From Jatrophihabitans sp. GAS493 (GTDB taxonomy: Bacteria > Actinomycetota > Actinomycetes > Mycobacteriales > Jatrophihabitantaceae), in the NCBI RefSeq assembly GCF_900230215.1, contig NZ_LT907982.1, forward strand, positions 1,550,001 through 1,614,000: DNA of 64,000 bases, read 5' to 3'. The notes below the pieces were generated by a model. That model had not been told where the DNA came from and ran no database searches. It worked only from the letters and a program-made list of their open reading frames with translations. This document shows, one piece after another, positions 1 to 64,000 of the stretch. The number at the start of each line of letters is the position of its first letter. Positions within the stretch are counted from its first letter, which is position 1. Both the position numbers and the translations under genes were made by a program.

Positions 1-336
1 ATCGTCACCCTGGAGGACCTGATCGAAGAGGTGATCGGGGACATCCGCGACGAGTACGACGAGGCCGAGGCCGGCACCACCAGGATGCTCGGCGGGGTCG
101 TCGAGATCGACGGGCGGGTCAACCTGAACGAGTTCACCGAGTCGACCGGGCTGAAGCTGGCCGAGGGGCCCTACGAAACGGCGGCCGGGTACGTGATGGC
201 AGCGCTTGGACGGCTGCCGGCGGTGGGTGACTCGGTGGAGGCCGATGGGCACCGGCTGCTGGTGACCGAGGTGGACGGACGCCGGGCGGCCCGGATCCAG
301 GTGACCCCGCCCGAACCCGCCGAGCCGGCCGAATAA
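1..336 (+). CDS. CorC/HlyC-type CBS-domain membrane protein, C-terminal fragment
   Basis: The frame is open from base 1, so the start lies upstream of the window and only about 111 residues are seen. The first residues, VTLEDLIEEVIGDI, are the hallmark end of the second CBS domain in the HlyC/CorC (DUF21-CBS) family. The rest matches the small transporter-associated CorC_HlyC domain (E-DGRVNLNEF, then GYVMAALGRLPAVGDSV and VTEVDGRR). Family members are membrane proteins linked to divalent-cation (Mg/Co) efflux; the exact role here cannot be told from a fragment. It converges with the acyl-CoA dehydrogenase gene, and its TAA stop is the left edge of a perfect hairpin. Confidence 0.85.
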   Translation: MVTLEDLIEEVIGDIRDEYDEAEAGTTRMLGGVVEIDGRVNLNEFTESTGLKLAEGPYETAAGYVMAALGRLPAVGDSVEADGHRLLVTEVDGRRAARIQVTPPEPAEPAE

Positions 337-403
337 CCCCCTCGCTTTTGGCACACCTGCAGGGATAGTCCCTGCAGGTGTGCCAAAAGCGAACGCGGGG
401 GTT
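335..403. terminator. Perfect hairpin between convergent stop codons
   Basis: Bases 342-365 and 369-392 are perfect 24-bp inverted arms around a 3-base loop (TAG at 366-368). A further seven pairs (335-341 with 397-403) sit beyond a 4-base bulge (393-396). The structure fills exactly the space between the TAA of the CBS protein gene and the TAA of the acyl-CoA dehydrogenase gene on the other strand. There is no long U tract, but the position fits a bidirectional terminator. Confidence 0.75.
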
Positions 404-2078
404 AGGGGAGGCGGCCGGGGGTGCGGTCGATGATGACGTCCAGGTCGACCCCGGTCGGCAATGTGCCGAAGGCCAGCCCGTGATTGCCGGCCAGCCGGGA
501 CCCGATGAAGGCGTCGGCCACCGCGGCCGGGGCGTGGCGCAGCAGCAGCGAACCCTGCAGCACGAGGGCCAGCTGCTCGACCAGCCGGCGGGCGCGGTAC
601 TCCACCTCGGCCGGATCTTCCAGTGAGCGCAGCGCCGAGGCCCAGGCCGCGTCCAGCCGGGAGTCGGCCCCGGACGCCCCGCCGATCTCGGCGGCCAGCG
701 CGTCGAGCGACTGCGGCGAGCTGGCCAGCGCCCGCAGCACGTCGAGGGCGTTGACGTTCCCCGACCCCTCCCAGATGCCGTTCAGCGGCGCCTCCCGGTA
801 GAGGCGGGGCATCCCGGACTCCTCCGCATACCCGTTACCACCCAGGCACTCCAGCGCCTCGGCCACCATCGCCGGCTGCCGCTTGCAGACCCAGTACTTC
901 CCCAGCGCGACCGCGATCCGGGCAAAGGCCTGCTCGTTGACGTCGCCGCGTAGCGAACGGTCCACCGCGCCGGCCAGGCGCAGCGTCAGCGTGGTCGCCG
1001 CCTCCGACTCCAGGGCCAGGTCGGCCAGCACGTTGCGCATCAGCGGCTTGTCGATCAGCGCCGAGCCGAAGGCCCAGCGATACCGGGTGTGGTGCACCGC
1101 CTGCATGAGCGCGGTGCGCATCCCGGCCGCCGAGCCGAGCGCGCTGTCCAGACGGGTCATCGTCACCATCTCGATGATGGTGCGCACCCCCCGCCCCTCC
1201 TCGCCGACCAGCCAGGCGACGGTGCCGTCGAACTCCGGCTCACTGCTGGCGTTGCTGCGGTTGCCGAGCTTCTCCTTCAGCCGCTGGATGCGGAAGACGT
1301 TGCGCTCCCCGCCCGGCAGCACCCGCGGCACCAGGAAGCAGCTGAGGCCACCCGGCGCCTGGGCCAGCACCAGGAAGAGGTCGTTCATCGGGGCACTGGT
1401 GAACCACTTGTGCCCGCGCAGTGTCCAGGTCCCGTCGGCCTGGGCGGTGGCCACCGTGGAGTTGCTGCGGACGTCCGAACCGCCCTGCTTCTCGGTCATC
1501 CCCATCCCGGCCAGCAGGCCCGGCTTGCGCAGCGGATCCGACAGGCCGGGGGAGTAGCTGCGGCTGGTCAGACCGGGCTCGTAGAGCGCCGACAGCTCCG
1601 GGGCCGCCCGTAGCGCCGGGACAACGGCGTAGGTCATCGAGATCGGACAGGTGTGCCCCTGCTCCACCGCGCTCCAGACCGAGATCCCGGCCGCCCGGGC
1701 GACATGCGCGCCCGGACGTGGGTCGCTCCAGGCGGCACCGGCCAGGCCGGCGCTCACCGCGACATCCATCAGGCGGTGGTAGGAGGGATGGAACTCGACC
1801 TCGTCGATGCGGTGGCCGTAGCGGTCATGGGTCTGCAGCACCGGTGGGTGATCATTCGCCTCGAAACCCCAGCGTTGCGCCTCTTCGGAGCCGGCCAGCC
1901 GTCCGATGCGGTGCAGTTCCTCGGCGTGCCAGCCGGCGCCCTCGCGCTTCAGCGCCCCGAGAACGACCGGGTCCTGCGCGACATCGTGGCCGACCAGCGG
2001 CGGGACCTGGTTGGTCACCTCATGAGTGGCTGAGTCGGTAGCAGGTGACGTGGTTTCACGTGAGAAAACGGTGCTCAT
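402..2078 (-). CDS. AidB-like acyl-CoA dehydrogenase family protein
   Basis: A 558-residue flavoprotein of the acyl-CoA dehydrogenase superfamily, longer than the usual 380-400 and close to E. coli AidB in length. The N-terminus carries AidB-like REGAGW (about 45-50) and EVEFHPSYHRLM (93-104). MTEKQGGSDVRSN at 194-206 is the AidB signature around the flavin. The C-terminal third, with ECLGGNGYAEESGMPRLYREAPLNGIWEG, is also typical. AidB proteins bind FAD and DNA and are induced by alkylation damage; their catalytic substrate is unclear, and actinobacterial members are often called isovaleryl-CoA dehydrogenases. It stands alone on this strand, divergent from trpS, with its 3' end in the hairpin. 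Confidence 0.85.
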   Translation of the reverse strand: MSTVFSRETTSPATDSATHEVTNQVPPLVGHDVAQDPVVLGALKREGAGWHAEELHRIGRLAGSEEAQRWGFEANDHPPVLQTHDRYGHRIDEVEFHPSYHRLMDVAVSAGLAGAAWSDPRPGAHVARAAGISVWSAVEQGHTCPISMTYAVVPALRAAPELSALYEPGLTSRSYSPGLSDPLRKPGLLAGMGMTEKQGGSDVRSNSTVATAQADGTWTLRGHKWFTSAPMNDLFLVLAQAPGGLSCFLVPRVLPGGERNVFRIQRLKEKLGNRSNASSEPEFDGTVAWLVGEEGRGVRTIIEMVTMTRLDSALGSAAGMRTALMQAVHHTRYRWAFGSALIDKPLMRNVLADLALESEAATTLTLRLAGAVDRSLRGDVNEQAFARIAVALGKYWVCKRQPAMVAEALECLGGNGYAEESGMPRLYREAPLNGIWEGSGNVNALDVLRALASSPQSLDALAAEIGGASGADSRLDAAWASALRSLEDPAEVEYRARRLVEQLALVLQGSLLLRHAPAAVADAFIGSRLAGNHGLAFGTLPTGVDLDVIIDRTPGRLP

Positions 2079-2123
2079 GGAAAGTCAGTGAATCATGCTT
2101 TGGTGATGCTGGCAGAATGTTGA

Positions 2124-3682
<1,559 letters not shown>

Positions 3683-3685
3683 CGC

Positions 3686-4690
3686 ATGACGGTCCCGGCG
3701 GCAAAGCAACGCTGGGCCGCGCTGCGAACGCGCTACCACTGGCTCGACCATGTTCTCGTCGCCTACCAGCAGTACACCGACACCAAGGGCAACTACTACG
3801 CCGCCGGAATCACCTACTTCAGCTTCCTGGCCATCTTCCCGTTGATGTTCCTGGCCGTGTCGGTGAGCGGCTTCGTCCTCGGCAACAACAGCGACCTGCA
3901 CGATGAGCTCTTCGACAACATCACCAAGAACGTCCCGGGCGGGTTCGGCGACACCCTGAAGACCGCCATCGACGCGGCCATCGACCAGCGGGCGGCCGTC
4001 GGGTTGATCGGTCTGGTCGGTGTGCTGCTCAGCGGCCTGGGGTGGATCGCCAATCTGCGACAGGCCTCGAACTCGGTCTGCGGGGTCGACCCGATCAAGC
4101 GGAACTTCGTGATGGCGAAGCTCATCGACGGCGTCGTGATGATCGGTTTCGGGATCGGGATCACGCTGTCGCTGGTGCTCAGTGTGGGCGGCACCGCCTT
4201 CGCGCACCAGGTCGCCGAGGCACTGAACGTCGACCACATCTGGGGCGCGGCGGCGGGGTTCTCCGTGCTGGGGCTGCTGCTGGCCGTCCTCGGCGACATG
4301 ATCGTGCTCCTGTGGGTATTCGCCCGCTTCCCGAACGCCCGGATCCCGCGCTGGGTGCTGCTGCGGGGTGCCCTGCTGGCCGCGCTCGGGCTGGAGGTGC
4401 TGAAGTTCATCGGGACGGCCTACATCGCTCGGATCGCCACCAGCCCGCTCTACGGGGTGCTGGGGAGCATCATCGGTGTCCTGGTCTGGATAAATCTGGT
4501 GGCACGGTACCTGCTCTTCACCACGACCTGGACTGCAACGGCCAGCGGAGTGGTGCTCGACCCGGCGGCGGCCGATGCCGCGGCGGCCGCGGAACTGGCT
4601 CGGATCGAGGCCGAACAGGCCGTGGAGCCTGAACTCTCCCCGACGCAGGAGTTGGAGCTGGAGCTACGTAGTAGGTGGCGACGACGGTAA
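3686..4690 (+). CDS. YihY/virulence factor BrkB family membrane protein
   Basis: A 334-residue integral membrane protein of the YihY/BrkB (formerly 'RNase BN') family. It shows the family pattern NYYAAGITYFSFLAIFPLMFLAVSVSGF near residues 31-60, then about five more hydrophobic helices including the GVLGSIIGVLVWINLVARYLLF helix. The C-terminal tail is charged and Ala/Glu-rich. Biochemical function is not established for the family; older ribonuclease names arose from misassignment. It is third in the trpS unit and ends 21 bases from the convergent carboxypeptidase gene. Confidence 0.9.
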   Translation: MTVPAAKQRWAALRTRYHWLDHVLVAYQQYTDTKGNYYAAGITYFSFLAIFPLMFLAVSVSGFVLGNNSDLHDELFDNITKNVPGGFGDTLKTAIDAAIDQRAAVGLIGLVGVLLSGLGWIANLRQASNSVCGVDPIKRNFVMAKLIDGVVMIGFGIGITLSLVLSVGGTAFAHQVAEALNVDHIWGAAAGFSVLGLLLAVLGDMIVLLWVFARFPNARIPRWVLLRGALLAALGLEVLKFIGTAYIARIATSPLYGVLGSIIGVLVWINLVARYLLFTTTWTATASGVVLDPAAADAAAAAELARIEAEQAVEPELSPTQELELELRSRWRRR

Positions 4691-4711
4691 GCGGCGGTAA
4701 GGGGGCCGCTG

Positions 4712-6028
4712 CTAGCCGTGTTTGCGATGCAGGCCGAACCGGCGGATCGCGACGACGGAGCCCGCGATGATCAGCAGACCGGCAACGATTATCGGTACGT
4801 CCTCGTGCCATTGACGACGGGTGGTGGCAGCGGCGAGTAGTTCGCGTTCCTGAGTCGTGCGGGCCGCGATCGACGCGGCCGCGCTCTGGGTGGCCCGGAT
4901 GTCGTCCGGCGTCTGGACGGCTGCGTCCAGGTGCCCGACCGGTGCGACGGTGGCCGGCAGCGCGTAGCCCCAGTTGAAGAGCTTCGCCGCCTGCTGCCAC
5001 TGATCCAGCGGCCAGCGCTCCGCCCGCAGGAAGACCACGCCGAGCCGCCGGCCGTTGCGCTCGGTGGCCGCGACGTAGGTGTGCGAGGCGGCGTCGGTGT
5101 ACCCGATCTTCGATACCAGCGCCCCGGGGACCGCGTCCATGAAGGGGTTGCCCTGATTGGTGATCTGGAAGGGGGAGGTGGCCAGCGGGCCGACCTTCTC
5201 GGCCGGCATCTCGGCGGTGCGAGCCTGGTCGTAGGCCACGAAGCGCGGCATGTTGACCGCGGCTCGCAGGATCAGCGACATGTCGTACGCGCTGGTCAAT
5301 TGCTGCCAACCGTCCAGGCCGGATGGCGTCTGCACGAACGTGTCGTAGGCACCGAGACTCATCGCGGTCTTGTTCATCAGGTCGACCGTGTGCGCCACCC
5401 CGCCGGCCGCTTCGGCCAGTGCCGCCGCGGTGTCGTTGCCGGAGACGAGCAGCAGTCCCTTGAAGAGTTGGTCGATGGTGTACTTCCCGCCGGCCACGAT
5501 CCCCACCGCCGAGCCTTCGGCGTTGGCTGCCGACTGGCTCACCGTGACGGTTCGGGTGCCGGGCAGCAGGGGCAGCAGCGTGACGCTGGTGAGCGTCTTG
5601 AGAATGCTCGCCGGCTGGTAGCGACCGTGCGGGTCCCGGGCGGCCAGCACCGCACCGGTGTCGAGGTCGACCAGCGTCCAGGCCGCCGCGGTGATGCCGG
5701 CGGGGAGCGCGGGAGCTCCGGTCGGCTTCACCAGACCGCGGCTGTGCAACGCCGACCCGCCGACGAGTTCGCCGTTCGGGCCGATGCCGCCAGCCGGCGG
5801 GTGTGGGTCGGGGCTATCGGGTGAACGACCGCTGGCACTCGGGGTCGGGGCAGGCGGCGGCACGACGTGGCTGGAGCTGGATGGGGATGCCGAGGAGGAG
5901 GGCGCCGAGGAGGTCGGCGCGGCCGGTGCTCCGGAGTCGTTCAGGGGTGCGGCGTAGGCGATCCCGCAGTTCAGGAGCACCAGCGTCCCCGCCGTAGCGA
6001 GCGCCGCTCGCCGGGCAAGGTTGCGCAT
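4712..6028 (-). CDS. D-alanyl-D-alanine carboxypeptidase (peptidase S11)
   Basis: A penicillin-binding protein of the low-molecular-weight DacA/DacC type, 438 residues, that would trim the terminal D-Ala from peptidoglycan stem peptides outside the membrane. Residues 1-27 form a signal peptide, followed by a Ser/Pro-rich linker to about 75. The catalytic SxxK is S141-I-L-K144 and SGN is 196-198. The third motif reads K307-I-G309, not the usual KTG. A hydrophobic segment near 405-425 (PIIVAGLLIIAGSVVAI) then a basic tail indicate a C-terminal membrane anchor. It is divergent from the SCO4848-type gene, an arrangement I recall as conserved in Streptomyces. Confidence 0.92.
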   Translation of the reverse strand: MRNLARRAALATAGTLVLLNCGIAYAAPLNDSGAPAAPTSSAPSSSASPSSSSHVVPPPAPTPSASGRSPDSPDPHPPAGGIGPNGELVGGSALHSRGLVKPTGAPALPAGITAAAWTLVDLDTGAVLAARDPHGRYQPASILKTLTSVTLLPLLPGTRTVTVSQSAANAEGSAVGIVAGGKYTIDQLFKGLLLVSGNDTAAALAEAAGGVAHTVDLMNKTAMSLGAYDTFVQTPSGLDGWQQLTSAYDMSLILRAAVNMPRFVAYDQARTAEMPAEKVGPLATSPFQITNQGNPFMDAVPGALVSKIGYTDAASHTYVAATERNGRRLGVVFLRAERWPLDQWQQAAKLFNWGYALPATVAPVGHLDAAVQTPDDIRATQSAAASIAARTTQERELLAAATTRRQWHEDVPIIVAGLLIIAGSVVAIRRFGLHRKHG

Positions 6029-6121
6029 TCGATCAGCTTATGGGGAGTTAACGCCGCAGCCGGTGAAGGCGAGTCGGCGTGTACGGAAAATGCCGCCACT
6101 AACCTTGGCTAACCTTGATCC

Positions 6122-6355
6122 ATGCAACTCACACGCCGGGTCTCCTGGCTTCTGCTGGCCTTCGGCGTCTGGTCCTGGATCATCTGGCCGACCTTCCTCA
6201 AGAACATCTGGAAGGATCCGCGCTCCTGGAACGACGGGATGACTGCCTTCTTCACCGTGCACCTGCTGCTCACCGTGGCGTCGCTGGCCTTCGGCACCGC
6301 GATCGGGATCCTCGGCCTGCGTGGAGTTCGAGCGGCTTCGGCGGCAGTGCGCTAA
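6122..6355 (+). CDS. SCO4848-type small membrane protein
   Basis: A 77-residue protein with two predicted membrane helices (about 9-27 and 44-68) flanking the polar stretch WPTFLKNIWKDPRSWND. This matches the SCO4848 family of actinobacterial membrane proteins as I remember it. Function is unknown. It is divergent from the D,D-carboxypeptidase gene with 93 bases between the starts, so it may serve the same envelope process (inference). Its stop codon lies in the first copy of an 18-bp tandem repeat. Confidence 0.88.
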   Translation: MQLTRRVSWLLLAFGVWSWIIWPTFLKNIWKDPRSWNDGMTAFFTVHLLLTVASLAFGTAIGILGLRGVRAASAAVR

Positions 6356-6392
6356 CCGGCGGCAGTGCGCTAACCGGCGGCAGTGCGCTAAA
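6339..6392. repeat. Three tandem 18-bp repeats across convergent gene ends
   Basis: The unit cggcggcagtgcgctaac occurs at 6339-6356, 6357-6374 and 6375-6392 (last base a in the third). Every copy contains TAA on the plus strand and TAG on the minus strand. Copy 1 supplies the stop of the SCO4848-type gene and copy 3 the TAG stop of the HerA-like gene. Confidence 0.95.
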
Positions 6393-7803
6393 CCACCGGG
6401 ACCGAGACGTCCCGGCCGCCCTCCTGGGTTAGCCGAGCCCCCATCCGCACCAGCGCCGGGGCCGGCACGAAGCCGCCGGCGACGAGTGCCTCCCCCTGTA
6501 CGAAGTTGCGCGACATCTGTAGCAGCTGCGGGGGCACGAACCCGAAGATCTCGCCCAGCTCGGCCAGATCGGCCGTCGAGTTCATTCTCATCAACGCCAG
6601 GTTGTCGCACTGCGAGATCACCTGCGGGTGCAGCTTGGACGGGCGCTGGGTCGAGAGGAGAAGCCAGAGGCCGTACTTGCGGCCCTCGGCGGCGATCTGG
6701 ATCAGCCGCTCGGTGATGGCCGCCTGCACCGAGTTGGACGGCTGGGCCGGGCAGAGGTTGTGCGCCTCGTCGATCACGATCAGCGTCGGGGTGCGACTCT
6801 CCCGGTTGGCCCAGAGGCGCTCGACCAGCGCCAGACTCACCGCATGGGGCTCGAGCGGATGCTCAAAGCCGCCGAGGTCCATCACCGTGACCCGGGCCCC
6901 GGTGGCCACCACCTCCGATGCCGACGCGTTCTCGGCGGCGAACACCTCCCAGCTCGTCAAACCCAGGTTCTCGATCCGCTGCGCCAGCGCCCGATCGTCG
7001 GCGCCCCCGGCCCGCAGCCGCTCGATCATCTCGCCCAGGCTCTGCGCGGTGAGGTTGGCCATCATGTGAATGAAGAGGTTGTACTCACCGCGATCGACCA
7101 GCGGATCGAGCTGGAGCACCGCGGCCTGGGCCTGGCGCGGCAGCGTCATGAAGCGCATCCGCAGTGGCTGCCCGCCGCCGGCGTTCGAGCGAAGCACCCG
7201 CACCTCGGCCTCGCCCAGCCGTTGGGCGTCGGCGGCGGTGGTCTCGGGCCGGGTGTCACCCAGACGCACGAAGTCGGCGTTCGGGTCGAGAATGACCATC
7301 CGCAGATTGGTGTCGAGCAGCAGCTGTTCGAGGATCACGCCCAGCGCGTAGGTCTTGCCGGAGCCGCTCTGACCGCAGAGAAAGGTGTGCCGATTGAATC
7401 CGGCCGCCCGTAGCCGGGCCGCGACGTCGAGAGCCCCGTTGCGCCAGGTTCCGATCGTCATCCCGGCGCCGCTGTCGCGCTGCAGGGCCTCGATCACGGC
7501 GGCGTCGGCCGGGACAACGGTGGCCGCGGCGAAGGGGCGCCGCCCGGAGCGCCGGGGCACGCCGTCGGCGTCGAGCAGGCCGATGACCGAGCCTGCGCTG
7601 ATCACCGCGGTGCCGGTGGATTCAGGAGCCTGCTCGAGGACCTGGCCCAGGAAACTCGCCGAATCCGGTGTCTGGAGCAGTATCAGGTCGCCGAGCAGCA
7701 GCGCGTCGTCGCCTCCGCGATAGGTGAAGGTACGCCCGTCGGTGGAGACGGCGACAGGGGATGTAGTGAGTGGATCGGCGGGTGCGTCAGCGTTGGCAGT
7801 CAC
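6388..7803 (-). CDS. HerA-like (DUF87) ATPase
   Basis: A 471-residue ATPase of the HerA/FtsK superfamily. An N-terminal β-rich region (about 1-90, HAS-barrel-like) precedes Walker A GQSGSGKTYALG near residue 144. Walker B is TLIVIDEAHNLCP in the 340s, followed by STQRPSKLHPQVISQCDNLALMRMNS with a conserved sensor and arginine region. HerA proteins form hexameric DNA translocases that usually work with the nuclease NurA in end resection; other DUF87 proteins act in defence or plasmid transfer. No nuclease gene adjoins it here, so partner and substrate are unknown. It is divergent from the SulP gene. Confidence 0.85.
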   Translation of the reverse strand: MTANADAPADPLTTSPVAVSTDGRTFTYRGGDDALLLGDLILLQTPDSASFLGQVLEQAPESTGTAVISAGSVIGLLDADGVPRRSGRRPFAAATVVPADAAVIEALQRDSGAGMTIGTWRNGALDVAARLRAAGFNRHTFLCGQSGSGKTYALGVILEQLLLDTNLRMVILDPNADFVRLGDTRPETTAADAQRLGEAEVRVLRSNAGGGQPLRMRFMTLPRQAQAAVLQLDPLVDRGEYNLFIHMMANLTAQSLGEMIERLRAGGADDRALAQRIENLGLTSWEVFAAENASASEVVATGARVTVMDLGGFEHPLEPHAVSLALVERLWANRESRTPTLIVIDEAHNLCPAQPSNSVQAAITERLIQIAAEGRKYGLWLLLSTQRPSKLHPQVISQCDNLALMRMNSTADLAELGEIFGFVPPQLLQMSRNFVQGEALVAGGFVPAPALVRMGARLTQEGGRDVSVPVV

Positions 7804-7849
7804 GAACCCAGTCTGGCGCGCAGGGCGGGTACCCGAGTCATCCGACGGA

Positions 7850-7931
7850 GATGAAACCCGATATCACCCGACCCAGCTGAAACCCGAGATCACCCGCGCG
7901 GGATGAATACAAGGATCGATGACCGCGGTCA
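7850..7931. promoter_or_regulatory. Candidate operators in the herA-like/sulP divergent promoter
   Basis: Two 21-bp direct copies, gatgaaacccgatatcacccg at 7850-7870 (quoted here in two parts: gatgaaacccga + tatcacccg) and its variant at 7876-7896, differ at two positions and are spaced 26 bp apart. A perfect 12-bp palindrome, TGACCGCGGTCA, lies at 7920-7931, about 40 bp before the SulP start. No other gene is seen in the 169-base gap. Confidence 0.45.
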
Positions 7932-7972
7932 AGCTGAGCGCTAGCCATGCTTCGCTAATGAGGGAATGATCG

Positions 7973-9667
7973 ATGCCGCGCTGGAAATCTGATTTGATCC
8001 CGGTCTCGCTGCGCTCGTATCAGCGAAGGTGGCTGCGCGCCGACGTGCTGGCCGGCGTCACGCTGGCCGCGGTCGCCATCCCGGAGACGATGGGCTACAC
8101 CTCGATCGCGCAGATGCCGATCGTGACCGGCCTCTACACGATCATCTTCCCGACGGTGCTCTTCGCGCTGCTGGGTTCGTCGAAGCTGCTCGTGGTGGGC
8201 GCTGACTCCGCAACCGCGGCGATCCTGGCCGCCGGCCTGGCGGGGGTGTCGATCTCCGGGCTGACCCCGGACTCGCCGAAGTGGGTGGCCTTCGCCGGCC
8301 TGACGGCGCTGGTCTGCGGTGGTCTGCTGGCTATCGCTCGGTTGCTGCGCCTCGGCTTCCTCGGTGACTTCCTCTCGGCCTCGGTACTGATCGGCTTCCT
8401 CACCGGCGTCGGCATACAGGTCCTCTCCGGCCAGATCCCGGACATGTTGGGAATCTCGGGCGGAACCGGGAACTGGTTCAAAAAGCAGTGGCATTGGATC
8501 ACCTCGCTGTCGCAGATCAGCTGGACCACCTTCGCCTTCGCCGCCGGGGCCATCCTCATCATTCTGGGGTTCGGCCGCTTCGCCCCGAAGATCCCCGGTG
8601 CGATCGTCGCCGTGGTGCTGTCGATCGTGCTCTCGGCGACCCTCGACGCATCGGCGCACGGAGTGGCGATCGTGGGGGCGGTGAAGGGGGGATTTCCGCC
8701 GGTCGGTCTTCCCTCCGGGATCACCTGGAGCGACGTGCCGAAGGTGATCGCGGTGGCCTTCTCCTGCGCGGTGCTGATCATTGCTCAGAGCGCGGCGACC
8801 TCGCGTAGCTTCGCGATGAAGCACGGCGACCCGGTCGACATCAACCGTGACCTGATCGGACTCAGTGGCAGCAACATCGCGGCCGGACTCACCGGCACGT
8901 TCGTGGTCAACGGCAGCCCGACCAAGACCCAGATCCTGGACGGGCAGCGCGGCCGCACCCAGCTGGCGAACCTCACGATGTCGGTGGTGACCCTGCTGGT
9001 GGTGTTGTTCTTCACGGGGGTGTTGAAGGACATGCCCGAGGCGGTGCTGGGTGCGATCGTCTTCCTGGTCGGCGTCGACCTCATCGACGTCTCCGGGCTG
9101 CGGCGGATCTACCGGCGTCGGGTCGTCGAGTTCGCCATTGCCGCCGTCACCGGCTTCGTGGTCTTCGCGATCGGCGTCGAGCAGGGCATCATCCTGGCCA
9201 TCGTGTTGTCGATCCTGGAGATCGTCCGTCGCCAGTACAACCCGACCTACTTCGTCGTCGGAGTGAACAAGGAGGGCGAGCCGACCTACCAGCCGGCGAT
9301 CGCGGGGGCCCAGAGCGAGCCGGGTCTCATCGTCTTTCGCTACGACGCCGACCTCTTCTACGCCAACGTCAACCGCTTCGTCGACGACGTGGAGAGGCTC
9401 ATTTCAACTGCGCCGGATCCGGTGCGCTGCCTGATCCTCGATGCGGCCGCCCTGTCGGATGTCGACTACTCCGCGGGGATCAGTCTGGCCAATCTGCTGG
9501 AGTACCTGGGTGTGCACCACATTGAATTCAAGATCGCCCGGGTCGACTCAGAGTTGCATCGGACGCTGGTCAGCTACGACCTGATGGAACTCATCGGTGA
9601 GCAGAACGTCTACGGCAACCTCGTCGATGCGGTCGCCGCCTTCCGGAGCGAAGCGCGACCGGTCTGA
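7973..9667 (+). CDS. SulP family anion permease with STAS domain
   Basis: A 564-residue SulP/SLC26-type transporter for sulfate, bicarbonate or another small anion. The N-terminal 400-odd residues are hydrophobic, with the family's early GVTLAAVAIPETMGYTSIAQMPIVTGLYT stretch and the NIAAGLTGTFVVNGSPTKTQI loop. The C-terminal part from about 440 is a STAS domain (RYDADLFYANVNRFVDDV, then CLILDAAALSDVDYSAGISLANLLEYL). Substrate cannot be read from sequence. No carbonic anhydrase or sulfate-assimilation gene is adjacent. It ends 42 bases from the convergent sdhB. Confidence 0.92.
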   Translation: MPRWKSDLIPVSLRSYQRRWLRADVLAGVTLAAVAIPETMGYTSIAQMPIVTGLYTIIFPTVLFALLGSSKLLVVGADSATAAILAAGLAGVSISGLTPDSPKWVAFAGLTALVCGGLLAIARLLRLGFLGDFLSASVLIGFLTGVGIQVLSGQIPDMLGISGGTGNWFKKQWHWITSLSQISWTTFAFAAGAILIILGFGRFAPKIPGAIVAVVLSIVLSATLDASAHGVAIVGAVKGGFPPVGLPSGITWSDVPKVIAVAFSCAVLIIAQSAATSRSFAMKHGDPVDINRDLIGLSGSNIAAGLTGTFVVNGSPTKTQILDGQRGRTQLANLTMSVVTLLVVLFFTGVLKDMPEAVLGAIVFLVGVDLIDVSGLRRIYRRRVVEFAIAAVTGFVVFAIGVEQGIILAIVLSILEIVRRQYNPTYFVVGVNKEGEPTYQPAIAGAQSEPGLIVFRYDADLFYANVNRFVDDVERLISTAPDPVRCLILDAAALSDVDYSAGISLANLLEYLGVHHIEFKIARVDSELHRTLVSYDLMELIGEQNVYGNLVDAVAAFRSEARPV

Positions 9668-9709
9668 GCGGTCAGCACCTCAGACCAACCCGACTTCGGG
9701 GGGCGACCC

Positions 9710-10480
9710 TCAGACGCGGCGGAAGAGCAGAGCGCGCTTGACTTCCTGGATCGCCTTGGTGATCTCGATGCCGCGCGGGCAGGCCTCGGTGCAGTTGAAG
9801 GTGGTGCGGCAGCGCCAGACACCCTCACGGTCGTTGAGGATCTCCAGCCGCTCCTCGGTGCCCTGGTCGCGGCTGTCGAAGATGAACCGGTGCGCGTTGA
9901 CGATGGCCGCCGGGCCGAAGTACGAGCCGTCGGTCCAATACACCGGGCAGGAGGTGGTGCAGGCGGCGCAGAGGATGCACTTGGTGGTGTCGTCGAAGCG
10001 GTCCCGGTCGGCCTGGGACTGGATGTGCTCCTTGGTCGGCTGGTTGCCGTAGGTGATGAGGAACGGCTTGATCGAGCGGTAGGCCTCGAAGAACGGCTCC
10101 ATGTCGACGACGAGATCCTTCTCCACCGGAAGGCCCTTGATCGGCTCGATGGTGATCTCATCGGGCATATCCCGGACCAGCACCTTGCAGGCCAGCCGGT
10201 TGACGCCGTTGATCCGCATGGCGTCCGAGCCGCAGACCCCGTGCGCGCAGGAGCGGCGGAAGGTGAGCGTCCCGTCCTGCTCCCACTTGATGGTGTGCAG
10301 CAGGTTCAGCACCCGGTCGGAGTTGAAGCCATTGACGACGAAGGACTGCCAGTGCGGTTCGGCGTCGACCTCCGGGTTGAAGCGCCGGATCTTCACCGTG
10401 ATGGTGCGCGGCGTCGGGGCGCCGGCCACGTGGGGCGTCGGTAGCGCCTTGCCGGGGGCTTCGTCAGTAACTGCAGTCAT
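9710..10480 (-). CDS. sdhB: Succinate dehydrogenase iron-sulfur subunit
   Basis: The 256-residue iron-sulfur subunit of complex II passes electrons from the flavoprotein to quinone. All three cluster motifs are present: CAHGVCGSDAMRINGVNRLAC (2Fe-2S), CILCAACTTSCP (4Fe-4S) and CRTTFNCTEACPRG (3Fe-4S). A longer reading frame extends upstream to 10588 but would overlap sdhA. The ATG at 10480 is chosen because GGAGAG precedes it by about ten bases and the protein then has normal length (MTAVTDEAPG...). It is the last gene of sdhCDAB. Confidence 0.95.
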   Translation of the reverse strand: MTAVTDEAPGKALPTPHVAGAPTPRTITVKIRRFNPEVDAEPHWQSFVVNGFNSDRVLNLLHTIKWEQDGTLTFRRSCAHGVCGSDAMRINGVNRLACKVLVRDMPDEITIEPIKGLPVEKDLVVDMEPFFEAYRSIKPFLITYGNQPTKEHIQSQADRDRFDDTTKCILCAACTTSCPVYWTDGSYFGPAAIVNAHRFIFDSRDQGTEERLEILNDREGVWRCRTTFNCTEACPRGIEITKAIQEVKRALLFRRV

Positions 10481-10532
10481 CTGTTGTTCTCTCCAACGTG
10501 GTTGCGATGGGCCGGTGTCGCGGTGGAACGGG

Positions 10533-12278
<1,746 letters not shown>

Positions 12279-12350
12279 TATTTCAACCCTCTCAGGGGAG
12301 TTAAGCGGTGACTCGCTTCGGTGAAGCTGGTGTTCAGTTCGGGTGACGAA

Positions 12351-12809
12351 TCAGTGGTTCGGGTCAAACGTGAAGATGACGAGTGTGCCGAGGGTGATGA
12401 CCAGCGTCGAGGCGGTGTACAGCAGTACCTTGAGCCAGAAGCGGGTCTGATCGCGGCGGGTGTAGTCGTTGATGATGGTGCGCAGGCCATTGCTGCCGTG
12501 GATCATCGCCAACCAGAGCATCACCAGGTCCCAGGTCTGCCAGAACGGGGAGGCCCACCGTCCGGCGACGAAGCCGAAGTTGATGCGCTGCACGCCGCCG
12601 TCGAGGATGTTCATGATGAACAGGTGCCCGAGCACCAGCACGACCAGGATGATGCCGGAGACGCGCATGAACAACCACGCGTAGAGCTCCATGTTCGTCT
12701 TGCCACGGCCACGGCGGGCCGGCGACGAGCGGGGTGCCTCGATGACCGGTGGGATCGGGGAGTACATGGAGAGCGAGTCGCCGGGCACGCGGGCGAGTGA
12801 GTCAGTCAT
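12351..12809 (-). CDS. sdhD: Succinate dehydrogenase membrane anchor subunit
   Basis: A 152-residue protein with three hydrophobic helices (about 53-75, 95-115 and 125-148) after a charged N-terminus. LVLGHLFIMNIL holds a candidate haem-ligand histidine, and WLAMIHGSNGLRTIINDY is typical of the actinobacterial SdhD. It anchors SdhAB to the membrane and forms part of the quinone site. It starts immediately after the sdhC stop, so the two are likely coupled. Confidence 0.9.
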   Translation of the reverse strand: MTDSLARVPGDSLSMYSPIPPVIEAPRSSPARRGRGKTNMELYAWLFMRVSGIILVVLVLGHLFIMNILDGGVQRINFGFVAGRWASPFWQTWDLVMLWLAMIHGSNGLRTIINDYTRRDQTRFWLKVLLYTASTLVITLGTLVIFTFDPNH

Positions 12810-13277
12810 CTACTTGCTCCCGGTCAGCGTCTCGACGGTGTGCTTGAGCATGAAGAACGCCCCCGGCACCATGACCACGACCCAGACCCCGACGATGATC
12901 CAGAGCATCTGACGCTGCAGGCGCGGGCCCTTGCTCCAGAAGTCGACGGCGATGATGCGCAGGCCGTTGAGCGCGTGGTACAGGACCGCGCCGACCAGCC
13001 CGACCTCCATCAGGTTGACGAATGGGTTCTTGTAGGTCTCGATCACCTTGTCGTAGGAGTCCGGTGAGACCCGCACCAGCGCCGTGTCCAGCACGTGGGC
13101 GAAGAGGAAGAAGAAGGTGAGGACGCCGGTGATGCGGTGGGCGACCCAGGACCACATACCCTCGCGACCCCGGTAGAGGGTGCCGACGACCTTGGTCTTG
13201 GTGACTGGTTTGCCGTTTGCCTGGTTGGCCGGGAGCTTGACGGCCGGTGCTACCGGACCGTCTGCGACGCTCGACAC
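12810..13277 (-). CDS. sdhC: Succinate dehydrogenase cytochrome b556 subunit
   Basis: A membrane subunit of about 155 residues with three helices. GMWSWVAHRITGVLTFFFLFAHVLDTAL carries the SdhC signature S-x-HRxTG and a likely haem-ligand histidine in FAHVLD. ALNGLRII follows helix 2. An in-frame ATG exists at 13334, but the GTG at 13277 is preferred because GGAGG lies ten bases before it and no equally good site precedes the upstream ATG. It is first in sdhCDAB. Confidence 0.88.
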   Translation of the reverse strand: MSSVADGPVAPAVKLPANQANGKPVTKTKVVGTLYRGREGMWSWVAHRITGVLTFFFLFAHVLDTALVRVSPDSYDKVIETYKNPFVNLMEVGLVGAVLYHALNGLRIIAVDFWSKGPRLQRQMLWIIVGVWVVVMVPGAFFMLKHTVETLTGSK

Positions 13278-13645
13278 TGTCTGGGTTCCTCCGTAGCTCA
13301 CACCGGTGCGCGGAATCCGGCTCATCATGCACATAGAACTTCAGGCCGCGAACCACGTCCTCGGCCTGCAGAAACGCTGGCGTCGGGCCCGAAGGATCAC
13401 CGTGAGCGACATTGGGGAACTCGCTTAGGCGAAACGGAACCAACAGCTGATGTTAACCCTGCCGCTATCTGCTCGTCAGCGCCTAGGCGATGTGACGATC
13501 AGGACACCTGTGAACCCTTGGCCTACCGGCGGGAAACCCGCGCTACCGGCGCTCTGTCCCGCGCAGCGTCGATCCGCCGGCTCTGAACCGACGGTTTCCG
13601 GGACGGAGCGCCGAGGGTCTCCGGGGCAGCGTGAGGTCAGCTGGG
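13278..13645. promoter_or_regulatory. sdhCDAB upstream region with repeated CGCYTAGGCGA element
   Basis: No convincing gene is seen in these 368 bases. An 11-bp element occurs twice in direct orientation: cgcttaggcga at 13422-13432 and cgcctaggcga at 13480-13490. The second contains the perfect palindrome CGCCTAGGCG. Both lie upstream of the sdh genes and are candidates for a regulator site. The part from 13500 to 13645 is the 3' flank of the ABC permease gene and shows nothing I can name. Confidence 0.4.
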
Positions 13646-14551
13646 TCAGCGTTTGCCGGCGTTGGGGCCCCACTTGGCCAGCACGGCGGTCTCCACGATG
13701 GTGGCGATCGAGTACAGCACGATCGAGGCCACCACCGAGAGCATCACGATCGTCCAGACGCCGGTGTAGTTGGCCACGCCCTTATAACCGCTGAGCAGCC
13801 CGCCAAGGCCGACGAACCCCGACAACCACTCGGCCAGCATCGCCCCGACCACCGCGCCGGGGACCGAGATCCGCACGGCGGCGAAGAAGTTCGGCAGCGC
13901 CGACGGGACGCGGACCTTGAGCAGGGCGGTCCGCTCCGAGCCGCCGTTGACCCGGATCACATCCAGGGCCTCGGCCGAGGTGGAGCGCAGTCCCAGCACG
14001 ATATTCACCAGTGCCGGGAAGAGGACGACGATCGCGCCGATCGTCGCGATGGCTCCCGTGCCGCGCCCGACGATGAGGAGCACCACCGGCGCCATCGCGA
14101 CCAGCGGTACCGAGCGCAGCAGCATCGCGATCGGCATGAAGGCGAACTCGAAGGGCTTGTAGAGGACGAAGAGGGACGCGATCAGCAGCGCCAGGATGAT
14201 GCCGACCGTGAAGCCGATGCCGGCGTCGAAGAGCGTCTTCCAGAGCGCGGTGAGCGCTTGGGAGCGGGCCATCTCGGGGGTCATCGTGGTCGGCCGGACG
14301 CCGGGTGCCGGATGGTCGGTGAAGAGGTAGTTGTAGACGTCGACCGGAGATTTGCCCACGAACTTCGAGACGTTGAAGACGTTCAGGACACTGATCCACA
14401 GGATGGTGAGCACCACCAGGGAGAGCACCACGGTGGTGACGGCGCTGCCGACGCGGCGCAGCATCAGGCCGGCGAACGAGGTCGAGCTCTCCTCGGTGGG
14501 CGTCCCCGGCGTGACGACGGTCGTCGGGTCGGGGGTGATCACGGCGGTCAC
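13646..14551 (-). CDS. ABC transporter permease (SsuC/ThiX-like), second of a pair
   Basis: A permease of about 301 residues with six or so membrane helices and the binding-protein-dependent inner-membrane signature (AMLAEWLSGFVGLGGLL, the EAA-type loop). The reading frame is open to 14665, but the GTG at 14551 is chosen because its GTGA overlaps the stop of the preceding permease by four bases, the usual coupled arrangement. It is last in the four-gene importer operon. The fold belongs to the nitrate/sulfonate/taurine/thiamine-precursor class. Confidence 0.85.
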   Translation of the reverse strand: MTAVITPDPTTVVTPGTPTEESSTSFAGLMLRRVGSAVTTVVLSLVVLTILWISVLNVFNVSKFVGKSPVDVYNYLFTDHPAPGVRPTTMTPEMARSQALTALWKTLFDAGIGFTVGIILALLIASLFVLYKPFEFAFMPIAMLLRSVPLVAMAPVVLLIVGRGTGAIATIGAIVVLFPALVNIVLGLRSTSAEALDVIRVNGGSERTALLKVRVPSALPNFFAAVRISVPGAVVGAMLAEWLSGFVGLGGLLSGYKGVANYTGVWTIVMLSVVASIVLYSIATIVETAVLAKWGPNAGKR

Positions 14552-15414
14552 TTGGCCCCCCCGACGTTCTCTGCCGTGGTCCACGGGGTGACGACGCGGG
14601 CCAGCAGGCCGACGATCAGATAGCCGATGCCGGCGACCGCGCCGCAGCAGAGCGCGAGCCACCACAGGCGGGCCGCATCGCCGCGGGTCTGCGCCGCGAT
14701 GAGGGCCTGGCCGACCGAGTTGTCACCGCCTCCGCCCAGGAACTCGGCCAGGATGGCGCCGAGGAAGGCGGCCGGGGCGGCGATCTTGAGTGCGGCGAAG
14801 ACATTCGGCAGGGCCGCGATGACCTGCACCTTTCGCAGTTGGGCCATCCGGGAGCCCCCGTAGGCGGTGACCAGGTCGAGGCTGGCCTGCGGAGCGGCGC
14901 GCAGGCCGATGAGGCAGCCGACCACGGTGGTGAAGAACGGGGCCAGTGACGCGAGGACGATCGGTGCCGCCTGCGGGTGGGCCTGGCCGCCGATAATGAC
15001 CACGATCGGGCCGATGGCGACCGGCGGCAGGCAGTAGGTGACGATGGCCAGCTGGTTGACCAGCTCCTCGATCGGCGGGATGAGCAGTACCGCAACCGCC
15101 ATGACGATGGCGGCGAAGTCACCGATCAGGAACCCGTAGAAGGCGGCCTGGATCGTCGGGGTGAAGTTGTGGATCAGCGCCGTCCAGTCGTCGCTGTTGA
15201 AGAAGTGCGCGAAGACCGCTGACGGGGTCGGGATGGCATGGCTGTCGGTGTAGAGCGTCTGGGAGGCGATCCACCAGATGACGAGGATGATGGCCACACC
15301 GATTACGCCACCCACCCAGGCCGGCATGCCGGAGAGTGAGACGGTGAGGCGGCGATGGCGAGGCTGCAGACCGAGTGGTATCGCCGAGGATGGATCCGGA
15401 TCGAGCATCGTCAT
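14548..15414 (-). CDS. ABC transporter permease (SsuC/ThiX-like), first of a pair
   Basis: A 288-residue permease with about six helices. AAFLGAILAEFLGGGGDNSVGQAL is the cytoplasmic EAA-type loop that contacts the ATPase. It pairs with the next permease, with which it overlaps by four bases, and probably forms a heterodimer. Most SsuC-type importers use one permease gene, so a two-permease cassette is less common. It follows the ATPase gene by five bases. Confidence 0.87.
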   Translation of the reverse strand: MTMLDPDPSSAIPLGLQPRHRRLTVSLSGMPAWVGGVIGVAIILVIWWIASQTLYTDSHAIPTPSAVFAHFFNSDDWTALIHNFTPTIQAAFYGFLIGDFAAIVMAVAVLLIPPIEELVNQLAIVTYCLPPVAIGPIVVIIGGQAHPQAAPIVLASLAPFFTTVVGCLIGLRAAPQASLDLVTAYGGSRMAQLRKVQVIAALPNVFAALKIAAPAAFLGAILAEFLGGGGDNSVGQALIAAQTRGDAARLWWLALCCGAVAGIGYLIVGLLARVVTPWTTAENVGGAK

Positions 15415-15419
15415 GTCGA

Positions 15420-16310
15420 TCAGCCCTCGCTGGAGGGATCGGTGGCGACGCCGCCCCGTCCGAAGAGGATCTCCGACAGTTGATCGTGGTAGGCGTGGAA
15501 CTCCGGGGTACGCATCAGGTCAGGGGTGCGCGGACGCGGCAGGTCGATGGTGACCACCTCGGCGATTCGCCCCGGGCGCGGGCTCATGACGGCGACGACG
15601 TCGGAGAGGAAGACCGCCTCGGCGATCCCGTGCGTCACCATCAGTGTGGTGGCCGGCTTCTCGGTCCAGATGCGCAGCAGCTCGACGTTGAGCCGCTGCC
15701 GGGTCATGTCGTCGAGGGCGCCGAACGGCTCGTCCAGCAGCATCACCGTCGGCTGCACGACCAGGCACCGGGCGATGGCCACTCGCTGGCGCATGCCGCC
15801 GGAGAGCTGGGCCGGTTTGGCGTTCTCGAAGCCACTGAGGCCGACCAGCTTGATCAGGTCCTCGATGAGCCCGGGGGCCGGTTTGATGCCGGCCACCTCC
15901 AGGGGCAGCCGGATGTTCTTGGTGACGGTTCGCCAAGGGAGTAGCGCGTTCTCCTGGAAGGCGATGCCCAGCTCATGATTGCGCTGGATTTCATTGGTGG
16001 ATTGGCCGTTGATGAGGGCCGACCCCGAGGTGGGCTTCTCCAGTCCGGCCAGGATTCGCAGGATCGTCGACTTCCCGCAGCCCGACGGCCCGAGCAGGGA
16101 GAGGAAGGAGTCCTTGCGGGTGCCGAGGCTGGCGTTGTCCAGCGCGGTGACCGTCTTGCGGCCCAGGCTGAAGGTCTTGGTGAGTCCCTGGATGTTGATG
16201 CCGGTGGCTGAGTTCGGTTCCGTCTCCGGCGACTGGGTGCCGATCGGAACCTCGCTGCGCGGCGGCGGGCTGGTGGTCTGCGGGCTGGTGCTCTGCGCGA
16301 GTTCACTCAT
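15420..16310 (-). CDS. ABC transporter ATP-binding protein (SsuB/TauB-like)
   Basis: A 296-residue nucleotide-binding subunit that powers the importer. Walker A is GPSGCGKST (about residue 91), the Q-loop lies in [13 protein letters not shown], the signature is LSGGMRQR, Walker B is [12 protein letters not shown], and the H-loop is in [18 protein letters not shown] and EAVFLSD are typical of the nitrate/sulfonate/taurine/HMP branch. The N-terminal 35 residues are a low-complexity Ser/Thr/Pro stretch, so a later start is possible. Confidence 0.92.
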
Positions 16311-16463
16311 CGGCCGGGGCCTTCCTCGTTGCGTGCATCGTTGCGGCTTGAACCTGTCACGTCATTGACTGGCGTATCACCTGTGGTGAGGCGCCGGACG
16401 CGGGCCGGTACCGCGCCAGCCGTTGAGCTGCCGTGCGATACCGACCCGCGGGACGTCAGTGGA

Positions 16464-17633
16464 CTAGCCCTTCTTCAGATCCGGGTTCTCCTTGTAGACC
16501 TCGTCGAGCAGGGTGAGGTCGAAGAGGTCACTGCCCTTGATGGTGATGCCGATGACGCCCAGGGCCTTGATGATGTTGGCCTGCAGGTCGTCGGTGAGGG
16601 TGAAGATCCCGTTCGCCTTGGTGTCGGCCGTCGAGATCAGCTTCACCTGCTCGGTCGCCTCCAGGGTCTGTTCGTCGACCTTGAGCCCCTTGTCCTTGCC
16701 GTAGGTGTTGACGGCGAGTTCGGCCGAGGCGGCCGGGCCACCGTCGGCGATGGCGTCGTTCCAACCCTGGATCTCGGCCTTCAGGAACGCCTTCAGCATG
16801 TCGCGCTTGTTCTTCAACGTGTCATCGGTGACGGTGAACGTCTCGGCCGTGAGGGGCAGGCCGTTGTCGGCGAAGGAGAGGGTGACCGGGGTGAAGCCCT
16901 CGCCCTTGACCAGGATCGGCTCGTTGGTCAGGTAGGCGATGTAGCCGTCGATCTTCTTCGCGGTCAGGTCGGTCGGCTCGTAGCCGGTGGCCACCTGCTT
17001 GAGGTCCTTCGGGTCGATGTTGTTGGCCTTCAGGAACCCGGCGAAGATCGTCTGGTTCGTTCCGGTCTGCACACCGATCGTCTTCCCCTTCAGGTCGGCC
17101 GGCGTACGGATCGGCTTCCCCTCCTCCAGGGAGAGGACACAGAACGGGTTCTTCTGGTAGGTGCTGCCGATGATCTTCAACGGGGCGCCCTGCTCGGTGA
17201 TGACCCGGGCCGTGGCGTCCGGGGCCGAGAGGCCGACGGTGACGGTGCCGGCGGCGACGAGCGCGTCGGCGCTGTCGACCGGACCGGTCACCAGGGTCAC
17301 CTTGTTGAAGCCGGCCTTGGTGTAGTACCCCTTCGAGTCGGCCATGAACTCACCGGAGAACTCGATGTTCTTGATCCAGGAGAGCTGCAGCGAGATGTCT
17401 CCGTAGCTGGCCGTCGCCCCAGACGTCGTTGCCCCGCTGGCACTGCTGGAGCTGTCGCTCGAGCAGGCGGCGATCGCGCTGACGCCGGCCAGTCCCGCCG
17501 CGCCGAGCCCGGCGTAGGTGAGGAAGGATCGCCGGCTAACCGCCTTCGCTCGCTCCAACGCGGCCGGAGCGGCGGCGCTCGCGCCGAAGGGTGAGCTGGT
17601 GGTGTCGGTTGCGCTGCGACGGTCGGTCTTCAT
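16464..17633 (-). CDS. ABC transporter substrate-binding lipoprotein (SsuA/THI5-like)
   Basis: A protein of about 389 residues that would bind the ligand outside the membrane. SRRSFLTYAGLGAAGLAG followed by SAIAAC is a Tat-type lipoprotein signal with a lipobox, then a Ser/Ala linker. The mature part has the NMT1/THI5-like pattern: LSWIKNIEFSGEFMADSKGYYTKAGF, later GPVDSADALVAAGTVTVGLS. The ATG at 17633 is preferred over 17741 because GGAG lies eight bases upstream. Ligands in this family include sulfonates, nitrate, pyrimidine thiamine precursors and riboflavin. The divergent nucleoside phosphorylase suggests a base or nucleoside, which is inference. Confidence 0.88.
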   Translation of the reverse strand: MKTDRRSATDTTSSPFGASAAAPAALERAKAVSRRSFLTYAGLGAAGLAGVSAIAACSSDSSSSASGATTSGATASYGDISLQLSWIKNIEFSGEFMADSKGYYTKAGFNKVTLVTGPVDSADALVAAGTVTVGLSAPDATARVITEQGAPLKIIGSTYQKNPFCVLSLEEGKPIRTPADLKGKTIGVQTGTNQTIFAGFLKANNIDPKDLKQVATGYEPTDLTAKKIDGYIAYLTNEPILVKGEGFTPVTLSFADNGLPLTAETFTVTDDTLKNKRDMLKAFLKAEIQGWNDAIADGGPAASAELAVNTYGKDKGLKVDEQTLEATEQVKLISTADTKANGIFTLTDDLQANIIKALGVIGITIKGSDLFDLTLLDEVYKENPDLKKG

Positions 17634-17812
17634 GTAGGCAACTCCATGAGGCTGTGAGGAAGGGTGACGCGGTGACGGCTGGGCTGTCGCCACGTCGTTC
17701 GGAGTGAACGTCACGAAAATAGGTCGCGGGCTTGCCTGCACTGTTGCCCTCTTGTAACACGCAAGTTAAGACAGGGTGGCGAATGCTGCACACGGTAACT
17801 GGTCGAACACTC

Positions 17813-17850
17813 AGCTTCCGTAACGGCACCGAGCTTCCGTAACGGCACCG
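17813..17850. repeat. Tandem 19-bp repeat in the importer/phosphorylase divergent promoter
   Basis: agcttccgtaacggcaccg occurs twice head to tail at 17813-17831 and 17832-17850. It ends 28 bases before the nucleoside phosphorylase GTG. The divergent intergenic region (17634-17878) holds no gene. The repeat could be a double operator controlling one or both transcription units. Confidence 0.6.
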
Positions 17851-17878
17851 AAACCTACCGCTCGTAGCGTCGCCGCCC

Positions 17879-18649
17879 GTGAGCCAGCTAATCGATAAGA
17901 GTCAGGTCGGGCAGAACGAGCGGCAGTACCACATCGCGGTCGCTCCCGGCGAGGTCAGCTCGGTGGCGCTGCTACCGGGTGATCCGTTCCGGGTGCCGTT
18001 CGTCGCGGAGTTCCTCACCGACGTCAAGGAGGTGGCGCATAACCGCGAACACCGCACGATGACCGGCAAATACAAGGGGAAGCTCATCACCGCGACCTCG
18101 ACCGGGATGGGCTGCCCCTCCACCGCGATCGCCGTGGAGGAGCTGGCGCGGGTGGGCGTCACCTCATTCATCCGGGTCGGAAGTTCAGCCGGCCTGCAGC
18201 CCGGCGTCGAGCCCGGTGACCTGCTGGTGAGTGAGGGATCGCTGCGCAACGACGGCACCACGGCCGCCTATGCCCACCCTGGGTTCCCGGCCGTCCCGGA
18301 TCTGGCCATCGCGCTGGAGCTTAAGCGAATAGCCAATGAACTGCAGGTCGGCCGTGGCGGTTTCGCGGTGCACTCCGGGATCAATGCCTCCGACGACGCC
18401 TTCTACGCCGAGACGCCGGAGTGGATCTCGCAGTTGAACCAACTCGGCATACTCAATGTCGAGATGGAGAGCTCCGCGCTCTACGTGGTGGCGCGCCTAC
18501 GGGGGCTGCGGGCCGGGATGATCTGCGCCTGCTCCAGCAACCTGGTCGAGGGTGCCAGTCTCTATGACAAGAAGAACGAGAAGTTGAAGGCGGGTTGGAT
18601 GAACAGCATCGAGGTGGCGCTGGAGACAGCGGTCGCGTTGGACCTGTGA
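17879..18649 (+). CDS. Nucleoside phosphorylase (uridine phosphorylase/DeoD type)
   Basis: A 256-residue enzyme of the hexameric PNP/UDP phosphorylase family, which splits nucleosides with phosphate to a free base and (deoxy)ribose 1-phosphate. ALLPGDPFRVPFVAEFL is the phosphate-binding start. STGMGCPSTAIAVEEL, VRVGSSAGLQPGVEPGDLLV and LNVEMESSALYVVA are family motifs; VEMES contacts the ribose hydroxyls. Base specificity is not certain, but the pattern is closer to uridine phosphorylases. The GTG start gives a normal length. It is 25 bases before the ADA-like gene and divergent from the ABC importer. Confidence 0.88.
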   Translation: MSQLIDKSQVGQNERQYHIAVAPGEVSSVALLPGDPFRVPFVAEFLTDVKEVAHNREHRTMTGKYKGKLITATSTGMGCPSTAIAVEELARVGVTSFIRVGSSAGLQPGVEPGDLLVSEGSLRNDGTTAAYAHPGFPAVPDLAIALELKRIANELQVGRGGFAVHSGINASDDAFYAETPEWISQLNQLGILNVEMESSALYVVARLRGLRAGMICACSSNLVEGASLYDKKNEKLKAGWMNSIEVALETAVALDL

Positions 18650-18674
18650 TGGGTGGCTTTGAGGGAATCGGCCG

Positions 18675-19637
18675 ATGAACGTCAACCTGCACTCGCACCT
18701 CGAGGGGCGGATTCGCCCGGCGACGGCGGCTGAGCTCTCGGAGGGCTCGGTCGCCGACTGGGCGCAGGCGCTACGCCTTGACGGACCGGCCGACCTCACC
18801 GTGTATCTGGAGAAGGTCGCGGCGAGCTACCCGTTCTTCGACACCGGTGAGCACATCTTCCGCATCGCCAAAGAGGCCGTCCTGGATGCGGCCACCGACG
18901 GGCAGGCCTACTTGGAGCTGCGCTTCGGGCCGGCCACCCATGTGCGCCCGGGATTTGCGATGGCTGACGTGGTCGCCGCCGCCTGCGCGGGGGTGCGGGA
19001 GGGGAGCCGGATGAGCGGAATGCCGGCTGGTCTGGTGGTCGCCGTGCTGCGCAGTCCGCGCCACCGCGAGTCGTTACTGGACGTGGCTCGGGCCGCGGCG
19101 GCGCACGCCGGAGCCGGGGTCGTCGGCTTCGACCTGGCCGGCGACGAGCTGCGCTTTCCGGATCTCGAGCCCTATGTCGAGGCGTTTGCGCTGGCTCGTT
19201 CGGCCGGACTGGGCCTCACCTGCCATGCGGCCGAGGCGGCGCCGGCCCGCTACGCCCGGCAGGCGGTCGAGCTGCTCGGCGCAACCCGGATCGGGCACGG
19301 TGCTCATGTGGCCGGCGATCGCGAGGTGCTGGCCTGGATCCGTGATCAGGGTGTGGTGATCGAGTGCTGCCCGACCTCGAACTGGTACACCGGAGCGATC
19401 GCCGAGGTGAGCGAGCACCCGGCACGGATCTTCCGGGAGCGGGGGTTGGCGATCGTGCTAGGCGACGACAACCCGATGCAGACCGGATCGACGCTGCGCG
19501 ACGAGCGGGAGGTTTTACAGCGCAGCCTCGGCTTCGACAGCACAGATCTGCAATTGCTCGACGAGACGAGCATCGGCGCGGCGTTTCTGGAGAACTCGGT
19601 GCGGGCCGGACTCCGAGCAATGTTGCTGAGCGGCTAG
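18675..19637 (+). CDS. Compact adenosine-deaminase-family protein
   Basis: A 320-residue metal-dependent deaminase. H6-S-H8-L-E-G is the metal HxH at the N-terminus. TCHAAE (H184, E187) holds the third metal histidine and catalytic Glu. IGHGAHV gives the catalytic histidine, CPTSN follows, and LGDDNP supplies the metal Asp. The protein is shorter than the canonical Add in this window (393 residues at 31813) and is probably a paralogue with its own substrate, such as adenine or a modified nucleoside. It is cotranscribed with the nucleoside phosphorylase. Confidence 0.85.
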   Translation: MNVNLHSHLEGRIRPATAAELSEGSVADWAQALRLDGPADLTVYLEKVAASYPFFDTGEHIFRIAKEAVLDAATDGQAYLELRFGPATHVRPGFAMADVVAAACAGVREGSRMSGMPAGLVVAVLRSPRHRESLLDVARAAAAHAGAGVVGFDLAGDELRFPDLEPYVEAFALARSAGLGLTCHAAEAAPARYARQAVELLGATRIGHGAHVAGDREVLAWIRDQGVVIECCPTSNWYTGAIAEVSEHPARIFRERGLAIVLGDDNPMQTGSTLRDEREVLQRSLGFDSTDLQLLDETSIGAAFLENSVRAGLRAMLLSG

Positions 19638-19668
19638 CGCGTACCCACCCGGCTCGCTCTGCGCGCGG

Positions 19669-19698
19669 ATTTGCCGGTTTTCGTGGGAGAATCGGCAA
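19669..19698. terminator. Hairpin between convergent genes
   Basis: A 12-bp stem (19671-19682 with 19687-19698, two G-U pairs) closes a 4-base loop. It lies in the 152-base gap between the ADA-like gene and the minus-strand MFS-hydrolase gene. No T run follows. The rest of the gap is low-complexity agcgac-type sequence with no gene. Confidence 0.4.
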
Positions 19699-19789
19699 TT
19701 TCGCACGCAAAGCAGCGGCGACGCCTGCCGCGATGGCGTCACGAGCGACAGCGACACAAGCGGCAGCGACGCGTGCCGCGAGTTCGGCG

Positions 19790-21694
19790 TTAGCCGGGGC
19801 TGAACGGCTCCACCATCTCCAGCTGCTCGATCTTCTCCAGCAGCTCGGCCGTACTACCGGTCTCGCCCAACCGCGGGAAGATCCGCTCGACACTGTTGCT
19901 GTGCGCATCCGGGTTCATGTCGGTCATGGCGTCCACGGCGAGGGTGACGTGATACCCGTGCTCGTGGGCCTGGCGGGCCGTCGACTCCACGCCGGCGCTG
20001 GTCGAAACGCCAACGATGACGACCTGGGTGACGCCCTTCCCGCGCAGGTAGGCGTTCAGGTCGGTGTTGGTGAAGGCGCCCCAGGTGCGCTTGGTGACGA
20101 GGTGATCATCCGGCTGCTGGTTCAGCTCGGCGACGAGCTCGGCCCAGTCCGCCGGGCGCTGCGTCGTCCGTGGGGGCGTCTGGGTGCGTCCGGGCGCTCC
20201 GCCATCCGCGTTGACGAGCACGACCGGGAGCCGGCGGGCACGGAACTGCTCGATCAGCGCGGTGGCGTTCCTCAGCACACCGTCCATCGGATGGACGGTG
20301 GGCAGACCCACGATCCCCTTCTGCAGGTCGATCACGATCAGGGCCGTGTGGTCGTCCAACGTTGTCACGCTCATGAGAGGGCCTCCTTTATTGATTGGTG
20401 ATTCTGCTGATCCCGCGGCTAGCAGATCAGGCTCGTGAAGCTGAACCCGTAGCCGCCAGCCGTCGAGGTGCAGCCGTAGTTGCTGGTATTTGACCAGGTA
20501 GTGGGCCCCGACGATCGCCGCCGCGAAACCGCCGGCCGCGCCGATGCTGACGCCCCAACGCGGACCGTAGACGTCGGTGACCCAGCCGACGATCGGGGCA
20601 CCGATCGGGGTTGCCCCGAGGGTGACGGCGAGCAGGATCGCGATGACCCGTCCCCGCATGGCCGGTTCGGTGGCCAGTTGGACGGTGCTGATGGCGGTTG
20701 TGGTGAGGGTCTGGGAGGCGACGCCGACCACGATCAATGCCAGTGAAAAGAATAGGAAAGTGGGGGCGACCGCCGCCACCGCGAGCCCGACGCCGAAGAG
20801 CGCCGAGCCCAGGAAGAGCAGGGCGATCCGCGGTCGGGCGCGACGGGCGGCAAGCAGTGCCCCGGCCACCGACCCGATCGCCATCGTCGAGGTCACCAGC
20901 CCGTAGGCACCGGCGCCGGCGTGGAACACGCCGACCGTCATGGTCGATAGAAACAAAGGGAAATTGAGCCCGAAGGTGCCGATCAGGAAGAGCATCAACA
21001 GGATCGCCTTGAGGTCCGGGCGCCCGTTGACGTAGCGGAATCCGTCGACGAAGCTGCCGGGGGTCCATCGTTGCCGGGCCGATCGGTGCAGCTCGTTGCG
21101 CCGCAGCATCGCCAGGCTGGTCAAGACCGCCGCGAAGGTGACGGCATTGATCAGGAAGACCCACCCCGAGCCGACGGCCGCGATCAGCAGCCCGGCGATC
21201 GACGGGCCGATCAGCCGGGCGACATTGAAGGAGGTGGAGTTCAGCCCGACCGCGTTGGAGAGGTTGGGGGCATCGACGAGTTCGGCCACGAAGGTCTGCC
21301 GGGCCGGCGCGTCGAAGGCGGTTGCCACGCCCAGTAGAAGGGCGAAGACATAGACCTGCCAGAGCTGGACGGCGCCGCTGACGGTCAGTAGGCCGAGGCC
21401 GAGGGCGAGCAGTCCCATCGCGGCTTGGGTGCCCATCACGAGTCGACGGCGGTCGAGGTGATCGGCGGCCAGCCCGGTGAGCGGCAGGAGCAGCAACTGG
21501 GGGGCGAACTGCAGGGCCAGCACGATGCCGACCGAGGTCGCGCTGTGCTGGGTCAGCTGGGTGAGGACCAGCCAGTCCTGCGCGGTTCGCTGCATCCAGG
21601 TGCCGACGTTGGAGACGATGGCCCCGATCGCCCACAGCCGATAGTTGTAGATCCGCAGCGAGCGGAACGTTCCGTCGTTCAGCGAATCCGGCAT
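19790..21694 (-). CDS. MFS transporter in-frame with an isochorismatase-like hydrolase
   Basis: One uninterrupted frame of 634 codons encodes two proteins' worth of sequence. Residues 1 to about 415 are an MFS permease of the Bcr/enterobactin-exporter-like type (about 12 helices; RSLRIYNYRLWAIGAIVSNVGTWMQRTAQDW at the start, DAPARQTFVAEL in helix 4-5). Residues 441-634 are an isochorismatase-fold hydrolase with D16 and K95 (own numbering) in place, but Gly128 where cysteine hydrolases have the nucleophile. Codon 441 is an ATG behind a perfect ribosome site, so a free hydrolase is probably also made from 20374. It follows the MarR gene with a one-base overlap. Confidence 0.85.
   Translation of the reverse strand: MPDSLNDGTFRSLRIYNYRLWAIGAIVSNVGTWMQRTAQDWLVLTQLTQHSATSVGIVLALQFAPQLLLLPLTGLAADHLDRRRLVMGTQAAMGLLALGLGLLTVSGAVQLWQVYVFALLLGVATAFDAPARQTFVAELVDAPNLSNAVGLNSTSFNVARLIGPSIAGLLIAAVGSGWVFLINAVTFAAVLTSLAMLRRNELHRSARQRWTPGSFVDGFRYVNGRPDLKAILLMLFLIGTFGLNFPLFLSTMTVGVFHAGAGAYGLVTSTMAIGSVAGALLAARRARPRIALLFLGSALFGVGLAVAAVAPTFLFFSLALIVVGVASQTLTTTAISTVQLATEPAMRGRVIAILLAVTLGATPIGAPIVGWVTDVYGPRWGVSIGAAGGFAAAIVGAHYLVKYQQLRLHLDGWRLRVQLHEPDLLAAGSAESPINKGGPLMSVTTLDDHTALIVIDLQKGIVGLPTVHPMDGVLRNATALIEQFRARRLPVVLVNADGGAPGRTQTPPRTTQRPADWAELVAELNQQPDDHLVTKRTWGAFTNTDLNAYLRGKGVTQVVIVGVSTSAGVESTARQAHEHGYHVTLAVDAMTDMNPDAHSNSVERIFPRLGETGSTAELLEKIEQLEMVEPFSPG
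20372..20389 (-). promoter_or_regulatory. Internal ribosome-binding site and start for the hydrolase domain
   Basis: Read on the minus strand, AAAGGAGGC (20381-20389) precedes ATG (20374-20372) by six bases. This is the best Shine-Dalgarno match I see in the window. It sits between the MFS and isochorismatase-like parts of the same open frame, and starting here gives a standard-length 194-residue hydrolase. Confidence 0.75.
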
Positions 21695-22140
21695 CAGAGA
21701 TTCTGGGCGAGGCGTTCCAGCAGCGGGGCCGCGGCCATCAGCTGGGTGAGCTCAGTTGGGGTGAATCCGTTGGAGAGCGCCTGGGCCAGCTGTTCGACGC
21801 GCGCGCTGCGGCGGGTGCGGAGTACCTCCAGCCCGGCGTCGGTCGGGGTCAGCAGTACGCGCCGGCCATCGTCGGGGTCGGCGCTGCGCTGGACCAGACC
21901 GCGGGCCTCCAATGCGGCCAGCGTCGCCCCCATCGACTGCGGGCTGATCTGCTCGGTGCGGGCCAGCGCGGCTGAGGTCGTCGGCCCGCCGCGGTCCAGC
22001 CGGGTGAGCGCGGAGGTCTCGGGGAGGGTTAGCTCACCGTCGATCGGCGCCTGGCGCAGCCGGCGACGCAGCAGACTAACGCTGACCAGGAGCGCCCCGG
22101 CGACCCGCGAGACGTCAGGCTCATTCGGAAAGCTCGGCAT
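21694..22140 (-). CDS. MarR family transcriptional regulator
   Basis: A 148-residue winged-helix regulator. LPETSALTRLDRGGPTTSAALARTEQISPQSMGATLAALEARGLVQRSADPDDGRRVLLTPTDAG is the MarR core, with the recognition helix and the DxR wing. It overlaps the MFS gene by one base and so is the first gene of that operon. A perfect inverted repeat six bases upstream of its ATG suggests autoregulation and control of the pump/hydrolase. Confidence 0.9.
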   Translation of the reverse strand: MPSFPNEPDVSRVAGALLVSVSLLRRRLRQAPIDGELTLPETSALTRLDRGGPTTSAALARTEQISPQSMGATLAALEARGLVQRSADPDDGRRVLLTPTDAGLEVLRTRRSARVEQLAQALSNGFTPTELTQLMAAAPLLERLAQNL

Positions 22141-22145
22141 TCCAT

Positions 22146-22165
22146 CAGCTTAGACTTATAAGCTG
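22146..22165. promoter_or_regulatory. Putative MarR operator
   Basis: CAGCTTA (22146-22152) and TAAGCTG (22159-22165) form a perfect 7-bp inverted repeat around a 6-bp spacer. It is immediately upstream of the marR start and in the 50-base gap to the PhyH gene end. Size and AT-rich centre fit a MarR dimer site. Confidence 0.6.
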
Positions 22166-22190
22166 ACCTTAGCAAAGAAGCCGTGAGGCG

Positions 22191-23138
22191 TCAGCGAGCG
22201 GCGTTCTTGATGAACTCGTCGGGCAGCGGAGACTGCCGGTCGCCGGCGTAGTAGGCGCCGCGGACGTGGCGGCGGGTGGTGTCGTCGTCGGTGGCCCGGG
22301 CCGCGGAGTGCCAGAGGTAGCAGTCGTGCAGGATCACGTCGCCGACCTCGGCGATGACCGGCACCTCGCCCGGGATCGCCTCGAAGGCCAGCGGCATCTC
22401 GAAGGGCGGTGGCGTTGCCGTGTAGCCGCCGGCCGGCTGGGCGGTCGGCGGCACGGCCACATTGTTGATGTTGCGGTATGGAGCCGGAGTGGCCCAGTTG
22501 TGGCTGCCCGGAACGACCCGCAGGAACCCGTTGGCCGGGCTCGTCGCGTCGAGATGGATGGTGAAGGCGGTGGAGGGCCAGAGGGTCTGGCTCGGCCCGG
22601 CCTGCCAGTCCGAGTGCCAGCCGATCCGGCTGTAGCCCGACTCGCGTCCCGGGCGGGCGTCCTGATAGACGACGCCGAACTGCTGGTCGTCGCGCAGCCA
22701 GGCGCTGACGCCGAGCACCCGGTGCAGCGCGGCCACCAGGCTCGGGCTGGTGATCGCCGCGCGCACGGCCGGCGACAGCTCATTGATGAACTCGACGTAG
22801 TTGGCGAAGGGTTCGGCCTTGGCTGGATCCTCGAGATAGGCGTCTTTCCGTAACGCCGCGGGGAGAAACCCCTCTCTCCGGAACCTCTCTCTCCGGAACC
22901 CCTCGTCTAGGAACACGGTGGAGCCGTACCGCTGCGGTAAGTCACCGGCGACGACCTGGCGCTGGGCTGTAGCGCACTCGGCCTGCATCCGCTCAAGTAG
23001 CTCCGGGCGGTAGACGTCGCGCAGGATGACGAAGCCGTTCTCCCGGTAACAGAGCTCCAGCGCGTCCAGGGTGGCGTCGCTGAAGATGCCGGCAGAGGCG
23101 GTAAATACGGCGGTTTCGGTGGCTGGGCGGATCAGCAT
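22191..23138 (-). CDS. Phytanoyl-CoA dioxygenase (PhyH) family protein
   Basis: A 315-residue non-haem Fe(II)/2-oxoglutarate oxygenase. The facial triad is visible as GWHSDW (H-x-D) and the distal histidine in ILHDCYLWHSAARA. ENGFVILRDVY at the N-terminus is typical of PhyH. The substrate is unknown; members hydroxylate lipids, ectoine or natural products. Residues around 76-90 (EGFRRERFRREGF) come from a short 15-bp tandem duplication. It reads toward the MarR gene but is separated from it by the operator, so it is probably a separate unit. Confidence 0.87.
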   Translation of the reverse strand: MLIRPATETAVFTASAGIFSDATLDALELCYRENGFVILRDVYRPELLERMQAECATAQRQVVAGDLPQRYGSTVFLDEGFRRERFRREGFLPAALRKDAYLEDPAKAEPFANYVEFINELSPAVRAAITSPSLVAALHRVLGVSAWLRDDQQFGVVYQDARPGRESGYSRIGWHSDWQAGPSQTLWPSTAFTIHLDATSPANGFLRVVPGSHNWATPAPYRNINNVAVPPTAQPAGGYTATPPPFEMPLAFEAIPGEVPVIAEVGDVILHDCYLWHSAARATDDDTTRRHVRGAYYAGDRQSPLPDEFIKNAAR

Positions 23139-23352
23139 GCCGCCGATGCTAGCCAGCCAATTTGACGATGTTGTTTCGGCTGACGGGCACCCGAACGTTC
23201 AGCAACGATCCGGTGACGAAGCGGCCGGCAGTTTCCGTGCGCCACCATGATCGGTCTAGCCTCAATACCTATCCTGCGCACAGTCCAGACCGAACCTCAT
23301 GTGTTTATGAGGGCTGGCTGTGTCGCGTCAGAACAACGAGAGGAGAGCGGTC

Positions 23353-24417
23353 TTGCGCTCAACGCGTAGCGTCTCAAAGGGAGCACTCAAGCTAGGGGCT
23401 TTCGCCCTGGTGGCGGCTCTGACGATAAGCGCATGCAGCAGTAGCAAGTCGAGCAGTTCCAGCAGTGGCACCTCGGCGGCCAAGAAGTCGATCAAGGTCG
23501 GCATGGCGTACGACGTCGGCGGCCGGGGTGACAAGTCCTTCAACGACCTCGCGGCAGCGGGCCTGGACAAGGCCAAGACGGACCTCGACGTGCAGACCAA
23601 GGAGCTCTCGGCCACCAACGGCGAGAACGACCAGGCCAAGGAAGACCGCCTGACCCTGCTCGCCACCTCGGGCTACAACCCGATCATCGCCGTCGGATTC
23701 GCCTACGCGACCGCCGTCGGCAAGGTGATCGCCAAGTACCCGAACATCCACTTCGCCCTCATCGACGACGACAGCGTCAAGGGTCCGAACCTGACCAGCC
23801 TCCTCTTCACCGAGGAGCAGAGTTCCTTCCTCGTCGGTGTCGCCGCGGCGCTGGCCACCAAGACCAAGACGGTCGGCTTCATCGGTGGAGTCCAGGAGCC
23901 GCTGATCCAGAAGTTCCAGGCGGGCTACCAGGCCGGCGTCAAGGCCGTCGACCCGAGCATCAAGGTGCTCGTCGCCTACCTCACCCAGCCGCCGGACTTC
24001 AGCGGCTTCGGTGACGCGGCCAAGGGCAAGACCACGGCCGAAGGCCAGTACGACGGTGGCGCGGATGTCGTTTACCACGCAGCGGGTGGATCCGGTGCCG
24101 GTGTCTTCCAGGCTGCGGCTGAGAAGCAGAAGCTGGCCATCGGCGTCGACTCCGACCAGTACCAGAGTGCTCCGGCCGACGAGCAGAAGCTCATCCTGAC
24201 CTCGGCGCTCAAGGGTGTCGACACGGCCGTGTACGACTTCATCGAGAACGACGCGAACGGCAAGTTCACCGCCGGATCGCAGCGTTTCAGCCTGAAGGAC
24301 AACGGGGTCGGCTACTCGACCTCGAACCCGATCATCGACCCGTACAAGGCGCAGATCGACGCGTACAAGGCGAAGATCATCAGCGGCGAGATCACGGTTC
24401 CGACAACTGTGAGCTAG
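23353..24417 (+). CDS. BMP-family nucleoside-binding lipoprotein
   Basis: The substrate-binding lipoprotein (about 354 residues) of the ABC transporter that follows. The signal peptide GALKLGAFALVAALTISAC ends in a lipobox, followed by a Ser-rich linker. The mature sequence has BMP/PnrA features: VGMAYDVGGRGDKSFNDLAAAG, then GFIGGVQEPLIQKFQAGYQAGVKAV and DVVYHAAGGSGAGVFQAA. Family members bind purine nucleosides. A GTG at 23320 is possible, but the TTG at 23353 is preferred because GAGGAG sits seven to eight bases upstream. A strong terminator follows directly. Confidence 0.88.
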   Translation: MRSTRSVSKGALKLGAFALVAALTISACSSSKSSSSSSGTSAAKKSIKVGMAYDVGGRGDKSFNDLAAAGLDKAKTDLDVQTKELSATNGENDQAKEDRLTLLATSGYNPIIAVGFAYATAVGKVIAKYPNIHFALIDDDSVKGPNLTSLLFTEEQSSFLVGVAAALATKTKTVGFIGGVQEPLIQKFQAGYQAGVKAVDPSIKVLVAYLTQPPDFSGFGDAAKGKTTAEGQYDGGADVVYHAAGGSGAGVFQAAAEKQKLAIGVDSDQYQSAPADEQKLILTSALKGVDTAVYDFIENDANGKFTAGSQRFSLKDNGVGYSTSNPIIDPYKAQIDAYKAKIISGEITVPTTVS

Positions 24418-24432
24418 TCACGCGGCGGTGAT

Positions 24433-24484
24433 AGTGGGCCCGGCCTGCGCGGTATAACGTGCAGGCTGGGCCCACTGTTTTTTT
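24433..24484 (+). terminator. Rho-independent terminator after the BMP lipoprotein gene
   Basis: A 16-bp stem (24433-24448 with 24461-24476, one G-U pair) closes a 12-base loop and is followed by G and seven Ts (24478-24484). This is the clearest intrinsic terminator in the window. Partial read-through here would give more binding protein than membrane components. Confidence 0.92.
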
Positions 24485-24580
24485 GGACTTCTTGATCCCG
24501 CAGTCAGGTTAGGAGCGTGCGCCATCGTTTCCCCCGCAGAGCTTGATGTCGACGGGCGTTCGGACGCTGAACCCCCCGCA

Positions 24581-26095
24581 GTGCAACTGCGGGGCATCAC
24601 CAAACGCTTCCCCGGCGTGGTGGCCAACCACGACATCGACATCGTCGTGCAGCGCTCTCACGTGCATGCGATCGTCGGTGAGAACGGCGCCGGCAAGTCG
24701 ACGCTGATGAAGACGCTCTACGGCATGCACAAGCCGGACGAGGGGACGATCGCCATCGACGGCCGCGAGGTCAGCTTCTCCTCGCCCTCGGACGCGATCG
24801 CAGCCGGAATCGGCATGGTGCACCAGCACTTCCTGCTGGCCGACAACCTGACCGTGCTGGAGAACATCGTGCTCGGCAGCGAGCCGACTAAGGCCGGCAT
24901 GATCGACTTCAAGACCGCCCGCCAGCGCATCCAGGCGATCTCCGACGCGTACTCCCTCGGCCTGAACCCGCAGGATCTGGTCGAGGACCTCGGGGTCGGA
25001 GATCGGCAGCGGGTGGAGATCTGCAAGGTGCTCTACCGGGGGGCGAAGATCCTCATCCTCGACGAGCCGACCGCCGTCCTGGTGCCGCAGGAGGTCGACG
25101 AACTCTTCGCCAACCTGCGCGAGCTCAAGAGCGAGGGGCTGACGGTGCTATTCATCTCGCACAAGCTCGACGAGGTCCGTGCGGTGGCCGACGAGATCAC
25201 CGTGATCCGCCGCGGGACCACGGTAAAGACGGTCGATCCGGCGTCGACCACGTCCCGGCAGTTGGCCGAGTTGATGGTGGGCAGTGAGTTGCCGACGCCT
25301 GGGCTGCGCGAGGGGACGGTCACCGACGTGGTCGCCCTGCAGGTGCGTGGGCTGACGGTCTTCTCCGACGAGGGGCGCGAGCTGGTCTCGAATGTGAACC
25401 TGACCATCCATCGCGGTGAGATCGTCGGGCTGGCCGGCGTCGAGGGGAACGGGCAGGCCGAACTGGTCGAGGCGATCATCGGCATTCGGCCCGGCGAGGG
25501 GAGCGTTGAGCTCGCCGGCGAGGACATCTCGCACTGGCCGACCCGGCGGCGACGGGTGGCCGGCATCGGCTACATCCCCGAAGACCGGCACCGGCAGGGC
25601 CTGTTGCTGGAGGCGCCGCTGTGGGAGAACCGGATCCTGGGCCACCAGTCAGAACGTCCGAACGCCCGCGGCCCGTTCATCGACCGCGGCGGGGCTCGCC
25701 GCGACACCCAGCGAATCGTGGAGCAGTTCGATGTCCGCACCCCCGGAATCGACGTCCCGGCCGCATCGCTGTCAGGTGGCAATCAACAGAAGCTCATCGT
25801 CGGCCGAGAGATGAGCGGGGAGCCGAAGTTGCTCATCGCCGCCCACCCGACCCGGGGCGTCGACGTCGGGGCGCAGGCCGCCATCTGGGACCACCTGCGG
25901 GCGGCCCGGGCGGCCGGGCTGGCCGTGCTGCTCATCTCGGCCGACCTGGACGAACTCATCGGAATGTCCGACACCCTGCAGGTGATCCTGCGCGGGCGAC
26001 TGGTGGCCGAGGTCGACCCGGGCACCGTCACCGCCGAGGATCTCGGCGCGGCGATGACCGGAGCCGATAGAGAATCCAACGGAGGAGAAGAGTGA
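24581..26095 (+). CDS. Nucleoside ABC transporter ATP-binding protein (two NBDs)
   Basis: A protein of about 504 residues with two fused nucleotide-binding domains, as in YufO/NupO and RbsA. NBD1 has GENGAGKST, a variant signature LGVGDRQRVE and ILILDEPTAVL. NBD2 has a degenerate Walker A (GVEGNGQAE) and a good LSGGNQQK. The first canonical in-frame start is GTG 24581, but it lacks a ribosome site and gives no N-terminal lead into the first β-strand. The frame stays open upstream to an AGGAG at 24511 followed by an ATC at 24524, so translation may start there. The gene overlaps the first permease by four bases. Confidence 0.9.
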   Translation: MQLRGITKRFPGVVANHDIDIVVQRSHVHAIVGENGAGKSTLMKTLYGMHKPDEGTIAIDGREVSFSSPSDAIAAGIGMVHQHFLLADNLTVLENIVLGSEPTKAGMIDFKTARQRIQAISDAYSLGLNPQDLVEDLGVGDRQRVEICKVLYRGAKILILDEPTAVLVPQEVDELFANLRELKSEGLTVLFISHKLDEVRAVADEITVIRRGTTVKTVDPASTTSRQLAELMVGSELPTPGLREGTVTDVVALQVRGLTVFSDEGRELVSNVNLTIHRGEIVGLAGVEGNGQAELVEAIIGIRPGEGSVELAGEDISHWPTRRRRVAGIGYIPEDRHRQGLLLEAPLWENRILGHQSERPNARGPFIDRGGARRDTQRIVEQFDVRTPGIDVPAASLSGGNQQKLIVGREMSGEPKLLIAAHPTRGVDVGAQAAIWDHLRAARAAGLAVLLISADLDELIGMSDTLQVILRGRLVAEVDPGTVTAEDLGAAMTGADRESNGGEE

Positions 26096-27225
26096 AGGAG
26101 AAGCTTCGTTCACTGGGGCTGACGCTCACCGCGGTGGCGGTCGCGATCCTCATCGCCGCAGCGGTCACCTCCCTCGTCCTGCTCGTCACCGGTCACAGTC
26201 CGGTCGATGCGATCAAGGCGATGTGGGACTACGGAAACCTGCCTGACAGCAAGGTCAGCATCCTCGACAACGCCACCATCTATTACCTGTCGGCCGTCGC
26301 GGTGGCCATCGGTTTCCGGATGAATCTCTTCAATATCGGTGTCGACGGTCAGTATCGGATGGCCGCCATGCTGGCCGCCGCCTTCGGTGGGGCCGTGGTG
26401 CTGCCCAAGGGAATCCACCAGATCGCGATCATCATCGTCGCGATGCTCGTCGGTGCGGCCTGGGCCGGCATCGTCGCGATCCTCAAGGTGACCCGCGGAG
26501 TCAGCGAGGTGATCTCGAGCATCATGCTCAACGGAATCGCCACCGGCCTCATCGCCTACCTGATCCGGCCCTCCATCCTGGGTAAGCAGGTGTCGGCCAA
26601 CAACATCACCACCACCCCGATCCCGGCCTCCGGCCACGTGGGTGCGCTCTCGCTGGTGCCGGGGGCCGACACCAAGGTCTACGGGCTGATCGTGCTGGCT
26701 GTGGTCGTCGGGGTGGCCTTCCAGGTGACCGTCTCCCGCACCCGCTTCGGCTTCGATCTGCGGGCCACCGGCCGGTCGTCCTCGGCGGCGCAGGCCAGCG
26801 GCGTCAACGTCAAGCGGATGATCGTCATCTCGATGCTGCTCTCCGGTGCCGTGGCCGGGCTCATCGGAATGCCGGTGCTGCTGGGGGATTCCTTCGCCTA
26901 CTCCTCCATCACCTTCCAGTCCGGACTCGGCTTCACCGGTATCGCGGTGGCCCTGCTCGGGCGCAACAACCCGATCGGCATCGCCTTCGCCGCACTGCTC
27001 TGGGCCTTCCTGGACCAATCCTCGCTGGCGCTGGACATCATCAGCATTCCTAAGGAGATCGTGCAGATCACCCAGGGCGTGGTTGTCCTCTCCGTCGTCA
27101 TCGCCTTCGAGCTGGTGCGGCGCATCGCGCTGGCCAACCAGCAGCGAGCCGTCGGCCGGGCGCTGGCGCCGCCGAGCAGTCCCGCCCCGCCCAGTGCGCC
27201 GACCCCTGAGGCGGTGACGGTATGA
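26092..27225 (+). CDS. Nucleoside ABC transporter permease 1
   Basis: A 377-residue permease of the BPD_transp_2 type (YufP/NupP-like). NLFNIGVDGQYRMAAMLAAAFGGAVVL and TRGVSEVISSIMLNGIATGLIAYLIRP are strongly conserved family stretches, and about nine or ten helices are visible. The C-terminus ends in a Pro/Ala-rich tail. It has four-base overlaps with the ATPase gene before and the second permease after, so all are one unit. Confidence 0.92.
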   Translation: MKEKLRSLGLTLTAVAVAILIAAAVTSLVLLVTGHSPVDAIKAMWDYGNLPDSKVSILDNATIYYLSAVAVAIGFRMNLFNIGVDGQYRMAAMLAAAFGGAVVLPKGIHQIAIIIVAMLVGAAWAGIVAILKVTRGVSEVISSIMLNGIATGLIAYLIRPSILGKQVSANNITTTPIPASGHVGALSLVPGADTKVYGLIVLAVVVGVAFQVTVSRTRFGFDLRATGRSSSAAQASGVNVKRMIVISMLLSGAVAGLIGMPVLLGDSFAYSSITFQSGLGFTGIAVALLGRNNPIGIAFAALLWAFLDQSSLALDIISIPKEIVQITQGVVVLSVVIAFELVRRIALANQQRAVGRALAPPSSPAPPSAPTPEAVTV

Positions 27226-28490
27226 GCGCGCTGGCTGAGGCTCCGCAGAGCACCCCGGGCCAGACCGCCCGGCGTCGTCGCCGCCGCCGGCTGAGCACCT
27301 CGCAGCGGCTGCTGCTGGCCGGTGGGATCTTCGTCGTCTTCGTCTTCGTCCGTTCGGCCAGCGGGATAACCGACCTCACCTCGGCCGGAGTCATGGCCGC
27401 GACGATCAGTCTCGGCATCCCGATCGCGCTGGCCGGCCTCGGTGGTCTCTGGTCGGAGCGATCCGGCGTGGTGAACATCGGGCTGGAAGGCATGATGATT
27501 CTCGGCACGTTCTTCGCGGCGGCCTTCGCCTACTTCGGGCACAGTCCGTGGCTCGGCATCGTGGGTGGCATCGTCGGTGGTCTGCTCGGCGGCATCATCC
27601 ACGCCGTCGCGACCGTCAGCTTCGGGGTCGACCAGATCGTCTCGGGTGTTGCCATCAATATCCTCGCCCTCGGCGTTTCGCGTTACCTGGCCGGGGTCTT
27701 CTTCACCGGCCAGCCGGGTGGCGGCCCGACCCAGTCACCGCAGACGCCGAAGTTCACCACGGTCAGGGTCCCCGGGCTCGACGACGAGCTCGGCAAGATC
27801 GAAGCTCATCATTGGTTCCTGATCAGCGACATCGCCGGGCTGCTGCGCGGCCTGCTCACCTCGCTGAACCCGTTCACAATCCTGATGATGCTGCTCTTCC
27901 CGCTCACCTGGCTCATCCTGTGGCGAACCGCCTTCGGGCTGCGGCTGCGCTCCTGCGGTGAGAACCCGTCGGAGTCGGAGTCCCAGGGAGTTCCTGTGTA
28001 CTTGATGAAGTACATCGCAGTGATGATCTCGGGCATCCTGGCCGGCTTGGCCGGCGCCTACCTGGTGAACTTCACCGCCGTCTTTCGCGAGGGGCAGACC
28101 GGCGGGCGTGGGTACATCGGTCTGGCCGCGATGATCTTCGGCAACTGGCGCCCCGGAGGCCTGGTGGTCGGTGCCTCGATCTTCGGCTATACCGACGCGC
28201 TGCAGTCCCGCTCGGGTGCGGTGGCGGTGCATGCGCTCCTGCTCTTCGTGGCGATCCTGCTCGTCGCCGGTGGCATCTATCTGGTCGTGCAGGCTCGACG
28301 GACGACTGGAATCATCTGCATTGTGCTGGGTGTTCTGGTCTACCTCTGGTATCACTTCACCGACACCCTGCCGATCGAACTGACCACCTACACGCCGCAG
28401 ATCGTCACTCTGCTCGTCCTGGCGCTGGCCTCGCAGCGGCTACGAATGCCCGCGGCCGATGGCTTGCCATGGCGTCGGGGTCAGGCTTGA
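27222..28490 (+). CDS. Nucleoside ABC transporter permease 2
   Basis: A 422-residue partner permease (YufQ/NupQ-like). GGLWSERSGVVNIGLEGMMILGTFFAAAFAY is the diagnostic stretch, and RSCGENPSESESQGVPV is the cytoplasmic loop that meets the ATPase. The N-terminal 25 residues are Arg-rich. Together with the preceding genes this makes a complete purine/pyrimidine nucleoside importer. Confidence 0.92.
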   Translation: MSALAEAPQSTPGQTARRRRRRRLSTSQRLLLAGGIFVVFVFVRSASGITDLTSAGVMAATISLGIPIALAGLGGLWSERSGVVNIGLEGMMILGTFFAAAFAYFGHSPWLGIVGGIVGGLLGGIIHAVATVSFGVDQIVSGVAINILALGVSRYLAGVFFTGQPGGGPTQSPQTPKFTTVRVPGLDDELGKIEAHHWFLISDIAGLLRGLLTSLNPFTILMMLLFPLTWLILWRTAFGLRLRSCGENPSESESQGVPVYLMKYIAVMISGILAGLAGAYLVNFTAVFREGQTGGRGYIGLAAMIFGNWRPGGLVVGASIFGYTDALQSRSGAVAVHALLLFVAILLVAGGIYLVVQARRTTGIICIVLGVLVYLWYHFTDTLPIELTTYTPQIVTLLVLALASQRLRMPAADGLPWRRGQA

Positions 28491-28509
28491 TGAGCTCCGA
28501 CCGACGGCC

Positions 28510-29712
28510 ATGACGACCAGCACCGACCTCGATTTCACCAGCGTCGATGTCATCGCCGATCCGTACCCCTACTTCGCCGAGGCTCGGAGCGTGGCCCCGG
28601 TCCAGTGGCACGAGACGCTCGGGATGTGGGTCACCTTCGACCACGCCGCGGCCAGCGCGGTGCTGCGGGCGCGGACGCTCGGACGGATCTGGTCGCCGCG
28701 CTGGCCGGAGGTGCCGATGCCCGACTTCGAGCTCATCCACCGCAATTCATTGCTGGAGAACGAGCCGCCCACTCACACCCGGCTGCGCCGACTCGTCGCC
28801 GGAGCCTTCGGACGCGGACACGTCGAGCGACTGCGTCCGCGCATCGACGAGCTGGCCGCCGCCCTCGCCGATGAGGTCGCCGAAGCCGGCGCCGACGGCA
28901 CCCCGGTGGACCTCATCAGCCGCTACGCCGAGCCGCTGCCGGTGCAGGTGATCGCTGAACTGCTCGGCCTGCCACGGGCCGACTGGGGATTGCTCAGGCC
29001 CTGGTCGAACGCGATCGTCAAGATGTACGAGTACGACGTCAGTGTCGAACAGCGCGCCGCGGCCGAGCAGGCATCGGCTGACTTTGTCGGCTACCTGCGG
29101 GGCCTGGTGGTCACGCGCCGCCGCGATCCGGGCCCTGACCTCATCTCCTCGCTGATCGCCGAGACCGATGGTGACGGGGCGAGGCTGACCGAGGATGAGC
29201 TGATCACCACCTGCACGCTGCTGCTGAACGCCGGTCACGAGGCCACCGTCAACGTGGTCGGCAACGGCGTCACCGCCCTACTGAACCGCCCGGCCACACT
29301 ACGGCAGGTACGCGCGAACGCCGAGCTGGTCGACTCCTGCGTCGAGGAGATGATCCGCTTCGACTCCCCGCTGCAACTCTTCGAGCGGACGGCGACGGCC
29401 GACACCACGATCGGTGAGGTGACGGTGGCGGCCGGGGAGAAGATCGCGGCCCTGCTCGGCGCGGCCAACCGCGACCCAGCGGTCTTCGACGCGCCGGATG
29501 AGTTCCAGGCCGGTCGGGAGCGCAACCCCCATCTGGGCTTCGGCGCCGGCATCCACTTCTGCGTCGGCGCCCCACTGGCCCGCCTGGAGCTCCACTCGTC
29601 GCTGCAGACGCTGCTGCAGCGATTCCCGGCACTGGCACTGGCGCAGCAGCCACGACAGCGGAGCGAGTTCGTCCTCCGTGGAGTGCAGTCGCTACCGGTT
29701 ACGCTTCACTGA
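28510..29712 (+). CDS. Cytochrome P450
   Basis: A soluble bacterial class I P450 of about 400 residues. The I-helix oxygen-binding motif is A241-G-H-E-A-T246, ExxR is E280-M-I-R283, and the haem loop is FGAGIHFCVG with the thiolate ligand C351. The substrate is unknown; the pattern resembles CYP107-like enzymes. A start at 28459 is possible but would overlap the permease, so the ATG at 28510 is used. No ferredoxin or reductase gene is nearby. Its place between nucleoside permeases and cytidine deaminase is odd. Confidence 0.92.
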   Translation: MTTSTDLDFTSVDVIADPYPYFAEARSVAPVQWHETLGMWVTFDHAAASAVLRARTLGRIWSPRWPEVPMPDFELIHRNSLLENEPPTHTRLRRLVAGAFGRGHVERLRPRIDELAAALADEVAEAGADGTPVDLISRYAEPLPVQVIAELLGLPRADWGLLRPWSNAIVKMYEYDVSVEQRAAAEQASADFVGYLRGLVVTRRRDPGPDLISSLIAETDGDGARLTEDELITTCTLLLNAGHEATVNVVGNGVTALLNRPATLRQVRANAELVDSCVEEMIRFDSPLQLFERTATADTTIGEVTVAAGEKIAALLGAANRDPAVFDAPDEFQAGRERNPHLGFGAGIHFCVGAPLARLELHSSLQTLLQRFPALALAQQPRQRSEFVLRGVQSLPVTLH

Positions 29713-29738
29713 CAGCCCGACAACTACAGGAGATTCTG

Positions 29739-30131
29739 ATGCCCGACAACATCGATTGGCCCCAGTTGCGTCGTGCTGCCCTGGAGGCGATGGGCAACGC
29801 CTACGCCCCGTACTCGCAGTTCCCGGTCGGTGCCGCCGCCTTCGTCGACGACGGCCGGATCGTGGTCGGCTGCAACGTCGAGAACGCCTCCTACGGTGTC
29901 GGTCTCTGCGCCGAGTGCGGGCTCATCTCCTCGCTGCACGCCACCGGCGGCGGCAGCCTGGTCGCCTTCGCCTGCGTGGATCTGCACGGCGAGGTGCTCA
30001 TGCCCTGTGGGCGTTGCCGGCAGCTGCTGTGGGAGCACGGCGGCCCAGACATGCTCGTTGACACGGCGCAGGGGGCCCGTCCGATGACCGACCTGCTGCC
30101 GCTCGCCTTCGGCCCCGCCGATCTGGGTTGA
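29739..30131 (+). CDS. cdd: Cytidine deaminase
   Basis: A homotetrameric-type Cdd of 130 residues that converts cytidine and deoxycytidine to uridine and deoxyuridine. The zinc site is C57-A-E59 (catalytic Glu59) and C90-G-R-C93. YAPYSQFPVGAA and GCNVENASYGVGLCAE are family signatures. AGGAG lies about seven bases before the ATG. It is followed four bases later by deoA, so cytidine can be taken to uracil in one operon. Confidence 0.95.
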   Translation: MPDNIDWPQLRRAALEAMGNAYAPYSQFPVGAAAFVDDGRIVVGCNVENASYGVGLCAECGLISSLHATGGGSLVAFACVDLHGEVLMPCGRCRQLLWEHGGPDMLVDTAQGARPMTDLLPLAFGPADLG

Positions 30132-30135
30132 ACCG

Positions 30136-31422
30136 GTGACCTCAGAACCCTTTGACGCGGTCAGCGTCATCCGCACCAAGCGCGACCGCAGGCGCATTCC
30201 CGACCCCGAGATCGACTGGGTGATCGACGCGTACACCCGTGGTGTGGTGGCCGATGAGCAGATGTCCGCGCTGGCGATGGCGATCCTGCTCAATGGCATG
30301 GAGCGCGACGAACTGGCCCGCTGGACAGCGGCGATGATCAACTCCGGTCAGCGGCTGGACCTCTCCGCGGTGGCCAGACCGACCACGGACAAGCACTCCA
30401 CCGGCGGCGTCGGCGACAAGATCACGCTGCCGCTGGCTCCGCTGGTCGCCGCCTGCGGGGCGGCCGTCCCGCAGCTGTCCGGACGCGGCCTCGGGCACAC
30501 CGGGGGCACCCTGGACAAGCTGGAGGCTATCCCCGGATGGCGAGCCCAGCTGAGCAACGACGAGTTCCTGGCCCAGCTCAACAGCGTCGGTGCGGTGATC
30601 TGCGCCGCCGGTGACGAACTGGCCCCCGCCGACCGTAAGCTCTACGCCCTGCGTGACGTCACCGCGACGGTCGAGGCGATCCCGCTCATCGCCAGTTCGA
30701 TCATGAGCAAGAAGATCGCCGAAGGGGCGCAGTCGCTGGTGCTCGACGTGAAGGTCGGCAGCGGCGCGTTCATGAAGACGATCGAGGACGCCACCGAACT
30801 GGCCCAGACGATGGTCGAACTCGGAACCGCCCACGGAACCAAGACGGTCGCGCTGCTCACGGAGATGTCGACACCGCTCGGGCTCACCGCCGGCAACGGG
30901 TTGGAGGTGACCGAGTCGATCGAGGTGCTGGCCGGTGGCGGCCCGGCCGACGTCGTCGAGCTGACCGTCGCCCTGGCCCGGGAGATGCTGGCCGGCGTGG
31001 GGCTGGACTCCGTGGATCCGGCCGAGGTGCTGGCCGGCGGGCGGGCCATGGACGTCTGGCGAGGCATGATTCGGGCCCAGGGCGGCGACCCGGAGGCCGC
31101 CCTTCCGGTGGCCCGGCACAAGCATGTGGTCACCGCGGCCGCCAGCGGCACCCTGACCCGACTGGACGCCTACGCAGTCGGGGTCGCCGCCTGGCGGCTC
31201 GGGGCGGGACGGGCCCGAAAAGAGGATCCCGTCTCGGCCGGGGCCGGCGTCGTGCTGCTGGTCAAGCCCGGCGCCACGGTGTCGGCCGGGCAGCCACTAC
31301 TTGAGCTGCACAGCGACGATGAGGCCCGTTTCGGCCGGGCCGAGGAGGCCCTCGCCGGCGCCATCGACATCGGTGCCGCTGCAGTCGGCGCCGCCCCGCT
31401 GATCATCAAACGGGTGGAGTAA
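30136..31422 (+). CDS. deoA: Thymidine/pyrimidine-nucleoside phosphorylase
   Basis: A 428-residue enzyme that phosphorolyses thymidine or deoxyuridine to base and deoxyribose 1-phosphate. KHSTGGVGDKITLPLAPLVAACG and SGRGLGHTGGTLDKLE are phosphate and substrate signatures, and SSIMSKKIAEG is the conserved hinge. The C-terminal α/β domain, with VTAAASGTLTRLDA, is complete. It starts with GTG right after cdd. The last 17 bases overlap the convergent small membrane protein gene. Confidence 0.95.
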   Translation: MTSEPFDAVSVIRTKRDRRRIPDPEIDWVIDAYTRGVVADEQMSALAMAILLNGMERDELARWTAAMINSGQRLDLSAVARPTTDKHSTGGVGDKITLPLAPLVAACGAAVPQLSGRGLGHTGGTLDKLEAIPGWRAQLSNDEFLAQLNSVGAVICAAGDELAPADRKLYALRDVTATVEAIPLIASSIMSKKIAEGAQSLVLDVKVGSGAFMKTIEDATELAQTMVELGTAHGTKTVALLTEMSTPLGLTAGNGLEVTESIEVLAGGGPADVVELTVALAREMLAGVGLDSVDPAEVLAGGRAMDVWRGMIRAQGGDPEAALPVARHKHVVTAAASGTLTRLDAYAVGVAAWRLGAGRARKEDPVSAGAGVVLLVKPGATVSAGQPLLELHSDDEARFGRAEEALAGAIDIGAAAVGAAPLIIKRVE

Positions 31423-31720
31423 CTCCCGATTGGGGAGTCAACTGCCCGGATTCCGGGCCGAATACTCCCCACGACGGGGTGAATCGGCGGGCCGACGGGA
31501 ACGCCGCGCCGACGACCAGGCTGAGGACAGCGCCTAGAAGCAGCGCCGGAACCGCGATCTCGACGGCGGCGAAGACGGCGGTACGCGGGTAGACGAAGAG
31601 CCCGACGACGAACCCGACGACGGCTCCGATCAGGCCCACCCCGATAGCGGTGACCACAACGAAGCGCCCCAACAACGGCAGGGGCTCACGTTCGGTCCTC
31701 TTCACCTCAGCAGTATCCAC
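31406..31720 (-). CDS. Small two-helix membrane protein of unknown function
   Basis: A 104-residue protein with two hydrophobic segments (about 20-45 and 48-72) separated by YPRTAVFA, and a Gly/Pro-rich C-terminus. I recognise no family. It is convergent with deoA and overlaps it by 17 bases. The start is GTG with a weak ribosome site, so expression is less certain, although the helix pattern and coding bias look real. Confidence 0.55.
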   Translation of the reverse strand: MDTAEVKRTEREPLPLLGRFVVVTAIGVGLIGAVVGFVVGLFVYPRTAVFAAVEIAVPALLLGAVLSLVVGAAFPSARRFTPSWGVFGPESGQLTPQSGVTPPV

Positions 31721-31812
31721 CCGGCGGGCGATGTTGTGTCAGATCCCCGCGATGCCGCGGTCGATGCTCCCCAATCCGGGCCTGATCGGGTGCCGCGCGA
31801 TAGCGTGACGGC

Positions 31813-32994
31813 ATGACTGAGATCGCTGACCGCTCCGAACTGGCTGACCTGACCGGTGACCCCGAGAAGCTGGCCGACATTGTTCGCCGGGCCCCAAAGG
31901 TGCTGCTGCACGACCACCTCGACGGCGGCCTGCGTCCGCGCACCATCATCGAACTCGCCGCCGAGGACGGCTACGGCGAACTACCGACCGACGACGCCGA
32001 CCGGCTGGGCGAGTGGTTCCGCGACGCCGCCGACTCGGGCTCGCTGGAGCGCTATCTGGAGACCTTCGCGCATACCGTCGGCGTGATGCAGACCCGACAC
32101 GGGCTGATCCGGGTCGCCCGCGAGGCGGCCGAGGACCTGGCCGACGACGGAGTCGTCTACGCCGAGATCCGCTGGGCCCCCGAGCAGCACACCGAGGCCG
32201 GCCTCGCCCTGACCGAGGTGGTCGAGGCGGTGCTTGAAGGGTTCCGTCAGGGCGAGGCCAATGCGGCGGCCCGCGGCCATCGCATCCGGGTCGGCGCACT
32301 GGTCACCGCGATGCGTCACGCCGCCCGCTCGCGGGAGATCGCCGAGCTGGCGGTGTTGTACCGCGACCGCGGGGTGGTCGGCTTCGACATCGCCGGGGCC
32401 GAGGCGGGCTACCCGCCCACCCGGCACCTGGACGCCTTCGAATACCTGCGCCGGGAGAACGCGCACTTCACCATCCACGCGGGCGAGGCCTTCGGGCTCC
32501 CATCGATCTGGGAGGCCATCCAGTGGTGCGGCACCGACCGGCTCGGCCACGGAGTGCGGATCGTCGACGACATCCAGACGCCCTCCCGCAACCCCGCCGA
32601 CGCCGACGACCCGCAGGCGTCGGCGCCGGATCGGCCGGTACTCGGCCTACTGGCGCAGTACGTACGGGACAAGCGCATCCCGTTGGAGATGTGCCCGTCC
32701 TCGAACGTGCAGACCGGGGCCGCCGCGTCGATCGCCGAGCACCCGATCGGGCTGCTGCGCGAGCTGAATTTCCGGGTGACCGTGAACACCGACAACCGGC
32801 TGATGAGCGCCACCTCGATGTCGCGGGAGATGCTGCAACTGGTCGAGGCCTTCGGCTACGGACTGGACGATCTGCAGTGGTTCACCGTCAACGCGATGAA
32901 GTCGGCCTTCGTCTCCTTCGACGAGCGGCTGGCCATCATCAACGACGTCATCAAGCCCGGCTACGCCGCGCTCAAACAAGAGCTCAGCCAATAG
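31813..32994 (+). CDS. add: Adenosine deaminase
   Basis: A 393-residue deaminase that turns adenosine and deoxyadenosine into inosine forms. [12 protein letters not shown] contains the metal Hx[11 protein letters not shown] the third histidine and catalytic Glu, DRLGHGVRI the catalytic histidine, and VNTDNRL the metal Asp. The insert near [13 protein letters not shown] is usual for actinobacterial Add. It lies downstream of the nucleoside transporter, cdd and deoA. Confidence 0.95.
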
Positions 32995-32997
32995 CGT

Positions 32998-33528
32998 TCA
33001 GCTGCCGGTCGCAGCGTCGATCTCCTTCTCCAGTTCCTTCTCGTCGGCCCGCAGTTGCTTCTTGGTGATCTTGCCGGCGTGCTTGATCGCGGCGTCCACG
33101 TGCGCTTCGACGTCGGTGGCTGCGGCGACGACCAGCCCGCTCTGACCCTCGTCCAGCAGTTCGCCGAGGTCCTTGAGGTCCGAGCGGCTCATACCGGCCA
33201 CCACGTGTCCGGCCAGCGCGCCCAGGCCCGCACCGGAGGCACCGCCGACGAGCAGTCCGGCGCCCAGCGCGACGGCCGGGAAGATCGCCACCAGCGCGCC
33301 GCCGACCAGGCCGATCCCGAGGCCACCCCAGCCGCCCTGGCGGGTCGGCTGCTCGTGCTTCTTGACGATCTTCACCTTGCCGTCCTCGCCCCGAGTCACC
33401 ACCGCCGCGTCGTAGGTGTCGATGATGCCGGACTTCGTATAGACCTCGTGTACCGCGTCGTAGTCGGCGACAGCGGCGTCCTCGGTGTCGTAGGTGGCGG
33501 CGAAGAGGACAAAGGTATCCAGAGCCAT
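32998..33528 (-). CDS. DUF1269 family protein
   Basis: A 176-residue protein with a central glycine-rich hydrophobic stretch (GGWGGLGIGLVGGALVAIFPAVALGAGLLVGGASGAGLGALAGHV is summarised as residues about 65-110) between two polar α/β halves. The N-terminal FVLFAATYDTEDAAVADYDAV and the later SDLKDLGELLDEGQSGLVVAA match DUF1269, a membrane-associated family of unknown role. AGGAG precedes the ATG by about ten bases. It is convergent with add. Confidence 0.85.
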   Translation of the reverse strand: MALDTFVLFAATYDTEDAAVADYDAVHEVYTKSGIIDTYDAAVVTRGEDGKVKIVKKHEQPTRQGGWGGLGIGLVGGALVAIFPAVALGAGLLVGGASGAGLGALAGHVVAGMSRSDLKDLGELLDEGQSGLVVAAATDVEAHVDAAIKHAGKITKKQLRADEKELEKEIDAATGS

Positions 33529-33617
33529 GAGGGGTTTCTCCTAGTCAGTTCGTGGTCAACTTCCCCTCCATACAAGCGCCTCGCCGCGCCGGGACGTCAT
33601 CCGGGAAGCATGAAAAG

Positions 33618-35663
33618 CTAGTGACTTGCCTCCAACTCCAGCGGCCGGGTCGAGGCGGGCAGGATCGGGTCGTCGTCGACCATCCGCCGGGCCAGCGCGC
33701 CGAGCGCGGTCTTCAGCTGCTCGTCGTCGCCGGCGCCCCAATCGTTGAGCTCGCTGGCCAGCCACTGCCGCATCGCGGCCAGCAACTTCTCGAGCTCGAC
33801 CTGCCCGGACTCGGTGACGCTCAAATCGTCGAAGCCACCGCTGAGGTAGCCCGCAGTCTCGGCATTCTGGAAGGCCGGCTCCAGGACCGGTGCGGGAACC
33901 CGGATCCGATCGGCGATGGACTCCAGCCCGGTGTCGGCGCCCAACCGCTCGCGGACGTGCACCTGCCCGACGCACCAGGCGTTGGCGATATCCAGGTCGG
34001 TGCCAGAGGTCCGGTGCAGAGCGGGCAGCTTCCGCTTCCCCTGACTGCGCAGCAGTCGCGCGATCGCGACCTGGAGCTGGTGGTCGTTGTCGGAGGACTC
34101 CGGCATCCCGAAGCCACTGCCGACGTCGGCGGCGCCGGCCTTGGCCGAATCGCGCAGCGGCACCTCCTTCAGGAATAGCGCCAGCACGAACGCGGCCAGC
34201 GCCACCGGGACGGCCCAGAGGAAGACCACATGAATGGCGTGGGCGTAGGCGTCCACGATCGGCGCGACCTGTGCGCTGGGGTGGGCATGCAACTGCTCGG
34301 GCGTCGAGACCGTCCTCGGATCGATCCTCGCTTCGGTATAGGCCTTCGGCAGCGACGTCTTCAGCACGTTGGCGTAGACCGTGCCGAAGATCGCGGCGCC
34401 GAAGGAACTGCCCAGTGTCCGGAAGAAGGTGACGGCTGAGGTGGCGACCCCGAGATCACGGTAATGTGCCGTGTTCTGCACGATGATCGTCAGCACCTGC
34501 ATGCAGAGGCCGATGCCGGCGCCCAGCACCAGCATGTACAGCGACATCTCCAGCCAGCCGGTGCTCGCGTTCATCGTCGACAGCAGATACAGACCGACCC
34601 CCATCACCAGGGTGCCGCTGATCGGGAAGATCCGATACCGGCCGGTCTTGCCGACGAGGGTGCCCGAGATCAGCGACGTCACCAGCAGACCGACCACCAG
34701 CGGCAGCGTCCGTACCCCGGACCCGGTGGCCGAGACCCCCTGCACGTACTGCAGATAGGTCGGGAGGAAGGTCATCGCTCCGAGCATCGCGAAGCCGACG
34801 ATGAAGGCCAGGATGACGCTCACCGTGAAGACCTCGCCGCGGAACAATCGCAGCGGCATGATCGGATCGGCCGCCCGCGACTCGACCAAGACGAATACGG
34901 CCAACGAGATCGCCGACGCCACGAAGAGGCCGATGATCATTGGTGATCCCCACGGGTACTGGGTGCCACCGAAGCTCAGGGCCAGGACCAGTCCGGAGGT
35001 ACCGAGGGAGACGAAGACGATGCCGAGGTAGTCGATGTTGGGTCGGCCGGCGGCCCGCACATTGGGCAGGGTCGCACTGGCCAGGATGATGACCAGGATG
35101 CCGATCGGCAGGTTGATGTAGAAGACCCAGCGCCAGCTCAGGTGATCGGTGAAGAAGCCGCCGAGCAGTGGGCCGAGCACCGTCGCGACACCGAAGACGG
35201 CGCCGAGGGCACCCTGGTACTTGCCCCGCTCACGCAGCGGAATCACGTCGGCGATGAGCGCGGTCGCCGTCACCGCCAGGCCACCGGCGCCGATCCCCTG
35301 CACCGCCCGCCAGGCGATGAGCCAACCCATGTCACCGGCAAAGCCGCAGGCGGCGGAGGCGATGACGAAGATGGCGGCGGAGAGCTGGAAGATGAGCTTG
35401 CGTCCGAAGAGGTCGCCGAACTTTCCGGCCAGCACCGTGGCGATCGTGTCGGCGAGCAGGTAGGACGAGACGACCCAGGAGATGTGCTCGGCGCCGCCGA
35501 GGTCACCGGTGATCGTCGGCAACGCGGTCGAGACGATGGTCTGGTCTAGCGCCGACATAAGCATCCCCAGCAGCACGGTGCCGAAGATGATGTTCATCTG
35601 CCGTCGGCTGACCACCGGCTGGGGTGGCGCTGGTGATGGTTCAGTGCTGACCGCAACCGACAT
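33618..35663 (-). CDS. DHA2-family MFS efflux pump with C-terminal MarR-like domain
   Basis: A drug/H+ antiporter of about 681 residues. The first 500 form a 14-helix DHA2 transporter of the EmrB/QacA type ([19 protein letters not shown] is motif D1; [10 protein letters not shown] is motif [26 protein letters not shown] is motif C). The last 170 residues are cytoplasmic and contain a MarR-type winged helix ending in [24 protein letters not shown]. An ATG at 35690 exists, but AGGAG sits five bases before the ATG at 35663. No separate regulator gene is adjacent. Confidence 0.9.
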
Positions 35664-35772
35664 GCCCGCTCCTCTGCTGGACCATCCCAATATTCAGCGC
35701 TCGCCTTCAAGCTAGCGACAGCGGCGACGTTTTGTACAGAAGTCGGGATCGAGCAAGGCGTTGCGAAGACAT

Positions 35773-35830
35773 TGGGTGGTGCGTCCCCGCTGGCCAAATC
35801 ACGAGTCGAAGGCCAGCGGTGACACACCCA
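35773..35830. terminator. Stem-loop downstream of the orphan secreted protein gene
   Basis: CCGCTGGCC (35787-35795) and GGCCAGCGG (35811-35819) form a perfect 9-bp stem. TGGGTG (35773-35778) and CACCCA (35825-35830) add an outer stem. It lies between the end of the secreted protein gene and the MFS gene, both on the minus strand. No U tract was seen. Nothing else is evident in the 218-base gap. Confidence 0.45.
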
Positions 35831-35881
35831 GCGTCTGAACTGGTCGGCTACAGGCGTTGCCGGTTCAATTGCAGTGCCCCA

Positions 35882-36493
35882 CTAGGAGCAGATCGCGCTG
35901 CCATTGCCGGCGAACTGTGGGTTCGCCGACATCACAGTGCCGTCATCGAATCGCATCGACACGTGGGCGTTGGCGAGGTACACGGCTCCTGTCTGGGTGT
36001 GGCACGGGTTGACGGGGGGGGTCTCCGCGAAGAGCGTTCCACTCTGGACATTGAGGCTGCTCTGGGTCAGCACGCCGTTGTTTGTGCCGAGGTTCAGTGG
36101 GTCAACCTGCAGGTGTATGTTGGCGCTGTTGGTGGCTGCTGGTGTCATATAGACGAAAGCGCGCAAGTTGCCCGTGGTGTGGTAACCGTAGTCAAAGCCC
36201 CAGTACACCCTCACCGACTGCGGCTGGGAGTCGTAATCCGACTTGTAGTGGATGACGTAGGTGCAGTAGTAGCTGTCCGTGGTGCCCGGTGGCGTCCCGC
36301 CGTACCCGCCGCCAATAGTCGGGTAGTCCTGCAGAAAACTGCCGGTGTAGAGCGGGGAGTAAGCAACTGTTACGCCGGCGTCGGCCGGGCAGACTCCCGG
36401 CGTGGCGGCTTCGGCTGCTGTCGGTAGGGCGAGTAACCCGACCAACAACACCGTTGCGGCTAGTACAACTTTCAGCATTCGTTTGCGTCCCAT
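35882..36493 (-). CDS. Orphan secreted protein, lower GC
   Basis: A 203-residue protein that I do not recognise. Residues 1-29 are a Sec signal (MLKVVLAATVLLVGLLALPTAAEA) ending at AEA-ATP. The mature part is rich in Tyr, Thr, Asn and Gly, with four cysteines (GVCPAD, YYCTY, NPCHT, AICS), which suggests a disulfide-bonded β-rich extracellular domain. G+C content and codon use look lower than in the neighbours, hinting at horizontal transfer. GGAGG lies ten bases upstream of the ATG. A TACTGGTCAGTA palindrome sits about 30 bases before the start. Confidence 0.75.
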   Translation of the reverse strand: MGRKRMLKVVLAATVLLVGLLALPTAAEAATPGVCPADAGVTVAYSPLYTGSFLQDYPTIGGGYGGTPPGTTDSYYCTYVIHYKSDYDSQPQSVRVYWGFDYGYHTTGNLRAFVYMTPAATNSANIHLQVDPLNLGTNNGVLTQSSLNVQSGTLFAETPPVNPCHTQTGAVYLANAHVSMRFDDGTVMSANPQFAGNGSAICS

Positions 36494-36524
36494 TCTGGCG
36501 CGCCTCCCTTGATGGTGAAAACCT

Positions 36525-36536
36525 ACTGGTCAGTAA
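36525..36536. promoter_or_regulatory. Candidate operator palindrome TACTGGTCAGTA
   Basis: A perfect 12-bp palindrome, extended to 18 bp with one mismatch pair, lies 32 bases upstream of the orphan secreted protein gene. TetR-family dimers often bind sites of this shape. No regulator gene is adjacent. Confidence 0.4.
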
Positions 36537-36638
36537 GTCGTCTCTACTACAGCACAGGGGAACGTCCTGGGGAATAGCTCAGCAGTGGGTGCACATTGTT
36601 GGCTGGGTCACGGCCGACAGAGCACGTAGGGTCACCCC

Positions 36639-37346
36639 ATGGTCCCTGCGCTTCCCGCGCCCGCGCCGTCGGCCGCCAGCATCAGCGATGTGATCGCCCG
36701 ACTGCAGGCGATTGACGCGGCGCTGCCGGCCGCCGACGGAGTCGCCTGCTTCAACCGGATGTATCTGGGCGTCACGCAGGGCGTCGGCCAGCAGGTCGCC
36801 CAGGCTTTCTATGCCGATCCGGCCTTCGTCGAGCACTTGGACGTCGTCTTCGCCAACCTCTACTTCGAAGCGATCGACGCGATGGGGCAGCCCCGCGACA
36901 AGTGGCCGGTGGCTTGGCGCCCCCTCCTGGAGTCCCGCTCGACGCCCGGCATCGAGCCGATCCAGTACGCACTGGCCGGAATGAACGCACATATCAACCA
37001 CGACCTGGCGCTGGCCGTCGTGCAGGCCTGCGGCGAACTGGGCACCGCCCCCGGTGACGGCAGCCACCACGCCGACTACCAGAAGGTGGACCAGTTGCTG
37101 GATGCCTCAGAGCAGGCGGTGCGCCAATCCTTCGAGCCGAAGGACGTCGCGGCCGCGGATCGACACGTCCAGGCCGTCCTCAACCTGGTCTGCAACTGGA
37201 ACATCAACGCCGCCCGCGAGGGGGCCTGGAACACCGCGCTCGGCCTCTGGGAGGTGCGCAACTTCAAGATCGCCTCGCACCTGCTCACCGATGCGCTGGC
37301 CCACACCGTGGCCATGGCCAGTCGTGGACTGCTGCTTGCCGTCTGA
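36639..37346 (+). CDS. DUF5995 family protein
   Basis: A 235-residue soluble protein with the DUF5995 pattern: CFNRMYLGVTQGV near 37-49, FVEHLDVVFANLYFEAI, then the conserved ALAGMNAHINHDLALAVV near 107-124 and a later LNLVCNWNINAAREGAW. The histidines in NAHINHD and GSHHADY could bind metal, which is speculation. Function is unknown. It is a single gene, convergent with the EEP-family gene. Confidence 0.8.
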   Translation: MVPALPAPAPSAASISDVIARLQAIDAALPAADGVACFNRMYLGVTQGVGQQVAQAFYADPAFVEHLDVVFANLYFEAIDAMGQPRDKWPVAWRPLLESRSTPGIEPIQYALAGMNAHINHDLALAVVQACGELGTAPGDGSHHADYQKVDQLLDASEQAVRQSFEPKDVAAADRHVQAVLNLVCNWNINAAREGAWNTALGLWEVRNFKIASHLLTDALAHTVAMASRGLLLAV

Positions 37347-37353
37347 GCGGTGG

Positions 37354-38346
37354 CTACCCGTCGAGGCGGAGATTGACCAGCAGGCCACGGTGATCGGAGC
37401 CTGGTAGGTCGACGGTCCGCACCGACGTCGGGTCGGCGCCGTGCAGCAGCACATGGTCGAGGGTGAGCAGCGGCGGGAAGAACCGGTCGGTCGGATAGGT
37501 GGTGCGCCAGCCGTCGCCGGTTCGCTCGGCCGCGTCGGAGTAGCTCGGCTCCATGAGCTGGCGGAATTGCCGGTTGGTCCAGGTCGCGTTGAAGTCCCCG
37601 GCGACGATCACGGTGCGGTGGCTGCGCGCCTGCTCAGCGATCAGCCCGTGCAGCCGGCGGGTCTCGGCGGCCCAGACCTTCGCGTCGTAGGGCCACGGCG
37701 GCAGCAGATGGACTGCCCAGATCATCACGTCATCGGCCCCCGGCGGCGTGATCCGGGCCGAGAGAAGTTCGAAGGAGAAGTCGTCATGGCGGGTCTGCTC
37801 GGTCAGCGGGTAGCGGCTCCAGATGCCGGTGCCGCCGCCGCCCGGAAAGGGCACGGCCAGCCGGTAGGGGAGCAGCGCCTCCAGCCCGGCTGCGGTGAGG
37901 GCGCTCAGCGCCGCCGGCGTCAGCTCCTCGACGGTGAGCACATCGACGCCGTTGCTGCGCACGAGCGCGGTGATGGCCGCTGGATCCGCAGCGCCGATCT
38001 TGAGATTCGCCTGTAGAACAACGAGCTTCGGGGCCTTCGGCTTCGTCGCTACCGAGGACCCCACCAGCAGCGGCAGCTGCCAGCCGATCGAGGCGAGGAC
38101 GACGAGACCCGCCACCCCGACCCCGATCCAGTTGCGCTGCAGCGCCAGCAGGGCACCACCGATCACCCCGGCCAGGCCGAGATAGCCGGCGAATGCCGCC
38201 AAAACGATGAGCGGCTGCCAAGTCAGGCTCACCGCGGGCAGCAGCACTCCGAGCAGCCCGATGGCCACTCCGAGCCAGCCGGCTACCAGGCCGGCGATCG
38301 TCCACCAGCCGGTTGCCCGCCCATCCGCCGGAGGCGTCTCGCTCAC
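37354..38346 (-). CDS. Membrane-anchored endonuclease/exonuclease/phosphatase family protein
   Basis: A 330-residue protein with three N-terminal membrane helices (about 14-95) followed by an EEP domain. VVLQANLKIG, LTVEELTP (metal Glu), IVAGDFNATW (GDFN), TLDHVLLH and GSDHRGL (the final SDH) are all in place, so the catalytic core looks intact. The domain probably faces outward. EEP enzymes hydrolyse phosphodiesters in nucleic acids, sphingomyelin or inositides; the substrate here is unknown. It starts with GTG immediately after the GH3 stop codon, so the two are coupled. Confidence 0.85.
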   Translation of the reverse strand: MSETPPADGRATGWWTIAGLVAGWLGVAIGLLGVLLPAVSLTWQPLIVLAAFAGYLGLAGVIGGALLALQRNWIGVGVAGLVVLASIGWQLPLLVGSSVATKPKAPKLVVLQANLKIGAADPAAITALVRSNGVDVLTVEELTPAALSALTAAGLEALLPYRLAVPFPGGGGTGIWSRYPLTEQTRHDDFSFELLSARITPPGADDVMIWAVHLLPPWPYDAKVWAAETRRLHGLIAEQARSHRTVIVAGDFNATWTNRQFRQLMEPSYSDAAERTGDGWRTTYPTDRFFPPLLTLDHVLLHGADPTSVRTVDLPGSDHRGLLVNLRLDG

Positions 38347-39579
38347 CTAGATGAGCCCGTAGCGCTGCTTCGCCCGCAGCACTCGCAGGGCCGCCGCGTC
38401 GACCTGAGCCTTGAAGGCCGGGCTGTGGGCGGCCTGCGCCAGGACGGCGGCGGTCATCTCGGTAGCGATCCCCGGGTCGACACTCAGCACCATGTCGCCG
38501 CCGGCCGCGATGAACCGCACGGCTCGCTGCCCGGCCGGCACCGCGGCGACCTGCTCAGCCGCGCCGAGGTCGTCACTGATGACAACTCCCGTGAAACCAA
38601 GCTGATTGCGCAGCAGGCCGGAGATTATGGTGCGCGAGAAGGCGGCCGGGTTGGCTGGATCGATGCGACTGTAGATGGCCGTCGACATCATCACGAAGGC
38701 GGTCCCGGCGGCGATGCCGGCCTTGAACGGAGCCAGGTAGGGGTCGCTGCTGGTGGTGACCGAGTCGGTCACGCCGGCGGTGGTGTCGGTGTTGCCGGTG
38801 ACTCGCCCGAGCCCGGGGAAGTGCTTGATGCTGGTGGCGACGACGGCCGACTGGTAGCCCTTGATCACGGCCGCCCCGTGGGCGGCGACGGTGGCCGGGG
38901 TGAACCCGAACTGCCGATCCAGCTGCCCGATCGGTGGGTTGTTCTCCGCCGCCGCCGCACTGGGGACGGTGTCCAGCACCGGGGCCAGATTGAAGTTGAC
39001 GCCGGCCGCCTTCAGCGGATGGCCCCAGTCGGTGGCGTCGTTCATCAGGGTGGCCGGGGCGATCTGCCCCTGCTCCAGACCACTGGGCATGGTGACGAAG
39101 CCGGGGCCGGTGAGGCGCTGCACCTCACCGCCCTCCTGGTCGGTGGAGACGAAGAGGCGCACCGGTCCCGCGGCCTGCTGCAGGTGGTTCACGACGGCCA
39201 GTGTCTGCGCGACGCTCAGCGTGCTGGTCCCGTCCAGGATCACCGAACCGACGTGGTTGGTCGCGATCGCGTCCAGCGTCTGCGCATCGGCGTGGGTCGA
39301 CGCGGTGCCGATCATGAACAGCTGCCCGACCCGCTGTGCCTCGGACATGCCGGCCAAGACGTGCGCCGCCGTCGAGACCGCCGCGGGCGTCGGGGCGACC
39401 GTCGGCAGCGGGGTGGCCGATGTGGTCGGGGTGGCCGACGAGGCCGCCGCTGTGGTAGCCAGCGCCGTGGTAGCCGCGGCGGTGGTGGCCGGTGCGGGCT
39501 TGGCGCCCCCGGAACCGCAGCCGACGGCGGCACCGGCGAGCAGCACGGAGGTCCCGAGCGCGACCAGTGCCCGCCTCAT
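38347..39579 (-). CDS. Glycoside hydrolase family 3 lipoprotein (NagZ-like)
   Basis: A lipoprotein of about 410 residues. SVLLAGAAVGC is the lipobox, followed by a long Ala/Thr linker to about residue 70. The GH3 barrel shows STDQEGGEVQRL, IKHFPGLG and VISDDLGAAE, where the Asp of SDDL is the expected nucleophile. Relatives are β-N-acetylglucosaminidases that process peptidoglycan fragments. The frame is open to 39738, but the ATG at 39579 is used because it starts the signal peptide and avoids overlap with the upstream gene. Confidence 0.88.
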   Translation of the reverse strand: MRRALVALGTSVLLAGAAVGCGSGGAKPAPATTAAATTALATTAAASSATPTTSATPLPTVAPTPAAVSTAAHVLAGMSEAQRVGQLFMIGTASTHADAQTLDAIATNHVGSVILDGTSTLSVAQTLAVVNHLQQAAGPVRLFVSTDQEGGEVQRLTGPGFVTMPSGLEQGQIAPATLMNDATDWGHPLKAAGVNFNLAPVLDTVPSAAAAENNPPIGQLDRQFGFTPATVAAHGAAVIKGYQSAVVATSIKHFPGLGRVTGNTDTTAGVTDSVTTSSDPYLAPFKAGIAAGTAFVMMSTAIYSRIDPANPAAFSRTIISGLLRNQLGFTGVVISDDLGAAEQVAAVPAGQRAVRFIAAGGDMVLSVDPGIATEMTAAVLAQAAHSPAFKAQVDAAALRVLRAKQRYGLI

Positions 39580-39604
39580 CGCCCGTGCCGCCGGTCGAGC
39601 GCCG

Positions 39605-40633
39605 TCAGTCCTGCGACTGCAGGCAGGCCTGCACCAGCGCCACAATGCGCTGCCAGTTCTCGTCCTCGATCGGCTCCTCGGCGTCGCTGGTGTCGATCTC
39701 GCAGTAGTCGGCCAGCTCGAGCAGCAGCTGCTCACCACGCGGCGAGGGGTTGGTCAGGTCGAAGGTGGCGCTCTCCTGCGGCAGGAAGAGCTGGGCGTCC
39801 TCGGCCGGATCGGTGTCGGCGAGATCCTCCCAACGCTCCAGGTGCTCTAGGCCGTGCTCGGTGGCCCGGCGGGTGTAGCGGCCGAGGTCGATCGGGCCGG
39901 AGCAGACGGCGATGTCGTCGCCGTTGACCAGGAAGACCACCTCGTCGCCGGGGAGCTCACCGCGGATCGTCAGGTAACTCGCTTCGCCGATGACGATCTC
40001 GATCGGCTCGGCCCCGACCCGCTCCCAGAACGTCTCGGACTCCAGGTTGCTGTTCTCCTCGGAGAAGTCGCCGACCCACTTCAACCAGGAGTCGACGCGC
40101 TTGATCGCCCGCTCCCAGCTGTCGGTGATCGTCTTGCCGAGCGCGGTCCATTCCTTCTTCCCGTCGCGCCCCTGATAGCTCACCTCTTCGCTGACCAGGT
40201 ACTCGTACTCCGGCGTGTTGTCGACCAGAGCGCGCAGGCTGCCGTCGTCGCAGCAGTCGGCGATCCGGCTGACCATGTCGACGACGTTGGCCAGCGCCGA
40301 GACGCTCACCGGGTCGGGTTCGGCCGCCGCCCACTCGTAGACTGCATCCAGGTCGTAGGCGTCGTCGCCACCGGGGCGCAGCTGGTCGGGAGTGAGCTGC
40401 TGGACTCGACCCCAGGCCGGGTGGTCGGAGAGGTCGTTCTCCTCGCCGCCGGCGATGAAGTCCGCCAGCTCGCGGGCGTTCGGATATAGCAGGATTTTCT
40501 GCCCGTCGCCGAGGAAACCCTGCCACTCCTCCTCGTCCTCGTCCTCCCAGGGCGGTGCCCAGAGGGTGAGCCCGGTCTTGCCGTTGATCGTGAGAGTGAT
40601 GGGGATGATCGATGCATCCAGCGCACTTGCCAT
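39605..40633 (-). CDS. Acidic conserved actinobacterial protein of unknown function
   Basis: A 342-residue, very acidic soluble protein (for example APPWEDEDEEEWQGFLGDG near 26-44). No signal, membrane helix or catalytic motif is visible. Similar proteins in actinobacteria are, as I recall, sometimes labelled 'primosomal protein', but nothing in this sequence supports that name. It lies 25 bases upstream of the GH3 gene and is divergent from upp. Confidence 0.7.
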   Translation of the reverse strand: MASALDASIIPITLTINGKTGLTLWAPPWEDEDEEEWQGFLGDGQKILLYPNARELADFIAGGEENDLSDHPAWGRVQQLTPDQLRPGGDDAYDLDAVYEWAAAEPDPVSVSALANVVDMVSRIADCCDDGSLRALVDNTPEYEYLVSEEVSYQGRDGKKEWTALGKTITDSWERAIKRVDSWLKWVGDFSEENSNLESETFWERVGAEPIEIVIGEASYLTIRGELPGDEVVFLVNGDDIAVCSGPIDLGRYTRRATEHGLEHLERWEDLADTDPAEDAQLFLPQESATFDLTNPSPRGEQLLLELADYCEIDTSDAEEPIEDENWQRIVALVQACLQSQD

Positions 40634-40675
40634 GGCCCGAACTTACCGTGCACCCGTGAGAACTAGAGTGCGAGG

Positions 40676-41299
40676 ATGCAGACTCTCGTCGTTGAGCACC
40701 CGATCGTCGCCACCCGGCTGGCCGTCATGCGCGATGAACGCAGCAGCAACTCGGAGTTTCGCAACGCCCTGCGGGAGCTTTCCACCCTGCTCGTCTACGA
40801 GGCAACTCGTGATCTGGCGATCACCGAGGTCGAGATCCAGACCCCGGTCGCCGCCACCTCGGGCGCCGCCCTGGCTACCCCGCCGCTGCTGGTTCCGGTG
40901 CTACGGGCCGGCCTCGGAATGGCCGAGGCGGCCTTCAACCTGCTGCCGGAGTCACAGATGGGGTTCGTCGGCCTCGCCCGCAATGAGCAGACGCATGACC
41001 CCGAGGCGTACATGGCCTCGCTGCCGGAGTCGCTGGCCGGGCGGCCGGTGATCGTGCTGGACCCGATGGTCGCCACCGGCGGCTCGCTGCTGCACTGCAT
41101 CAACCTGCTCGTCTCCCGTGGTGCGGCCGACATCACGATCGTGGCCGCGCTGGCCGCCCCCGAAGGGGTGCAGCGCCTGGCCGACAGCGGCCTGCCGATC
41201 CGGCTCGTGGTGGCCAGCATCGACGAGCGTCTCAACGACGACGCCTACATCGTCCCTGGCCTCGGCGACGCCGGAGACCGGCAGTTCGGCCCCCGCTGA
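40676..41299 (+). CDS. upp: Uracil phosphoribosyltransferase
   Basis: A 207-residue enzyme that converts uracil and PRPP to [22 protein letters not shown] is the PRPP-binding motif, [13 protein letters not shown] the conserved loop, and [11 protein letters not shown] the C-terminal uracil-binding segment. It would use uracil released by the phosphorylases upstream. It is divergent from the acidic protein gene with 42 bases between starts. Confidence 0.96.
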
Positions 41300-41436
41300 A
41301 GCCGGCCTGAGGGGCGAGACGCTCCGTTAGTTGGCAGGCACAGTTAGCGATTCATTCACATAATTTGTGCACCCGGTCAGGCAGACTGAACACGGCGAAA
41401 CACGCCGAATGGACTGTCCTGGAGGACGTCGAAGTC

Positions 41437-42168
41437 ATGAACAGAGAGATCAAGAGTTATCTTGCCGAGTTCATCGGCACCGCGATTCTCGTCATCGGCG
41501 GCGTCGGTACCGCCGTCATCTCCGGCAGCGTGGTGGGCAATCTCGGGGTGGCCTTCGCCTTCGGGCTGACCCTGCTGTTCCTCGTCTATGCCATCGGCCC
41601 GATCTCCGGCTGCCACGTCAACCCAGCCGTGACCATCGGCCTGCTGGTGACCGGCAAGATCAACGTCCGGGACTCAATCGCATACATCATCGCCCAGGTC
41701 GCCGGCGGTATCGTCGGGGCGCTCGTCGTCCTCGGGATCGCCGAGGGGCGTCCGGGCTACGTCCGCAGCATCAAGGGGCTCGGCCAGAATGGCTACGGCG
41801 TCCACAGCCCGGCCGGTTACAACCTGGGCTCCGGCTTCCTCGTCGAGGTCGTGATGACCTTTCTGCTGGTCTTCGTCGTGCTGGCCGCGACCGACCGCAT
41901 CGGCACCTCGGCGCTGGCCGGCCTGGCCATCGGACTCACCCTGACCGTGATCCATCTGGTGAGCATCCCGGTCACCAACACCTCGGTGAACCCGGCCCGC
42001 AGTATCGGACCGGCCCTCTTTGCCGGCAACGGAGCCATCGGGCAGCTCTGGCTGTTCATCGTCGCGCCGATCATCGGCGGCGTCCTGGGCGCCGGCGTCT
42101 ACCGCGGCATCTGGGGCCCCGGGGTGGCAATCGATGAACCGGTTCTGGACGTCCCGAAGGAGCGATGA
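41437..42168 (+). CDS. Aquaporin (MIP family), water-channel type filter
   Basis: A 243-residue channel with six helices and both half-helix motifs (HVNPAVT and SVNPARS). By alignment in memory with E. coli AqpZ, the selectivity filter is Phe (AFGLTLL), His (VIHLV), Thr (NTSVNPAR) and Arg, i.e. the water-specific set and not the GlpF set. The frame is open to 41365, but the ATG at 41437 follows GGAGG and begins the conserved NREIKSYLAEFIGT. It precedes glpD, separated by a hairpin. Confidence 0.9.
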   Translation: MNREIKSYLAEFIGTAILVIGGVGTAVISGSVVGNLGVAFAFGLTLLFLVYAIGPISGCHVNPAVTIGLLVTGKINVRDSIAYIIAQVAGGIVGALVVLGIAEGRPGYVRSIKGLGQNGYGVHSPAGYNLGSGFLVEVVMTFLLVFVVLAATDRIGTSALAGLAIGLTLTVIHLVSIPVTNTSVNPARSIGPALFAGNGAIGQLWLFIVAPIIGGVLGAGVYRGIWGPGVAIDEPVLDVPKER

Positions 42169-42199
42169 ACGCGTTCATCTGCATCTTCTGACCACGCCG

Positions 42200-42230
42200 C
42201 CGGCCCACGAGTGTGCGCCTCGTGGGCCGG
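42200..42230. terminator. Perfect 12-bp hairpin after the aquaporin gene
   Basis: CCGGCCCACGAG (42200-42211) pairs perfectly with CTCGTGGGCCGG (42219-42230) across a 7-base loop. It is 32 bases past the aquaporin stop and 89 before glpD. There is no U tract, as is common for actinobacterial terminators. Confidence 0.75.
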
Positions 42231-42318
42231 TGTCGGTCACCACTTCTGCTGGACGTCGGTACCGGGGAGTCAAGCGGCGTGAGAGGCTTGAAGTAGCCCA
42301 TCGCTAAGGAGAATCTTC

Positions 42319-44022
42319 GTGGTTTCCGCAGCCCTCTCGCCGCAGGCCCGCTCCAATGCCCTTGTCGCGATGAGCGCCACCGAACTCGACGTGCTGGTGA
42401 TCGGCGGCGGCGTGGTCGGGTGCGGGGCGGCGCTGGACGCGGTGACCCGCGGGTTGACGACGGCGGTGGTGGAGCAACGAGATTGGGCCAGCGGTACCTC
42501 GAGTCGCTCCAGCAAGCTGATCCACGGCGGCCTGCGGTACCTGGAGATGCTCGACTTCGGCCTGGTGCGCGAAGCGCTGCGGGAACGCGGTCTGCTGCTG
42601 CAGCGGATCGCGCCCCATCTGGTTCGCCCGGTGCCCTTCCTGTACCCGCTGGCCCATCGGGTCTGGGAGCGTCCCTACGTCGGCGCCGGCGTGCTGCTCT
42701 ACGACGCGATGAGCACCGCCGGTGGAACGTCTCGGGGTCTGCCCCACCACCGGCACCTGAGCAAGCGGCGCGCACTACGCGAAGCGCCCTGCCTGCGCTC
42801 GGACGCACTGGTCGGTGCCGTGCAGTACTACGACGCTCAAGTTGACGACGCCCGGCACACCATGATGCTGGCTCGCACCGCCGCCTCCTTCGGAGCCTTC
42901 GTCGCCAATAGAACACGGGTGATCGGGTTGCTGCGCGAGGGTGAACGGGTCACCGGGGCCCGGGTCGTCGACACCGAGACCGGCACCGAACTGGAGGTTC
43001 GGGCCCGTCAGGTGATCAACGCGACTGGTGTCTGGACCGACGAGACGCAGGCGCTGGCCGACAGCCGCGGACAGTTCCACGTGCGGGCCTCCAAGGGCAT
43101 TCACCTGGTGGTGCCGCGGGATCGGCTGCAGTCCTCGACCGGCCTCATCCTGCGCACCGAGAAGAGCGTTCTCTTCGTCATTCCCTGGGGACGGCACTGG
43201 ATCATCGGCACGACCGACACGGACTGGTCGCTGGACAAGTCGCATCCGGCGGCCACCGCCCGCGACATCGACTACCTGCTGGAGCACGTCAACTCGGTGC
43301 TGAATTCGCCGCTGTCACGCGAGGACGTCGAGGGCGTCTACGCCGGGCTGCGGCCGCTGCTGTCGGGGGAGTCGGACTCCACCTCCAAGCTCTCGCGCGA
43401 ACACGTGGTGGGGCACCCGGTGCCGGGGTTGGTCGTGGTGGCCGGCGGCAAGTACACCACCTACCGGGTGATGGCGGCCGACGCGGTGGACGAGGCGGCT
43501 CGAGGCATGGACCGCCAGGTCGCCGACTCGGTCACGGCGGCGACCCCGCTCGTAGGGGCTGACGGCTTCGCCGCCCTGACCAATCAGCGTCGCGCCCTGG
43601 CCAAATCCTCGGGGCTGCACGTGGCCCGAATCGATCACCTGCTGAACCGCTACGGTTCGCTGATCTTTGAGCTTCTCGCGTTGATCGCTGATGATTCGTC
43701 GCTGGCCGAGCCGCTGCCCGGGGCTGATGACTATCTGCGGGCCGAGGTCGTCTACGCGGTTACCCACGAAGGGGCGCGGCACCTGGAGGACGTGCTGTCC
43801 CGACGCACCCGGATCTCCATCGAGGCCTGGGATCGGGGATTGCGTTCGGCGCAGACGGCCGCCGATCTGATGGCCGGGCCGCTGGGCTGGTCGGCCCAGC
43901 AGACGGCCAGCGAGGTGGCTCACTACCAAGCACGGGTGCAGGCTGAGCGCGATTCCCAGGAGCAGCCGGATGACAAGGCAGCCGAGGCCGCTCGGCTCGA
44001 GGTCCCGGACATCGTGGCCTGA
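42319..44022 (+). CDS. glpD: Glycerol-3-phosphate dehydrogenase (FAD)
   Basis: A 567-residue aerobic enzyme that oxidises sn-glycerol 3-phosphate to dihydroxyacetone phosphate at the membrane. The FAD motif is DVLVIGGGVVGCGAALDA, and SSRSSKLIHGGLRYLE is the usual second flavin contact. FVIPWGRHWIIGTTDTDW and the C-terminal domain from about 430 are typical. AAGGAG seven bases before the GTG fixes the start. A glycerol kinase gene is not seen in the window. Confidence 0.95.
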   Translation: MVSAALSPQARSNALVAMSATELDVLVIGGGVVGCGAALDAVTRGLTTAVVEQRDWASGTSSRSSKLIHGGLRYLEMLDFGLVREALRERGLLLQRIAPHLVRPVPFLYPLAHRVWERPYVGAGVLLYDAMSTAGGTSRGLPHHRHLSKRRALREAPCLRSDALVGAVQYYDAQVDDARHTMMLARTAASFGAFVANRTRVIGLLREGERVTGARVVDTETGTELEVRARQVINATGVWTDETQALADSRGQFHVRASKGIHLVVPRDRLQSSTGLILRTEKSVLFVIPWGRHWIIGTTDTDWSLDKSHPAATARDIDYLLEHVNSVLNSPLSREDVEGVYAGLRPLLSGESDSTSKLSREHVVGHPVPGLVVVAGGKYTTYRVMAADAVDEAARGMDRQVADSVTAATPLVGADGFAALTNQRRALAKSSGLHVARIDHLLNRYGSLIFELLALIADDSSLAEPLPGADDYLRAEVVYAVTHEGARHLEDVLSRRTRISIEAWDRGLRSAQTAADLMAGPLGWSAQQTASEVAHYQARVQAERDSQEQPDDKAAEAARLEVPDIVA

Positions 44023-44031
44023 GCCACGCCG

Positions 44032-44508
44032 TTACTTGACGGAGGACTCTGCGCGCGGGCCGTAGAAGCGCACCAGGAACTCCGCCACGCAGACCGGCTT
44101 CTCGCTGGCGTCGGATTCGACCGTGGTGGTGAACATGACCTGCGCGCCACCGGGGATCTCGTCGATCTTCGACAGCACCACCCGGGCCCGGATCGAACTG
44201 CCGACCGGAGTCGGGGCCGGGAAGCGCACCCGGTCCAGCCCATAGTTCAGGCCGTGGGTGATCCCCTCCACCGTGAAGATCGAGGCGTGCAGCGTCGGGA
44301 TCATCGACAGCGTGTAGAAGCCGTGGGCGATGGTGCCGCCGAAGGGGCTCGCCTTGGCCTGGTCGACGTCGACGTGAATCCACTGGTGGTCATCGGTGAC
44401 GTCGGCGAAGGTGTTGATGTCGGCCTGCTCGACCTTGCGCCAGTCGCTTACTCCGAGTTCCTGCCCGGCCCGGGAGAAGGCGTCGTCGACCCCATTGATG
44501 ATCAGCAC
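44032..44508 (-). CDS. MaoC-like (R)-hydratase/dehydratase
   Basis: A 158-residue hotdog-fold protein. DDHQWIHVD (about 39-47) with the downstream PFGGTIAHGF gives the hydratase-2 catalytic Asp and His. Such enzymes hydrate enoyl-CoA thioesters to (R)-3-hydroxyacyl-CoA or act in fatty-acid synthesis. It lies about 100 bases downstream of the KAS III gene on the same strand, so the two may share a fatty-acyl role. The start is GTG with AAAGG upstream. Confidence 0.88.
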   Translation of the reverse strand: MLIINGVDDAFSRAGQELGVSDWRKVEQADINTFADVTDDHQWIHVDVDQAKASPFGGTIAHGFYTLSMIPTLHASIFTVEGITHGLNYGLDRVRFPAPTPVGSSIRARVVLSKIDEIPGGAQVMFTTTVESDASEKPVCVAEFLVRFYGPRAESSVK

Positions 44509-44606
44509 TGATCCAACCTTTCGTTCGGCTTGCCTAGGTCATTTCGTGGTCTTTTCGCGGTACGGGGCCGGCCGTCACGGCAGCGGCCCCGGCCATCGAG
44601 CCGAGC

Positions 44607-45614
44607 CTAGGGCATGCGTACAACCTGCCCGGCGTAGGCCAGACCGGCCCCGAATCCGATCAGCAGTGCGAGCTGCCCGCTGCGCACCCGACCGTCGGCG
44701 ACCAGCCGGGTCAGCGCGATCGGAATCGAAGCCGCCGAGGTGTTGCCGGAGTTGACTATGTCATCGGCGATCACCACATCGCGGAATCCGAGTTTGGTGG
44801 CTATTGCATCGACGATGCGCAGATTGGCCTGATGTGGGACGAAGATGTCGATCTCGGAGGGTTCGACGCCGGCCCGCTGGCAGGCCTGCAGGGCAACCCG
44901 GTGGATGTTCTCCACGGCCCAGCGAAAGACCTGCCGCCCCTGCATGCGCATGTAGCTGCGAGACTCGTCGGCCGGTTCGTCGAAGGCGATCAGCTCCCGC
45001 TGGGTCCCGTCGCTGCCCCAGACAACCGGCCCGATCTCGGTCTGGGCACCGGTCACCGGCCCGATGACGGCGGCCCCGGCTCCGTCACCGAAGATGATTC
45101 CGGTGCCCAGGTCGGCCGGGTCGATGAGGTCGCTCATCTGCTCGGCGCCGACGATCAGGACGTAGCGGGCCGATCCGGCCCGGATCATCCCCTCAGCCGC
45201 GCTGAGTGCGTAGCAGAACCCACTGCAGGCGGCGTTGAGGTCGTAGGTCGCGGCGGACGGAGCCAGCATTGCGCTGATCTGCGGGGCCAGCGGCTCCTCG
45301 CCGCCGCGGACGCTGCAGGTGGCGGCGATGACGAAGTCGATCTCGTCGGCCGCCAGCCCGGCGGCCGCCAGCGCATCGGCCGCCGCCGCGACGGCGAGGT
45401 CGAGGAGTCGTTCGTCACCGTCGATGCGGCGCAGCTGCTTGATCCCGGTACGGGTCTCGACCCAGTCGGCATCCCGCTCGAAGGGTGCCCCGAGTTCGGT
45501 CGCCGAGACGGCCCGCCGCGGTTGAGCGGCACCGAACCCCAGCAATCTGGCGCCGAACTCAGGCATCGGGTATCGGGTCGAGTTGGCCAGGCGCGCCGGC
45601 TGAAGTGTCGTCAC
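44607..45614 (-). CDS. 3-oxoacyl-ACP synthase III (FabH-like)
   Basis: A 335-residue KAS III with an intact triad: C130 (NAACSGF), H261 (PHQANLR) and N291 (NSGNTS). KAS III enzymes condense a CoA-linked starter with malonyl-ACP; branched-chain starters such as isobutyryl-CoA are typical in actinobacteria. The N-terminal 16 residues precede the usual start region (MPEFGARLLG), so an internal ATG at 45566 is possible. It is divergent from icmF across a palindrome-rich gap. Confidence 0.9.
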   Translation of the reverse strand: MTTLQPARLANSTRYPMPEFGARLLGFGAAQPRRAVSATELGAPFERDADWVETRTGIKQLRRIDGDERLLDLAVAAAADALAAAGLAADEIDFVIAATCSVRGGEEPLAPQISAMLAPSAATYDLNAACSGFCYALSAAEGMIRAGSARYVLIVGAEQMSDLIDPADLGTGIIFGDGAGAAVIGPVTGAQTEIGPVVWGSDGTQRELIAFDEPADESRSYMRMQGRQVFRWAVENIHRVALQACQRAGVEPSEIDIFVPHQANLRIVDAIATKLGFRDVVIADDIVNSGNTSAASIPIALTRLVADGRVRSGQLALLIGFGAGLAYAGQVVRMP

Positions 45615-45708
45615 CTATCCACTATGACGGGCTACTACCCAGTACGACGCCGTATGGACTGTGAATCGGGTCGCCACCAGGAAAATAAGGCCATCGGTGC
45701 CGCTGAAA

Positions 45709-45779
45709 ACTAGGACGTCAAACTATCTAGCCACTGGCACGCTCAGCTGGTAATAGTAGGACGTCCTAGTAGTTTGACG
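45709..45779. promoter_or_regulatory. Nested palindromes between the fabH-like gene and icmF
   Basis: ACTAGGACGTC (45709-45719) is the exact reverse complement of GACGTCCTAGT (45760-45770). CGTCAAACTA (45716-45725) is the exact reverse complement of TAGTTTGACG (45770-45779). The right-hand site also contains a perfect 12-bp palindrome, TAGGACGTCCTA (45757-45768). These fill the region just upstream of the icmF start at 45813 and look like paired operators in the divergent promoter. Confidence 0.7.
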
Positions 45780-45812
45780 AGCGCCCGGTTGCGGGCTGAC
45801 AGGTGGGTTGTC

Positions 45813-48800
45813 GTGACCGGCATTCACGTACCGAAGCACCCGGTGCGGGTGCTCACCGCCGCTGCGCTCTTCGACGGTCATGACGCGGCGATCAACATCA
45901 TGCGGCGGATCCTGCAGACGCAGGGGGCCGAGGTGATCCACCTCGGACACAATCGCTCGGTCGACGAGGTGGTTACCGCGGCGATCCAGGAGGACGTCCA
46001 GGCGATCGCCATCAGCTCGTATCAGGGCGGGCACGTCGAGTACTTCGAGTACTTGGTAAAACTGCTGGCCGAGCGAGGCGCCGGTCAGATCGCCGTCTAC
46101 GGCGGCGGCGGTGGCACCATCGTGGCCGAGGAGATCGCCCGTCTGCATGCGTCGGGCGTCCGGCGCATCTTCTCCCCGCAGGACGGGCAGCAGCTGGGTC
46201 TGGCGGCGATGGTCAACACCATCATCGCCGACAACGACCACCCGCTTGCGCCGCCGCCCGGCGATCTGATCGCGCGCCTCGTCGCCGGCGAGACGGGTGC
46301 CCTGGCGCGCAGCATCTCGCTGCTGGAGGCCGGGCAGCTCGGGCGCGAAGACGTTCCTTCCCCGGGCGAGAGCCACTCGGTCGTCCTCGGCATCACCGGC
46401 ACCGGCGGTTCGGGGAAGTCCTCGCTCACCGACGAGTTGATTCGCCGCGTCCGGATGGACCAGCGGGACGCGATTCGTATCGCGGTGCTGGCCGTCGACC
46501 CGACCCGCCGCCGCGGCGGGGGAGCGCTGCTCGGTGACCGCATCCGGATGAACAGCCTCGGTGAGGACCAGGTCTACTTCCGCTCGTTGGCCACCCGCGC
46601 CAGTGGCAGTGAAGTGCCGGCCTGCCTTCCGGAGGCGATCGCCGCCTGCCGGGCCGCCGGCTACGGGTTGATCATCGTCGAGACGCCGGGCATCGGTCAG
46701 GGTGATGACGCGATCGTCTCCCTCGTTGACGCCTCGCTCTACGTGATGACCGCGGAGTTCGGTGCCGCGTCGCAGCTGGAGAAGATCGGCATGCTCGACT
46801 ACGCCGATGTCGTCGCCATCAACAAGTTCGAACGGCGCGGCTCGGAGGATGCGCGCCGCGATGTGGCCCGGCAGTTGGTTCGCAACCGGGAAGCCTTCGG
46901 CCAGTCGTGGGAGCAGATGCCGGTCTTCGGCACGAGTGCGGCCAGCTTCAACGACGACGGTGTGACGGCTCTGTACCAGCAGTTGCGTGAATTGCTGGCC
47001 GAGAAGGGGTTGCCGGTCGTTGACGGCACGCTGGCGCCGGTGGCGGTGAAGAGCTCGTCCGGGCTGACGACCCCGGTGCCGGCCGAACGGGTGCGCTACC
47101 TGGCTGAGATCGCCGCGACCGTGCGGTCATATCACGACGACACAGCCGAGCAGTCCGAGCGAGTCCGGGAACTCCAGGCGCTGGAGACCGTCCGGAAGCT
47201 GATTCCCGCCAGCTCGGACTTGGAGACGGCGGTGGAGCGCGCGCAGTCGCAGGTCTCGGGGACCACCCGCAAGACGCTGGTCGAATGGGAGCAGCGGGTC
47301 ATCGACTACTCCGGCGACGAATTGCTGCTGGGTGGTCGCGCCGTTGCGCTCACCCGCACGACGCTCTCGGGATCGCGAGTCCGCCGGGTATCGCTGCCCA
47401 AGTTTGCCGACCGAGGTGAGCTGCTGCGATTCCTGCGCGATGAGAACCTGCCCGGATACTTCCCCTACACGGCCGGGGTCTTCCCGCTCAAGCGGGACGG
47501 CGAGGACCCGGCCCGGATGTTCGCCGGCGAGGGCGATGCCTTCCGCACCAACCGCCGCTTCCACCTGCTGTCGGAGGGGCAGCCCGCGACGCGGCTGTCG
47601 ACCGCCTTCGACTCGGTGACCCTCTACGGGCGCGATCCGCAGGAACGTCCTGATATCTACGGCAAGGTTGGTACATCGGGGGTCTCGATCGCGACCCTGG
47701 AGGACATGAAGGTTCTCTACGGCGGCTTCGATCTGCTGTCGCCCTCCACCTCGGTCTCGATGACCATCAATGGTCCGGCGCCGACGCTGCTCGCCTTCTT
47801 CCTCAACACCGCGATTGACCAGCAACTTGAGGCGTTCCGGGCCGCGCAGGGACGCGAGCCGTCGCCGGATGAGGCGGCCGAGGTGCGCGCGAACGCCCTG
47901 AGAAACGTGCGGGGAACTGTGCAGGCCGACATCCTGAAAGAGGATCAGGGACAGAACACCTGCATCTTCTCCACCGACTTCTCGCTGCGAATGATGGGCG
48001 ATATCGCCGAGTGGTTCGTGCAGAACGAGGTACGCAACTTCTACTCCGTGTCGATCTCCGGGTATCACATCGCCGAGGCCGGGGCTAACCCGATCAGCCA
48101 GTTGGCCTTCACACTGGCGAATGGGTTTACCTACGTCGAGTCGTATCTGGCCCGGGGCATGAAGATCGACGACTTCGCGCCGAATCTCTCCTTCTTCTTC
48201 TCCAACGGGATGGACGCCGAGTACACCGTGTTGGGGCGGGTGGCCCGGCGCATCTGGGCCGTCGCGATGCGCGACCGCTACGGGGCGAATGACCGCTCGC
48301 AGAAGTTGAAGTATCACGTGCAGACCTCTGGTCGCTCGCTGCATGCGCAGGAGATGGCCTTCAACGACATCCGCACCACGCTGCAGGCGCTGAATGCCCT
48401 CTATGACAACGCCAATAGCCTCCACACGAACGCCTATGACGAGGCGGTGACGACGCCCTCGGCGGAGTCGGTACGCCGGGCCCTGGCGATTCAGCTGGTG
48501 ATCACGAAGGAGTGGGGCCTGTCGGCGAATGAGAACCCGCTGCAGGGCTCCTTCGTTGTCGAGGAGCTGACCCAGTTGGTCGAGGAGGCGGTGCTCGCCG
48601 AGTTCGATCGCCTCACTGACCGCGGCGGTGTGCTGGGCGCGATGGAGAGCGGCTACCAGCGCGGACGCATTCAGGACGAGTCGATGCTCTATGAACAGCG
48701 CAAGCACGACGGCAGCCTGCCGCTGGTCGGGGTCAACACCTTCCTCGCCCCGGTCTCAGAGGCCGAGCCGCAGACCCTGGAACTGGCTCGCGGGACGGAG

Positions 48801-49010
48801 ACGGAGAAGCAGTCGCAGCTCTCGCGACTGGCCGACTTCAAGGCCACCCACTCCGCCGAGGCGCCGGCGGCGCTGCAGCGGCTGCAGGAGGCGGCGGTGA
48901 AGGGCGAGAATGTCTTTGCGGTACTGATGGATGCAGCTCGCGTCTGCAGTCTCAACGAGATCACCGACGCCTTCTTCGAGGTCGGCGGCCAGTATCGCAG
49001 GAACGTGTAG
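45813..49010 (+). CDS. icmF: Fused isobutyryl-CoA mutase
   Basis: A protein of about 1065 residues that joins three units usually separate. They are a B12-binding domain (TAAALFDGHDAAINIMRRIL near the start), a MeaI-type GTPase chaperone (P-loop GITGTGGSGKSS from about 193, and N337-K-F-E), and the mutase TIM barrel (GYFPYTAGVFPLKRDGEDPARMFAG near 549). It interconverts isobutyryl-CoA and n-butyryl-CoA with adenosylcobalamin; some members prefer isovaleryl/pivalyl-CoA. The frame opens at TTG 45774, but that lies in the palindromes. GTG 45813 gives the usual short N-terminus (TGIHVPKHPVRVLTAA). Confidence 0.93.
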   Translation: MTGIHVPKHPVRVLTAAALFDGHDAAINIMRRILQTQGAEVIHLGHNRSVDEVVTAAIQEDVQAIAISSYQGGHVEYFEYLVKLLAERGAGQIAVYGGGGGTIVAEEIARLHASGVRRIFSPQDGQQLGLAAMVNTIIADNDHPLAPPPGDLIARLVAGETGALARSISLLEAGQLGREDVPSPGESHSVVLGITGTGGSGKSSLTDELIRRVRMDQRDAIRIAVLAVDPTRRRGGGALLGDRIRMNSLGEDQVYFRSLATRASGSEVPACLPEAIAACRAAGYGLIIVETPGIGQGDDAIVSLVDASLYVMTAEFGAASQLEKIGMLDYADVVAINKFERRGSEDARRDVARQLVRNREAFGQSWEQMPVFGTSAASFNDDGVTALYQQLRELLAEKGLPVVDGTLAPVAVKSSSGLTTPVPAERVRYLAEIAATVRSYHDDTAEQSERVRELQALETVRKLIPASSDLETAVERAQSQVSGTTRKTLVEWEQRVIDYSGDELLLGGRAVALTRTTLSGSRVRRVSLPKFADRGELLRFLRDENLPGYFPYTAGVFPLKRDGEDPARMFAGEGDAFRTNRRFHLLSEGQPATRLSTAFDSVTLYGRDPQERPDIYGKVGTSGVSIATLEDMKVLYGGFDLLSPSTSVSMTINGPAPTLLAFFLNTAIDQQLEAFRAAQGREPSPDEAAEVRANALRNVRGTVQADILKEDQGQNTCIFSTDFSLRMMGDIAEWFVQNEVRNFYSVSISGYHIAEAGANPISQLAFTLANGFTYVESYLARGMKIDDFAPNLSFFFSNGMDAEYTVLGRVARRIWAVAMRDRYGANDRSQKLKYHVQTSGRSLHAQEMAFNDIRTTLQALNALYDNANSLHTNAYDEAVTTPSAESVRRALAIQLVITKEWGLSANENPLQGSFVVEELTQLVEEAVLAEFDRLTDRGGVLGAMESGYQRGRIQDESMLYEQRKHDGSLPLVGVNTFLAPVSEAEPQTLELARGTETEKQSQLSRLADFKATHSAEAPAALQRLQEAAVKGENVFAVLMDAARVCSLNEITDAFFEVGGQYRRNV

Positions 49011-49133
49011 CTGCTCTTTGTTCGCCCGATGGGCGTCGCCGATACCACCGTTGTGATGATCGCTCGAGTTTCTCGTTGCTTTTAGGCAGATCGTCCATTG
49101 ATTTGATGAATCGAACAGATGTACGGTTGACAG

Positions 49134-50714
49134 ATGGAAGACGACTCTCTCGACCCTTCGGGCCCGCAGCCCGGCTCTGGCTCGGGTCGTTGGCCAGACG
49201 CCATAGACTTGGGTGAGCCGTTCTGCGCCGAAAGCGTCGCGGATCTGCTGGACGATTCGATCACTGATCTCTCTGCAAACACAGCGTCTCTCTCGGCGAA
49301 CACAGCGTCTCATCTCCCTCTGACAGTCTTGGATGTTCTTGCCTTCCCGAATGAGTTCGCCCAGCACTTCGCCCAATCCGATCCGGATCCAGCGGATCTG
49401 CCGTTACTCAGCTTGCTCGAGTCGCGAGCGCTGACGGCGGCCGGCCGGGTTGATCTGCTGATCGCGCTGCGACGCCATACCGCGGCCTTGAACGCCGCGA
49501 CGACGGTCGGGTTGGCGGTGATGGTGGAGCGCGTCACCGACGACGGGTTGAGCCTGGAGATGGGTCATGCCTGCGCCAACGCCGAGATCTCAACAGCGTT
49601 GATGATCTCCCCGCGGGTGGCGGCGTTCGAACTGTCACACGCCGCACAGTTGGTCACCAGGCTCCCGGCCGCGATGGGCCTCCTCAAACGCGGTGTGATC
49701 ACCGATGCTCATGCCACGGTGCTGGCCCGGGAGACGGTCGGTGTCGATGACCAGGCTGTCGTCGATCGGGTCGAGGCGAGCGTGTTGGGTCGGGCGCCAG
49801 ATCAGACCCCACAGCTCTTCGCGAAATCTGTGAAACGCGCGGTGATCAAGCACAATCACGTGACGGTGGAGAAGCAGCACAAGGATGCCGTTGCTAAACG
49901 TACGGTCGAGCACACACCCCGACCGGATGGGATGGGTGAGATCTGGGCCCTCTTGCCGGCGGAGGACGCAGCCGCGGTGATGACCACGGTCCGGGCGTTG
50001 ACCGCGCGGAAGCGCGCTGGCGATCCGCGGACCGCGGACCAACGCCGCGCCGATGCGTTTACCCAAGTTTTCATCGACAGTCTGAACACCCCGGGAAGGC
50101 TGGCGACGCAGCACGGGCTGCGCCCTACCGTTCAGGTAACCGTCGCGATGACCACACTGATGGGCGCCAACGAACTCCCCGGTGACCTCGAGGGTCATGG
50201 ACCGATCCCGGCGTCGGTGGCGCGGCGGATCGCCGCCGACCCAACCGGCACCTGGCGGCGGTTGATCACTGACCCCGCCACCGGAGAACTCCTCGAATAC
50301 GGCCGCACTCGCTATACCCCGCCGCGGGATTTAGCCGATTTCGTCATCGCGAGGGATCAGCTCTGCTCCTTCCCGACCTGCAGCGTCTCCGCGAGACAGT
50401 CGGACCTCGACCACCGCGTCAGGTTCCCCGACGGGCCTACGAACAAGCACAATATGGACCCCAAGTGCCGATGCCACCATCGCCTCAAACACGAAACCGG
50501 ATGGAAGGCGACAGCGACCCGGGATGAGACCGGCAATCGCTACGAGTGGCGATCTCCGACGGGTCATACCTACCGGAATGTCACCCCGCAGCTCCACGAC
50601 CCCGACGCCAATCACTGGCAACCCGACGATGTAGGCGGCCCCGAGCGCGACGACGGCGACCGGTCGGCATCTGGCAACCCGAGTCCCGCCGACGATGATC
50701 CGCCACCCTTCTAA
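49134..50714 (+). CDS. DUF222 / 13E12-repeat HNH endonuclease family protein
   Basis: A 526-residue protein with the actinobacterial DUF222 region (about 90-330) and a C-terminal HNH nuclease motif. The motif reads CSFPTCSVSARQSDLDHRV, then GPTNKHNMDPKCRCHHRLKH, with the cysteines, DH and HH expected. These genes are multicopy and variable in mycobacteria and relatives and behave like mobile or recombining elements; their role is unknown. The N-terminus holds a short LSANTAS repeat encoded by a 21-bp duplication near 49269-49312. The C-terminal tail is Asp/Pro-rich. Confidence 0.87.
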   Translation: MEDDSLDPSGPQPGSGSGRWPDAIDLGEPFCAESVADLLDDSITDLSANTASLSANTASHLPLTVLDVLAFPNEFAQHFAQSDPDPADLPLLSLLESRALTAAGRVDLLIALRRHTAALNAATTVGLAVMVERVTDDGLSLEMGHACANAEISTALMISPRVAAFELSHAAQLVTRLPAAMGLLKRGVITDAHATVLARETVGVDDQAVVDRVEASVLGRAPDQTPQLFAKSVKRAVIKHNHVTVEKQHKDAVAKRTVEHTPRPDGMGEIWALLPAEDAAAVMTTVRALTARKRAGDPRTADQRRADAFTQVFIDSLNTPGRLATQHGLRPTVQVTVAMTTLMGANELPGDLEGHGPIPASVARRIAADPTGTWRRLITDPATGELLEYGRTRYTPPRDLADFVIARDQLCSFPTCSVSARQSDLDHRVRFPDGPTNKHNMDPKCRCHHRLKHETGWKATATRDETGNRYEWRSPTGHTYRNVTPQLHDPDANHWQPDDVGGPERDDGDRSASGNPSPADDDPPPF

Positions 50715-50716
50715 GC

Positions 50717-50737
50717 CCGTTCGGTCGCGCCGAACGG
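50717..50737. terminator. Hairpin after the DUF222 gene
   Basis: CCGTTCGG (50717-50724) and CCGAACGG (50730-50737) form a perfect 8-bp stem with a 5-base loop, directly after the stop codon and before the MarR gene. Confidence 0.55.
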
Positions 50738-50770
50738 ACTGCCCGAGCTGCGGTAGCTAGGATCACTTCC

Positions 50771-51274
50771 GTGACCGAGGATGTTCCGCCCATCGATCCG
50801 ATCTATGAGGCCCGGCGGCAGTGGGCCGCGCACGGTTGGGATGACGCCGCGGACGGTATGGCCATCGTCACCGGAATCACCCGGGTGCATCAGATCTTCA
50901 TGGGTCGTGTCGACGCGGTGTTGCGGCCGATGGGGCTCACCTTCGCCCGCTACGAGTTGCTCGTCCTGCTCTCCTTCAGCCGCAAGGGTGCGATGACGAT
51001 GAAGCGGATCGGTTCACTGCTGCAGGTCCATCCGACCAGCGTCACCAGCGTGGTGGATCGGTTGGAGAGCCAGGGTTTCGTGCAGCGCCGCGCCGATACC
51101 GACGATGGTCGATCGGTTCGCGTCCACCTGCTCAAGCCCGGCCGTCGCATCGCGGCCGAAGCGACCGAGGTGCTCAACGCCGAGGTCTTCGAAAAGCTTG
51201 GTCTGAAATCCCGAGACCTGCAGTCACTCGCCCGAATCCTCACCGGAATCAGGAGTTCGGCAGGAGATTTCTGA
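50771..51274 (+). CDS. MarR family transcriptional regulator
   Basis: A 167-residue winged-helix protein. LTFARYELLVLLSFSRKGAMTMKRIGSLLQVHPTSVTSVVDRLESQGFVQRRADTDDGRSVRVHLLKPGRR is the MarR DNA-binding core with the wing D-x-R. It stands alone. Its last 26 bases overlap the end of the convergent BtuF-like gene. Targets are unknown; the nearby acyl-CoA mutase and nucleoside operons are possible. Confidence 0.88.
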   Translation: MTEDVPPIDPIYEARRQWAAHGWDDAADGMAIVTGITRVHQIFMGRVDAVLRPMGLTFARYELLVLLSFSRKGAMTMKRIGSLLQVHPTSVTSVVDRLESQGFVQRRADTDDGRSVRVHLLKPGRRIAAEATEVLNAEVFEKLGLKSRDLQSLARILTGIRSSAGDF

Positions 51275-52031
51275 GTTCGTCGCGCGCCGTGGCCAGCGAC
51301 GGGCCGTACCAGGTCAGCAGCCGCCCGGGAACCAGGGCGGTCTCGACCTGGGGGAAGCACTCGGGGCCGTCGACGGCCGAGAAGGCATAGGGTTCATCGG
51401 GAAGAACCACCAGCCGGGGTCCGGCCGCCAGAATCTCCTCCACCGACACGTGCGGGTAGCGCGAGGAGCTCGCGCCGAAGACGTTCTCCAGGCCCAGGCG
51501 CTCGGCCAGATCCCCGGTGAACGTCGAATGCCCGACCACCATCCACGGTTCTCGCCACACGGCGATGGCCGTGGGCCGGCGTCGCTCCGGCACCGGCGCG
51601 CCCCAGGCGGCGTCGGCATCGGTGAGCCACTGCGGCGCCGACCAGCCCAGCGCCTCGGTGAAGAGGCGGCGCAGTGAGATCAGCGCCTGGGCCACCGTCT
51701 CGATCTCGGTAACCCAGACCGGCACGCCCGCCGATCGCAGCCGGTTGACGTCGATGAGGCGGTTCTCCTCCTTGTTGGCCAGCACAATCTCCGGCCGCAG
51801 GGCGATGATCGCGGCGGTATCCGGATTCTTGGTGCCGCGAATGCGCGTGCTGCTCAGGTCGGCGGGGTGCGTGCACCACTCGGTGACCGCGACCAGCGCC
51901 GACGGGTCGACACTGGCCACCGACTCGGTGAGCGACGGCACCAGCGAGACGATCCGGCTCACGTGGTTGGGCAGCTCCACCCTGGTGCCGAGGTCGTCCA
52001 CCGCACTCCGAAGACCCGAGTGGGACGTCAC
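51249..52031 (-). CDS. BtuF-like helical-backbone metal receptor without signal peptide
   Basis: A protein of about 260 residues with the class III periplasmic-binding (BtuF/FecB) fold: RIVSLVPSLTESVASV at the start, GTKNPDTAAIIALRPEIVLANKEENR, then LERLGLENVFG-type and EEILAAGPRLVVLPDEPYAF stretches. These proteins normally bind cobalamin or Fe-siderophores outside the cell. Here the GTG at 52031 overlaps the mutase stop by four bases (GTGA) and no signal peptide or lipobox precedes the domain, so the product looks cytoplasmic. No permease or ATPase gene is adjacent. Confidence 0.8.
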   Translation of the reverse strand: MTSHSGLRSAVDDLGTRVELPNHVSRIVSLVPSLTESVASVDPSALVAVTEWCTHPADLSSTRIRGTKNPDTAAIIALRPEIVLANKEENRLIDVNRLRSAGVPVWVTEIETVAQALISLRRLFTEALGWSAPQWLTDADAAWGAPVPERRRPTAIAVWREPWMVVGHSTFTGDLAERLGLENVFGASSSRYPHVSVEEILAAGPRLVVLPDEPYAFSAVDGPECFPQVETALVPGRLLTWYGPSLATARDELRNLLPNS

Positions 52032-53665
52032 TCCAGACCCAGCGCAGCGCTCATCTCGCCGCGGAGCCGGGTCAGCAGGCCCCGTGCCGTCGCGGCGGAC
52101 TCCTCGGCCGACGCGGCGGTAACCACAACTTCGAGGTAGGCCTTCAGCTTCGGCTCCGTGCCGGACGGGCGAACCACTACCCGTCCCGACGCCCATCGCA
52201 GCCGCACGCCGTCGGTCGCCGGCAGCAACTCCTCGACGCTGACCGCCGACCCGAGCAGCGAGGTCGGCGGGTGCGCCCGCAGCCGGGCCATCGCGTCGGT
52301 GATCATCGACAGGTCCTCGACCCGGTAGGAGAGCTGGTCAGTGGCGAAGAGCCCGTATTTCTCGGCCAATTCGTCCAGGCGCCCGGCCAACGACGAGCCG
52401 GCGGCGGCCAGCGAGGCGGCCAACTCGGCCACCAGCAATCCGGCGCTCACACCGTCCTTGTCCCGCACCAGCCCGGGAGCGACTGCGTACCCCAATGCCT
52501 CTTCGTAGGCGAAGGCCAGATCCGGTGCGGCGCGGGAGAGCCACTTGAACCCGGTCAGCGTCTCGGCATAGCCCACGCCGGCATCGGCGGCCAGCACCGA
52601 CAGCAGGGAAGAGGAGACGATCGTGGTGGCATACGTTCCGACAACTCCCTTGCGGATAAGGGCATCGGCCAGCAGTACCCCGACCTCGTCGCCGCGCAGC
52701 ATCCGCCAGCCATCGGCGAATACCGCGGCCACCCCGCAGCGGTCGGCATCCGGGTCATTGGCGATCACGACATCGGCACCGGTTGACTTAGCCGTAGCCA
52801 GGGCCAGATCCAACGCGCCCGGCTCCTCGGGGTTGGGGAAGGCGACCGTCGGGAAGTCCGGGTCAGGTCGGGTCTGCTCCTCGACCTCGATGACGTCGCC
52901 GAAACCGGCGGCGGCCAGCACCCGCGTCATCACCTCGGTGCCCACCCCGTGCATCGCGGTATGCACGATCCGCACGTCCCGCGGTCCGTCGGCGATGAGC
53001 CCGACCACTGCGGCGACGTAGCGGTCGACCACGTCTGACTCGACCACGCGGTACGTCTGGCTCAGCGGCAGCGCTCGGACGGAGCCGACGCCCCGGATCG
53101 CCGCCTCGATCTCGGCGTCCACCGGCGGCACGATCTGTGCCCCGTCGCCGACATACACCTTGTAGCCATTGTCCTGCGGCGGGTTGTGCGAGGCGGTCAC
53201 CATGATCCCGACGGCGGCCCCGAAGTGCAGCACGCTGAAGGCCAGCACCGGGGTGGGCAGCGGCCGCGGAAGCACGAGAACTTCGTAGCCGGCGGCGGCG
53301 AGAATTCCCGCAGAATCATGGGCGAAGTCATACGAACCGTGGCGCGCGTCGTAGCCGATCACGACGGTTGCGCCAGCTGAACCGTGCCCGGCCAGCCAGC
53401 TGGCGATGCCGGCCGCGGTGCGGCGCACCACCGCCCGGTTCATGCCGTTCGGGCCGGACCGGATCGGGCCCCGCAGTCCGGCCGTGCCGAAGGCGAGTGG
53501 CCCACTGAAGCGATCGGCCAGCTCTGCCCAGTCGCCCGCGTCGATCAGCCCCTGCAGCGACGCGGCGGCCGCCGGATCGATCTCGTCGGCGATCCAGGCT
53601 GAGACGGTAGCGGCGAGCGCCGCGGTGTCGACACCCGCACGCCCGGCGCCGGTCTGATCAGCCAC
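52028..53665 (-). CDS. Phosphohexomutase (phosphomannomutase/phosphoglucomutase family)
   Basis: A 545-residue α-D-phosphohexomutase. FGTAGLRGPIRSG opens domain 1; TASHNPPQDNGYKVY holds the phosphoserine; NDPDADRCGVA is the Mg site; RPSGTEPK is the phosphate-binding loop near the end. The family interconverts hexose 1- and 6-phosphates; longer members like this can also use pentose phosphates (PGM2/phosphopentomutase-like). Placement after a purine nucleoside phosphorylase fits a role on ribose 1-phosphate, which is inference. The GTG start overlaps the SDR stop by eight bases. Confidence 0.9.
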   Translation of the reverse strand: MADQTGAGRAGVDTAALAATVSAWIADEIDPAAAASLQGLIDAGDWAELADRFSGPLAFGTAGLRGPIRSGPNGMNRAVVRRTAAGIASWLAGHGSAGATVVIGYDARHGSYDFAHDSAGILAAAGYEVLVLPRPLPTPVLAFSVLHFGAAVGIMVTASHNPPQDNGYKVYVGDGAQIVPPVDAEIEAAIRGVGSVRALPLSQTYRVVESDVVDRYVAAVVGLIADGPRDVRIVHTAMHGVGTEVMTRVLAAAGFGDVIEVEEQTRPDPDFPTVAFPNPEEPGALDLALATAKSTGADVVIANDPDADRCGVAAVFADGWRMLRGDEVGVLLADALIRKGVVGTYATTIVSSSLLSVLAADAGVGYAETLTGFKWLSRAAPDLAFAYEEALGYAVAPGLVRDKDGVSAGLLVAELAASLAAAGSSLAGRLDELAEKYGLFATDQLSYRVEDLSMITDAMARLRAHPPTSLLGSAVSVEELLPATDGVRLRWASGRVVVRPSGTEPKLKAYLEVVVTAASAEESAATARGLLTRLRGEMSAALGLE

Positions 53666-54464
53666 GGGCCCGCACTTCGTCGATGCCGAAGCCGGTAGTG
53701 GTGAAGCCGCCGCCCACCAGGTCGTCGGAGGCGAACGCCGGGCTCTCGGTGAGCTGTGAGGCGAAGGCCTCGGCGTCGTCCACCGGCCGATAACCTATGG
53801 CGAATCCCTCCTCCAGAGACCACCAGCGCCGGGTGTTGGCCGAGACCCCCCAGACGACCGAGTAATCGACCTCGGTGCGTAGCGCCGCGTCGACCAGGCG
53901 GGTGAAGTCGTCGGGGGAGAGCCAGGTAGAGAGTGCGCGGTGATCGGGCGGCGTCCAGTCACAGGTGCCGATCCGCAGGCAGCTCACGGTCATGCCGTAG
54001 CGCTCGACGTAGTAGCGACCGAGAGCCTCGCCGAAGATCTTGCTCACCCCGTAGAGGGTGTCCGGACGGCCGGCGCCGGCCACGGCGAGCGCAGCTGCCG
54101 GGGACGCGTCGCCGCGCGGAGTGAAGCCGACGGCGTGGTTGCTGGAGGCGTAGACGACCCGGGAGACACCGGCTCGCCGGGCCGCCTCGAAGAGCTGATA
54201 GACGCCCTCGAAGTTGGCTGAACGGATGCGTTCCCAGACGGCCTCGGTCGGCTGGCCGCCCAGGTGCACGATCGCCTCCACCGCGCCGTCGGCCAGCGCC
54301 GCGTCCAGAGCCGTCGGGTCGGCCACGTCGGCGATGATCGTCTCCGAATCGTCGGGCGAGTGCGGCACCAGATCCAGCAGGCGCAGGTCCCAGCCGCTCG
54401 CCCCGAGGCGCTGGCGCAGCATGGTGCCCAACCGCCCGGACGAGCCGGTGAGCAGAACGGTCAC
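53658..54464 (-). CDS. NAD-dependent epimerase/dehydratase (uronate dehydrogenase-like)
   Basis: An extended short-chain dehydrogenase of about 268 residues. [14 protein letters not shown] is the NAD-binding glycine motif, [11 protein letters not shown] the middle strand, and [15 protein letters not shown] the catalytic YxxxK. The C-terminus ([22 protein letters not shown]) resembles uronate dehydrogenase, but substrate is not certain. The frame is open to 54608; the GTG at 54464 is used because its GTGA overlaps the PNP stop by four bases. Confidence 0.85.
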
Positions 54465-55258
54465 AGCTTCTCGATGAACTCGGCCAGCAGCCCGCCCATC
54501 CGGGTCGCCGCGGCCAGCCCGGCCGCCAGCACCTCCTGATGGTCCAGCGGCTCTCCGGTGATCCCGGCGGCGAGGTTGGTCACCAGCGAGAGCCCGAGCA
54601 CCGAGCACCCCTCAGCGTGCGCCGCGATCGCCTCCAGGACGGTCGACATGCCGACCAGATCCGCGCCCAGGATGCCGGCCATCCGCACCTCGGCCGGGGT
54701 CTCGTACTGCGGACCGTGGAACATCGCGTAGACGCCTGAAGTGAGCGAGGGATCGATCGAGAGCATCAGCTCGCGCAACCGCTTCGAGTAGACGTCGGTG
54801 AGGTCGACGAAGCGTGGACCGAGCAGCGGGGTCTGCCAGGTGAGATTGAGGTGATCGCTGATAAGCACCGGATCGCCGACGGCCATCCCCGGTCGCAGCC
54901 CGCCGCAGGCGTTGGTCAGCACAACCGTCTTGCATCCGGCGGCCGCCGCCACCCGCACCCCGTGCACCACCGGCGCGACGCCGCGCCCCTCGTAGAGGTG
55001 CGTGCGTCCGAGGAAGGCCAGTACCCGCTTGCCGGCGACGTTCAGGGAACGGATCCGTCCGGCATGCCCGGCCACCGCGGGCGGCAGGAAGCCGGGCAGG
55101 TCGGTCACCGGAAACTCGTGAGTAGCTACGCCCAGGGCCTCGACGGCCGGTACCCACCCCGAGCCGAGCACGATCGCCACGTCGTGCTGGTCGACGCCGG
55201 TGAGGCGGGCGAGCTGGTCAGCGGCGGCGCGCGCGTCGGGCGCGGGATCTGTTGTCAC
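54461..55258 (-). CDS. Purine nucleoside phosphorylase (trimeric type)
   Basis: An enzyme of about 265 residues that phosphorolyses inosine and guanosine. [16 protein letters not shown] holds the phosphate serine, GRTHLYEG and [27 protein letters not shown] are diagnostic, and [15 protein letters not shown] and [12 protein letters not shown] line the purine site. An ATG exists at 55330, but it abuts the divergent mutA ATG. The GTG at 55258 gives normal length and leaves a promoter gap. It is first in a four-gene overlapping operon. Confidence 0.92.
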
Positions 55259-55272
55259 AGAGCATGAGCCTA

Positions 55273-55325
55273 CGAGATATCGGCCACTACCGGCTGAAAT
55301 GGCTGCGGATTGACCTAATATCTCG
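55273..55325. promoter_or_regulatory. Inverted repeat in the PNP/mutA divergent promoter
   Basis: CGAGATAT (55273-55280) and ATATCTCG (55318-55325) are perfect inverted copies 37 bases apart in the 70-base gap between the two start codons. The right copy ends three bases before the mutA ATG, which suggests a leaderless or tightly controlled start. Confidence 0.4.
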
Positions 55326-55328
55326 CTC

Positions 55329-57226
55329 ATGACGGCGCCGTCGGAACACCTCGACCATCATGACCATCTTGACCATCTTGATCTGGCCGCCGATTTTCCA
55401 CCCGCATCGCGCGACCAGTGGCGTGACCTGGTCGCTGGGGTATTGAGAAAATCTGGCACCCCCGAAGCTGAGCTCGACGCTGCTCTCGGCGGCCCCGAGC
55501 AGGTGCTGGCCTCGCGCACCTACGACGGCATCAGCATCGCGCCGCTCTACACCCGCGAGGATGCCCCGGCCGTCGGCACCGGCCTGCCCGGTCAGTCGCC
55601 GTTCGTCCGTGGCGCCACCGACGACGACAACGTCCTCGGCTGGGACGTCCGGCAGCGGCACGCCACCCACGACCCGCAGCGGACGAATCGGGCCATCCTC
55701 ACCGACCTCGAGAACGGCGTGACCTCGGTCTGGCTGAGCATCGGCGACGGTGCGATCGCCGTCGCCGATCTCCCGATCGTGCTCAACGACGTCTACCTCG
55801 ATCTGGCCCCGATCGCGCTGGACGCCGGCCCGGAGACGGAGCCGGCAGCCCAGGCCCTGCTAAGCCTCTTCGCTCAGCGCCAGGTACCGGCGGAGGACGT
55901 GCTCGGCACGCTCGGCGCCGACCCGATCGGATACGCCGCCCGCTCCGGCACTGCGGCCGACCTCGACCTGGTCGCCCGGGTCACCGCACTGGCGGCCGCC
56001 TACCCGCAGCTGCGTAGCGCCACCGTCGACGCGAGCGTCTATCACGACTCCGGAGCCAGCGACTCCGACGAGATCGCGATCGCGGCCTCGGTCGGGGTGA
56101 GCTACCTGCGGGTCCTCACCGCCGCCGGGCTCAGCGTCGACGATGCCCTGGACCGGCTGGAATTCCGCTACGCCGTCACCGACGACCAGTTCAACTCGAT
56201 CGCCAAGCTGCGCGCGGCCCGCCGGATCTGGGACCGCGTCGGCGAGCTCAGCGGGGCGACGCCGTCGCACCGCGGCCAGCTGCAGCACGCCGTGACCTCG
56301 GCCGCGATGCTGACCCAGCGCGACCCGGCGGTGAACATGCTGCGGGCCACCATCGGCTGCTTCGCGGCCGCCGTCGGTGGCGCCCGTTCGATCACGGTGG
56401 CTCCCTACGACGCCGCAATCGGGCTCCCGGATGACCTGGCCCGTCGCATCGCCCGCAACACCCAGTCGGTGCTGCACGACGAGTCGAGCCTCGGACGGGT
56501 TACCGATCCGGCCGGCGGCTCCTGGTACGTCGAATCGCTCACCGACGCGCTGGCCGAGACGGCCTGGCAGAAGTTCACCGCCCTTGAACGGGATGGTGGG
56601 GCGGCCAATCTGGCCGCCGTCGATGCGCTGATCGCTCCGACCCGGGCCGAGCGGGCGCTCAACATCGCCCACCGCCGGGACCCGATCACCGGGGTCAGCG
56701 AGTTCCCGGCCCTGCAGGAGGAGCTGCTGGCCCGCGAACCAGCCGCTCCGGCGCCGGCCGGGGGGCTGCCCGTGCTGCGTTACGCTGCCGAATTCGAGGC
56801 CCTGCGTGACCGGGCCGATGCTGCGTTGGCTGCCTCCGGGGTACGTCCGAAGGTCTTCCTGGCCGCACTCGGGCCGGTGGCCGCGCACAGCGGACGCGCC
56901 GGCTTCGCCGGCAACCTCTTCGCCGCCGGCGGCCTGGAGTCCGTGGTGGGGACGGGGGAGGTCGACGACCTGGTCGCGGCATTCCGCGACAGCGGCGCCA
57001 CCGTGGCCTGCCTCTGCTCCTCCGACCGGCTCTACGCCGACGGGGCCGCCCCGGTGGCCAGCGCGCTCAAGGCGGCCGGCGCGACCCGCCTGTGGCTCGC
57101 CGGCCAGCCCGGAGAGCGGGCCGAGAGTGATGCCGCCGCCGGGGTCGATGGGTACCTCTTCGCCGGCTGCAACGCGCTGGACGTGCTGACGACTAGCCTC
57201 GAACTGACCCTGCACGAGGGAGCGTC

Positions 57227-57230
<4 letters not shown>
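55329..57230 (+). CDS. mutA: Methylmalonyl-CoA mutase small (non-catalytic) subunit
   Basis: A 633-residue partner of MutB in the heterodimer that isomerises (R)-methylmalonyl-CoA and succinyl-CoA. The mutase barrel is present ([24 protein letters not shown], then [22 protein letters not shown] and a conserved [26 protein letters not shown]). The C-terminal B12-like domain lacks the DxHxxG cobalamin ligand, as in known small subunits. The N-terminus is an unusual [13 protein letters not shown] run. It overlaps mutB by four bases. Confidence 0.93.
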
Positions 57231-59404
<2,174 letters not shown>

Positions 59405-59411
59405 GCGGGAG

Positions 59412-60377
59412 ATGGATCTCTCCACTCGGGTCGAACAGATAATCAAAGGTGATCGGGCCGCCATCGGCCGGGCCATCACCCTGGTCGAGTCGCGCCGGGC
59501 CGATCACCGCGAGGCGGCTCAGGAGCTGCTGGCGGCGCTGCTCCCGCACACCGGCAACGCGCAGCGGGTGGGCATCACCGGGGTGCCGGGCGTCGGCAAG
59601 TCGACCTTCATCGACGCCCTGGGCAGCAACCTGACGGCCGCCGGGCACCGGGTCGCCGTGCTCGCCGTCGACCCGTCCTCCAGCCGTACCGGCGGCAGCA
59701 TCCTCGGTGACAAGACCCGGATGAGCCGGCTGGCCACCGACGAGAACGCCTTCGTCCGGCCGTCTCCCAGTTCCGGGACGCTCGGTGGGGTTGCCGCCGC
59801 CACCCGCGAGTCGATGATCGTGATGGAGGCCGCCGGCTACGACGTGGTGCTGGTCGAGACCGTCGGCGTCGGCCAGTCGGAGTTCGTGGTGGCCGACATG
59901 GTGGACACCTTCCTCTTCCTCACCCTGGCCCGCACCGGGGATTCACTGCAGGGGATGAAGCGCGGCATCCTGGAGATCGCCGACGTCATCGCGGTGAACA
60001 AGGCCGACGGTCCGGCTGAGCAGGAGAGCCAGCGGGCCGCGCGGGAACTGTCGGCCGCACTGCGGTTGCTGCGCGGTGAGGATGGCGACTGGCAGACGCC
60101 GGTGCTCACCTGCAGCGGCCTCAACAACCTGGACCTGGACAAGGTCTGGCAGAAGATCAGCAGGCACCGGGTCCACCTGGTCGACAGCGGCGAACTGGAG
60201 CGCAAACGCCGCCGGCAGTTGGTGGACTGGACCCGCGGTATGGTCCGCGACCGGCTGCTGGCCCGGCTGGCCGCGGAGGGAGTGCGGCAGGTGGTGAGCG
60301 CGCAGGAGGAGGCGGTCCTGGAAGGCAGCGTCACGCCCGTTCAGGCCGCCGATGAGATTCTGCGCGCTCTGGAATAG
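59412..60377 (+). CDS. meaB: Methylmalonyl-CoA mutase GTPase chaperone MeaB
   Basis: A 321-residue G3E GTPase that loads and protects the cobalamin of MutAB. The P-loop is GVPGVGKST at 57-65. VLAVDPSSSRTGGSILGDKTRM is the switch region, VVLVETVGVGQSE the Walker B region, and VNKADG the NKxD motif. The frame is open to 59247 inside mutB; the ATG at 59412 gives the standard start, with GGGAG just upstream. It is eight bases after mutB in the same operon. Confidence 0.95.
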   Translation: MDLSTRVEQIIKGDRAAIGRAITLVESRRADHREAAQELLAALLPHTGNAQRVGITGVPGVGKSTFIDALGSNLTAAGHRVAVLAVDPSSSRTGGSILGDKTRMSRLATDENAFVRPSPSSGTLGGVAAATRESMIVMEAAGYDVVLVETVGVGQSEFVVADMVDTFLFLTLARTGDSLQGMKRGILEIADVIAVNKADGPAEQESQRAARELSAALRLLRGEDGDWQTPVLTCSGLNNLDLDKVWQKISRHRVHLVDSGELERKRRRQLVDWTRGMVRDRLLARLAAEGVRQVVSAQEEAVLEGSVTPVQAADEILRALE

Positions 60378-60486
60378 CGCCTGAACAGCGCCGGAACAGC
60401 GACTGCACGTGGGAATCACCTAAGAACGGCGCAAGTTGTCTGTGACAGACCTTCCCGTTGTCATACCCCGGCTCTAGGCTCGGGAC

Positions 60487-60508
60487 TTCGGCGGAGCGTT
60501 CCGCCGAA
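60487..60508 (+). terminator. Stem-loop in the meaB/secreted-protein gap
   Basis: TTCGGCGGA (60487-60495) pairs perfectly with TCCGCCGAA (60500-60508) around a GCGT loop. It is 110 bases after meaB and 40 before the next start, so it could end the mut transcript or lie in the leader of the secreted-protein mRNA. The rest of the 170-base gap shows nothing clear. Confidence 0.5.
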
Positions 60509-60547
60509 TGGGAGGCCCGGCTCGTCGGGCTGCGGGAGGGACACATC

Positions 60548-61657
60548 GTGGGACAAGTACGTGCAAAATCGGCCAGCCGAGCGTTCGGCCCGAGTCGAGC
60601 CATCGTGGCCGGATTGCTATTCGGCCTGACATTGACGGTGCTAAGTGCAACTCTGGACGTGACTGCGGCGAACGCCGCTGAGCCCGCCGGTGCCGTCACG
60701 GTTGCTCCGGTGGGCACGGCCACCAAGCCGCTGGCCCAGCGCAGCGTTCACTCGGGGCTGGCCCGCTCTCGTGTTTCGGTAGCCGTACCGAGCCATCTGG
60801 TCGAAGTGGCAGTCGCCTGGGTCTCAGCCGATGGCCGGGCTGGCGGCCAGAGCGCAACGGTGACCGGCGGTGGACTCACCTGGCGGCTGGCCGGCCGGGC
60901 CAACGCCTCAGCCGGTGATGCCGAGGCGTGGTACGCCACGACGGTCGGTGTGCCATTCACCGTCACGGCGGTCGCCGCGCAGCCCGGGCTGGGAATCCAG
61001 CTTGCGGTGAGCACCTACACCGGCGCCAGCGGTATCGGTGCCGTCACCTCGGTCAGCGGCGAGAGCGGCGCACCGTCGGCCGGTCTGACACCGCAGGCGA
61101 ACGGGTCGATCGTCGCCGCCGTCGGGATGGATTGGGACTGGGCGATTCTGCGGACCCCAGCTCCGGGGAACACCATCGACCGCCAGGACACTGACTCAGA
61201 CCAGGACACCTACTGGGAGCAGCACCTAGACGCCCGATCGCAGAGCGGCACCGCGGTCACCATCGCAGACACGGCCCCGACGGCGGACGAATGGAATCTG
61301 GTTGCCATCGAGGTGCTCTCGGCCAATCCTCCGCCGACCTGCAAGACGGCAGCGGACACCGTCGAAGGCAAGAAGGCCGCCGTGTTCCTCACACTCAATG
61401 TCAGCTGGTGCTACACGCCGGCTGGCGTTGTCTCCAGCAATGCCACCTACAGCTACACGCCGGCTCGGAACGCCAGCTATTACTACGCTCAGCTGAACAA
61501 GAACGTCTACGCCACCGGCGAGGTCGGGTTCGGGTCCAGTGTGAGCTACTCCTACTTCAATCTGGATCTGGGGACCACCGACGGGGAGATCCTGGTCCTG
61601 AACGCGCTCATCGATACGCGCGGGCAATTATCCTTCAACCAGAACACCGGCGGCTAG
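60548..61657 (+). CDS. Secreted protein of unknown function
   Basis: A protein of about 369 residues that I cannot assign. A signal peptide (IVAGLLFGLTLTVLSATLDVTAANA) ends near residue 45. The N-terminal β-rich part is Ala/Val/Gly/Ser-rich with alternating hydrophobic strands. After a Pro-rich hinge (NPPPTC) the C-terminal 110 residues are rich in Tyr and Asn (ATYSYTPARNASYYYAQL) with a pair of cysteines likely to form a disulfide. A frame from 60458 exists, but GGAGG eight bases before the GTG at 60548 fixes the start. Confidence 0.75.
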   Translation: MGQVRAKSASRAFGPSRAIVAGLLFGLTLTVLSATLDVTAANAAEPAGAVTVAPVGTATKPLAQRSVHSGLARSRVSVAVPSHLVEVAVAWVSADGRAGGQSATVTGGGLTWRLAGRANASAGDAEAWYATTVGVPFTVTAVAAQPGLGIQLAVSTYTGASGIGAVTSVSGESGAPSAGLTPQANGSIVAAVGMDWDWAILRTPAPGNTIDRQDTDSDQDTYWEQHLDARSQSGTAVTIADTAPTADEWNLVAIEVLSANPPPTCKTAADTVEGKKAAVFLTLNVSWCYTPAGVVSSNATYSYTPARNASYYYAQLNKNVYATGEVGFGSSVSYSYFNLDLGTTDGEILVLNALIDTRGQLSFNQNTGG

Positions 61658-61733
61658 CGCGCTCAGCTGTCTCGGACGCGCTATCACCCGTCTCGGATGA
61701 TGAGAAGGCGGGTTACCGGGTGCAGGGTGAGTT

Positions 61734-63146
61734 GTGGCCACCATAATCTCTGACGTCCCGCACCTCACGCCCAAGGAGCACCAGCAGTTGGGCAAGGACG
61801 CTCGCAAGGCGCTGCCTCGAGAGGAGATCGGCGTCTGGGCGCCGACCGCGTCACGGGTGAATCCGACGCAGATGCTCCTTGACCAGGCTGTGACCCGGGT
61901 ACCCGAGCTCATTCCGATTCGGCACGCCCGAATGCTGGTCTCGCCGTTCACGTTCTTCCGCGGCGCCGCCGGCATCATGGCGGCCGACCTTGGCAACCGG
62001 GTAAACACCGGCCTCATCGCGCAGTTGGCCGGTGACGCCCACCTCTCCAACTTCGGCGGCTTCGCCACCGCCGAACGTGAGCTGATCTTCGACCTCAACG
62101 ACTTCGACGAGACGCTGCCCGGGCCGTTCGAGTGGGATCTCAAGCGTCTGGCGGCGAGCCTGGCGGTGGCCGGACGGGAGATCGGGCTGAGCGAACAGCA
62201 GCGCCGCCGGGTCACCACCGGCTCGGTCGCGGCCTACCGCAATGCGATGCGCGACTTCGCTCAGATGCGCCACACCGAGGTCTGGAATCAGCGACTGGAT
62301 GCCGATGACGTGCTGCGGCGGCTGGCCAGCGACGGCGGCGCCAAGCGCGTGACCAACTTCAGCCGCGTGATGGCGAAGGCCCGCAGTCGGGACAACCTGC
62401 GGGCGCAGGCCAAGCTCGCCACCCAGGTCGACGGACGGGCGCAGCTGATCAGCGCCCCGCCGCTGATGGTCCGCATCGACGAGCTGGCCAGTGCCGAGGT
62501 GCTGCTGGAGACGCATGACCGGGTGGCCGAGATGCTCGTGCAGTACCGGCGCAGCCTGGCCGTGGAGCGAGGCCGCCTGGTCGGGCTGTACCGCTACGTG
62601 GACGCCGCGCGCAAGGTCGTCGGCGTGGGTAGCGTCGGGACCCGCTGCTGGGTGGTGCTGCTGGAGGGTCGCGACGAGCACGACCCGCTACTGCTGCAGG
62701 TGAAGCAGGCGGAGGCTTCGGTACTCGAGGGGCACCTGCCGCCGAGTGAATATCGCGAGCACGGTCGCCGAGTGGTCGAGGGGCAGCGGCTGATGCAGGC
62801 CGCCGGTGACCCGCTGCTCGGCTGGTTCCGCACCGCCGGCTTCGACGGGGTCGAGCGGGACTTCTACGTCCGGCAGCTGTGGGACTGGAAGATCTCGCCC
62901 GATATCGCGTCGATGGACGCTCCCGGGCTTGGCATCTATGCGCAGATGTGTGGCTGGACGCTGGCCCGGGCCCACGCCCGATCCGGTGATCGGGGGGCGA
63001 TCGCCGGCTATCTGGGCAAGAGCGAGGTCGTCGACCAGGCGCTGGCCGACTTCGCCGAGGTCTACGCCGATCAGAACGAAGAGGACTACCAGCAGGTACT
63101 GCTGGCCGCCGAGAACGGGCTGATCCCGATCGCGCTGGAGTTCTGA
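61734..63146 (+). CDS. DUF2252 family protein
   Basis: A 470-residue protein typical of DUF2252: RHARMLVSPFTFFRGAAGIMAADL, then GDAHLSNFGGFATAERELIFDLNDFDET and WDLKRLAASLAVAGRE. The family is distantly related to aminoglycoside phosphotransferase-like kinases (GDAHLSNFG and DLNDFDE resemble their catalytic HGDxxxxN and D motifs). Substrate and role are unknown. It is a single gene with a GTG start. Confidence 0.88.
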   Translation: MATIISDVPHLTPKEHQQLGKDARKALPREEIGVWAPTASRVNPTQMLLDQAVTRVPELIPIRHARMLVSPFTFFRGAAGIMAADLGNRVNTGLIAQLAGDAHLSNFGGFATAERELIFDLNDFDETLPGPFEWDLKRLAASLAVAGREIGLSEQQRRRVTTGSVAAYRNAMRDFAQMRHTEVWNQRLDADDVLRRLASDGGAKRVTNFSRVMAKARSRDNLRAQAKLATQVDGRAQLISAPPLMVRIDELASAEVLLETHDRVAEMLVQYRRSLAVERGRLVGLYRYVDAARKVVGVGSVGTRCWVVLLEGRDEHDPLLLQVKQAEASVLEGHLPPSEYREHGRRVVEGQRLMQAAGDPLLGWFRTAGFDGVERDFYVRQLWDWKISPDIASMDAPGLGIYAQMCGWTLARAHARSGDRGAIAGYLGKSEVVDQALADFAEVYADQNEEDYQQVLLAAENGLIPIALEF

Positions 63147-63209
63147 GAAGCGCGAGAACTCCTTCGCCGACTCGGCCGGATGAGACCGGTCGGGGGATAC
63201 GCTCGGCTG

Positions 63210-64000
63210 ATGCGCATCGATTTCAATCCGTCGTCGCACACCAGTCTCGGTGTCGAGTGGGAGCTTGAGCTGGTCGATCGCGATTCCCGCGAGCTAGTCA
63301 GCGCCTCCGACGACATCCTGGCGACGCTCTCTCCCGACGGTGACGGTGAGCATCCCAAGGCCAAGCACGAATTGCTGCAGTCCTGCGTCGAGGTGATCAC
63401 CGGCATCTGCGAGACGGTCGCGCAGGCGCGGGCCGATCTGGCCGAGACGGTGGCCGATGTGGCGGCGGTGGCGGAGAAGCAGAACGTCGGGTTGATCTGC
63501 TCCGGCACGCACCCGACCAGCGACTGGGCCGACCAGCAGGTTACCGACACCGATCGCTATATCGGGCTGATGACCCGCAACCAGATCGTCGCCCGGCAGA
63601 TGCAGATCTTCGGCGTGCACGTGCACTGCGGGGTGCGGTCGGAGCGCAAGGCGCTACCCATCGTCAATGCACTGATGACGTATGTGCCGCATTTTCTTGC
63701 CCTTTCTGCCTCGAGTCCCTATTGGGTGGGCGTCGACACCGGTCTGGCCTCCTATCGCAGCAAGATCTTCGAATCGCTGCCGACGGCCGGACTGCCCTAT
63801 CAACTCGCAGGCTGGGGCGACTTCGAGGGGTACGTGGAGGCGCTCATCTCCAGCGGCGCCATCGAGACGATGCGGGAGGTGTGGTGGGACATCCGCCCGC
63901 ACGCCGGCTTCGGCACCGTCGAGCTGCGCATCTGCGACGGGCTGCCTTCGCTGGACGAGATCGCCTGTGTGGCCGCCCTGGCCCAGTGTCTGGTCGAGCG
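63210..64000 (+). CDS. Glutamate-cysteine ligase family 2 (carboxylate-amine ligase), truncated by window end
   Basis: The frame runs from ATG 63210 off the end of the window, giving 263 residues of an expected 370-390. LGVEWELELVD is the GCS2 ATP-grasp-like glutamate site, HELLQSCVEVITGIC follows, and IFGVHVHCGV carries conserved histidines. EVWWDIRPHAGFGTVELRICD is the usual later motif. GCS2 members make γ-glutamylcysteine (as in EgtA or YbdK relatives); the precise product is uncertain. Confidence 0.9.
   Translation, partial: MRIDFNPSSHTSLGVEWELELVDRDSRELVSASDDILATLSPDGDGEHPKAKHELLQSCVEVITGICETVAQARADLAETVADVAAVAEKQNVGLICSGTHPTSDWADQQVTDTDRYIGLMTRNQIVARQMQIFGVHVHCGVRSERKALPIVNALMTYVPHFLALSASSPYWVGVDTGLASYRSKIFESLPTAGLPYQLAGWGDFEGYVEALISSGAIETMREVWWDIRPHAGFGTVELRICDGLPSLDEIACVAALAQCLVE

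Follow-up and report, generated by a model that had tools for sequence, protein, structure and literature searches.

A one-base spacer change that probably joined an MFS pump and a YecD-like hydrolase in one reading frame of Jatrophihabitans sp. GAS493

When a membrane pump and a hydrolase share one reading frame, is this a protein that selection has kept, or two genes that have lost the boundary between them? The question is raised by a locus on the minus strand of a window of 64,000 nucleotides (the whole stretch of DNA analysed here, contig NZ_LT907982.1, positions 1,550,001 to 1,614,000) from the actinomycete Jatrophihabitans sp. GAS493. The frame at 19790..21694(-) starts with ATG and runs for 634 residues with zero internal stops. 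Pfam matches MFS_3 at residues 9-399 (E 4e-47) and then Isochorismatase at residues 450-617 (E 9.9e-43), in agreement with an earlier note on this DNA, which had described one frame over both proteins. Clear homologues exist for each half, and GC content by codon position follows in each the pattern typical of genes, so chance does not account for the open frame.

The pump part of the frame, residues 1-440, lies at 20375..21694(-) and includes a poorly conserved tail (residues 401-440) that now forms the linker. The hydrolase occupies 19790..20374(-), and its own ATG at 20374 gives a product of 194 residues, the length claimed earlier. The cassette opens, upstream of both, with a gene for a MarR-family regulator (21694..22140(-), Pfam MarR E 8e-13). 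The TGA of this gene overlaps the ATG of the pump by one base (TGATG), and its score against the NCBIfam Rv0880 family, 84.3 bits, is below the cut-off of 220. For either half of the fusion, no NCBIfam model in our table reaches its curated cut-off.

By its profile match the pump half belongs to the MFS_3 efflux pumps (Pfam PF05977; 161.3 bits against a cut-off of 27, profile positions 3-393 of 524). The earlier description of a complete 12-helix protein owes more to this family coverage than to a confident helix count: in a Kyte-Doolittle scan the hydrophobic stretches are merged and reach residue 402, and in the AlphaFold model the pump part is helical with its second half poorly resolved. 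For the whole fusion the model has a mean pLDDT of 69.3 and a pTM of 0.44. The hydrolase is mostly confident; low-confidence stretches are found at 239-338 and 376-440, and the tail has pLDDT values mostly of 26-38. Alignments with the H+ antiporter types EntS and TIGR00900 cover most of both profiles, with scores below the curated cut-offs (99.2 against 324 for EntS, 169.6 against 319.6 for TIGR00900). We therefore place the pump in neither subfamily, and for the same reason its substrate is not assignable.

The Isochorismatase domain of the hydrolase half is full-length (profile 1-175 of 175). Its best solved relatives are PDB 3TXY (E 3.3e-39) and E. coli YecD, PDB 1J2R (E 3.1e-29); both are free proteins in the structures, while the hydrolase of the window has a pump in frame before it. 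Against the NCBIfam equivalog NF008517 (PRK11440), which we take to be YecD, it scores 130.8 bits, under the cut-off of 195, and by this measure it is YecD-like and not YecD itself. The triad positions hold Asp16, Lys95 and Gly128, and Asp, Lys and Gly are found there in all 100 loci examined (L032-L131, window and sister genome included). E. coli YecD has the same triad (Asp25-Lys112-Gly145), and its wild type is without gamma-lactamase activity, as stated in an excerpt of PMC12553813. A cysteine hydrolase such as a nicotinamidase, RutB or a biuret hydrolase is rejected, since Gly128 stands where the nucleophilic Cys is needed. With this residue, and in a YecD-like group, the earlier idea that the compound exported is also the one hydrolysed, with the two steps coupled, is unsupported.

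At the junction of the two halves the minus strand reads AAAGGAGGC CCTCTC ATG, that is, a ribosome-binding site with a spacer of six bases (AAAGGAGGC-N6) at 20375..20389(-). The motif AAGGAGG is present in nine copies on the two strands of the window, and the junction copy is the only one with an ATG within the next 15 nt; GTG follows two others. To call it the best ribosome site in the window, as had been done, is thus fair. Strong local RNA structure over the internal start was not found in the window (z 0.69) or in the sister genome (z -1.07).

The sister is the only other genome of the genus among the two in the collection (a contig of 4,228,602 bases, against 4,879,921 bases in one contig for the genome of the window); an excerpt of PMC7498423 gives 4.880 Mb for GAS493, 4.229 Mb for MT45 and 84% ANI. 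The sister locus has MarR, pump and hydrolase in the same order and is syntenic on both sides, with identities to the window of 89% for the MFS protein and 83% for the hydrolase. Here the pump is a protein of 435 residues from a GTG start that ends in a TGA at 4039692, and the hydrolase starts with an ATG at 4039691, giving an ATGA overlap. A stop between the domains, which the earlier note had proposed to look for in sister species, is thus found in this one.

In the nucleotide alignment of the two species there is a single gap in the spacer, where the window is one base longer. The window still has the TGA, at +1 of the hydrolase start, and 42 nt upstream another stop closes the frame that contains it; at the same distance upstream the sister has a stop in the hydrolase frame. 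From these closures it follows that the net frame shift between the two species took place inside the 42 nt that precede the ATG of the hydrolase. A mutated stop codon is rejected as the cause, since the TGA persists one base out of frame. The suggestion that two genes were joined recently is borne out by the sister; what joined them, though, is a spacer that differs by one base, and not the loss of a stop.

The domains are better conserved than what lies between them. Over pump residues 1-400 the two species agree in 364 of 395 aligned residues, and dN/dS is 0.071, compared with 0.145 for the hydrolase. In the tail only 18 of 35 aligned residues are identical, and dN/dS is about 0.30, a value from few sites. 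The sister also retains the ribosome site, as CAAGGAGA-ACCCGC-ATG. Its ATGA junction is of the type of the coupled pairs with a -4 overlap, while the junction of the window is not; in an excerpt of PMC10666635 such short overlaps are among the commonest and are required for coupling. Since ribosomes in the window would pass this stop, termination-reinitiation presumably cannot operate there and the hydrolase start would need new initiation at its ribosome site.

Other differences were seen by eye near the locus. The hydrolase gene and an adenosine deaminase gene converge on positions 19715-19785, a GC-rich repetitive stretch with inverted-repeat character, at which the sister alignment shows a gap. 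A PhyH-family protein is encoded upstream of the MarR gene (22191-23138), and a short segment of it, RRERFRREGF..., is seemingly absent from the sister copy.

We consider it likely that two ancestral coupled genes were turned by a one-base indel in the spacer into a 634-residue fusion, most likely together with a free 194-residue hydrolase. Before the two species diverged, pump and hydrolase would have been separate and translationally coupled, with an ATGA overlap and a Shine-Dalgarno site for the hydrolase itself. In the lineage of the window the spacer would then have changed by one net base. Ribosomes that finish the pump at ATGA in the sister would be positioned to restart on the hydrolase, helped by the Shine-Dalgarno site; in the window the pump ribosome would miss an in-frame TGA and read on into the hydrolase. 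In the first product, the fusion, a flexible tail would carry the hydrolase at the cytoplasmic side; the second would be the free hydrolase, made by new initiation at AAAGGAGG.

On this reading the fusion is specific to one lineage, arose by one indel and is probably recent. The sister has the ribosome site too, which makes the dual products plausible, and for the same reason the free hydrolase is probably still made. As the site is common to both species, we see in it a remnant of the time when the genes were two, rather than a sign of an evolved dual-product design. With one close relative in the collection, the direction of change is judged from more distant loci, where the genes are separate and in reverse order (hydrolase before pump). 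This direction, like the dual products, the cytoplasmic side and any benefit, is something we infer, and no benefit is needed to explain the fusion.

A single-base assembly error at the junction would give the same appearance. It could be that the assembly, made from long reads only, has a spurious base in the spacer and that the organism truly has two genes with an ATGA overlap, as in the sister. The entire difference is one base, and the TGA is still in place one base out of frame. Raw errors of PacBio RS reads are mostly indels. Both GAS493 and MT45 were assembled from PacBio RS reads alone, according to an excerpt of PMC7498423, and in a part of PMC3711429 singleton frame transitions are described as likely indel mutations or sequencing errors, with errors preferred for one class. 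Against this stands the coverage of the HGAP assemblies, reported in the same excerpt of PMC7498423 as 156x for GAS493 (70x for MT45). Further, the spacer is without a long homopolymer (CCC at most), and one-base gaps relative to the sister are found, by a rough count, about 4.1 times per kb outside gene-like ORFs and 1.1 times inside them, so that a real indel in the spacer would be ordinary.

How often frames break elsewhere was assessed in a scan of about 360 kb per genome, in which a frame is gene-like if its codon-position GC has the order third > first > second. Among 149 orthologous ORFs (58,936 residues) the fusion is the sole frame split that is gene-like on both sides, one of seven split rows; in the reverse comparison, starting from 140 ORFs of the sister (55,368 residues), none of two rows is. 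This lone break argues against a general sequencing error. No other such break is found in about 177 kb, and by the rule of three frame-breaking errors would then be rarer than about 1 per 59 kb, with error odds of about 0.0007 for the stretch of 42 nt. A real spacer indel thus appears much more likely than an error, although the site was picked for its oddness. On the whole we regard an assembly error as unlikely.

The choice of filter has an influence on the number of rows. With the longest frames and no codon filter there are 9 break rows from the genome of the window and 10 from the sister; with the codon-position filter (89 and 81 ORFs) there are 5 and 4, and the fusion alone is gene-like on both sides. 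A looser filter gives 22 and 18 rows, mostly of short frames, which we take as shadow frames split by stops. The rough gap count also has, inside gene-like ORFs, 272 gaps with a length that is not a multiple of three; given the frame-break scan these are read as alignment noise. One doubtful row from the reverse comparison (B_186304) has its break ahead of the point where a succinate dehydrogenase cytochrome subunit probably starts. Upstream of that gene (L153 of the sister, 6304-6942) about 46 codons are conserved, in a frame that differs between the species.

The two genes are found together in many other bacteria. When GTDB contigs were scanned with the hydrolase, 98 relatives came up and 80 of them were retained. 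Window, sister and three plasmid loci were added to these, and the resulting 85 loci were sorted by gene order. The usual order is MarR-hydrolase-MFS (69 loci); four loci have hydrolase-MFS, three MarR-hydrolase and seven the hydrolase alone, while MarR-MFS-hydrolase is found in the window and its sister only. The families are the same and on one strand, with full-length MFS matches about 57-71% and hydrolases about 51-72% identical to those of the window; examples are Variovorax paradoxus VAI-C (INQ48_36655/36660/36665) and loci of Paraburkholderia, Dyella, Rhodanobacter and Edaphobacter. The MarR gene is linked to pump and hydrolase in 71 of the 85 loci, from several phyla, and this linkage supports that the three share a pathway or response. 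Within the open-licence PMC literature (titles and abstract openings) no paper was found on an MFS-isochorismatase fusion or on a MarR / YecD-like / MFS cassette.

Between hydrolase and MFS, loci of Dyella, Rhodanobacter, Edaphobacter, Bradyrhizobium and others have a small hydrophobic protein of about 110 residues (...NA-PH-VSG-MG-PFQSPFA...; L053, L055, L057, L058, L064, L065, L073, L079 and L093, at about 5480-6020). The overlapping genes of the window leave no space for it.

Within the loci examined the fused state is limited to the window: it is seen in 1 of the 75 loci that carry both genes, and the other 74 are unfused. No other single-frame match over residues 1-634 was found in searches of the class (296 genomes, E 1e-120), the phylum (396 genomes, 1e-130) and the genus (2 genomes, 1e-100), at the stricter of which limits (1e-120 and 1e-130) a diverged fusion could score too low. 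Among at least 61 relatives listed at E 1e-3 the single-frame match is to the own genome only. These four sets overlap, and three or four candidates per genome were scored for class and phylum. In plasmids 626 records match, and the six with at least 80% query coverage all do so in two pieces.

This distribution bears on the reading in which the protein is a selected bifunctional transporter-enzyme, where the fusion is maintained to keep the hydrolase at the pump and the internal start supplies free subunits. Both domains are intact, with a flexible tail between them and a strong internal ribosome site, and pump and hydrolase are close together on one strand in all 75 loci with both. However, the fusion is present in one genome, and the genes are two in the sister and in the other 73 loci examined. 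Conservation is lowest in the linker, and the ribosome site occurs in the unfused sister too. We find this reading very unlikely, and it is quite improbable that selection keeps a natural YecD-like enzyme tethered to the membrane by an MFS pump, with a free form made by internal initiation. That the fusion impairs pump or enzyme and the locus is in early decay, as might be if fusing a soluble oligomeric enzyme to a pump disturbed both, is highly improbable given the low dN/dS of both halves and that neither domain is otherwise disrupted.

Relatives of the hydrolase bear on the origin of the cassette. A search with the hydrolase only finds a relative at E 1e-40 or better in 19 of 397 genomes of the order, and among the 20 loci from this search the pump is within the flanks (up to 1.5 kb) at the window and sister alone. 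In a tree of the hydrolase (midpoint root; 95 of 100 rows, five being left out for a stop in the aligned stretch; bootstrap not settled) window and sister belong to a group of 79 rows (support 99/96), apart from 16 homologues of their own order. Most of the group is from Pseudomonadota, and the rest includes some Acidobacteriota, a Chloroflexota MAG, an Arthrobacter and others; its 77 ungrouped rows were chosen by similarity to the window protein, so closeness to the window is partly built in. This placement suggests, as a lead and not as proof, that the cassette was acquired horizontally before the two species split and that its gene order was altered.

The locus does not present a new kind of system. 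It is a small change in an ordinary, widely conserved gene set and a modest curiosity. What it offers is a clean, probably young case in which a one-base change between coupled operon genes yields a multidomain protein, with the unfused state seen in a sister and the ribosome site retained. Beyond this, it points to a MarR / YecD-like / MFS cassette that is widespread.
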